A DNA stretch of 64,000 nt. It comes from Sycon ciliatum (taxonomy: Eukaryota > Porifera > Calcarea > Leucosolenida > Sycettidae). The notes beneath the pieces are model-generated. The model saw only the letters and a list, made by a program, of their open reading frames with translations. It did no database searches and had not been told where the DNA came from. Shown piece by piece: positions 1-64,000 of the stretch. A program made the position numbers and the translations under genes. Where the stretch lies: positions 19,659,745-19,723,744 of the forward strand of contig NC_088643.1 in NCBI RefSeq assembly GCF_964019385.1. Reading direction: 5' to 3'. Numbering within the stretch: position 1 is the first letter of the stretch; the number at the start of each line of letters is the position of its first letter.

Positions 1-18
1 TACAGGGTGTATTCGCAT

Positions 19-19
<1 letters not shown>

Positions 20-97
<78 letters not shown>
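20..97. repeat. (CA)n microsatellite
   Basis: An uninterrupted dinucleotide tract of about 39 units. It directly abuts the repeat at 98-154, and the same arrangement recurs near 20215-20286. Confidence 0.95.
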
Positions 98-98
<1 letters not shown>

Positions 99-154
99 CC
101 CTTTTGATCTTTTGACGCCCATCACCGGAGGCGATGATAGCGATGCTACGGCAG
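98..154 (+). repeat. Microsatellite-linked dispersed repeat, copy 1
   Basis: A short unique segment after a (CA)n tract, with the core CGGAGGCGATGATAGC followed by ATGCTAC and GCAG. A near-identical core lies at about 20250-20287, again just after (CA)n. That makes this a repeat family tied to microsatellites rather than chance flanking sequence. No coding potential is visible and the full family boundaries are unknown. Confidence 0.6.
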
Positions 155-283
155 AAGCCATAGCAACTTGTGCTGGGATTGCACCATTCAACAGCTTGCA
201 AGGCTGAAGAATTGACCGCCGTGACTATTCAGCCTGGTCTACACCACACAGCTAAGAAGTAGGGATTCACGCGCACGCGTGCG

Positions 284-390
284 TGCACACACACACACAC
301 ACACACGCGCGCAAGCACGCACTCTCACACACACATACACACACACACAAACGTACACACACACACACACACACACGCGCGCGCACGCAC
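284..390. repeat. Alternating CA/CG purine-pyrimidine tract
   Basis: (CA)n blocks are interleaved with CGCGCG blocks. Strict purine-pyrimidine alternation of this kind can form Z-DNA. No gene features are present. Confidence 0.85.
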
Positions 391-3300
391 CACTCGACAT
401 AAGCCGCTCACACTAACTATCTCAAAGCTCTCACCTTCACCGTCGGTGTAACCAGCCGCTGCACAGCATGTCGCAGGGTGGTTCCATTGGCAACGGGCCA
501 TTGCGGATAGTTTTCCCGTAGCGTCAAGTCACTTACTACGTATGTTCTGTAAAGCAACAGGAATGATAATAGTACATTTTGCCACAAGTCTGCTATGGAA
601 CAACGCAATATCCTTTTGCTGTTACTCCAAGTTAATGGGTATTCTGACAGGAAGCAGACTTGTGTCATTTGCCTCTGCCCTTGCGGTATCGGGCAATTTT
701 GCAAGTAATTAGCAGCTTATTAACTTGAGTAGTACATCGTGCTTATCCCATACTATATAGTTCAAATGTTAGAAAGATACCCCAATCCATGCAGCTATTT
801 AGAAACCTTTGACCTGAAGAACTCAGCTGGATTGCGTTCTTTTCATTTCCACAGGGCCTTTCAGATGCTGTAACAATTCCCCAAGAAAACACAGTTCATG
901 AACACATGTCTTGACAGACATGGTGGAGATGGCGACGACGTTCACCTACCCGGAAAAGTACGGCAGACCTTCAGAGTTGCGGTGTGTAAATGGCGTTCCG
1001 TCCACGGAACGGAAGTAGCCGAAAAGTTCCGAGTTGAAACCCTATGGCACACAATACCGGACAAACCAAAATTCCAATTGAGCGTGACTCCTTCTCCCCT
1101 GATTATCGACCAGTCCAGTCATAACAGGAACTCAGCACCGGTGTGAAGATCGCACAATGCATACCCCGCAGGTAAAAGCATAGGAGTGCATCATCCTGCT
1201 TACCATTACACGAATCAGATGGCGCAACACTCTGTTCGCAGATGCCTTGAAGTCGCCGTTGACGAACGAAAAAGTGTTCTGTGGGCAGAAGTTGATGTAG
1301 CCGGCGGTAGGCCTGCAGGAAAATCCCAACCCAAAACGAACACATATGGTAAAACCTTTCAAGATGACCAACTGCTCAGATTCGCAAAAACCTAGTCACT
1401 GTTTGCAGTACAGGGTTCATGGCAACCAGGAACCTGGAGTTTTGTTTTGGAAACCGTGGTGGGCTATCCGTTTCAGGTTTCATAGTGCGCTGAAACCTGT
1501 ATAAAGTGACCCCTGTAACATGAGACCACCTGTCATTAGAGACTGATCACCTCACATAGCAGACCATGCCTCCACACACGGTCTGACCCATGTAGAGAGA
1601 CCACCTGTCTGGAGAGACTGGCTTTCTCTGTACTATCGGGGCAGTCTGTGAGCACAGGTTTTCCTGCACTGTTTCTTACCGTATACACAACCAATACAGG
1701 TACTCACCGGTCAAGAGTCAGCTCTTGTTCGCAATGCCGACTTTCCATCAGCGCGGTGCCTATGACAACACAAACCATGTGACAAGAACCACAGCGGTCA
1801 GGTCAAAGTACATACGCTTAAACGTGTCACCAACAAAGGTAGTTGACACTGACGAAGAGCATTCATCTTGCAGCAGTCGTTGCAATATCCATACAGGCTG
1901 TGGAAAGAGGCATGATACGGCGGAAATAATTTCAGTTGAAGCCGGAGACCCTACCGTTAGCACACGCCGTGGTGTTGATGGCCGATACGTAGAGGAGCAG
2001 ATGAGTAACAACGCCGGGACCATCAGCAGTCAGCTGCTGACAGCATGTTGACAGTGGAGCAGTGCCCGTACATGCCTTGCAAGAGTAACAACCCTGGACA
2101 AAGATCCATGCATCAAGGTACCAAAGATCCATTCAGCAAGGTGCAAGCACATTCACCACTCGCATTTATACAAGTGTGTTTTACAAATGTATCCAGGCAT
2201 TTGTGTGATAGTCCCGGTAATGCCTGCAGTCAAAGCTGAGATTTTCCTGGGACTGTCCCTACTCCAAAAATGTCCTCGCTCGGAGGTTCAAATGTGCGGG
2301 TTTGTATCTCCATGGGGACCACTAAAGGTGTTTTTTTTCACGTGTCCATAATTCCAGGTGCGCTCAGCTCTTAGGTGTCCTTTAGAACAGGCTCCACGGT
2401 ACATACATGTATATATAACTTTCTCCTCGTACAGCATGTGTCCAGACCCAGCAACATAGATGGATCTGGCGTGTGACCAAGGAAAGGAGCTCAATGCAAG
2501 GGTAAACATATGGAAGTAGCTCAAGAACGGCACACAAGATTCTGTTCAGGTTAGAAGGAGAGGGGGGGGGGCTAGAAACATACTCTACTATACGTATACA
2601 AGTAAACCCTGCATGTGCTCTTGGAACATCCAGGATGTGCTGGAGCTGGCTCATATGTTGAACCAGTCATTTCTTTAAAATGTCCTGGCAATCAAAGAAG
2701 AATTTGAACTTCTCCCAATCCTTTTTCGAATAATCAAGGAACTATTTTAATTTCAAAGCCCGATTGGGCTTGAGGATGCATGCCGGAGTAACCATTCAAT
2801 TTTCCAATTACCAGCATTGTTCCAATCAATGGTACTGTGGCAGGATGCTCCCAGCCGATTTCCTTGCGGCTGCCAGGAATGTTCATTTACAAACGGCGTC
2901 CATCTAACTTTCAACAGTGTCCAAGATTGTTATCACACACTCCAGCAGTGCGTATGTCAAGCACATCTACAGGCTCTGAGGAGTTACTGCTTGTGGCTCA
3001 TAAACCCAGAGATACTCTCGAAAGGCAACTAACTGTCTTGAACCATACTCAGATTTACTTCGATGACCATTCAGAAGAATACCATCACAAGCAGAACTCT
3101 GGAAAAACAACAACTGTGCCTACGCTCCGATGAACTATATAGCAAGAGCGACGGCCACATCTAACACCTTGCCTCTACACCAACACTTAGCACATACATG
3201 TAGATAAGAAGAGCGCGTGATGACGAATAAGGTGCTAAGTGCTAGCGTAGAAACAAGGCGCTAGACGTGGCGCGTACAGGCAACGATTTAGCAGAGCATG

Positions 3301-5170
3301 GAGAGGAAAACTGTTCAGCAACATTCAAAGAAGCAGAACGAGAACGAATAATACTTCAATTGAGGCTACCTCCGTAACACTGCTAAGCATGATGATGCCA
3401 ATGGCAGTGTGAAGCTCAAGATTGTCACCATACCGGCACTGCGTATGTCAAGCACATCATCATGCTAGGTGGTACTACAACACTACTGAAGCAGTACTGC
3501 CAACGGGGGGGGGGGGTGAAGCTTACCCGCAGGTGTCCCTGTGGAACAACCACCGGGCCGCATTTGGTGTCCGCAGCACAATCTCCATCGCAGTTCACCT
3601 GTTTGTTGACGTAGCTGCTGGTGCCATTGCATGCTCTGCAGCAAAAGGAGAATACCAGCCATGATCACATCACACAATAGTCAGCTTGCACAGCCAAGCC
3701 ATTGGTACCAGATGACAATACCTATTTGACAATACACAATCATTGGCAGCAGAGACACTCTGTGTTAAATATTGACAATGCACAATACGCTTATGGGAGG
3801 GAGGGGGGCAAAGTCCTCATACATAGCATTCGAGCAGTGCTAACTCGTTCTGGGTCACCCCAGTGTATACTTCTACTTCGTGACATGCAGCCAGTGCTAT
3901 ACAGTAACACTGCTTTGCATCACATCTCCAGGCACTCTCAGAACAGCACAATTATTCACACTCTAGACTATTATGGCTCGCACTTGACTTTGCTTTCGTT
4001 ACGTTTGACGTATGCCTTGCATGTGTACGCACTCTTCAAGTGAACACGTGACTGCATATGTGATTCACTACACACGTGGACACAGATTAGGCTAGTGCGC
4101 TTAGCTATGGCAGCAATCCGCTCTCCTTGCTGTTTCTTCATAATCACCTGTTTTCTCTCTTTAGTCGTTGCCGTTAGTTTCTTTTGCATCTTTCCATGTC
4201 GGTGAACGAGGGCGCCATTTTCATGCAACCGCATGTTGATGCAGGTGCTCTATTCCCCCTGGTTTTTTGTCTTGTTGAAAAAGAACAAACTTTCCCAATG
4301 AATACATGGTTTGCAAATAAGTGTCTATCGTGTCAGTTGGTTCACGACTTGTACTTGAAACATGTCACGAGTCACGACAGTCGATAACTACATTTCTAGT
4401 TCTGCAGCGTTCCAGTACTTTATAGGACAAATGGAGTGAGCTAACTCAGTTTCAATATATCCTACTATTAAGGACAGACCTTGAGATGGTTACTGGAGAG
4501 GTCGCGTTCAGCCGTATCACCCGTGACAGGTAATTGGCTGCAGCCGGCACAAGGACATTCTGAGAGGTGGAGAACAAAACACAGGTACACCGCAGCTCTG
4601 TTATGTTTGGTGTTTGGCATGAGTTCCCATCATCTGGACTTAACAGCACTTACCAAACATACATCTATAACTCTTACGGACGATTAGAAAAGTTCGACCA
4701 AAGACACCTTAGATCCATTGTACATGCTATGTGCGGAAGGCAGACTCAACAAAATCTCGTTTAAAGGTTAATTAGACAAAGGCTGCACAAATCCATTGTC
4801 ACATACCTTGAAAAGCCGTGCCTCGCTTCTTGACAATCTGAAAACACACAGACACACATCAGCAGACAAATCTCTTAGCAACCATATGGAATTGAAAGTT
4901 CACAGTCTTCTCCAAAACCTCTGGTCGTCTGATCCAACTGGCATGGATAGGATATGCCTGAGCAGTAAACTACAGGTATGGGACTGTGCTAGATTACGAT
5001 CGATTGGATAGCCGGTGTGTAGCCTGAGAGGGTGGGAAAACACCACTATGGCCAGTACCTGGGGTGTCGGAAGGTGCTTTAGGGTGGAACGGCCAGCCAC
5101 CTGGAGCCACCTGGGGTTGGGTGGCTCCCCTTAAAAGTTTCAAAATTTAGATCCCAGATCAGAGGTTTTT
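391..5170. other. Gene-poor stretch, no supported gene
   Basis: Short open frames occur on both strands, but none shows a recognisable domain, a consistent splice framework or a sustained length. GAGACCACCTGTC-like segments at 1530-1670 resemble the interior of the MITE at 9093-9274 and may be relics of it. A phrase of about 18 nt (GCGTATGTCAAGCACATC) occurs at about 2950 and again at about 3438. I see nothing else. Confidence 0.6.
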
Positions 5171-5186
5171 AAAACTTTTTATTGAT

Positions 5187-5497
5187 TCACAGGGTACCCG
5201 GGATGAAGAGTGGTACAGTCAATGCCGTATCCGGTATATAGTGTGTCCGACAACCCATTCCAGGTCTGTGCCTGCACTTACCTATCAATACTGGAGTCGT
5301 AGTACGGGACAATGGTGTACTGGTGACGGGGCGGGCTGGGCGATGCAGTCGGTATTTGACGCCGTTTCCGAACGCCGCCGTGGCCATCACCAGGCAGCCG
5401 CTCATCGCCAGCACCGTGTAGTGCGTCATCACTCTCAAAGTGCAGCACTCCACCAGCCTGTAGGCATTGTACAGAACAGAGAAAGAGCAGATGAACA
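5187..5497 (-). CDS. Possible terminal exon of an unrecognised membrane protein
   Basis: The minus frame is open from a CCCAG acceptor at about 5498 to a TGA at 5187. An AATAAA lies a few bases past the stop, at about 5180. The first 55 or so residues are hydrophobic (begins VFICSFSVLYNAYRLVE, then VLAMSGCLVMATAAFG), which suits one or two transmembrane segments. The tail is rich in Arg, Pro and Thr. Local base use is GC-rich and unlike the surroundings. The acceptor sits a few bases outside the TIR of the hAT-like element at 5504-5836, so the gene may be interrupted there. I found no upstream exon and do not recognise the family. A chance open frame remains possible. Confidence 0.3.
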
Positions 5498-5503
5498 CTG
5501 GGT

Positions 5504-5836
5504 CAGGGGCGGATCCAGGGGGTGGGGGTCCGGAGATTCCGCTGAACCCCCTAAATTTCGCAAATGTACTGGAAACCATATGCATGTACATGTACACACG
5601 GAAAGGAGAAATAGGTCCAGTTTGGATTTGTCGTGACTCAAAGTTTCATGTCACTGCAATCATCAGTCTTCACGACAAATCCAAACTGGACCTATTTCTC
5701 TTTTCCGTGTGAAACGCTCTGCACTTTGTGCATTGAGCACTTTGCCGGCAATTGCCAAAATTACCCCTTTGCATATACATGTATTCAGTTTTGCCTCACT
5801 GGAACCGCCCTGTAGAGATCTCTGGGTCTGCCCCTG
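5504..5836. mobile_element. hAT-like MITE with CAGGGGC termini
   Basis: The left end begins CAGGGGCGGATCCAGGG. The right end, read on the minus strand, begins CAGGGGCAGACCCAGAG. CAGGGGCGGATCC-type termini are typical of non-autonomous hAT elements in animals. The 8-bp flanks (CACTGGGT and CAGGTTGA) do not match, so either the target duplication has decayed or the two ends belong to different copies. A long hairpin at 5595-5711 forms the interior. No transposase is encoded. Confidence 0.55.
5595..5711. repeat. Inverted repeat, arms about 44 bp
   Basis: The left arm runs from CACACGGAAAGG through GGTCCAGTTTGGATTTGTCG. The right arm is its complement with about one mismatch, and the loop is about 30 bp. 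It lies inside the hAT-like element at 5504-5836. Confidence 0.85.
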
Positions 5837-5844
5837 CAGGTTGA

Positions 5845-8800
5845 TCAAGACATCCATGTCAGAGATACATGCTGAAGCATGTTTGGTGCCTGAAATCCGC
5901 TGAGCACAAGGGAACGTTAGCACATTTCCACCGCTCCGTGTTTATAGAACCTGACAAAATCGTGAGGTGAAAGGTTAGAAAACTGGTCATGGGTTCTACC
6001 CTATGTAACAATATACATTAGTGAATTTGAGTTAAGTAGTGAAATGGAGCCTGCACAGGAATCTAGCATGCATGTATGCCAGCACTAAAGGTCACCCTCA
6101 TATCGTGAAGGCATTTCAAGTTCTAGCAAAGCAACGAACATTCCCAGTAGGCATTGCCGTGCAGCCATAACTCTACTTGTTATGGCTGGCGTGGTGGCCC
6201 TCCGGCCCATAGTTACTAGCCTGAAGAGACAGGTGTTGCTCAAGAATTGTGCACTGGCCCAGCAGTTGTAAGATGCCCGTCAGGTGGTGGCGGCCCGAGG
6301 GCACTTGCAACTAACCTCGGCTTCTGACAACACTGAAATCAGTGCAGCAATCACCAAGCCAAAAGCACCACGGTGTCAGTATGCATTCTGGTGTGCCGCA
6401 TACCCAGCAGGTGGGTGCTGCTTGGAATCGTCAACATCGGCCCAGTGTGACCAATGCTTTCATGTCACCTATGCATAAACCTTCAACAATAATAGAAATG
6501 TCCCACTTGCTTTGGGATGATTCGCGTTCCCTGGGGAACAGCTATAAAAATTTGAATGCTCCGGAACAGTTTCAAAAGTTTGAACTGCCCTCATCGGCTG
6601 GTAACCGCTAGTAGAATACTGCTCAGCAGGTGTCCATGTTTTGTTTCTCAAAGAGTGTAGGAAAGACTGGAGAAGCTCAACCGTGTGAGTTCTAAACAAG
6701 ATCACACTCTCCCGGTGTGACAGTGACAGCAGCGTGATGATTAACAGACAAACGTCTTTGGGGCTTGTCCGATGGTTTGGTGTCGTGAGCAGCGTGCCAT
6801 GCAGGCCTGACATGGCAGGTGGCCGTCGCCACGATAGTGATCCGTCATGATGCCTGCCACGTACAGCCACTGACGTGGTACGGTAACGCTCCGGAACGTG
6901 ACGTCACATCGTCAGCCAGCACACAATCACGCATGCAGACCACTGACCAGGCATTTCAGTCACGTTGACAAGAAACCCAATGTCCCACAGCAATGTCCCA
7001 CACCGGGGCATTGTATTAGACAAGCAAGTTACTTCGCAATGTGCGCGTTCTAGGTACAGTCTTTTAAAACTGTACCTGGAACGTGCAAAATATTTTGATG
7101 GGTATACACACCCGAACCGCCCTGTTTCAGTGTTTGTGTACTAATGGGTGTTACAGTTCGTTACTGCTGCCCTTCTCGTCCTTGACATAACTAGCAGTCT
7201 TGGCCGGAGAGATCCAGTGGGGGAGGTGAGGTCTAAACAACACGTGGATACAGCGGTGCTGGTGTAGTTTACTACCACCTAGCGGCGTATCCCATCGCAA
7301 AGTGTAAAGCACACGCCGACGACATTCTTCCACGAGGCCAGGCGCGCACAGATCGCTCGTAAACGAACTATCTTGCTCTCAGCTGGGTACCCAGATGCAG
7401 CCATCCCACTCAACACAGCAATGCATTGATAATTGTTTGGTGAATCAATCCACATTCTTCGAGAATGCCGAATGGACACCCATCTATCTAGGACGTAACT
7501 TCCTGCATTTTTTCACGCCAATTTTTTCAATATTTTCTCAGTGACCAGATCCATTACAGAAATACGTAATGGACTCGTATAGTACGCACCGTTTCCACGT
7601 TTTCTGATCTTGCCATTGCCATTGCATTTGGCTTGTTCAGGGTCTACGCTGTTGCGCTCGATTCGGACTGATCAAGGGATAAGGGAAATGACCGGTGCAC
7701 TCTTATCCATGGCTTCGCTCTAACTTGTCTAAGCCGACTAAGGTCCGGACACAAATCGCACCCAGGGTCTCTCTCGCTACCATCGTCGGACCAGACCACT
7801 GCTACAGCACAGGCACCTAACTCTAAATCAGGAAGTGGGTGCATGCCAGGTTTCCAAAATGTGAATAATGAACCACTAACACCCACCAGGTTACCACAAA
7901 GAGGCTTACCTGAGGTTGGTCACTCGCCTCGACGCCAGCGGCTAAGCGCGCCCCGCAGCAGCAACATAGCAGAAAGAGCACGATGCCCGAGAGGTGTATT
8001 TTCACATGCGTGCCAACTAGCGATCCTCTCGGGCCTGCTACTGCTGCTGTCAAACTTTCTTCCATTGGCATTCTGCAACAAGTTCGCTTCAAAGACGTTC
8101 TGGCACAAGCGCACATGAAAACGACCTATACGTCGTCCACGGCATCCTACAATGGTCTTCCCGGCGGTATCACCGAGCTAAGCTTCTACACGGGGGAGAT
8201 CAAACTCTCTTGGCCAGGTCCATCTGAAGCGTAAACCGTCGGGAAAGGATCCTCGAAGAGAGCGACGGCAACTCGACCAAGCGTGTCATTGAAAGATGCA
8301 TGAACGGTACATACACGTACTCAGGCCGCTGCAACCAGCGTAAATCTGCGAACGTTGAACGGGCTTTCCTTGTACGTACATGTACTTACATGTGCATGTC
8401 GACGCTCGGCAGACACGTCCCGACTTCAAGTTAGTTCTACTGCCAAGTAACCATACTTGCTACTTTTGACTTTTGTTTATACCACACAACATCGGAGTGG
8501 CGAAGTGCTCTGTCAGCATGCTCGCTTTCTGTCACTCGCGGTCGAGCCACTCTGTGGTATGGCGAGAGAGGTGACTTTTTGAAAGGACCCACTGGCACTG
8601 GAGGGCGCCTCGCTTTGACACGCACCATTTGGAACGTTGCTCACTCGCATACGCGTACATTATCGACAGCGATGGGACTTGCGAGAGGGCAGCACCATGT
8701 TACGGCATGTAGGCGATGGGTCATTCGGCAGGCTGGGTCTCAAATCTCACACTTCCCTCGATGCCTGGCTTGAGTCTGCTGACCGCTGTCAGTGGTCGAT

Positions 8801-8870
8801 CTCGAGAATTTGTCAACACGTCGGGCGTGATCTGGGCCTGTCGCCAAACAGATGCACTTACAAGGTGGGC
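5845..8870. other. Gene-poor stretch, no supported gene
   Basis: Short scattered open frames only, with no recognisable domain or splice framework. The two longest (minus strand, 6469-6870 and 7823-8116) show no family motif and overlap frames of similar length on the other strand. I see no RNA gene. Confidence 0.55.
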
Positions 8871-8879
8871 CATGACCTA

Positions 8880-9075
8880 GCTGGGCCTGGGAGTAACATA
8901 ATTTTTGATAATGGTTGAAAGAGTGTGGAAGTGAAAAAAGTTGTACTACTTGTAGGTAGAAATAGTGTCATTTGCTTTCTGCCATATCGGTATCCTTTTT
9001 TTTTCGAAATGACTGTCTGTGTTGGCACTGTTGCAAAGCACAAGCACAAAAGACTTTGAGTCAGTGCTTGCATGC
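8880..9075 (-). repeat. Dispersed repeat A, copy 1 (with short ORF)
   Basis: Shares GGCACTGTTGCAAAG and flanking words with 10870-11045 in the same orientation. On the minus strand both copies read a related peptide with the core FATVP-x-QTV and a following K-x-KG-x-R. This looks like a degenerate transposon or retrogene piece with some trace of coding. The family is not recognised. Confidence 0.5.
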
Positions 9076-9092
9076 AGCCAGCCAGTTACCAA

Positions 9093-9274
9093 TACAGTGA
9101 GACCTGGCTAAGACGACCGCTCAAGGGACCTGCAAAATGTGATCTCTGTTGCCAGGTGGTCTCCTTATCCAGGGTGGTTTGGCTGCGAATAGCATCCCTT
9201 GACCCTGGTTACAGTGGTCTTTTGAGGCAGGTGGTCGCCTTATCAAAGTGGTCGCCTTGACAGGTTTTACTGTA
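9093..9274. mobile_element. Tc1/mariner-type MITE flanked by TA
   Basis: The left end is TACAGTGAGACCTGGC. The right end ends CAGGTTTTACTGTA. Inverted CAGTRARACCTG termini inside a TA dinucleotide duplication are the hallmark of Tc1/mariner-related non-autonomous elements. The element is 182 bp and encodes nothing. The interior holds GACGACC/GGTGGTC words that repeat at both ends, which extends the inverted repeat. Confidence 0.7.
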
Positions 9275-9635
9275 CTGCAATACTATGTCATGTAGTACCG
9301 GTAGTCACTACGCCTGTGCTATTGCCAAGTATTGGCAGTGCCCTAGACTAGTGGCAGACTGATCCGAATGAACGAGTATTTATGTCTATCAGTACAGCCC
9401 CAAAGAAAGATATTTTGCAACATACTAGTACTGGCTCTGCTGTAATCATCCATGGTAATACATCTACATGTATGAGTCGTAGAGCAGGTCCTAGAGAGAG
9501 ACTTTGGGCAGTGGGTAGAAATCGCCGGTTTGTGTTCCAATCGCTGGCTAGTCTCCGCTTTCAGTTTCACTGAGCGCCAGTGCAACGCACATAGGCATTC
9601 ATTACTTTTAAAAGACCTACACAACAGATGCGACT

Positions 9636-9725
9636 AGTGTTGTCCAGGGTTGTAGAAAAGCTACATAGCATTCTTTTGCAGAACGCTACTAGTATGTAGC
9701 CTTTTCTACAACCCTGGACAACACT
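9636..9725. repeat. Foldback hairpin, arms about 32 bp
   Basis: The left arm begins AGTGTTGTCCAGGGTTGTAG and continues to CTACATA. The right arm is its complement with a single extra base. The loop is about 25 nt. Likely a MITE. No target duplication is evident. Confidence 0.8.
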
Positions 9726-9991
9726 CACTGCATGCACCTTCCGGGTGCCCACTGATAATTATGGTCCCTCAGATAACGTTACACATTCAAGTCGCTATAC
9801 ACAGTCGCTATAATGTAGCCCGCCACCATTGGTTTGAGGACAGCTCTACAAGTACAAAGAATGATAGCCTTTGGGGAATCCCTAAATAAAAAATACAATG
9901 CAATGGAAGATACAATAGAAGAGCTCGACAAACCCTACCATACCAAGTACTAGTAGCTTTCCAGTGTTCTTACCACGAGACATTTGGCAAC

Positions 9992-10044
9992 CAGGGAGTA
10001 GTACAATACCGTGTACTACCCGGGTACTTGTATTGTGCTCCCTG
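9992..10044. mobile_element. Micro-hAT palindrome, 8-bp target duplication
   Basis: A 53-bp imperfect palindrome starting CAGGGAGTAGTACAATAC and ending ATTGTGCTCCCTG. Exact 8-bp direct repeats TTGGCAAC flank it at 9984-9991 and 10045-10052. An 8-bp duplication with CAGGG/CCCTG ends is the hAT signature. It belongs to the family also found at 36269-36354 and 36972-37009. Confidence 0.8.
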
Positions 10045-10869
10045 TTGGCAACATGGAGCTCGAAGCCTCCCTGACTCAGCAAGGTACATAATACGATACA
10101 GCCATGTACGAGTAGGTACAGTAGCTCTTCTGCGTGTGAAAAGACGAAATGCCGTGGAGACCTCCATAAGCTCCTCCGACACAAGGTCGTCTTGTACAGT
10201 CCGGTCCGAACTTGTGAAAGAAACGGTTCTATGTCATCATGGTCATCATAGTCATATCTGAGAACTGCTGCCACATACCAGTAACATCCGCTAGATACTC
10301 AGCTAGCCTACAGCGCCATACAATCTGCAGCTGTCAACGCCAGGGAGTCGATGGTAAGGTTGACGCCTCGGGTGGTGCTGCAGGTTTGCCACGGGGCCTC
10401 GGGTGGGCTTGGTCTGATCTCGTTGGGGCAGTCTGATATATAGGGTAGACTCTACACGTATTTAATGGAGCCGTTCGATGCATATCATAACGACTGGCGG
10501 GAGGACCATCTCGATCTACATGTACACGATTGTGGGCTAAGCTAACTAGCAAGTACAGAAAGCATTCAATGGCGATCGTAGCAGGTCCATTGCCAGGCAT
10601 TGGTGGCGCAGTCTGGTTCATGATGTACATTCCACTTGGCGGATACAGACTCAGTCATAACGTTGATGACAGATAAGAGAAGAATTCCGACACCGGGCAG
10701 GCAGCGCGAGCTGGGCGGTCGCTGTGTCAAATACATGCATAAGTCCTTTAGAGATAGCGGCATTGGTTGGGCCGTGGTTGCCTGTACAAGTTCCGACTCC
10801 CATCATATTTTGGAACGGGGAGAACTTGTGTTCAAGGTGCGGCAGCCTCCACTGCAAGCCAATCCTCCT

Positions 10870-11045
10870 GGGCTCAAAAAGCGGAAGACATTGGCGCGCT
10901 TTATGCCATTGCCACAATGAAAAAAGTGCGAACACTAATATTCCTTGAGGGAGTCTGTTCCCCTTCCTTTTCGTCATGACAGTCTGCTTTGGCACTGTTG
11001 CAAAGTACAAGCACATCGTTTGTAGCCAGGCAATGGCCAATACGC
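10870..11045 (-). repeat. Dispersed repeat A, copy 2 (with short ORF)
   Basis: Direct-orientation relative of 8880-9075. Both share the GGCACTGTTGCAAAG block and the minus-strand peptide core FATVP-x-QTV. The present copy has diverged in the 5' half. Confidence 0.5.
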
Positions 11046-11776
11046 TACGTACAAAGTGGCAACTGATCCGATTGGTCCATTCATACCAATCGGAAGCCGG
11101 TTAATGGTACAAAGGTCCAAGCACAAACCAAACACGCGGCGATGTATGTTTGATTTATAAGCTGGCTGTACCTAAGGATTGTAGACCACAATTTTAGTCC
11201 ATATTTGCTTCTTTCTTCTTTTCCTTTTCTTTTTGACTTCCTACTCTTTTCCTTGTTAGCCGTGGTTGGTTATAAAAACCCTGCAATCGCCACGCAAAGT
11301 GGTCATTGGCTACCCCAGCCATGTATTGCTTGGAATAAAATAAAATAAATAAAATTGACCGAAGGCTGTGTCTGACGGTGGCAGTCAGCAGTGTCAGCAC
11401 TCAGCACACACACCAATATTATAAGGCAACAAGAAAAGTCAGATATTGGAATAGGCAGAAAGGGGTTTAGTTGGAGTTCAGTAAGTTGATAAGACTCACT
11501 CCCTCGGATCCAAACCTTTCGCATGCAAACAAGTCATGTTATCTGTTTTAATTTTTTTTTAAGCTGTAAGTGAGAAAGGCAGTGCAAGCATGTATGTATG
11601 TACATGTATGTACTTCAAGTACTAGTATATGATTGTATAACCCATAACCATTCTAGTCGTAGGAGCACCACGTGTGTCATGACTCATAAGGCAGCAGCAT
11701 CAAATAGAACAGAAAAAGAAGAGAAAAAACTGACCACTGATAGACAAGCTGCCTATACCTATCATGATCAGCAGCA

Positions 11777-12259
<483 letters not shown>

Positions 12260-12471
12260 CTACTACAAGTTAGGCTTCCTACACTTGTAGTGTGAATGTA
12301 AACAGCTTCTAAAGCAATCACACTTCACACTTGCAAACGTTTCCCATTCCTTTACATGCCGTATGTGCATGAGGTTATGCATTTATGATTTAACCGTGTG
12401 GTTTTGGCTACTCTTCTTAGCGCCGTTGCTATGATCACAACTCTTTAAAATTGGTGGGACTTCGAATTTCA

Positions 12472-12600
12472 CGCTATGGGGCTGTTAAGTGTGACGTCAC
12501 GGCTCCTTCGATACGCATAGCAACGGAGAGCACTGGGGACAAACAAAAGTCGCGTCCTCTGGATGGAACCAGATGTCAAGGGCAACAGCATCTAAATGAC
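12472..12600 (-). repeat. Dispersed repeat B, copy 1 (possible relic exon)
   Basis: Inverted relative of 28290-28412. The two share long words such as TCCTTCGATACGCATA and ACTGGGGACAAACAAAAG. On the minus strand both copies read a peptide with the core DATFVCPQ preceded by WF, in matching frames. That suggests descent from coding sequence. An upstream frame on the same strand (12600-12787) is rich in Lys, Arg, Glu and Gln. The family is not recognised. Confidence 0.5.
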
Positions 12601-14306
12601 TGGAGAGACAGCAGTTTTTCTTTGCTTTTTCTTCAAGCGATTGTTGTCGCTCTTTACTCCTTGTTCTTTCCTCTACAAAACTCCTGTAGTCGTCGAGTGC
12701 CTTCATGATGGCTGTGAAATTGGCTGCCCACAGTAAAACTCCGTGTTTGAGAGTGCTTTGAAGATGTTTCGCGTCCTGATGGATCAAAGTATGAGCGCTC
12801 CTTGTGGATTCGATTACATATAGGTGAGTTGTTCAAGAAATCAGAGTCTTCTTTCTGTCTCTGCCCTCACGCTGGCACAATATCAGCTCTATATCCATGA
12901 CAGCTCGCACCTCCCGTAAACTGCATGACTTAGATATATTTTCGCCCTCCGTGGTGATTGAAGACCCATGGAAGAATTTATTATGTTCAGAATGATGTCC
13001 TAATATAAAATAAAATAATTCTAGGGAATTGTCATAGGGTATTTTTTGGAAGGATGGAGACACAGAGGGAGAGAGAGCACTGTTTGAAGTGTTTGTCTCA
13101 CTGTAATTACTCCACATTATTGAATGTTGTGTGATCTACTCTATATTTTCCACAATGGTTTTTCCTGATTTGCGGGATCTCTTCTTTTGCTGTTTGCGTG
13201 TTTACAGGAAGTGGCTGTCTGGTGTAACTGCACCAGATCCCTGGGGAAATTAAGTCAGATGCAGAGGCAGGGTCGTCCAGTGATGCAACACTGCCGTTCT
13301 GTGTGCAGCGTTACCGCTAATACCCCCGGCGAAAACACAAAAAAAGACAAACACGTGAAAAGACTACAGTATTGACCGTTCTGCTAATAAATGCATGACT
13401 GCTCCGACAGTCGTTAATCGAAACACAGAGCACCAGCATGATGTTTTCATATTGGGAACCACACAACAGCTCAATTCTCAAGCCCAAAAATTGATGAATA
13501 CAAATACAGAGCGACGCAACAAGAGATCATCCGGCAACCAAACAAACCTGGGTCTAATGCACTGGATAGTCCTGAAATACGCAGGCCAGACAAAGCAGTG
13601 CAAGCACATAATGTTACAAGGTACATGCATTGCAGAACAAAGTGTAACCAAAGATACACAGGGTTATAGCTGCACACTTGTGCATGTCCTCGCTCAGCCA
13701 AGAACACACGATCATGATGATAGAAACAATCCGGGGAAACACGCTAACACCGAAGTAAGCATCAACACGTAAATAGTGCAGCTCTGAAAAAATTACATTG
13801 ACATGAACATTGGTGTGTCGAGTAGTATCAGGCTTGAATAATCATCAAACCAAGACTTCATCAGGTCCCAGACGCTGAGATCGCACGCCGAATGTGAAGT
13901 GCATCTAGCCTTGAACCTGTCGCACAAGGCACACATATATGGCAAAATGACATCCACTCTGATTATTTCCAGAGGCCAATCATGACAGAACACAGAAATG
14001 AAACCACGGGCTCAACCAAGTAAACGCAAAGGAAGTTAGTCAAAATAATCCATGCAGTGCTCTTTTAATTGCAGCGCTGATTGCAGTGTTGCGTCATAGC
14101 CCGATACCCGCTGAGCACAGACACAACTCCATTCGTCAGGGGCAAGACATACTCTTTTGGAATAAAGTCATAAAGTACAGCGTTCCAATGACATTACGGA
14201 CACCTCGTGCAAATGCATGGTCTGTTCATCTGGCCGACTCGGCCACGCATGAGAGTGTGTGCATGTACATGCGCGCGCACGCGCAACACACACACACACA
14301 CACACA
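12601..14306. other. Gene-poor stretch
   Basis: No supported gene or RNA. A plus frame at 13395-13772 is open for 125 codons but is low-complexity in composition and matches nothing I recognise. The stretch ends in a (CA)n tract at 14284-14306, next to the Polinton insertion site. Confidence 0.5.
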
Positions 14307-14312
14307 TGTATT
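14307..14312. repeat. Polinton target-site duplication, left (TGTATT)
   Basis: TGTATT immediately precedes the left TIR and recurs exactly at 27247-27252 after the right TIR. A 6-bp duplication is the Polinton/Maverick integration signature. Confidence 0.9.
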
Positions 14313-14347
14313 AGTAGTATAGTGCGGTGAGGGTTCTGGGACAAAAG

Positions 14348-14670
14348 TGACCTTTGACCCCTGGCTGCCAAATAAGGAAGAATAGTCCATATATGGCAGA
14401 TGACCTTTGACCTTTGAGTTGACCTTTGAGCTGCCATATAAGGCTGAATAGTCCATATATGGAAGATGTCATTTGACCTTTGTGGTGACCTTTGACCTTT
14501 CCGTATACGGATGAATAGTCCATATATGGAAGATGACCTTTGACCTTTCCATGTGACCTTTGCTGTGACCTTTGACCTTTCCAAAATACGGATGATTGGT
14601 CCATATAAGGAATGTGACCTTTGACCTTTGGGATTGGTCTATATATGGGGTGAAGTGTCCTTATAAGGAA
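14348..14670. promoter_or_regulatory. Array of CArG-like boxes and DR1-like motifs (left TIR)
   Basis: TGACCTTTGACCT, the complement of the nuclear-receptor DR1 consensus, occurs exactly at 14401, about 14486, 14534, about 14565 and 14614. A one-base variant is at 14348. Exact CC(A/T)6GG boxes, the SRF/MADS consensus, occur at 14368, 14387, 14434, 14453, 14520, 14601 and 14659. Another box is at 14723 and one at 15044. The two motif types alternate. Binding is inferred only from consensus match. The array may simply be a tandem repeat whose unit happens to match. Confidence 0.5.
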
Positions 14671-15000
14671 GGTGCACGTGGTTCAGGTCATAGTAGGCAT
14701 CTTCCATAGTGGGGAGAAGTGTCCTTATAAGGAAGTTGTACACGAATGAGGTCATAGTAGGCATCTTCCATAGTGGGGTGAAGTGTCCTTATAGGGAAGG
14801 TGTACACGGATGAGTCATAGTAGGCATGTGCCATAAAGGGTGAAGTGTCCTTATAGGGAAGGTGTACACGGATGAGGTCATAGTAGGCATGTGCCATAGT
14901 GGGGTGAAGTGTCCTTATAGGGAAGGTGTACACGGATGATGTCATAGTAGGCATGTGCCATAGTAGGGTGAAGTGTCCTTATAGGGGAAGGTGTACATGC
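14645..15000. repeat. Minisatellite, unit about 62 bp, inside left TIR
   Basis: Five to six tandem units, each holding GGTCATAGTAGGCAT, CCATAGTGGGGTGAAG and GTCCTTATAGGGAAGG. The right TIR has the mirrored array at about 26590-26880. Some units keep CCTTATAAGG, others have CCTTATAGGG. Confidence 0.9.
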
Positions 15001-15174
15001 TGTAGTTTTTAAATAAGGCATATTCCATAGTGGGTGGAAGATGCCTTATATGGCATGCGTATCCTGGCCAGGTCATATAAGGCATGCAGTCATAGTTGAA
15101 ACAAGTGTCCTTATGATCATTGAGGGCCTTTCTGTCTGAGGCTTTGAAGAAAAGAAGCATCATGTAACAAAGCT

Positions 15175-15367
15175 GGGTTCGTACCCGCAACCTCTGCGAA
15201 GGTACGGAAGGCTTGAACTGTACCAAACGACCAGGACGACTACACACAAGACCCAAGCCTCAAATCGCCTATTTATACCCGGACCGTAAAGAAGGAAAAA
15301 AACGCATCATGTAACAAAGCTGGATTCGTACCCGCAACCTCTCGTACTGAAAGCACCAACTGTACCA
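15175..15367 (-). other. Two tRNA-like A/B-box segments (left TIR)
   Basis: On the minus strand, TGGTACAGTTGG followed about 35 nt later by GGTACGAATCC (15322-15367), and TGGTACAGTTCA followed by GGTACGAACCC (15175-15225). These match the internal RNA polymerase III A-box and B-box patterns. The whole is too diverged to fold as a working tRNA. Mirrored copies lie at 26246-26443. Confidence 0.45.
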
Positions 15368-15525
15368 AACCACCACGGACGACTACCATAAAGAGGGAAG
15401 GCTCAAATTGACTAGTTATACTAGGACGTATACATACATGTACATCCTCAGAACACTCGTTAACTATAATGTAGGGAATAAAGGAGGCAGAATGAATTGG
15501 CTACAAAAAAAAGTAACACACACAC

Positions 15526-15623
15526 ATACACACGCGCGCGTGCGCGCACTCTCAGCAACTGAATATACCATACATCATCTATCAAATAAATGAGGCAGAC
15601 ACACATACACACACACACACACA

Positions 15624-15656
<33 letters not shown>

Positions 15657-15753
15657 CAACATACACACACACACACACACATACACACGCGCGCGTGCGC
15701 GCACTCTCAAGCAACTGAATATACCATACATCACCTATCAAATAAATGAGGCA

Positions 15754-15787
<34 letters not shown>

Positions 15788-15803
15788 ACACACGCGCGCG
15801 TGC
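15526..15803. repeat. Direct repeats of about 80 bp separated by (CA)n
   Basis: The block from TACACACGCGCGCG through CAACTGAATATACC to AATGAGGCAGACACAC occurs at about 15526-15606 and 15682-15762. A truncated third copy starts at about 15785. The period is about 155 bp. It lies between the left TIR and the polymerase gene. Confidence 0.85.
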
Positions 15804-16300
15804 CGTCAGGCGAAATTACTGGTCAGTCGGCGTCACGCATTTTTCACAAAAATTTGCGTTTCACCTGCTGGGAGAGTATGCGTGTACTCGAGTCTCATCC
15901 TGAGCCCATTTTTTTCTTCTTCTTTTCAGCTCTAGTATAGCTGTATTTTTCTTGCAAAGCCGTCCTCGATTGTTGTGTTCGTTGTTCAAACGAAGTGGAC
16001 ATTCAATCATGAAGGCAGAGGACATAGGAGCCTGATTGGAGTTTCTCGTGGCATAGGACGGCCACACAGAGACACTTTGGGATTTTCTGAATATAAAATA
16101 CCGTACGCACGATGCTGAGATCAATTTGTGCGATATCAAATTGTTTGTGATCTACCACATCGAGCAGAACGGGATCCAAACACAAGCTTACCGACGTTTA
16201 GGCTGCCGACCTGACTGGACAAATGATCCCTGTCTTCACCAGACGCCAGAAGTCGGACACCATGTCCTTTGTCGCGACGTCCATACTCCAAAAAGAACTC

Positions 16301-16500
16301 NNNNNNNNNNNNNNNNNNNNNNNNNNNNNNNNNNNNNNNNNNNNNNNNNNNNNNNNNNNNNNNNNNNNNNNNNNNNNNNNNNNNNNNNNNNNNNNNNNNN
16401 NNNNNNNNNNNNNNNNNNNNNNNNNNNNNNNNNNNNNNNNNNNNNNNNNNNNNNNNNNNNNNNNNNNNNNNNNNNNNNNNNNNNNNNNNNNNNNNNNNNN
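16301..16500. other. Assembly gap (200 N)
   Basis: Exactly 200 N, probably a fixed-size placeholder. It is followed by (GA)n and falls in the 3' part of the polymerase gene, so the polymerase C-terminus cannot be read. Confidence 1.

Positions 16501-16552
<52 letters not shown>
16501..16552. repeat. (GA)n tract abutting the gap
   Basis: GA repeat right after the N run, probably the reason the assembly broke here. A less regular GA-rich segment runs on to about 16604. Confidence 0.95.
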
Positions 16553-16555
<3 letters not shown>

Positions 16556-16982
16556 AGAGAGAGTGAGAGAGAGAGAGAGAGAGTGAGAGACAGAGTGAAA
16601 GAGACTTTAACTCACCGCAATCCGACAAATTCCGTTAGAAGTTCCCCGCCCATCTCATCCTTGAATTTTCCCAGCTCTTCTTATTTTGTCTGTGTGGAGT
16701 GGGTGATCAGCCTTGAAGTTCGAGGTGTCGTAGTGCTGTAGGTCTGTCATCATATCTTCCTGCATGCTCTCAGTCTGAATCTCAATGATCACCTATCAGT
16801 AGCAGTATAGAGCAGACGAATATCCTCACCATACCTCTTCTTCAGTACATTGTAATAGAACGTAAACATCAAGACACTTAGATAGATCAAGAACACTCAT
16901 GCCAACGTAAACCGGCTTATCCAACTTGACGCTCACTCGGTGGCTGAAGAGCGATATGAAAAGAAAAAAGAAACAAACACAA

Positions 16983-17031
<49 letters not shown>

Positions 17032-17404
17032 CGCACATAGTTGAACACCTGCTTGAATAGTATTCTAAAGATGAAAAATATGAAAAAGAAAGAAGGAATT
17101 ACAATTGTGTAAGCATTATAAATATTCAATAAAGATCTAGTTTTTCTTTCAGATGCATCAGAAATCCTCACCTACACACCCCCAGAAGATCATTGTCGTA
17201 GATAACGACACGGTCGAAACTAGGCTTAGCGAACAGCTTTCAAGAGCCGGTGTTTTCGTCTTCGGCTCTCATCAGATTCAAATTGACACGTTCCTAACGT
17301 TCTCCATAGTCTTCCCGAATACTGCATTATTTAGCAACTGCAGTTGACACACACACACACACACACACACGGAGAACAAAACTATTTTAGAAAAGCAGCA
17401 TCAA

Positions 17405-17563
<159 letters not shown>

Positions 17564-17964
17564 AAGAGATACAGAGAGCACCCACCTTATACAAGTCTTT
17601 CTCGAAATCGCTTGACGCCTGTTTTTCTAAGCTCCGTATTCTTGCGGATGTAAGGCTCCATCCATGGCTCTTGTTGGAACGATAGCACTTGACTCACACT
17701 AGTCACCTTCAGACCAAGCTCGATATACAGCTGGAGGTTTCTATAATGTAGTACATAGCTGGCTTTGTTGCATAAGTTTGTTACGAGCTTTGGCACGTTC
17801 AACCCCGTCACCTATACGGGATCATATGAGATAAAGAAAAGAAAAAGAAAAGACCCATCAGCACATGAACTCACGCGCACACATCATATATCATGTATCA
17901 TATCCAGGCAACAGACGTACAAACAACCTCAGTCATGAAAGCTATATAGTATCGATACAGTAGC

Positions 17965-18006
<42 letters not shown>

Positions 18007-18603
18007 GCACACACAACTATTTTACCTTCAACTTCTCAATCAATGTCCGCTGATATGGCGACATCATGTCTTCCGTCACAGTCATTCGCTCTGGTGCTGG
18101 TGGATAATCGTTCAGATAGTCATGAACCTCCTCTGGCACGACTAGATCAACTTGCAGGAAGTAACCGCGAGGTGAATCTATCGGTGACTTCAGGATAGTG
18201 TCCAGGAGTTCCTCTGTGGGCTCTTCCCACTGGAAGTCGGACACGGGCAAGTGCTGGGACATGGCCCAACCATAGAGATTATTGGCATCTAAATACTGGA
18301 TGTATGTCGTTGGTTTCGAATCATCGTATTCTTTCACTTCAGGGTTGTTCGCCCTGACATGACGGTGACTGACCATGCTGATTCCTCCTCGCATTCCACT
18401 TTCGACAAAATTATGCATATCCACGTCTGTTAGTAGCTCCAACGATGTTTTTGTTGTCTTCAGCAAGGCATCCCATGCAAACCCAGGGAGAGTGAAATAA
18501 TGTACGGGGTCCAACCCGTATGTCTCAAGAGCCATATCCCTGAAATGTTCGAAAACATCGCAGAGCAGAAGTACATCTGAAACATAAACACACACACACG
18601 CAC

Positions 18604-18643
<40 letters not shown>

Positions 18644-20239
18644 CACACACATACATACACAGAAGCAGATCATCTTTTTTAATCTCCATGTCTTAAACAA
18701 GCCATGGGCGACCTATTTTCCAAGAGTCCTGGAAGCAGGGTCTATATCAAACCTGTAAAGTATCAACTGGGTCACAGGTGACTCGGTACTATATTTTCAA
18801 CCCGGTCCAATCACCACCCAACCGAGTCAATTACCCGGCTCACCCACCTCTGGAGCAGATACTGGGTAAGTGGAGAAGTAGACTATGACAACAAACAGAT
18901 TTTTTTTTTAAATAATCGGTATTGTAATCGCTATTGTACTCTCACCTGTTGTCAAGTACAGATCATGATAATCTCCAAAGTTGTTGCAGTTGAAAACATC
19001 CCACACACTTCTGGCATGTGCATACTCATCATCGCTGACTCCCTGGATTTATACACATACGCACATACACATATACAGACATACGCACATACACATATAC
19101 GCACGCACGCACGCACGCACACACACAGATGTGCGCATACACAGAGCCATATCAATATTCAAAGACCAGTCCATAGATAGGAAACAAAGAACGACCACCA
19201 AACAAGAGAGCAGAGAAAAAGCAGGAAAAAACAAGTATCTTAGTTCATATGAAAACTTAATAATCTTTACCTTGCCAGAAAGAGTCGAGTGAAATGCTTC
19301 TTTCGGTGGTAAGGATAGCTCTTCGAAAGTGTCGAATGATGTGACATGTTCATATGGGTACACTCCTTTTCTCATCACCAGGGCGCGCTGCTCAGCTTGA
19401 GTAAAGTAGTCCTCTGTATGATGAAATGCATCCGTCGGAGTGGACTGTACGAGTTTGTCCAATGATGCATTCAGAAATGCTAGACTATCAAGGAATGTGA
19501 ACTGACGCCACGTAAATGCAATATACTTCTCCGTGTTGGATGGAATTACATCAATCTTGCCGAGGTGTCTCGTCTAATTTTCAAAAAAAAACAAGAAAGA
19601 AAGAAAAAAACAACAACACGAGAAGAAGGACAAGCATAAGGTTGAGAGAAATGTTTTTGATGAATGCCATCAAGAGCAACAACCATGAGAATAAGGAATT
19701 TTTTCAGCACAAAGGTATTCAATCAACTTACACGAATGCGTCCTTTACTGTCCGGATACGTTACAATGTCCGTGGTAGTCTTTCCGAGAGTTGATATGAT
19801 GTGGTGAGCATCATAACCCTTGAGGTTGTGAAAGATGACTGGGATTCTAATCGTGTGAGGGCAAATTCTAAGTCTCAAGTTGCATCTATTATGAGCAGCT
19901 CCACGAAATTCACCCGTGATATGATCATGATCGGCCACACGATCGGCCAGGAGAGGCTCATCGCAAATCCAGCAATTAGCAGCTTCTTGGAATTGTTGTC
20001 TCTGCGCTTCAGTCATAGTCATAGGTAGAGGAGTGGATAAGTCATCTCTGATAGTTTCCTCATCACTTTCTAGCTCGAGGAGAAATCGTTCAATTGCATC
20101 AACGCCTGAGATGCACAAAAACACATGCACGAACAAATACACACACACACACGCGCGCGCACGCACACGCGCACGCACACACACGACCGCACGAACACAC
20201 GAATACATACGCACACACACACACACATCATTTGATCAT

Positions 20240-20592
<353 letters not shown>

Positions 20593-21470
20593 CAAAAGAA
20601 CATAAAGAAATAATGTTACCTCTGTAGAAGAAGCGTTTCGTTTGAAGTCCATCAGATCTGACAATCACATAACTGATTGAACACGGATGATGTTCACTTT
20701 CACGCACCGTCTTTGCACCATGCTGGGTGTGAGGTATGATCGGAGTAATCAACGACTCACAATCTTCATAGATGACCTAGGATAGTAGTGTTCACATCAC
20801 ATCGCATCACACACCCACACACACACACACACAGACACACACACGCACACACACACGCGCGCACACACACAAACACACACACACACACGCACACACACAC
20901 ACACACACACGCGCGCATACACATACACACATACAATAATGTGTGTTAGTAACCACATCAATTGTACTGGAAAGTGTCCATCTATATCAAGAACATATCT
21001 AGGGATTATAATGTACTTGCATGTTGACTCAAGGAACTAGGTGATACTAAACAATAGCACATGCAAGGCTTTAAAGAATAACTTACATAGGGGCATTTCA
21101 GTTGCTTGTGATAATTCTTGAAGCAAACGTGTTCGCCTTTCTCTGGCAATATCGTCCTTGCAATGTGATGATTCGAGCAATAATTGAGATGCTTGGCTAG
21201 CATTTCCTCAGAACGATGGCCCGATAGACAGCGCATACAGTAGTGTGTTTGATTGTTATGCTTAGTGCGATCAGAACACAGGCTGTTGAAGTTCTTGATC
21301 CATACCCAATGTCTTTTCGTGTCACTACTTATCAACATCAGGTTCACAGCTAGTTCCGGGCTTTTGCTTAGTTGCAGAGGATACACCTTTTTATCATCGT
21401 CCACCCCGAACACATTGATGAGCAGCCCATTCATCTTCTCTACCTGCATGCATGAAAATAGAAGTATGTT

Positions 21471-21474
<4 letters not shown>

Positions 21475-21527
<53 letters not shown>

Positions 21528-21616
21528 GCGCGCGCGCACGCACACACACACGCACGCACACACAAACACACGCACACACACACACACGCACGCACACACA
21601 AACACACGCACACACA
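21475..21616. repeat. (CA)n with CG blocks in polymerase intron
   Basis: About 140 bp of alternating purine-pyrimidine sequence with a pure CG block at about 21525-21537. Comparable tracts lie at 16985-17025, 17967-18015, 18588-18640, 19058-19127, 20140-20226, 20812-20925 and 21840-21945, one in almost every polymerase intron. Confidence 0.93.
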
Positions 21617-21878
21617 TGCATATAAATGAATAGTACTCTTACACTCCTCATGAACTACAAAAACACCTCAGCTAAGTTTGATATTAACTCACCTTCTTGA
21701 TATCTGACAATTTTGCAGGGAAATCCACACCTGTAAAGTCGAGATCTTGCGCATAGGGAGCATAGTGGCTGACTCACTCAGTATGTACCTCTACTGGATG
21801 CAGCGCTGAAAGTAGGGCCCACCTTCAAATAGCAATGCACGCACACACACATACGCAAGCACGCACCGCACGCGCGCT

Positions 21879-21945
<67 letters not shown>

Positions 21946-23322
21946 GTAGGTGCACAAGCATGAGTAGTTACAGTAAATCTGCTGTAGTACTTGTACTTGA
22001 TCATCATCACAACAGTGAACTACATACATTACGAAGAAACTCTTCTGCTCACAATTGTATTGGGAAGAACAGCTCGTACTCGGATTTATCATGTACACCA
22101 GGTAGTGATCACATGTTTACATATTCCTGCTCGTACTCACTTTAGACACTGCTCATCATCATTCTTCACGTTTATAATGGCCTTCTTCAACTGGAGATAG
22201 CGTGGTAGAGGGAAGTAGGAACTACCTCGAAGTGGGCTGTATTTAGCCAAGTCGACAAACATCCTGACAACTCCATCTATCACCCACCCAGATCCCTCAT
22301 TCACCCACGTATCGAGCTGTAAGAATAACAGGATAAGAAAAAAGAAAAAGACATACGAACAACGATCCACCAGAAAATATGTCGAGCACACTGCGAGAAC
22401 TGATTCCGATAAGTCTCTCTCCGTCTCTCTCTCTCTCTCTTTCTCTCGCATAGTACATCAGCATCCATAGAGTGGAGAGCACAAGCATGCACACTGTTAT
22501 TATTCACACTCAGCTCAAGTCGAGAAACAGCTGGAAACAAACAACCCATAATGTTTCTGTTCACTGCAAACTATCAACAGCATGCAAGATACCATGCACA
22601 CGCATACAGAGCTAGAAGTAATTTTTGAATTTCTTTTGAATTTTATTTCTCTCTTTCTTTCTTTCTTTTTGCGGATCGTTCGATGAGTAACATTACGTAA
22701 TTACGTGTCGGCCGTCGGCGTGACGGCGACGTCGCGGTCTCCCATGCGCCAACATATCGAAACCAAAAACAACGGTGAAAGAAAAACAACAGCTCCCGAA
22801 CGAATGCCCATTTTGGCGCTGCGTACGACATACAAGCCAGCCGGTTGTACAAACAACTACAACTAGAACGGATACGGTCTGTGTGGGTGACCCTTTCTTC
22901 TTCATCATAGATTATGCATATATGACAATCCGGTATCTCCGGTATAGACGGTACCGTACTCACTCGTCTTTCGATGTCGGCATAGGACGAGTCTAGCGCA
23001 TCACGAATCTCGTGAGTGTTCAGCACGGTTATCGCCGTGTTTCTGAGATACGGCTGTGCATGTTTAAAACACCTTCTTCGCCCTTGTCTAGTTTCAGCAG
23101 AATCTGTACGGTCAGACCCAATTTAAATTGCATCGTGTCCAACTCTTGCTCGAGCAGAGAGACAAGCGTCGCATCCATGTGACTGAAGAATTGGGAAAGA
23201 TCTTTCCAATCATCATTAGGTCTATACACTAAAGACTTGATAGTGCTGCTACGATGCAGTTCAATGAAAGTTGGGGGTCTCCTCTTAGCTGGAGGTCTCC
23301 CGGGCTCATAGTCAGGCTCCAT

Positions 23323-23774
23323 GATTCATATGAGCGCTGACGAGCGTGTAGTTCATATTAAGTAGTGTAACTGTAGACTCGTAAAGGTATGGCTTGTGGT
23401 GGAGACGTGTATCAACTTGTCTCAATACGTTTCAACATGTCATCAAGGTTATGGACTCTTGATGTCATGAGAGTTAGATCAAGTCGTCAATTTATGGAGA
23501 GGGACTGGCGCCGATCCTCTGGGAAGAGATAGTGCACTATGTGCATGGTACAATAGTTCAACAGCGGCTGATGAACTCAATGTATGGTAAGAGTTAGTGC
23601 ACTATGTGCATGGTGCAATAGTTCAACAGCGGCTGATGAACTCACGAAGAATGTAGCTGCTTCTCGCTGATTGGTGGAGAAGAAATGATCACCGCATGGA
23701 AGAAATAGGGCTATGTATAGTGCAATACTTCAGAACAGCATAGTCATTCTATTAGAGTTATTATCAGAGTTACA
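23323..23774. promoter_or_regulatory. Divergent intergenic region between polymerase and plus-strand genes
   Basis: The only space between the minus-strand polymerase start and the plus-strand ORFs, so it should hold both promoters. It contains a 66-bp-period direct repeat (23525-23579 and 23591-23644, sharing AGTGCACTATGTGCATGGT and CAACAGCGGCTGATGAACTC). A TATGTATA word lies at about 23712 ahead of the first plus ORF. Promoter activity is inferred from position only. Confidence 0.4.
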
Positions 23775-24182
23775 GTGTTACAGTGTTTTCCCATATTTCC
23801 CATATTTCTCATTATGCTTTGTTATATTGTTCATACTATGCCTGTGGGCGATGGGAAACTGACGACAACACTGTCGAGAGCAAGTGATGATGCTCGTAGA
23901 CGGATTCTGGAGCGTGCCGAGCAAATTAGAACGGCACAATTGCTGAGTGCGAGTGAGGCGGAGGAGATGTTCTGCGGTTTGAGCAGAGGCGTATTGGAGT
24001 TAGAGGACAGGAGCGCGTACGTCCCGCGTGTCAGTCTAGGTTCCGGCAGGTTTGCGCAGTTCGATGAGAGCCAGACCTTCATGATCTTAGTATCGCAACC
24101 TGCCGGAGCCAGGGAATGGCGGGCGTACGCGCTTCATGGCTCTTTGGAGCAACGGATTGGAGAAGTAATGGATGAATGGTAG
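23775..24182 (+). CDS. Polinton small ORF, 135 codons, function unknown
   Basis: The first ATG gives a hydrophobic start (FPIFPIFLIMLCYIV). A second ATG at residue 22 (MPVGDGKL) would drop it and leave a soluble protein, and I cannot decide between them. The rest has a helical, charged stretch (DDARRRILERAEQIRTAQLL) and a C-terminal part ending GEVMDEW. No known Polinton family motif (ATPase Walker A, capsid, protease) is visible. The stop overlaps the start of the next ORF (24172). It could be a remnant of a capsid-side gene, but that is a guess from position. Confidence 0.5.
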   Translation: MLQCFPIFPIFLIMLCYIVHTMPVGDGKLTTTLSRASDDARRRILERAEQIRTAQLLSASEAEEMFCGLSRGVLELEDRSAYVPRVSLGSGRFAQFDESQTFMILVSQPAGAREWRAYALHGSLEQRIGEVMDEW

Positions 24183-24336
24183 AACAACAGAAGCAAAATT
24201 GATCCATCCCGAGCATTTCATGATCAGAGCACAAAAGGTGATGGTGGACGATGCATCATTCATTCAACAGGTGCTGAAGGACAAAAGCAGGATCACTCGT
24301 ATCATCAAGGATATCCTGAGCGGACGCTCCATGTGA
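24172..24336 (+). CDS. Overlapping 54-codon ORF, function unknown
   Basis: Starts at ATG 24172, 11 bp before the end of the previous ORF, in the +1 frame, and runs to TGA at 24336. The sequence is charged and helix-prone (begins MNGRTTEAKLIHPEHF, ends IIKDILSGRSM). It may be a separate small protein, or the original C-terminus of the 135-codon ORF displaced by a frameshift. The protease ORF follows 34 bp later. Confidence 0.4.
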   Translation: MNGRTTEAKLIHPEHFMIRAQKVMVDDASFIQQVLKDKSRITRIIKDILSGRSM

Positions 24337-24370
24337 TCACGTGCCAAATATTTTCAGGCTATGATCAAGA

Positions 24371-25954
24371 ATGGACTATCCTCTCAGCAGTGCCGATATC
24401 AAAGGAAGATTGAATGGTGTCGGAGGGTTCGTGGGCTGTACGAGTTACGACCTCTTGCCACCCTTGAACAATGGAGACTTTTGTATCGTCAACACCGACA
24501 ACGTTCTACCGGTGTACGATGCAACGGAAGGCGGACATCATTGGTTGACCGTGTGTCGCGAGCAAAACGTGATCTTGGTTTTCGACAGTTTCGGACGCAG
24601 TCTATACACTATGGAGCAAGATTACACTGAACCTGCACTGTGCGATTTCTTTAAAGAAGCCTACGCAGACTGTAAGATCATCACCAACACCCAAGCCGTT
24701 CAAGACAGAAGCACAGCAGTATGTGGATGGTATGCCATATTGATGGGAAAGCTATTTTCCAAATATGGTCTGGATGAAGCACTTCGAATTTTCCGAAGAG
24801 TCTTTGATGATGACGAAAAGCTGGAAAACGATAAACTGGTTCTCAGTTTAGGTGTCTTGCAAGGCGGTGGTGGAGTCTTGTGGGACACCAAAGTGCAAAG
24901 GGCAATTCATGATGGAAGACCGAAGAAGAAGAAGAAGAAGAAGAAGAAGAAGAAGAAGAAGAAGAAGAAGAAGAAGAAGAAGAAGAAGAAGAAGAAGAAG
25001 AAGAAGAAGAAGAAGAAGATACAACCCGCACAGTTCCATACGAAACTGGCTAACGAATTGCACAAGCCCAGACGAGTGCATTTCAAAAGACGCAAGGTGA
25101 AGAGCAGAGCAATTGACCATATATGGAGTGCAGATCTCGTGGATATGCAACGGTTTGCCCGAAGCAATAAGAACATCAAATTCCTGCTAACAGTCATCGA
25201 CTTATACAGCCGCTATGCCTGGGCAATGCCTTTGAAATCGAAGACGGGTATCGCCGTGAGAGATGCGTTCGATGAGATTGTCAGTACATCCGGAAGAACA
25301 CCGTTAAAACTCTGGGTAGACGAAGGCAAGGAATTCTACAATGCCCCCATGAAACGATGGTTATCACAACACAACGTCATCATGTACAGCACCCATAACG
25401 AGGGTAAAGCGGTGGTGGTCGAGCGCTTCAATAGAACGTTGAAGTCAAGAATGTGGCGTCACTTTACAGAGAAATCCACGAACACGTACCTCAACGTCCT
25501 ACCTCAACTACTAGACCGCTACAACCAGTCAAAGCATAGAAGCATTGGGATGACACCTACCGAAGCATCGAACGGTAGAATACCAAAAGATGCAGATCAA
25601 CAAGACCCCCTGCAGTCAAAACCCAAGTTCAAAGTGGATGATGAGGTGCGCTTAACCGTATCTAAGCGTCATTTCGAGAAGGGCTACACTGCAAACTGGA
25701 CGGAGGAAGTATTCAGGGTGGATGACATCCTACCAACATCACCACACACCTACCGGATTCGTGATCTGATGGGAGAACACATCATCGGATCGTTTTACGA
25801 AGCAGAACTGCAACACGCCAGAGAGACCGGTTTGAGATTCGATAAGGTGTTGAAATACAACAAGGATCAACGTCTTGTGCAATGGAAAGGCTACACGGAT
25901 AATAAATTCAATACCTGGCTCACAAAGAAGAATGTGAACAGTCTTAGATCATGA
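24371..25954 (+). CDS. Polinton adenain-like protease fused to DDE integrase
   Basis: 527 codons. Residues 1-180 are a cysteine protease of the adenovirus-protease type found in Polintons: His57 in GGHHW, Asp72 in VFDSFG, Gln111 and Cys118 in VCGWY, in the family's order and spacing. Residues 185-216 are 32 lysines encoded by (AAG)32. Residues from about 220 form a retroviral-type integrase: a basic N-terminal part, then the catalytic triad Asp255 (SADLVD), Asp317 (WVDEGKEF) and Glu351 (VERFNR), and a C-terminal chromodomain-like module (about 440-520; LVQWKGY). The two are normally separate Polinton genes. Here one frame runs through both, with no stop between them. The integrase would cut and join element ends. 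The protease would process capsid proteins. Either the fusion is real or a lost segment and in-frame microsatellite created it. The catalytic residues look intact. Confidence 0.9.
   Translation: MDYPLSSADIKGRLNGVGGFVGCTSYDLLPPLNNGDFCIVNTDNVLPVYDATEGGHHWLTVCREQNVILVFDSFGRSLYTMEQDYTEPALCDFFKEAYADCKIITNTQAVQDRSTAVCGWYAILMGKLFSKYGLDEALRIFRRVFDDDEKLENDKLVLSLGVLQGGGGVLWDTKVQRAIHDGRPKKKKKKKKKKKKKKKKKKKKKKKKKKKKKKKKIQPAQFHTKLANELHKPRRVHFKRRKVKSRAIDHIWSADLVDMQRFARSNKNIKFLLTVIDLYSRYAWAMPLKSKTGIAVRDAFDEIVSTSGRTPLKLWVDEGKEFYNAPMKRWLSQHNVIMYSTHNEGKAVVVERFNRTLKSRMWRHFTEKSTNTYLNVLPQLLDRYNQSKHRSIGMTPTEASNGRIPKDADQQDPLQSKPKFKVDDEVRLTVSKRHFEKGYTANWTEEVFRVDDILPTSPHTYRIRDLMGEHIIGSFYEAELQHARETGLRFDKVLKYNKDQRLVQWKGYTDNKFNTWLTKKNVNSLRS
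24923..25018 (+). repeat. (AAG)32 trinucleotide repeat, in frame, 32 Lys
   Basis: A pure AAG tract between the protease and integrase halves. In-frame expansion adds only lysines, so it does not break the ORF. Such length is prone to slippage. Confidence 0.97.
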
Positions 25955-26197
25955 TTCACAATGTCATTCATATGAAATAATAAAAAATAAAATAAATGAA
26001 ACGAGTGCTCTGTACGCGGGTTGACTTGCATCATGATCCTGCATGGGTAGTGATTGTTGGCGACTGTCCATCTGTTGGATGTCATGCTGATCCCACCACC
26101 ACCACCACCCACCCTTCTTTCCATGCTCGATGACATTGTCGATAGGTCGCTGATGTCTCATCCAGCGAGACCTTGGTGAGCTTCGGTCCCAGTATAT
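25955..26197. other. Integrase 3' flank before the right TIR
   Basis: AATAAA words at about 25978-25995 follow the integrase stop and could serve as its polyadenylation signal. A (CCA)n run lies at 26094-26110. No gene. Confidence 0.5.
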
Positions 26198-26245
26198 CTA
26201 GTCAATTTGAGCCTTCCCTCTTATGCCTAGTCGTCCGTGGTGGTT

Positions 26246-26443
26246 TGGTACAGTTGGTGCTTTCAGTACGAGAGGTTGCGGGTACGAATCCAGCTTTGTT
26301 ACATGATGCGTGTTTTTCCTTCTTTACGGTCCGGGTATAAATAGGCGATTTGAGCCTTGGGTCTTGTGTGTAGTCGTCCTGGTCGTTTGGTACAGTTCAT
26401 GCCTTCCGTACGAGAGGTTGCGGGTACGAACCCAGCTTTGTTA
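26246..26443 (+). other. Two tRNA-like A/B-box segments (right TIR)
   Basis: TGGTACAGTTGG (26246-26257) with GGTACGAATCC (26281-26291), and TGGTACAGTTCA (26398-26409) with GGTACGAACCC (26433-26443). The box order and spacing of about 35 nt fit a polymerase III internal promoter. The two segments are tandem relatives with flanking GAGAGGTTGCGG and CAGCTTTGTTACATGATG. They could be a tRNA-derived SINE captured in the TIR. Confidence 0.45.
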
Positions 26444-26896
26444 CATGATGCTTCTTTTCTTCAAAGCCTCAGACAGAAAGGCCCTCAATGATTGTTTCAA
26501 CTAATGCCTTATATGACCTGGCCAGGATACGCATGCCATATAAGGCATCTTCCACCCACTATGGAAGATGCCTTATTTAAAAACTACAGCATGTACACCT
26601 TCCCTATAAGGACACTTCACCCTACTATGGAATATGCCTTATAGGACCAAACCAGTGTACACCTTCCCTATATGGACACTTCACCCCACTATGGCACATG
26701 CCTTCTATGACCTCATCCGTATACACCTTCCCTATAAGGACACTTCACCCCTTTATGGCACATGCCTACTATGACCTCATCCGTGTACAACTTCCTCATA
26801 AGGACACTTCTCCCCACTATGGAAGATGCCTTATATGACCTGAACCACGTGCACCTTCCTTATAAGGACACTTCACCCCATATATAGACCAATCCC

Positions 26897-27190
26897 AAAG
26901 GTCAAAGGTCACATTCCTTATATGGACCAATCATCCGTATTTGGAAAGGTCAAAGGTCACAGCAAAGGTCAAAAGGTCACATGGAAAGGTCAAAGGTCAC
27001 AGCAAAGGTCAAATGTCATCTTCCATATATGGACTATTCATCCTTATAGGGAAAGGTCAAAGGTCACCACAAAGGTCAAATGACATCTTCCATATATGGA
27101 CTATTCAGCCTTATATGGCACCTCAAAGGTCAAAGGTCAACTCAAAGGTCAAAGGTCATCTGCCATATATGGACTATTCTTCCTTATTTG
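26897..27190. promoter_or_regulatory. Array of CArG-like boxes and DR1-like motifs (right TIR)
   Basis: AGGTCAAAGGTCA, the DR1 consensus, occurs about six times, the first at 26899-26911. CC(A/T)6GG boxes such as CCTTATATGG (26916-26925) and CCATATATGG alternate with it. This mirrors the left TIR array, so either orientation of the element places an array next to host DNA. Confidence 0.5.
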
Positions 27191-27246
27191 GCAGCCAGGG
27201 GTCAAAGGTGACTTTTGTCCCAGAACCCTCACCGCACTATACTACT

Positions 27247-27252
27247 TGTATT
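27247..27252. repeat. Polinton target-site duplication, right (TGTATT)
   Basis: Exact match to 14307-14312 directly outside the right TIR. Confidence 0.9.
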
Positions 27253-27284
27253 CGGTGCGTATGGTGTACCAGTTGCGGGACAAT

Positions 27285-27628
27285 AGAGAGGTTCCGCACT
27301 ACGTAAAGTTGAGCAACTTTACGTTAGTGGGCGGGGAAAACCCGTGAATTCGCGAGTTTGCACTCCACTTACGGAAAGTTGTCTACGTAGAGTACGTAGA
27401 TAGGGCTCTGATAACGTAGCTGGTCCGTAAGTGGATTGGGGTACAAATTTATGACTCTCTCCCCAGGTCGATCTGGTCGTACACTGCCGCGTTCGGAGTT
27501 GCCAAGGGCAGCTACGTGATTTGAAAACTCCGTATGGCGGAACGCAGATGCGCATGCAGTTTACGTAAGACTTTCCGTAGATCGACTACGTTTTTTACTA
27601 ACGTAATTACGTTATGCGGAACCTCTCT
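27285..27628. mobile_element. Foldback MITE with AGAGAGGTTCCGCA termini
   Basis: The left end is AGAGAGGTTCCGCACTACGT. The right end is its complement (TGCGGAACCTCTCT). AAT flanks both ends and may be a 3-bp target duplication. The interior has many ACGTA words. It shares its terminal theme (GAGGTTCYGC) with 28717-29062. No ORF. Confidence 0.65.
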
Positions 27629-28289
27629 AATGAAGATGGAATCATTATCATGATGTTACATGTACATCTACAGTGTATGTTTAAGTGTAAAGTAAATTTT
27701 ATTTTATTGCACATTTCTTCGACACAACTAATTACTTACTTCACATGTTCGCATTTCTCATAATCGATCCACCTGCACTCCGTATCAGTCGAGGAAAAAT
27801 TCTCGCAGATATACACTAGTCACCACAGCCATGTGATGACATTGGGATGGGCCCCAAGCACGATTGCACTCTCTAGTTACAATAAATTTGGCCAGATTAT
27901 CTGTGAAGACAAAATGCAATGCATAGCGGCAATCGATGGATGAAGAGAGAGTTTGTAAATACCTATCTTTCCACTTGTTCAGGAGCTTACCTTTTGGAGT
28001 TCACATCGTTTACACGATCTCTCATGCTGTCTTGCACCTTGGTTTTGTTGACCATGGATACGCCATCCCAGAAAACATTCTACAGGAGCTACTAATGCAG
28101 AGCGTTTTTCACGCTCGATCTCGGCGATCTACCTTGTCACGCCAATAAAATCCTCCGTGACACTGGCTACAGTCACAAGAGACGTCTCAATAAGGTAATG
28201 AGCACGACAACATCGTCGAGATCAAGGACAAAGAGAAAACAAAACACTCACTGAAAACAGCAAAGAAGAAACGAAGAAATGTACACGAT
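27629..28289. other. Unassigned stretch
   Basis: No recognisable gene. A 70-codon plus frame at 27936-28148 has no motif I know. Weak similarity to the sequence above repeat B copy 1 continues here. Confidence 0.45.
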
Positions 28290-28412
28290 TCCTATATGTT
28301 GCCATTGACAACTGGTTCGGTGGAGACGACGCTACTTTTGTTTGTCCCCAGTGGGATCGTTGTTATGCGTATCGAAGGAACTGTGACGTCATCACTTAAC
28401 AGCCCCATTCTA
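28290..28412 (+). repeat. Dispersed repeat B, copy 2 (possible relic exon)
   Basis: Inverted relative of 12472-12600, with the same peptide core DATFVCPQ after WFGGD on the plus strand. The two copies flank the Polinton in inverted orientation, at about 1.7 kb and 1.0 kb from its ends. Confidence 0.5.
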
Positions 28413-28534
28413 TACACATGCTCGTACATGATTATACATTGTACATGGCTGTACTTAGCCGCTGCACCGGGCCGCTGGCCCGCGACGTGAAGACGGCAAC
28501 GTCTGTAGGGCCTTCCCTATCAAAATAATAAATT

Positions 28535-28574
<40 letters not shown>
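28535..28574. repeat. (CTA)n microsatellite
   Basis: Thirteen trinucleotide units after AATAATAAATT. The configuration resembles the 3' tail of a retroposon, but no body was recognised upstream. Confidence 0.9.
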
Positions 28575-28716
28575 GTGATTCCATCCAGCCATGCTTCTAT
28601 TCGTGCATAACGTAATAATAACGTTATGGTCGTTCCGTTCCGGGCCGGGTTCGCCTATTTTCGTACAACTGGCGCCAGGCAAGTGGCTACTGCACGTGGA
28701 GAAACTGAAAGAATGG

Positions 28717-29062
28717 GGAGGTTCTGCTCTACGTTTTGGGAACGCGACGCAAAGAATCACTCGAACTTTCTTCGCGTTCCCGTAACGTAAAGAAATGCTG
28801 TTCTGCTCTACGTTTCACCTAGAGAAGTCACGTGGAATGTGTACTGGGAACTTCCCCTTCCATATTTGGCAGTTTTCTGCATGCAGTTGATCGATATACG
28901 CGATACCCAGCAAATCCGTACGCATTTTCTCTGCGTGTGCCAGGTAGAGAACCCCATCTCCGCGTAGAAATCTGGAGCCAAAACACGCGAAGCCGTAGAC
29001 TCTAACCCAGACACCTGCTCTCTACGTGATTTCTCTACGTTTCACGTATAGCAGAACCTCCC
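28717..29062. mobile_element. Foldback MITE with GGGAGGTTCTGC termini
   Basis: GGGAGGTTCTGCTCTACGT at the left and GCAGAACCTCCC at the right. TCTGCTCTACGTTT words also recur inside. Related by its ends to 27285-27628. No ORF. Confidence 0.6.
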
Positions 29063-29074
29063 TACTGTAGCCTC

Positions 29075-29135
29075 CTCAACACTACAACAGTATACTTATA
29101 CCGTAATTATAATCCTCCTGTTGAGGAGGCTGCAG
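29075..29135. repeat. Palindrome, arms 16 bp
   Basis: CTGTAGCCTCCTCAAC at the left and GTTGAGGAGGCTGCAG at the right. Confidence 0.75.
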
Positions 29136-29145
29136 TCTTTCAGTT

Positions 29146-29246
29146 ATGATTATCCTCTTTCTCGAGTGCTCCTGCTGTAGTATAGCTCTCCCCTAGCCCC
29201 TGTCGATAGGGGAGAGCTGGGAGCGCTCGAGCAAGAGGATAATCAT
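29146..29246. repeat. Nested palindrome
   Basis: The outer arms are ATGATTATCCTC and GAGGATAATCAT, with CTCGAG inside each. The inner arms are AGCTCTCCCCTA and TAGGGGAGAGCT. Two hairpins are nested in 100 bp. Confidence 0.8.
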
Positions 29247-29316
29247 GATAATCATACATGTTCATCGCTAAGTTGATGTTCATCACCGTGCCGTGAGTAC
29301 CGCTGAGTAGTATACA

Positions 29317-29391
29317 CCTCCCATGGCCTTGCCGCTGTCTTGCCATGGTGCGGGCCGCACCATGGCAAGACAGCGGCAAGGCCATGGGAGG
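29317..29391. repeat. Perfect 75-bp palindrome
   Basis: The arms are 37 bp with one central base (29354), starting CCTCCCATGGCCTTGCCG. The lack of any mismatch suggests recent origin or gene-conversion-like upkeep. Confidence 0.9.
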
Positions 29392-29619
29392 CGCCGGGGA
29401 TACTCCTTATCTACCCAATTGCAACATCTCTATCTTCTGTTTTTGGTGCGTGTGTTTGGCAGTGATGCCGAGACCCGTCAGGTCGGCAGGGCCCAATGCC
29501 CCACCATCACCATTATCACTGCTCCGTCTCGGTGCAGCCCCTGCTATGCATGCTCAGTAGTTGTCACGTCTATCCTACAAATTTAATTAAAATTGCAGTC
29601 AGTACCATTTATCAGTAAT

Positions 29620-32600
29620 TATTATTATTTGCTTGGATGGCGGGTTGAACTCCCGTCAGCTCTCCTTCTGGAGGGTATTTCTGTTCCTCGGACTATGTCT
29701 AAGCCAAGTTTTTTTGACAAATGAGTAGTGATAGCCTGAAGCCTGGGCTTGTTTTTCACCGGAGACATGAAAGAGCTGGAGCGCCGTCGTGCCGTGTTGG
29801 CACGTTCAACGTTCGTTCGCTGCGGACTAAAATCAAAAAACAACAGATTATTCAGGACTTTGATACCTACCGCCTGGACGTCCTCGGCCTGACTGAGACA
29901 TGGATGGAAGGCAACGGTATCGATGTGTTGGACAATGGCCACACATTGTATCGTTCTGGAGGCACTTCGTCCAGAGCTGGAGTAGGAATTCTCGTCAATA
30001 AAAATATTGTAAGAAATATCGATTCGTACCAATTCTATTCGAACCGAGTAGTTTCGCTGCGGATACTGCTAACTGGAAGTCGTAACAGTAGAGGGGTATC
30101 AATCATCTGCTGCTACGCTCCTACCCTACAACGTTCCACAGCTAACCCTGTTGAGGCTGATGAATTTTATTCTTTGCTGAGCAAAGCTGTTGGAAATGTT
30201 AATCGTCGTGACGTCTTGTGGGTACTGGGTGACATGAATGCCAAGGTAGGCAGTTCGCCAGCTGGCTCATCGAACCCAGTAGGAATGTACTCAAAACACA
30301 GAATGAGTAATGACAATGGAAGCCGTCTAATTGAATTTTGTGAGATACACCACCTGCTACTAGCTAACACAATGTTCAAGCACCGCATGCAGCATCGTGC
30401 AACGTGGTTTGCTGATGGCTTGTGTCATAACGATGGGAATCAAGTCAGGAACATGATAGATTTTATCATGGTACGGAAATCGGACGTGTCAATTGTCACT
30501 AACGCGCGGTCATACGGAGGCTTCATAACCCGATCGGATCATCATCCAGTAATCGCGGATGTTCGACTTTCTTTCAAGAAGTCGAACAATGCTCCAAAAG
30601 CCAACCACCGATGCTTTGTAACATATAACCCGCCTTCTGCCGACACGCAGAAACAATATCAACGTATTCTGTCTGAGTCACTACCCGTCGTAGCGTCACC
30701 ACCACCGTCATCGCAGGGAGAAATTGATACTCTATGGAACAGTTTTGTGTCGACTGTACATGGTGCCGCATGTACGTCTTTTGGTATTCAACCTCGGCGT
30801 GCTAAGCCAACTCGGAGCACAAATCCAACTATAAAACAATTATCCCAAGACCAAAAAGATCTCCACATACGCATCCATGCTGAGCCAGATCCTGCCAGAA
30901 GAAAAGTTCTAAAAGAAGAGCGCAACAGTATTCAGCACAAAATCAGAAAAATACTGAGGCAGGATGGAGACGACTTCTGGCAAAGGCAGGCAGAAGCTAC
31001 TGATGCTTTACGACCTGACCCACGCTCCTATTACAATGCAATCCGGAATCTGCGCCAAATGAAGTCGAACACCAACACTCCTCCTGTTCGGCTGGCAGAC
31101 GATGATGGCAATATCATGACAAGCATTCAATGGAATCTCGATACATTTAGTAAATACTTCCAGTCAATATTTCATCGCCCTGACCTACCCTGTGATTTCC
31201 GTGGCTCGCAAGATATCAATGATGAGGAATTGCCGTTTACCACCCAAGAAGTCACTTCAGCAATCAGTAAACAAAAAAAAGGAGGCGCCGTGGGACCCGA
31301 TGGAGTCAGTGCGGAAATGCTACGAGCTGCTAAGGACCTCCTTAGTCCTTGGCTAGCCTCTTTCTTCAATGCAATACAGAGTGTTGGTTATTGCCCTGAC
31401 GATATGCGCAGTGGATTGGTAGTACCTGTATACAAACCAGGCAAGCCACTCGGAAAACCGAAAAGTTATCGCCCCATCATGTTACTCTCTGTAGTGAGAA
31501 AGGTGCTGACGTCAGTTATTACTAAACGTAGCACGGATGACATCACCGTTTATGTCTCTGAAACCCAGGCTGGATTTCGTCCAGGTCGCTCAACCGCTGA
31601 TGGTGTATTTTACACAAGGTCGCTGTGTGAGCGGGCCTTGCTTGGCAACTGGACATATTCCGTCACCCTTCTAGATTTCTCTGGTGCTTTTGACACTATA
31701 ATTCGCACCACAGCACTTGACAGGTTAGAGGAGGCAGATATCAGCACAACAACCATCAAGTCTCTACTTTCCAACACGACAGCCAGGATCAAGCTGAGTG
31801 GCTCCCTGAGTCCCCCTTTCCCAACTAACATCGGAGTGGTCCAGGGAGACCCGATGTCCCCTATTATGTTCATAACATATGCAGAAGGCACAATGCGCAA
31901 GATCAGGGAAAGATGCACAATTCGCTCACCAATGCCTGCTCCAACAACGCAGTACGCTGACGATACTACTCTGCATAACCGAAATGACGATGAGGCGAAG
32001 GCTCTTGTTGCTGAGTGTGAACCTATATTTAACGAAGACAACCTCAAGCTCAATACACAGAAAACTGAATATGTTGATGTTACAAGAAACAGCAACGAAT
32101 GGAGATCAATCAAACTCCTGGGTTCTCTATTGGGCTCTGCAGAAGACGTGGACATGAGAATCTCAAAAGCAAACAGGGCGTTTGGTTCGATTTCTTGGAG
32201 ACGGCATTCCTTTCAATCCCGACTGTGTATGTTTAACTGCCTCATAATGCCGATCCTTCTATACAATTGCGGATTGTGGACTCTGTCCAAATTGCTGAAC
32301 GACAAACTGGACAAATGGCAACGGAGGAAGCTACGCGTACTGCTGCAGATTGTCTACCCGCAACGCATCACCAATAACAACTTATACACAGAAACAAAAC
32401 AATCTCCAGTTAGTGCCACATGTCGGCGACGCAGGCTGCTGTGGTTTGGCCATGTGGTGCGAGAGGGTCCGGAATCCGCCTCGTTCAAAGCACTGGAGCT
32501 ATCAATCAACACAAACGACATAAAAAAACCCCGTGGCCGTCCGCCATTGCGGTGGATAGATACGATTCGGCACGACCTGAAGGCAGCGGATCTCTCCGTG

Positions 32601-32735
32601 GAGAGCGCTCTCCAAGCTGCAGGAGATAGACTAACTTGGCTTGACACTGTTGACAGATGCGTCGACTCTGCTCCTGTCTAACAGGTTCAGGGAAGATGCG
32701 AGCTGTGTTTATTATTATATTATTATTATTTTTAC
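29620..32735 (+). mobile_element. Full-length non-LTR retrotransposon (LINE)
   Basis: A single ORF with apurinic-type endonuclease and reverse transcriptase, ending about 50 bp before a TTATTATTATT-rich 3' tail (32708-32733). Similar ATTATTATT sequence sits at the 5' edge (29620-29631), so the flanks may be a target duplication or a microsatellite target. Domain order, the short UTRs, the 3' microsatellite tail and the C-terminal FGHVVR...GRPPLRW motif fit RTE-like or related LINE clades. The clade is not certain. Confidence 0.85.
29721..32681 (+). CDS. LINE endonuclease/reverse transcriptase, intact
   Basis: 986 codons with no break. The endonuclease (about residues 25-275) shows GTFNVRSLR, LTETW, CCYAP, GDMNAKVG and SDHHPVIAD. 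The reverse transcriptase (about 535-790) shows SYRPIMLLSV, AGFRPGRST, LLDFSGAFDT, GVVQGDPMSP and the catalytic YADD at residues 745-748. The C-terminal part (about 900-970) has RRRLLWFGHVVR and KPRGRPPLRWIDTI, common to several LINE groups. The protein nicks target DNA and copies its own RNA there. All catalytic signatures are intact, so the copy may be active or very recent. The ATG at 29721 comes about 100 bp into the element, which is consistent with a short 5'UTR. Confidence 0.95.
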   Translation: MSSDSLKPGLVFHRRHERAGAPSCRVGTFNVRSLRTKIKKQQIIQDFDTYRLDVLGLTETWMEGNGIDVLDNGHTLYRSGGTSSRAGVGILVNKNIVRNIDSYQFYSNRVVSLRILLTGSRNSRGVSIICCYAPTLQRSTANPVEADEFYSLLSKAVGNVNRRDVLWVLGDMNAKVGSSPAGSSNPVGMYSKHRMSNDNGSRLIEFCEIHHLLLANTMFKHRMQHRATWFADGLCHNDGNQVRNMIDFIMVRKSDVSIVTNARSYGGFITRSDHHPVIADVRLSFKKSNNAPKANHRCFVTYNPPSADTQKQYQRILSESLPVVASPPPSSQGEIDTLWNSFVSTVHGAACTSFGIQPRRAKPTRSTNPTIKQLSQDQKDLHIRIHAEPDPARRKVLKEERNSIQHKIRKILRQDGDDFWQRQAEATDALRPDPRSYYNAIRNLRQMKSNTNTPPVRLADDDGNIMTSIQWNLDTFSKYFQSIFHRPDLPCDFRGSQDINDEELPFTTQEVTSAISKQKKGGAVGPDGVSAEMLRAAKDLLSPWLASFFNAIQSVGYCPDDMRSGLVVPVYKPGKPLGKPKSYRPIMLLSVVRKVLTSVITKRSTDDITVYVSETQAGFRPGRSTADGVFYTRSLCERALLGNWTYSVTLLDFSGAFDTIIRTTALDRLEEADISTTTIKSLLSNTTARIKLSGSLSPPFPTNIGVVQGDPMSPIMFITYAEGTMRKIRERCTIRSPMPAPTTQYADDTTLHNRNDDEAKALVAECEPIFNEDNLKLNTQKTEYVDVTRNSNEWRSIKLLGSLLGSAEDVDMRISKANRAFGSISWRRHSFQSRLCMFNCLIMPILLYNCGLWTLSKLLNDKLDKWQRRKLRVLLQIVYPQRITNNNLYTETKQSPVSATCRRRRLLWFGHVVREGPESASFKALELSINTNDIKKPRGRPPLRWIDTIRHDLKAADLSVESALQAAGDRLTWLDTVDRCVDSAPV

Positions 32736-32749
32736 GAGTTGGGTACCAC

Positions 32750-32774
32750 CAAGAGTACATAACATGTACTCTTG
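32750..32774. repeat. Micro-palindrome CAAGAGTACA family, copy 1
   Basis: A 25-bp palindrome (CAAGAGTACAT... to ...ATGTACTCTTG). GTACCAC flanks it on both sides, and this becomes an 8-bp GGTACCAC if the terminal G is counted. Relatives lie at 32882-32902, 36637-36670 and 38491-38509. Confidence 0.6.
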
Positions 32775-32881
32775 GTACCACATGTCCGGCCCATGTACAT
32801 GTACCAGTATGTGAATACTTTAATAAAAATAGCCAAAAAAATCCCTGGGAAACAGTCAGATCATGACATGTAAATTTGCAT

Positions 32882-32902
32882 CAAGAGTACAGATCTACTC
32901 TT
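32882..32902. repeat. Micro-palindrome CAAGAGTACA family, copy 2
   Basis: CAAGAGTACA then GATC then TACTCTT, with no clear target duplication. Confidence 0.5.
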
Positions 32903-33199
32903 ACATTTGTACTCGTGGCCATATGGCCCATATGGATCGATAGCAAGAAGCATGGTGTGACTTTTTTGGTGTCTGAGTGCGCACAGGCGCCCAGGAGTTC
33001 GCACATGCACAGCTTGTTGTGCAGATGGTGCACTGCACAGTGCACTGGAGCCGTGGAGGTTTGGGGGTTTCCTGGCTGCTTTGCGGTTAGCTAGCTGTGT
33101 GTTTCAGTTGCGTTTACAGCTCAACTTTGCAACACCCAAATAATTGGCGACTGCTAGCAGGCTGATGTAGGCGTATGTTGCGAAAACTAATGGAGGAAG

Positions 33200-33316
33200 T
33201 GTTGTGCTGAGTGGAGAGAAGTATTAGTTTGAGTGGCTGTTTTACTCAGGACGGTTTTGTCCTCGCCATTTTCGTCTCCGAAGCCCACTAGAAGTGGAAG
33301 CAGCGGCGAAATTCCG
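33200..33316 (+). promoter_or_regulatory. Probable 5'UTR exon and promoter of the C2H2 gene
   Basis: A moderately GC-rich block ends in CCG|GTGAGA, a strong donor at 33317. A pyrimidine-CACAG acceptor at 34091-34096 precedes the ATG at 34115. No ORF is needed in this exon. The start of transcription is not determinable. The intron holds the MITE at 33773-33855 and a poly(C)/(CA) tract. Confidence 0.35.
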
Positions 33317-33772
33317 GTGAGAACCATTCAACCATTGCAGTATTCTAAATATTTGAACTGTTGAATTGTTTGGTCATGCTGTTTTATCACATCTTCCTGG
33401 GCTTGTTCGTGGTGATGTGATAATTTCGCGCAGCAACGGCAATCATCAGAACAATCACTGTTGTAATGGTGATCTCGTGGCATTTTTGTAGTAGGCTCAA
33501 TATAGACACCTGTCTGATTACTGACCTCAAATGAATGAGCTGTGAGGTGCGTTCATTCAACGGGAGATCTCCTTAGGGTTCCGGCAATGCAATATGAGCA
33601 GACATGATTGCGTTTGCACTCCACGGTCTGCCCAACAACTCCGGTGTCTAATGAATACTGACGGCACGATTATGCATAAGCAAGCGTATGCTGAGTGTTG
33701 CTGAGCCACCTTTCTTTTCTTTGAGTTTGAATGCACGTACATGTACTGTATGATTGTATAACACCATACATG

Positions 33773-33855
33773 TACAGTGCTGGCAACTGAAATCCGACCC
33801 CCTGGGCGACGCACCACGCCGCCCAGGGGGTCGGATTTCAGTTGCCAACACTGTA
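33773..33855. mobile_element. TA-flanked palindromic MITE, 83 bp
   Basis: TACAGTGCTGGCAACTG to CAGTTGCCAACACTGTA. Nearly perfect arms of about 38 bp surround a short GC-rich centre. The TA-CAGTG ends suggest a Tc1/mariner-derived foldback. It is in the putative first intron of the zinc-finger gene. Confidence 0.7.
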
Positions 33856-33979
33856 CTTTATAGTTGGAAATCAAACATGCAAGTACAGTGCAGTATCTAA
33901 TACGCATCAGACCTATCAAGGTTGAAACAGCTAGCTTGAGTCACCATGATCACGTTGCTTTGAACAATTGTCTTTGTAC

Positions 33980-34013
33980 TCCCCCCCCCCCCCCCCCCCC
34001 ACACACACACACA
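33980..34013. repeat. Poly(C) and (CA)n tract
   Basis: About 20 consecutive C followed by (CA)n. A simple-sequence tract just upstream of the coding exon. Open frames through it are not reliable. Confidence 0.95.
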
Positions 34014-34114
34014 TTTGCTGGATCTGCATCATGCCTCGCTCTTATCTTTTTCTGTCTTGCTCTGTCTGCGCGTTCCCCGGGTATGCCCGTGCACAGGTCT
34101 CCTCGATCGCTAGG

Positions 34115-35248
34115 ATGACGTCACTGACAGAGGAAGTCCAGCCCCAACTTAGCCGTGTTTACGAGTGTGCAGACTGCATCGTCGGTTTCGGCGACCGCCG
34201 CAGCCTCACCCAGCATATAGCTCAAGCTCATATGCCGGCAAAGACGCTCGAAGTAGAAGAGGAGAACGGCTTAGATCCCAGCAGCGACAGCCTGGACGAA
34301 GAAGACGGGGAAGAAGACGACGATGACGACGACGACGACGACTACGAACTTGGCGAGGACCCCGCGAATCCCACCAGCAAGAATCGCCACCATTGCCGAT
34401 ACTGTACAAAGTCGTTCCACCGGTCTTTCTGCCTGAAGCGCCACGAGCGGCGGCACACCGGCGAGAAGCCCTTCAACTGTCACGAGTGCGGCAAGCGCTT
34501 CAGCGATCGCTCCAATCTCCTGCAGCACGAGCGCAGCCGTCACAGCGAGGCGCGCACCTACGTGTGCACCGCCTGCCTGAAGCAGTTCGCCCAGTACAAC
34601 TACCTGCGACGCCACCTGCGCAGCGTGCACCGCAACAAGCTCTCGTTCATCTGCCCGGAGCCGTGCAACCATGCGTTCGTCACCGAGGACGCCTGGATAC
34701 AGCACCTGCGCACGCACCGCAACAACGTCAAGCCGATCACGGTGAACGGGCCCTGGCCGTGCAAGGGCAGCAAGACGAAAATCCCGGGCTATCCCGACTT
34801 TCCGACCGCAACTCGCAAGGAAACGGCCGGCGGCTATCGGCAATACCCCGAGGAGCCAGAAGAGCTGGCTCTCGTACGGCCAGTCGCAATGAAGGCGTTC
34901 GGCAATCAAACCGCCGTCGAGCTGTTAAGCCAGGTGTCCACTGCTACCAGCACTGCAGCCGAAGCAACTGTAGCTGCTGTAGCGACCGTCGTAGCTGCAG
35001 CGCAAACTAACTGGGCACCCAGCGACCAAGGCACATTGAATGCATTACCGGACAACCATTTCCATTCAAACGACGCCAAGGTAGAGCTACCCCTCATGCT
35101 GCCGCACCAAGATGTGGGCACCGCGTCAGGGGATAGCCAGGTGAAGATCGAGCAACACCAGATGCCGGTGCTGCTCCCGACTTGCTCCGCACCGAGTACA
35201 ATTACTTCCAGCGATCTGCCAGCTGAGGCTGCTCCAGCACCTAGCTGA
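34115..35248 (+). CDS. C2H2 zinc-finger protein, five fingers
   Basis: 377 codons from ATG 34115, which lies 18 nt after a CACAG acceptor. An earlier in-frame ATG at 33968 would translate the poly(C)/(CA) tract, so I rejected it. Finger 1 is at about residues 13-38 (CADC...HIAQAH). Then comes an acidic linker with nine consecutive Asp. Four fingers follow at about 90-205 (CRYC, CHEC, CTAC, and a last one with CPEPC), with one canonical TGEKP linker after the second finger. The tail is rich in Ala, Thr and Pro and has a possible sumoylation site (VKIEQ). Domain order suggests a nuclear DNA-binding transcription regulator. The coding block is GC-rich compared with its flanks. I do not recognise a specific orthologue. 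Confidence 0.9.
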   Translation: MTSLTEEVQPQLSRVYECADCIVGFGDRRSLTQHIAQAHMPAKTLEVEEENGLDPSSDSLDEEDGEEDDDDDDDDDYELGEDPANPTSKNRHHCRYCTKSFHRSFCLKRHERRHTGEKPFNCHECGKRFSDRSNLLQHERSRHSEARTYVCTACLKQFAQYNYLRRHLRSVHRNKLSFICPEPCNHAFVTEDAWIQHLRTHRNNVKPITVNGPWPCKGSKTKIPGYPDFPTATRKETAGGYRQYPEEPEELALVRPVAMKAFGNQTAVELLSQVSTATSTAAEATVAAVATVVAAAQTNWAPSDQGTLNALPDNHFHSNDAKVELPLMLPHQDVGTASGDSQVKIEQHQMPVLLPTCSAPSTITSSDLPAEAAPAPS

Positions 35249-36260
35249 TTGCCCTGGATGGTAGTCAGTGGAACTTACTGCTTACCTGTGCCTCGTCTGA
35301 TTTCACAAAGTAGGGAGCCTGTCCAGCCTTGTGTTGCGTGATTGTTCGTGTCCTGTCCACTTTCACTGTCAGTCCGGGCTCTGAGTTTTGTATGCACTCT
35401 CCTTAGCCAACGTTTGGAGACCCTCCTGTGCCGTGAGTGCGCAGCCCGTGTGTTCCAGTAGTGGTACTACTGTTGTTCTTTTTTGCTTCCTTTTAGTCCG
35501 TGGATGTATATCCATGAGTGGGTGTGCGTGTGGGTGTTGTGTGGGTGTGCATGTGTGTGTGTGTGTGTTGTGTAGGTGTGCGTGCGCATGCATTTGTCTA
35601 TTACCGAATTAGTTGCTTGCAGTAAGTGTCCATCTCCACCTAGACCCAAGCTTCCCAAACCAGAAAGAACCTCACCAAGTTGATGTGTTTGTTGCTGCAA
35701 CCTACTCCTAGAAACCCAACTGTTCATCTCGGTCTTCATCATATTTCAAAACTTAGAAAAAACACACACACACACAGACAAGTAGCCCCCCTTGTGCATG
35801 CTCATGATATGAAACCTGACGTTTGCATTTTCGGATGCTTGCCCTGCTCATGCACCACTCATATTCCTGGTGTGCTGGCTCGTACGGCCGACCCTCATGC
35901 TTCTCCTGCTCTTTTCCATTGCCATGTGGTAGATCTCATGTGCACTCTTACTCCAATCCTATGCCTTCTGCTATCCCACTTTCTTACTTGTTTTCCAGTG
36001 TTCTCATTCATTTTTTCTAATATTGCTTGTTTGTTTTCGTTTGGCTCGTCTTATTTAATCGGTGTGCAGTAGTGCCATGGTCGTCCATACATCAGGAAGA
36101 TCACCATCCTTGCATTGTACATAGTTAGACTTATATCCATATTACTTTTAGTCCAATGCTCCAGCTTCTTATGTTCCAGTCGTTCTCATGATCCACCTGT
36201 GCGCGTGCAGCTGGCCTGGTTTGAGTGTGGTGCTTGTATACCGGTATAATATATGTGCGT
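35249..36260. other. 3' region of the zinc-finger gene
   Basis: Probably 3'UTR and intergenic DNA. A (TG)n-rich stretch lies at 35518-35590. No further coding domain is seen. Confidence 0.4.
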
Positions 36261-36268
36261 GCGTGTGT

Positions 36269-36354
36269 CAGGGAGTCCGAGTCGTAAACATTTTCTGACT
36301 TCCTAAATACATGTACATGTACTAGTACTGGTATTATAATTTTACGACTCCCTG
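36269..36354. mobile_element. Micro-hAT palindrome, 86 bp
   Basis: Starts CAGGGAGTCCGAGTCGTAAA and ends TTTTACGACTCCCTG. The flanks GCGTGTGT and GTGTGTGT match at 7 of 8 bases, though the right flank continues a GT tract. Same family as 36972-37009. Confidence 0.65.
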
Positions 36355-36636
36355 GTGTGTGTGTGTGAGTCTTTCTCTCTGGCTCATTCTGTAAGCCATA
36401 CCGAGGCAAGCACTGAGAGAGGCTCATACATCAGCTGGACTGGAAGGGGTATAATATGCTCTTCAAGTCTTGGCCGTGCCTTTGTCAACTCAACAGACAA
36501 GCAAACAACTCGCACGTGTCAGCAAGTCCAATAGAAGTTCCACAGTGAAATTCCTTATAGATTCAAATTAAAAGCAAATACTCAAGTCAGTGGCACATCA
36601 ATGTAACAGGGGTTGTGTTCCATGCGTACATGATAA

Positions 36637-36670
36637 CAAGAGTACATGGGGGTTACCGTATGTACTCTTG
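36637..36670. repeat. Micro-palindrome CAAGAGTACA family, copy 3
   Basis: CAAGAGTACATGGG to TATGTACTCTTG, 34 bp. No clear target duplication beyond a shared GATAA. Confidence 0.55.
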
Positions 36671-36971
36671 ATAATAACTTGCAATCATGCTGCACTGAAA
36701 GAAGCTGGTTTACTGCGGGCATTTGCCTCTCTGCTACTACCGGTGCATCTCGTATGATCCAATACATGCATGCTCAGTAAATACTGAAACACTGATCTTA
36801 GCTGCTTCCTGAACAGGAGATTGCAGTCTGCCATTGCGCAACAGCCTTCACGACTGAATTCAACTGGTGTTGTAGTTGTTAATTTGAATAATTTCTACAA
36901 GTACATGTATTCACATTGCAGTGGTTACTGCCTGGGTGAGAGGACCAGCTAATTGAAACGAGGATGACAAG

Positions 36972-37009
36972 CAGGGAGTCGTAAAATACCGGTATTTTAC
37001 GACTCCCTG
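36972..37009. mobile_element. Minimal micro-hAT: perfect 38-bp palindrome
   Basis: Two perfectly complementary 19-bp arms (CAGGGAGTCGTAAAATACC) with no loop. They are flanked by exact 8-bp repeats ATGACAAG at 36964-36971 and 37010-37017. This is about the smallest element that could still carry both termini. Confidence 0.85.
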
Positions 37010-37706
37010 ATGACAAGCACTCAGTAAATTGAGGAGTCAAGCTGGCGAGCAATAAGTTACAAACCAAAATCTGCGGCAAGAAATGCTATGCTCGACACTG
37101 CACACACACACGCAAGCACACACACACACGCACACACACAGAACTTCTATAAAAGCTATGTGCATCAGCGCATCTCAGCAAGCCACACGGCATGACCAGC
37201 AACATCCGTGGGTATATGTACAGACAAGCCTGGCACCTCGCTGGCACACCACGGAAGGGAATGTCTCTCTAGATACTGGGCATCGTGTCACTGGGTGCAC
37301 TGAGTGCATAGGTGCAGTCATCGGCCTCTTATTTACACACGGCGGGAGCGGAATTTTAGAAACTCCACTAAAGGAAAGTAGGGAAATGAAAGCAATTGCT
37401 CTATGGTCTATTAGTAGAAGAGGCAGCCAATATACAAAGCAGCAGCGATAGAATAGATAAACAATATAAGTGGTCAGCAGCTGGTAGTCATTGCGTACTG
37501 TTGTCAAGTCCATAAAGGTAGAAATCACACAGCGGCACGCGATGGCATCTTTCCAGGACTTACTAGGAAACTTGAGTCCAGCTCAACATTCCTGAACGCC
37601 TGCAAACGGGGCATTTGGACCGAACGAGTCTCCCACACAAATCAATTGTGTTCGAATAGGAACATTACTAAAACGTAGCGCATCTAGCATCTGTGTACTT
37701 CTGGCA

Positions 37707-37859
37707 TTAGCTGGCAGGACCCACCCATATGACGACCAAGTACAGAATAGCTAATCCTACGCAGCTGAAAATTGCCAGTGCTACGCCAGGGTTGAACTGG
37801 ACGAGACGCTGCAACGTCTCCTGCTTCTCCTCGGGTGTAGTAGACTTCCTGAGTGCCAT
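37707..37859 (-). CDS. 50-residue single-pass membrane microprotein
   Basis: ATG at 37859 in the context CACGCCATGG, a near-optimal Kozak site. It runs 50 codons to TAA at 37707. The N-terminal 20 residues are polar and charged (MALRKSTTPEEKQETLQRL). Then comes FNPG and one hydrophobic segment at about residues 26-45 (AIFSCVGLAILYLVVIWV), ending GPAS. The layout is typical of a small tail-anchored or single-pass membrane protein. A TTGATGCAG acceptor lies about 45 nt upstream of the ATG, so the ORF may sit in one 3' exon. I do not recognise the family and give no symbol. A chance ORF with both a good Kozak site and a clean topology is unlikely but possible. Confidence 0.55.
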   Translation of the reverse strand: MALRKSTTPEEKQETLQRLVQFNPGVALAIFSCVGLAILYLVVIWVGPAS

Positions 37860-38431
37860 GGCGTGGGACAGCTCCTACTCCAGTGAAACACACACCTGCT
37901 GCATCAAGTGAGAAAGAGAGAAAAGAACCTTTCTCGAGAGTCACAGTGACCCAACTCGTGTCTACAGGTTGATGACCTGACCGTGATGTCTTGCAAGATC
38001 AGAAAAGAGTTCACGTTGTTGCTGCTGATGGTACATCTACGGACTCTTGAAAATCAATCGGGTGAAGCAGTATCCAATTGAATTGACTTTTCTCTTTCCT
38101 TCTCTCCACAACAATCAACAGACAGTAGATGTAGCAATTATTTTATGTTTTCAAAAAAATGATTGTGTTCTGTGTCACATGCACAGTGCAGTGTGTGATC
38201 ATGTGACAAAACTTCAAAAGAAAATAACGTAAAACTGACGCATGCATGACCAAACTCCGGACCAAAGCCGCCAGTGCACAGTATACCATGGCATGCTTTT
38301 CAGCAGTGCAATGGCCAATGCGCTTTATGCAGTACGCTTCGCAGTACACACGTACGAGTATGGCCGGTCCACCGCGCACTGCGCGGGCCAGACAAATCGA
38401 CCAAACCCGGGGTGGGGGTCAGGGATCTTGA

Positions 38432-38555
38432 CTTCATAGCAGGGAGTAGTAGATCTACGACTCGTCTACTACAGTCAGTACTCGTACTACCAAGAGTTCA
38501 TGTACTCTTACTACTTGTACTGTAGTAGCCAGGGAGTAGTACTGTACTACTAGGC
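38432..38555. repeat. Composite palindromic repeat, copy 1
   Basis: Contains two CAGGGAGTAGTA blocks (38440 and 38530), a CAAGAG micro-palindrome (38491-38509) and the edge CTAGGCACTTC. The same composite, inverted and shorter, lies at 39887-39968. Confidence 0.65.
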
Positions 38556-38707
38556 ACTTCAGTCACGTGACATGACCTGTCAAAAAGTGCTAACGCTGAA
38601 TCGCGTACATGCATGGCACCAAGGAAAGGCGCATGCATAGATCGATCTGTAGCTGCACGGAAGCTGCGCAGGGCCTTCTCGTGTGGCGCAGCATGTAGCT
38701 GAGGCCC

Positions 38708-39229
38708 TCAGCTTTCGTTTGAGCCCACATACGTCATGATGCGGCAATTTTTTGAACTCACGTACAGTTCGAGTAAAATCGGCAAGGATTTTTCGGGCAT
38801 TTCACTTGGTTGCACGCATTTGCCATGTAGCTCATCGTCTTCAGCGTCGTATTTCCTTTCGGAATCAGTTGTCCTCGTTCGTCCAACACTTTGCGCATTG
38901 CTGCGCAAGGAGAAATAATGCGAGGTGTTATTGGAAGCGAACCGCGACAGGCGTCCTCCCGGCAATAGTCCTTGTTCGTCGGAGCCCATGCGCATGGCTG
39001 CGCAAGAAGAAATATTGCCAGGTGTTATTGGAGTCGCATCGGAGCAGTCGTCCTCTCCTGCAGGCGACGAGTAGGACAGTATATACTTCGGCGACTGGAC
39101 CAAGAGAGCTGACATCAAAACGGCCTGCTCGGAACAAATCGTCAGCTGATCAGCAGGTGGCTTCCAGCGACCAAGAAAAGCATTGACGGTGATATTGTAC
39201 CAAGAATCCAGCACACACTCTATGCACAA
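38708..39229 (-). CDS. Uncharacterised ORF with internal repeat, perhaps a relic
   Basis: 173 codons. It includes an acidic stretch (SPAGEDDCSDATPITPG) and ends YVGSNES. The DNA holds a tandem duplication of about 95 bp (about 38870-39062). The same peptide theme, SNNT-x2-YF-x-LRS, is read in this frame from one copy and in a second frame from the other copy. So at least one frameshift separates them. It could be a decayed gene or a repeat that only looks coding. No domain recognised. Confidence 0.3.
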   Translation of the reverse strand: MCIECVLDSWYNITVNAFLGRWKPPADQLTICSEQAVLMSALLVQSPKYILSYSSPAGEDDCSDATPITPGNISSCAAMRMGSDEQGLLPGGRLSRFASNNTSHYFSLRSNAQSVGRTRTTDSERKYDAEDDELHGKCVQPSEMPEKSLPILLELYVSSKNCRIMTYVGSNES

Positions 39230-39886
39230 AATCTCTCATGTTGGAGTTGCTGAAGTTTCAGTAGTCCCAAAAATTTGCAGACGATGTTCTACATGTAATA
39301 GTTTGTCATTTCTTTCCGTCAAATACCCGGTAAATTCTAGTTTGCTCAGTCTTCGGCTCATTGTTCTTCCGTACTCGTCACCACGTCAGTACTGTACATG
39401 TAGCAACAATGTGTTCTGGCACTGAATTATTGTAGTTACTTTATCTTACCTCAAAGTCTCATCTTATGCTTTTCCAAAGGCTTTTCTGCACTGTTTTCAT
39501 GCTGTTGCGCTGGAGTTGCTATGCTGTTGCTATGGAGTTGCCATGGTGACCACACCCGATATCTTCGTCGGAGCTGCCGGACGGATGAAAAATGCGAAGT
39601 TTTTCCAAACCATGCTGTTTCTGCATTCATCTGGTTATTTTGACCTGCTTCCAGCGAGCCTGGTATTTTGCCACTATAGACACTGAAGCAAGTTCTGCCA
39701 ATTTCTGATATGCTGCTGGTGCCGTCGAAATACTGAAAATGCCGTTATTCAATTCTCCGACTTTGGGTGGCTATATCTCTGTGCCAAGTTATTCTTTTTG
39801 CTTCAAATTTTCTGTGGAGTCTTCCTAAACCTATCTGAATCGGATACAAAAAAGAAATACGCGTATTTCTCGTTTTGAAAAAATCG

Positions 39887-39968
39887 CCTGAAGTGCCTAG
39901 TACTACTCCCTGGTAGTAGCAAGAGTTCATAACCCCCCGGGGTTGTAGTACTACTCCCTGCTTCATCG
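39887..39968. repeat. Composite palindromic repeat, copy 2 (inverted)
   Basis: GAAGTGCCTAG, then ACTACTCCCTGG, CAAGAGTTCATAAC and ACTACTCCCTGC. This is the complement order of 38432-38555 with a shorter centre. Confidence 0.65.
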
Positions 39969-40256
39969 TATGGTCGAAGACTGAAGAGAAATGTAATAGT
40001 TACATTGATTTTGTCAGATTTGAGTTCCACCTATACCAGGAAGATGCAGTATTCCTCTTTGGATTGGTGAAGCTGAGGTGCTAGGAGTATGAGCTGATTG
40101 GAAACCACGATTGATCTAGGGAAGCCTGGAGAGGTCTCAAGGAAACTATGGATCTTCGCCCGAATATAACTTGTAGGTCGTTTTTAAAAAATACAAGTAA
40201 CTGATTGTCCCCAAATTTGTATTGATTCGAGATTTGCTTTGTGGGTGTTGTGTCAG

Positions 40257-59855
<19,599 letters not shown>

Positions 59856-60527
59856 TCCTAATCCTGTACTCACAGTTAAACAAGCATGTACCTGAGGAGT
59901 AAGGTGCAGGGCGTCACTATCCAACATGGCCTCTTGCTGAAGCCGCTTCCGATGGCTTTTTGTCCGCCATGTGTCTGCAGAATACCCTGTTTCCAGAGAC
60001 TTCACGAAAAATTACTATTTATTCACCCGCCGTGCATGCCCCAGTCACCAGCATGGCTGGAACGACAATACTTGAGCTCATAAGAATACATCCCAGCATA
60101 ACCAGTCATACCTCACATTGCTCACCACGCTTGTTTTTACCACTTTTTAACCCATTGCCGCCTGCTGCTGCTGCTGCTTGCTACGCATCTTTACAAATTG
60201 CTGTTAGCATCGTTACACATTTCTTCTCTTACAGTTCGTAGTATTTTTTTTACTTCACTCTATTTTCTTTCACGTGTTCATAAAATAGCAAGTTTAGAGA
60301 GTTTTCACCACTCTCTCTGGCCAGCTGGGCGCTCCAGTAAGAATAGAACGTAGACCGTTAGGGAATCTGGCCAATATTTAGCCATGTTTTAACAACCTGT
60401 TCAGATCTTATCTTCTGTTCAATTTTGCTAATTTTGTGAACGCTGGGCACGCAGACAAAGCTGCCTCTCCTCTTATAACACAGAAAACCATTTCAACAAT
60501 GTCTTGTGCGAGTGGAGTGACTATTGT

Positions 60528-60533
60528 AATAAA
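60528..60533 (+). terminator. Candidate TRAPPC10 polyadenylation signal
   Basis: AATAAA about 670 bp past the TRAPPC10 stop. It is the first clear signal downstream on this strand. Confidence 0.4.
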
Positions 60534-60539
60534 ATATCA

Positions 60540-61011
60540 TGATATAGAAAACTACACGAGTAAAACAGATTCTAAGGGGGGGGGGGGGTTCTCTTGCTGT
60601 AAAGAATATTATCGGCTAAATATCTGCAAATATGGCAGCGATGCACGCAGGATGCTGCACGGAGATGCCTGCGGAATATTTCACTAAGCAGGTTTGGAAC
60701 GAAAGAACGCGATCGCCTCTTATATCTATGCACTGGCCGGCAGCACATGAGATGGTGCTCCAATAAAGACCCAAGTTTGGCAAAAGCAGGTCAGAAAATT
60801 CTGAAAAAAAATCTACTTGAGACGTTCAAAAAGCAGAATGCCCAGCGCACACTACCACTGGAAAAAAAAGGCGCTTGTAATGGCCAGTGGTAGCTCTCAA
60901 CAGATGCATACGTGGCGATGCACATTGCCTCACACCACAGCGCACAGTGGTGTGTGTGATTCAGGTGTGAACTGCTCACAGTCACGATGCCAGTCAGGTC
61001 GTCGTCCTGTT
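60540..61011. other. Convergent intergenic/3'UTR region
   Basis: Lies between two convergent genes. It has a poly(G) run at about 60578-60589. No coding sequence or clear minus-strand polyadenylation signal was seen. Confidence 0.45.
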
Positions 61012-63300
61012 TTACGGCAGGTCGAGAATGACCTTAACAAAGTTGGACGGGAACTTTCCGATCTTGTTGTTCAGCTCACCCATGTACCAGTCCTTGCCTT
61101 CGCGATCCAGTAGATAGATTATATCACCAGTCTGCAAAGTAAAAAAAAAGAAACACGAGCAAAGAGCACAAGACACAGCTGCAGTGTTTTCCACGGTTCA
61201 AGCCACAGTCTCACCAAGTAAACCACACGTTTGGACATGTTTCCCTGGCTTCAGGCATTGTGCGTATGGATACATGCTGAAATGAAAATGTGAACAGGCT
61301 TTATTTATATACATGTAGCATGCTCGACACTCGACAAGTCATGCAATTTGTCCCAAGGACGGAGGTACCGAAAGCATACTGAGAGTACCGTTAGACTGTA
61401 TCACAATGCATACCAAGACGTTGCGGGCACGACCAATACAAGTACATGTACAGTGACAGCTTACGTTAAACGTCAGCTCGTCATCCTGCTCTGCTCCAAA
61501 GTCGAACAGTGCTTCAACACGTGGACTCAGATCGGACTCGGCTGAGATATTGCTAGAGAGTTTCACTGCAGCACACGAGAAAGAACAGTCCGGAGGAAGT
61601 ATTGTTAAGAAGTGCAAAGGAGACAGAAGAGAATGAGCACCAGCCAAGCACGTTGCCCATGCTTTTCATGCCCTCAAGTGTTCTTCCCAGTACACACAGT
61701 ACAGCCCTTGAAGCAGTAGTGCACACTTGACAAGCACACTTGACAAGTGGCAGGAACATTGCCTTTCAACACACTACAGTACTTCAACATGAGAGCAACA
61801 GTCCAAACACAACACGAGTACGCGACTGGTAAATTATGGGTCTGGGCGCCCTGCACTCATGAACTCAAGCCCACAATGTCCCATACATGTACCAGCACAT
61901 CTGTTTTGCTCGATTCGTTAGAGTACCGCCGCGATCTATAAGTTTCGGATGCACAAACTTTCCTTCCATACAAAAGTTCACTTCAAACCACAGAGAAAGA
62001 GATTTTGCACAGTGCGAAGACTGTAGCTGTATGATGTAGTGAAGGCAACGTGCCTTGCATATGGCCCATAGACCGGAGATCACAGTTGCATACTGTTGTT
62101 TACGGACACTTGATGAGAGGCCGTGTGTTCAATTCCCAGTTGCAGCAAAGATTATTTATTTCCATGCCCGGGATACCCACCTGGGATTGGGTAGTGGCAC
62201 CTGATTTCATTTGGAGACATTCGGAAGACAACGGCAACAAGGGAGAGGAGATGAGCGCCACCCTCACTATGTCAAGCTCGTTGAAACAAGAAGGCCTCTA
62301 GCAGCTCCTGCCTCTACGGCCAGACTTGCCCCTAGGCCTTTCGAGTACACTGAGCTGAAAATATGATTTTCTCAAAATGTGGCGCTTAGCGGGTGTTGCA
62401 TCTCAGCTCTTCAGATCTACAAAGTACAAATCTCACAGCACGTTAGAGCAGCGCAACATGGCCTTACCGGCTGCTTCGTTTTCGGGCAGATCAATCTTGA
62501 TTTCCACATAGCCCACCGGGAAGATACCGGTCTTGTTCACGTGTACACCTTCCATCCATTCCTTGTCGATGCGACGCAGCAGGAAGATCTCGTCCCCGGC
62601 CGAGAACGTCAGCTCGTCGGACGCCTCGGCCTTGTAGTCGAACGTGGCCACGGCATACGGATCTGTTCGGCCTCCCTGCGCGTGGACAGACAACAAATGC
62701 ACAATATACGCAGGAGGGGGACACATGTTAGAAGTAAGCAGAAGGCAACGAGCGGGTTCTGTGCCAGGGGCGCCCCCCCCCCCCCCCAAATGCATTTGGG
62801 GTTTGAGCCTCCCCGTGACTTTTTCGGGACATGTGATGCAAGCCTGCCCAATATCATGGAGCATTCTGATGTGCATATCATCAAGACTACGACTTGTACA
62901 TAAACCAGAGTGTGCAGATCCACATCTGTGCTGCATAAAACCGATCCCACGGCGAATACTCTTGTATAGGTCATCATGAATCATAGAAACCTGTCCTATC
63001 CTAGGTTGTTTGTTTGTTTGTTTTTATTTTACTTCACCAGGTACACTGGCGTTTCTGCCTTCTCATCTAACCATATGGCTAGGCTCTCAATGAAAGATGA
63101 AAAAACATCTCTTATTGGTCACGGCCCATTACGAGAATAAACGATTTCAGAACAACGAAAACGACAATGACAGCAACAGCAACAACACAGGACAATTACC
63201 TCCTTTGCCTCCGCTTCTTTTTCAGCCTTTTTGGGTTCTTCGGTAGCAGCAGCAGCAGCGGGCTTCGCGTCACCAGCAGACATATCAGCCGAAGGCTCTT
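61012..63300 (-). CDS. Adaptor protein with two C-terminal SH3 domains (5' part outside window)
   Basis: Exons (minus): 63200-63300, 62468-62675, 61465-61565, 61012-61131. Phases join, giving 175 residues to TAA. Order: a low-complexity Ala/Lys/Glu stretch (EEPKKAEKEAEAKE), SH3-1 (AVATFDYKAEASDELTF, then GIFPVGYVEI), a short linker, and SH3-2 (ALFDFGAEQDDELTF, DWYMGEL, GKFPSNFVKV), with the end two residues after it. Both have the ALYDY-like start, the DELTF acidic loop, the Trp (replaced by WM and WY forms) and the Pro-Ser/Pro-Val-x-(F/Y)V end of functional SH3 folds. SH3 domains bind proline-rich ligands. The layout suits endocytic or cytoskeletal adaptors, but I cannot name the family. An acceptor at 63301 shows the gene continues upstream. 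Confidence 0.85.
62090..62360. other. Possible retroposon in SH3-gene intron
   Basis: GTGTGTTCAATTCCCAG at about 62120 resembles a B-box, and the following GATGAGCGCCACC and TTGAAACAAGAAGGCC words have the look of a repeat. No A-box was found. Weak. Confidence 0.2.
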
Positions 63301-63730
63301 CTGCAAGGCAATGGCAAGGGACAAAGAATAGCCAATTGCATTTTTAACACACCGAAAATGCACGTGAAATCATATCACCTCTCATCTTTTCAGAACTACC
63401 CCTCGCATCTCTCAGCAGGGATTGCCTCAGGCGAAGTGATTCAGTACGTCCATGCTGCTTGATGATAGATACATCCATGCCTGGGCATTCATTTTATTCT
63501 ATTACTTATTAGCTTCTTGCTCTCCTTGCACTACCTGGTCAACTGCTTGCACCGGTGAGTTTTGCTGCACTGCCATGACTGGGGTGAACGCAGCAGACAT
63601 CCGGCACGTTGTACAATGATATGCAATTAGCCAATACACAATACGTGTACTTAGGGCTTGTATGAATGCAGAAGGCATCATACAGATAGCACATGATATG
63701 ATGTAATTAGCAATATACATACATTATACT

Positions 63731-63902
63731 TACACACACAACAGAGGCGAAAGGCTGTGCTAGCTGTAACTTAAAGTTTCCCGCATCGGAGCGATCATCA
63801 GACAGCAGCATTCACCGTGAATGCTGCTGTCTGATGATCGCTCCGATGCGGGAAACTTTTTAAGTTACAGCTAGCACAGCCTTTCGCCTCTGTTGTGTGT
63901 GT
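63731..63902. repeat. Near-perfect 172-bp palindrome
   Basis: Arms of about 85 bp around one central base (63816). The left arm begins ACACACAACAGAGGCGAAAG and ends CAGCATTCAC. The only visible difference is an added T in the right arm (CTTTTTAAG versus CTTAAAG). A MITE or a recent inverted duplication, in or upstream of the SH3 gene. Confidence 0.9.
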
Positions 63903-64000
63903 ATACTGCTCTGTACATTCGTACACTGAGCACTCTACCTCGAGCTTCCTAGACCGGCCTTGTTTGTTCATACATGTACTTACCGTATTATCTCTAATAT

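Follow-up and report, generated by a model that had tools for sequence, protein, structure and literature searches.

Paired CArG boxes and DR1-type repeats in the terminal inverted repeats of a Polinton lineage of Sycon ciliatum: possible docking sites for host transcription factors

Why should the two ends of a large mobile element be filled with sequences that look like the binding sites of animal transcription factors? The question is raised by an element of 12,934 bp at positions 14313–27246 of the 64,000-nucleotide stretch of the genome of the calcareous sponge Sycon ciliatum that we analysed (NC_088643.1, positions 19,659,745 to 19,723,744; hereafter the window). A sequence-only reading had drawn attention to the span 14313–15415, which lies within the left terminal inverted repeat (TIR) of the element, and had offered two explanations: that the element uses or delivers sites for host factors, or that the TIR grew by tandem repetition of a unit that happens to match such sites.

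The element is of the Polinton/Maverick type, as that reading had assumed. Copies of the 6-bp target-site duplication TGTATT, read directly from the flanks, abut both ends (14307–14312 and 27247–27252), and the left end begins with AGTAGTATAG at 14313, the reverse complement of which closes the element at 27246. The termini are thus of the (AGT)2 kind, and these ends, the duplication and a retroviral-type integrase support the assignment, with additional protease and polymerase matches that lie below their cut-offs. The left TIR is 1115 bp long (14313–15427, plus strand) and the right one, organised in the same way, 1061 bp (26186–27246, minus strand). From the outside inwards the left TIR consists of the terminus AGTAGTATAGTGCGGTGAGGGTTCTGGGACA (14313–14343, plus strand), an outer array in which paired CArG boxes alternate with TGACCTT-type direct repeats (14368–14668, plus strand), an inner 64-bp tandem array with the CArG-like sequence CCTTATA(A/G)GG (14646–14997, plus strand) and an innermost part corresponding to the right TIR's 142-bp repeats (15116–15427, plus strand). 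Tandem Repeats Finder (TRF) gave units of 66 and 81 bp in the outer and 64 bp in the inner array of the left TIR, and a period of 142 at 26184–26458 only, in the right TIR. By eye, the innermost part (15116–15427 and 26186–26492) also carries a string resembling a tRNA T arm, GGTTGCGGGTACGAACCC; neither ARAGORN nor Rfam called a tRNA in 13500–28000, where seven Rfam matches were all under the gathering score.

Its gene content was examined by a Pfam scan of eight open frames. Pieces assigned to a DNA polymerase B gene, interrupted by microsatellites or introns, lie at 18017–21638 on the minus strand; the DNA_pol_B_2 match in the piece 18017–18712 (E 7.9e-4, 18.9 bits) is below the cut-off of 25.8, that of Endonuclease_7 in the piece 19723–20235 (E 5.1e-6) is above its cut-off, and four of the polymerase-gene pieces have homologues adjoining integrases of other families. 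The frame at 23029–23325 (minus strand) is probably the N-terminal part of the polymerase, judged from its position and likeness, with neither a Pfam nor a homologue match, and a small open frame of 153 amino acids at 23721–24182 (plus strand) has no Pfam match. A putative protease and the integrase occupy 24365–25954 on the plus strand, separated by a (GAA)33 run at 24922–25019 which reads as lysines, so that the two share one open frame. The integrase matches rve (E 1e-9, 39 bits against a cut-off of 32.6) and the adenovirus-type protease, Peptidase_C5, falls just under its cut-off (E 4.2e-4, 20.5 bits against 21.3). The putative polymerase gene is read leftward and the protease and integrase rightward; since the genes read outward, the TIR arrays would lie downstream of them and would not be ordinary proximal promoters. 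In the viral contig collection, neither the integrase alone nor an alignment of 21 integrases found a relative, and the DR1-type 16-mer matched 26 stretches.

For vertebrate Mavericks, TIRs of 46–1,447 bp are described together with (AGT)2 termini and duplications of 6 bp (PMC8097293); compared with that account, the present element differs by CArG/DR1 arrays in its TIRs and by the lack of a match to a capsid protein or a packaging ATPase among the eight frames scanned. Long TIRs made of internal repeats are likewise a property of Galileo and Foldback transposons (PMC3573991), which use other transposition enzymes and for which CArG/DR1 arrays are not named in the accessible part of the source.

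Both TIRs contain CC(A/T)6GG, the CArG box known as the SRF/MADS site, and AGGTCA-N-AGGTCA, the DR1 repeat, which HNF4/RXR-type receptors would be expected to recognise. Exact CArG boxes number nine in the left and eight in the right TIR, and the exact DR1 TGACCTTTGACCT occurs five and six times, respectively, always in the same orientation relative to the TIR end, which confirms the earlier counts of nine boxes on the left and five or six DR1 sites per TIR. Half-sites TGACCTTT are still more numerous (14 left, 16 right). The 10,758 bases between the TIRs hold two CArG boxes and no exact DR1, and so do the 51,054 bases of the window outside the element. When Markov nulls of order 1–3 were built from each TIR, the observed counts were reached in 0/3000 draws each; at order 3 the maxima for DR1 were four against five observed and five against six observed, and single draws reached four and five CArG boxes. 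These nulls leave tandem duplication in place, and because the sites belong to tandem repeats with unit lengths of 66, 81 and 64 bp the motif counts are not independent events. CArG-type boxes also continue through the inner 64-bp array, most of them with one mismatch to the consensus, and the commonest one-mismatch form is present in 100 copies.

When 388 bp of the left TIR served as the query against the genome that contains the window (538 Mb), 40 of 68 first-look candidates were scored. Forty TIRs were compared, including the two of the window, and both motifs are present in 40/40 (CArG 6–16, median 9; DR1 3–23, median 8). The query contained the array, which is a source of bias, and for this reason loci found by integrase protein were examined too. 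Within 1,573 bases 3′ of the integrase both motifs lie at 12/12 loci with 99–100% identity to the integrase of the window (CArG 6–10, DR1 6–15), and at 0/18 loci with 97% identity. At least one further TIR of this kind exists beyond the 40, beside locus L082. The TIR L042 (G000:C2:2139400-2141400) has about twice the usual array, with 16 CArG boxes and 23 DR1 sites.

These copies appear to be recent. All 40 TIRs start with AGTAGT, the start being placed by an anchor match, and 17 of the 18 pairs of TIRs are bordered by exact 6-bp duplications, those of L040/L060 differing; L048, L063, L064 and L069 had no partner in the pairing. Substitution between left and right TIRs is 0.09–3.3% in 15 of 16 pairs and 9.0% in one poorly aligned pair (the measure leaves out L040/L060 and L042/L061), and such low values indicate that the copies are young. 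Some flanks are repeated (those of L043/L044 and of L067/L068, as well as the left flank of L039, which recurs at L064), which probably reflects duplicated segments, and hence independent insertions would be fewer than copies.

One account of the arrays, to which we attach a substantial probability, though well short of an even one, is coincidental repeat growth, in which slippage and unequal exchange amplified TGACCTT and a dyad with an A/T core; the copies would look conserved because they are young, and their match to animal factor sites would have no function. Clear tandem units are detected by TRF, site numbers differ between TIRs (up to the doubled array of L042), and by our estimate a random 7-bp unit would be a DR1 half-site about once in 1,200, and CC..GG flanks represent one of 4 to one of 16 options, in each case before the number of motifs that would have been noticed is counted. 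It is more difficult to reconcile this account with how the motifs are arranged. The earlier claim that the two kinds of motif alternate holds, as read in six TIRs, and in the six TIRs listed the CArG-type boxes pair 18–20 bp apart, mostly 19, a spacing that is also kept among the one-mismatch boxes of the degenerate inner array; between the half-sites of these TIRs, a step of 7 bp is mostly followed by one of 12–13 bp. Other copies commonly have exact DR1 sites paired at 19–20 bp, with a single such pair in the TIRs of the window (right TIR, positions 89 and 108). Moreover, positions 41–800 of the 40 TIRs together contain 420 A/T runs with a length of exactly six bases, of which 358 are flanked by CC and GG and fall into six flank contexts, 48 have TC..GG flanks and only 14 have other flanks; the left TIR has 19 A/T runs of at least five bases in its first 800 bp, 14 of them flanked by CC and GG. 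Tandem growth by a matching unit, as the sequence-only reading had put it, is upheld by the TRF units as the origin of the arrays, but alone it leaves the 358/420 CC..GG cores in six contexts unexplained, and the regular pairing of the boxes and the arrays beside 12/12 integrases of the lineage also speak against mere coincidence.

Another way to separate function from coincidence is to ask whether the motif cores change more slowly than the spacers. Across 39 rows (L042, with its extra-long array, was left out), changes per column over all aligned columns were 0.59 for CArG boxes, 0.36 for half-sites and 0.99 for the rest, a contrast that looked significant but that we set aside as evidence of constraint, part of it being due to variable columns at the terminus and to the inner part. 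Within the outer array only, again without L042, the values were 0.45 for CArG boxes, 0.42 for half-sites and 0.65 for spacers, and 16 of 174 circular label shifts gave a contrast at least as large (24 of 174 for CArG alone). On the comparison that the sequence-only reading had set as its test, cores change at about two-thirds of the spacer rate, a difference that is not significant within the array. Minor alleles at A/T columns stay A/T in 7/21 cases in CArG cores, as against 21/79 in spacers (5/14 in half-sites), so that substitutions preserving the consensus are not favoured in CArG cores. Function is thus not demonstrated by conservation. The absence of a significant difference is in keeping with coincidental growth, as is the low substitution between left and right TIRs, which leaves little time for selection; equally, the age of the copies may be insufficient for selection to have left a trace.

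Comparison with related elements bears on what may read the arrays. An integrase search, from which 134 of 1731 candidates were scored, gave 12 integrases with 99–100% identity to that of the window, 37 near-full-length ones at 94–97%, four shorter pieces at 95–96%, 52 at 77–78% and 29 at 59–65%. The eighteen 97% loci constitute family B (the lineage of the window being family A), and most of the sequence 3′ of their integrase is common to all; family C has an integrase 78% identical to that of the window. Two family B copies end together, with AGTAG(T/G) termini, and their subterminal repeats are unlike those of A, namely three TAATACCCCATTTTT-type repeats, two of them 18 bp apart, and a dyad AAAAATGGGGTACTA/TAGTACCCCATTTTT. 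The ends of B and C examined, two copies of each and one end per family, contain 0, 1, 0 and 0 CArG boxes and no DR1. They are 97% and 95% identical to each other over 200 columns (two comparisons; loci L115, L116, L117 and L118), and since the B end is on the integrase side and the C end on the polymerase side, this fits an inverted repeat. The A terminus, in contrast, aligns to the B end over 31 columns (77.4%) and to the C end over 13 columns (92.3%). Among the three lineages with ends reached, the CArG/DR1 arrays mark the A lineage alone. The 2.5 kb beside the integrase at ten loci of families C–G also lack exact CArG and DR1 sites; these were dropped as evidence because polymerase-type pieces in nine of the ten (all but L111) indicate that the regions fall short of the ends.

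In spite of their different ends, families A and B have in common a PRO-INT cassette of about 1.8 kb (24176–25991, plus strand; aligned with loci L075, L087 and L089), which is 92.5% identical overall and 97.3% in integrase DNA, with the local alignment stopping on both sides. The ends and gene cassettes are thus mosaic, and the lineages seem to have exchanged one or the other. This matters even if the motifs are idle, as classifications of Polintons by their ends and by their integrases can disagree. A further observation concerns G000:C5:29401928-29431240, where family A TIRs form a pair spanning 29 kb, with an integrase of the family C type inside it (29414330); the segment C5:28556701-28571234, of about 14.5 kb, has the same flanks, which suggests a nested insertion.

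The family comparison allows for a reader encoded by the element itself. The repeats might be predicted sites for its polymerase or terminal protein, a partner of the integrase or a small DNA-binding protein, as with the subterminal repeats of other DNA transposons, and the likeness to SRF and nuclear receptor sites would then be accidental. At the corresponding place B, where examined, and C, by its near-identical end, carry subterminal repeats and a dyad of their own; where the sequence differs by family and its position does not, a protein particular to each family would be a fitting reader. However, the A and B integrases are nearly alike while their subterminal repeats are not, making the integrase an unlikely reader of the arrays, and apart from the polymerase, endonuclease VII and integrase, no DNA-binding domain was matched in the eight frames scanned. 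On balance we consider a protein of the element's own to be improbable.

We tentatively favour, at a little below even probability, the hypothesis that sponge transcription factors dock on the TIRs of this Polinton lineage. The CC(A/T)6GG boxes would be occupied by a MADS protein of the SRF type and the DR1 repeats by an NR2-type (HNF4/RXR-like) nuclear receptor, just inside the terminus that is presumably used by the integrase and the protein-primed polymerase. Bound there, they would probably stimulate the element's own ends, by opening chromatin, by assisting the start of replication at each end or as distal enhancers, in analogy with host NFI and Oct-1 at the ITRs of adenovirus. Whereas the anatomy, the identity of the motifs and their presence in all copies examined are observed, as are their absence as arrays from the B and C ends examined and the mosaic ends, we infer binding and every later step of this model.

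The docking model draws on the identity of the motifs, the occurrence of CArG boxes in several flank contexts, their place inside the terminus and the receptor types reported in the host group; it is weakened by the lack of significant extra conservation, the one-base decay of the inner boxes and the related families without arrays. With DR1 as an HNF4/RXR-type site and an HNF4-like receptor in sponges, use of a host factor is plausible and the DR1 reading becomes testable. Specifically, sponges are reported to have nuclear receptors of only two types, SpNR1 and SpNR2, the latter HNF4-like, and in calcareous sponges SpNR1 is reported as four paralogues (PMC8092661); two nuclear receptors are reported for Amphimedon (PMC2950128). 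The same account gives the DNA-binding domain of sponge SpNR2 an insert of 2–5 residues (PMC8092661), which may alter its DNA preference and to that extent counts against docking. In adenovirus, host NF-I is described as binding nucleotides 23–36 of the replication origin (PMC8160523), so that host-factor-type sites lie just inside a linear genome end in both cases, with protein priming presumed for the Polinton. The likeness is one of working principle only, as the adenovirus factors are others and the Polinton is integrated, with arrays of hundreds of base pairs and sites that are predicted.

Mobile DNA with AGGTCA repeats is familiar from nuclear-receptor sites borne by transposable elements, for example Alu or the LTRs of ERVs. 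To our knowledge these cases involve neither Polintons nor a combination with CArG boxes in TIRs. Among the publications surveyed, judged by titles and the openings of abstracts, none linked Polinton TIRs to CArG or DR1 sites. A broader proposal is that a Polinton lineage of a calcareous sponge captured a composite SRF and HNF4/RXR array as its TIR, which would have brought its replication or expression under two of the oldest regulatory pathways of animals, and swaps ends and PRO-INT cassettes with other lineages; in this full form we regard it as rather unlikely. Far less probable still is that the arrays act on the host, each copy bringing candidate SRF and nuclear receptor enhancers to neighbouring genes, a notion in favour of which it may be said that both ends bear an array in those 17 pairs whose duplications match.

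Two features of the surrounding window may be added. A zinc-finger gene in the window was matched by the EukProt protein scpid75693/scgid16766, with 99% identity over 93%; PMC6526912 employs the scpid prefix for Sycon ciliatum, so that the match points to this species or one closely related. Beside the element, an open frame of 987 amino acids at 29718–32681 appears by eye to encode an intact LINE-type endonuclease/reverse transcriptase.
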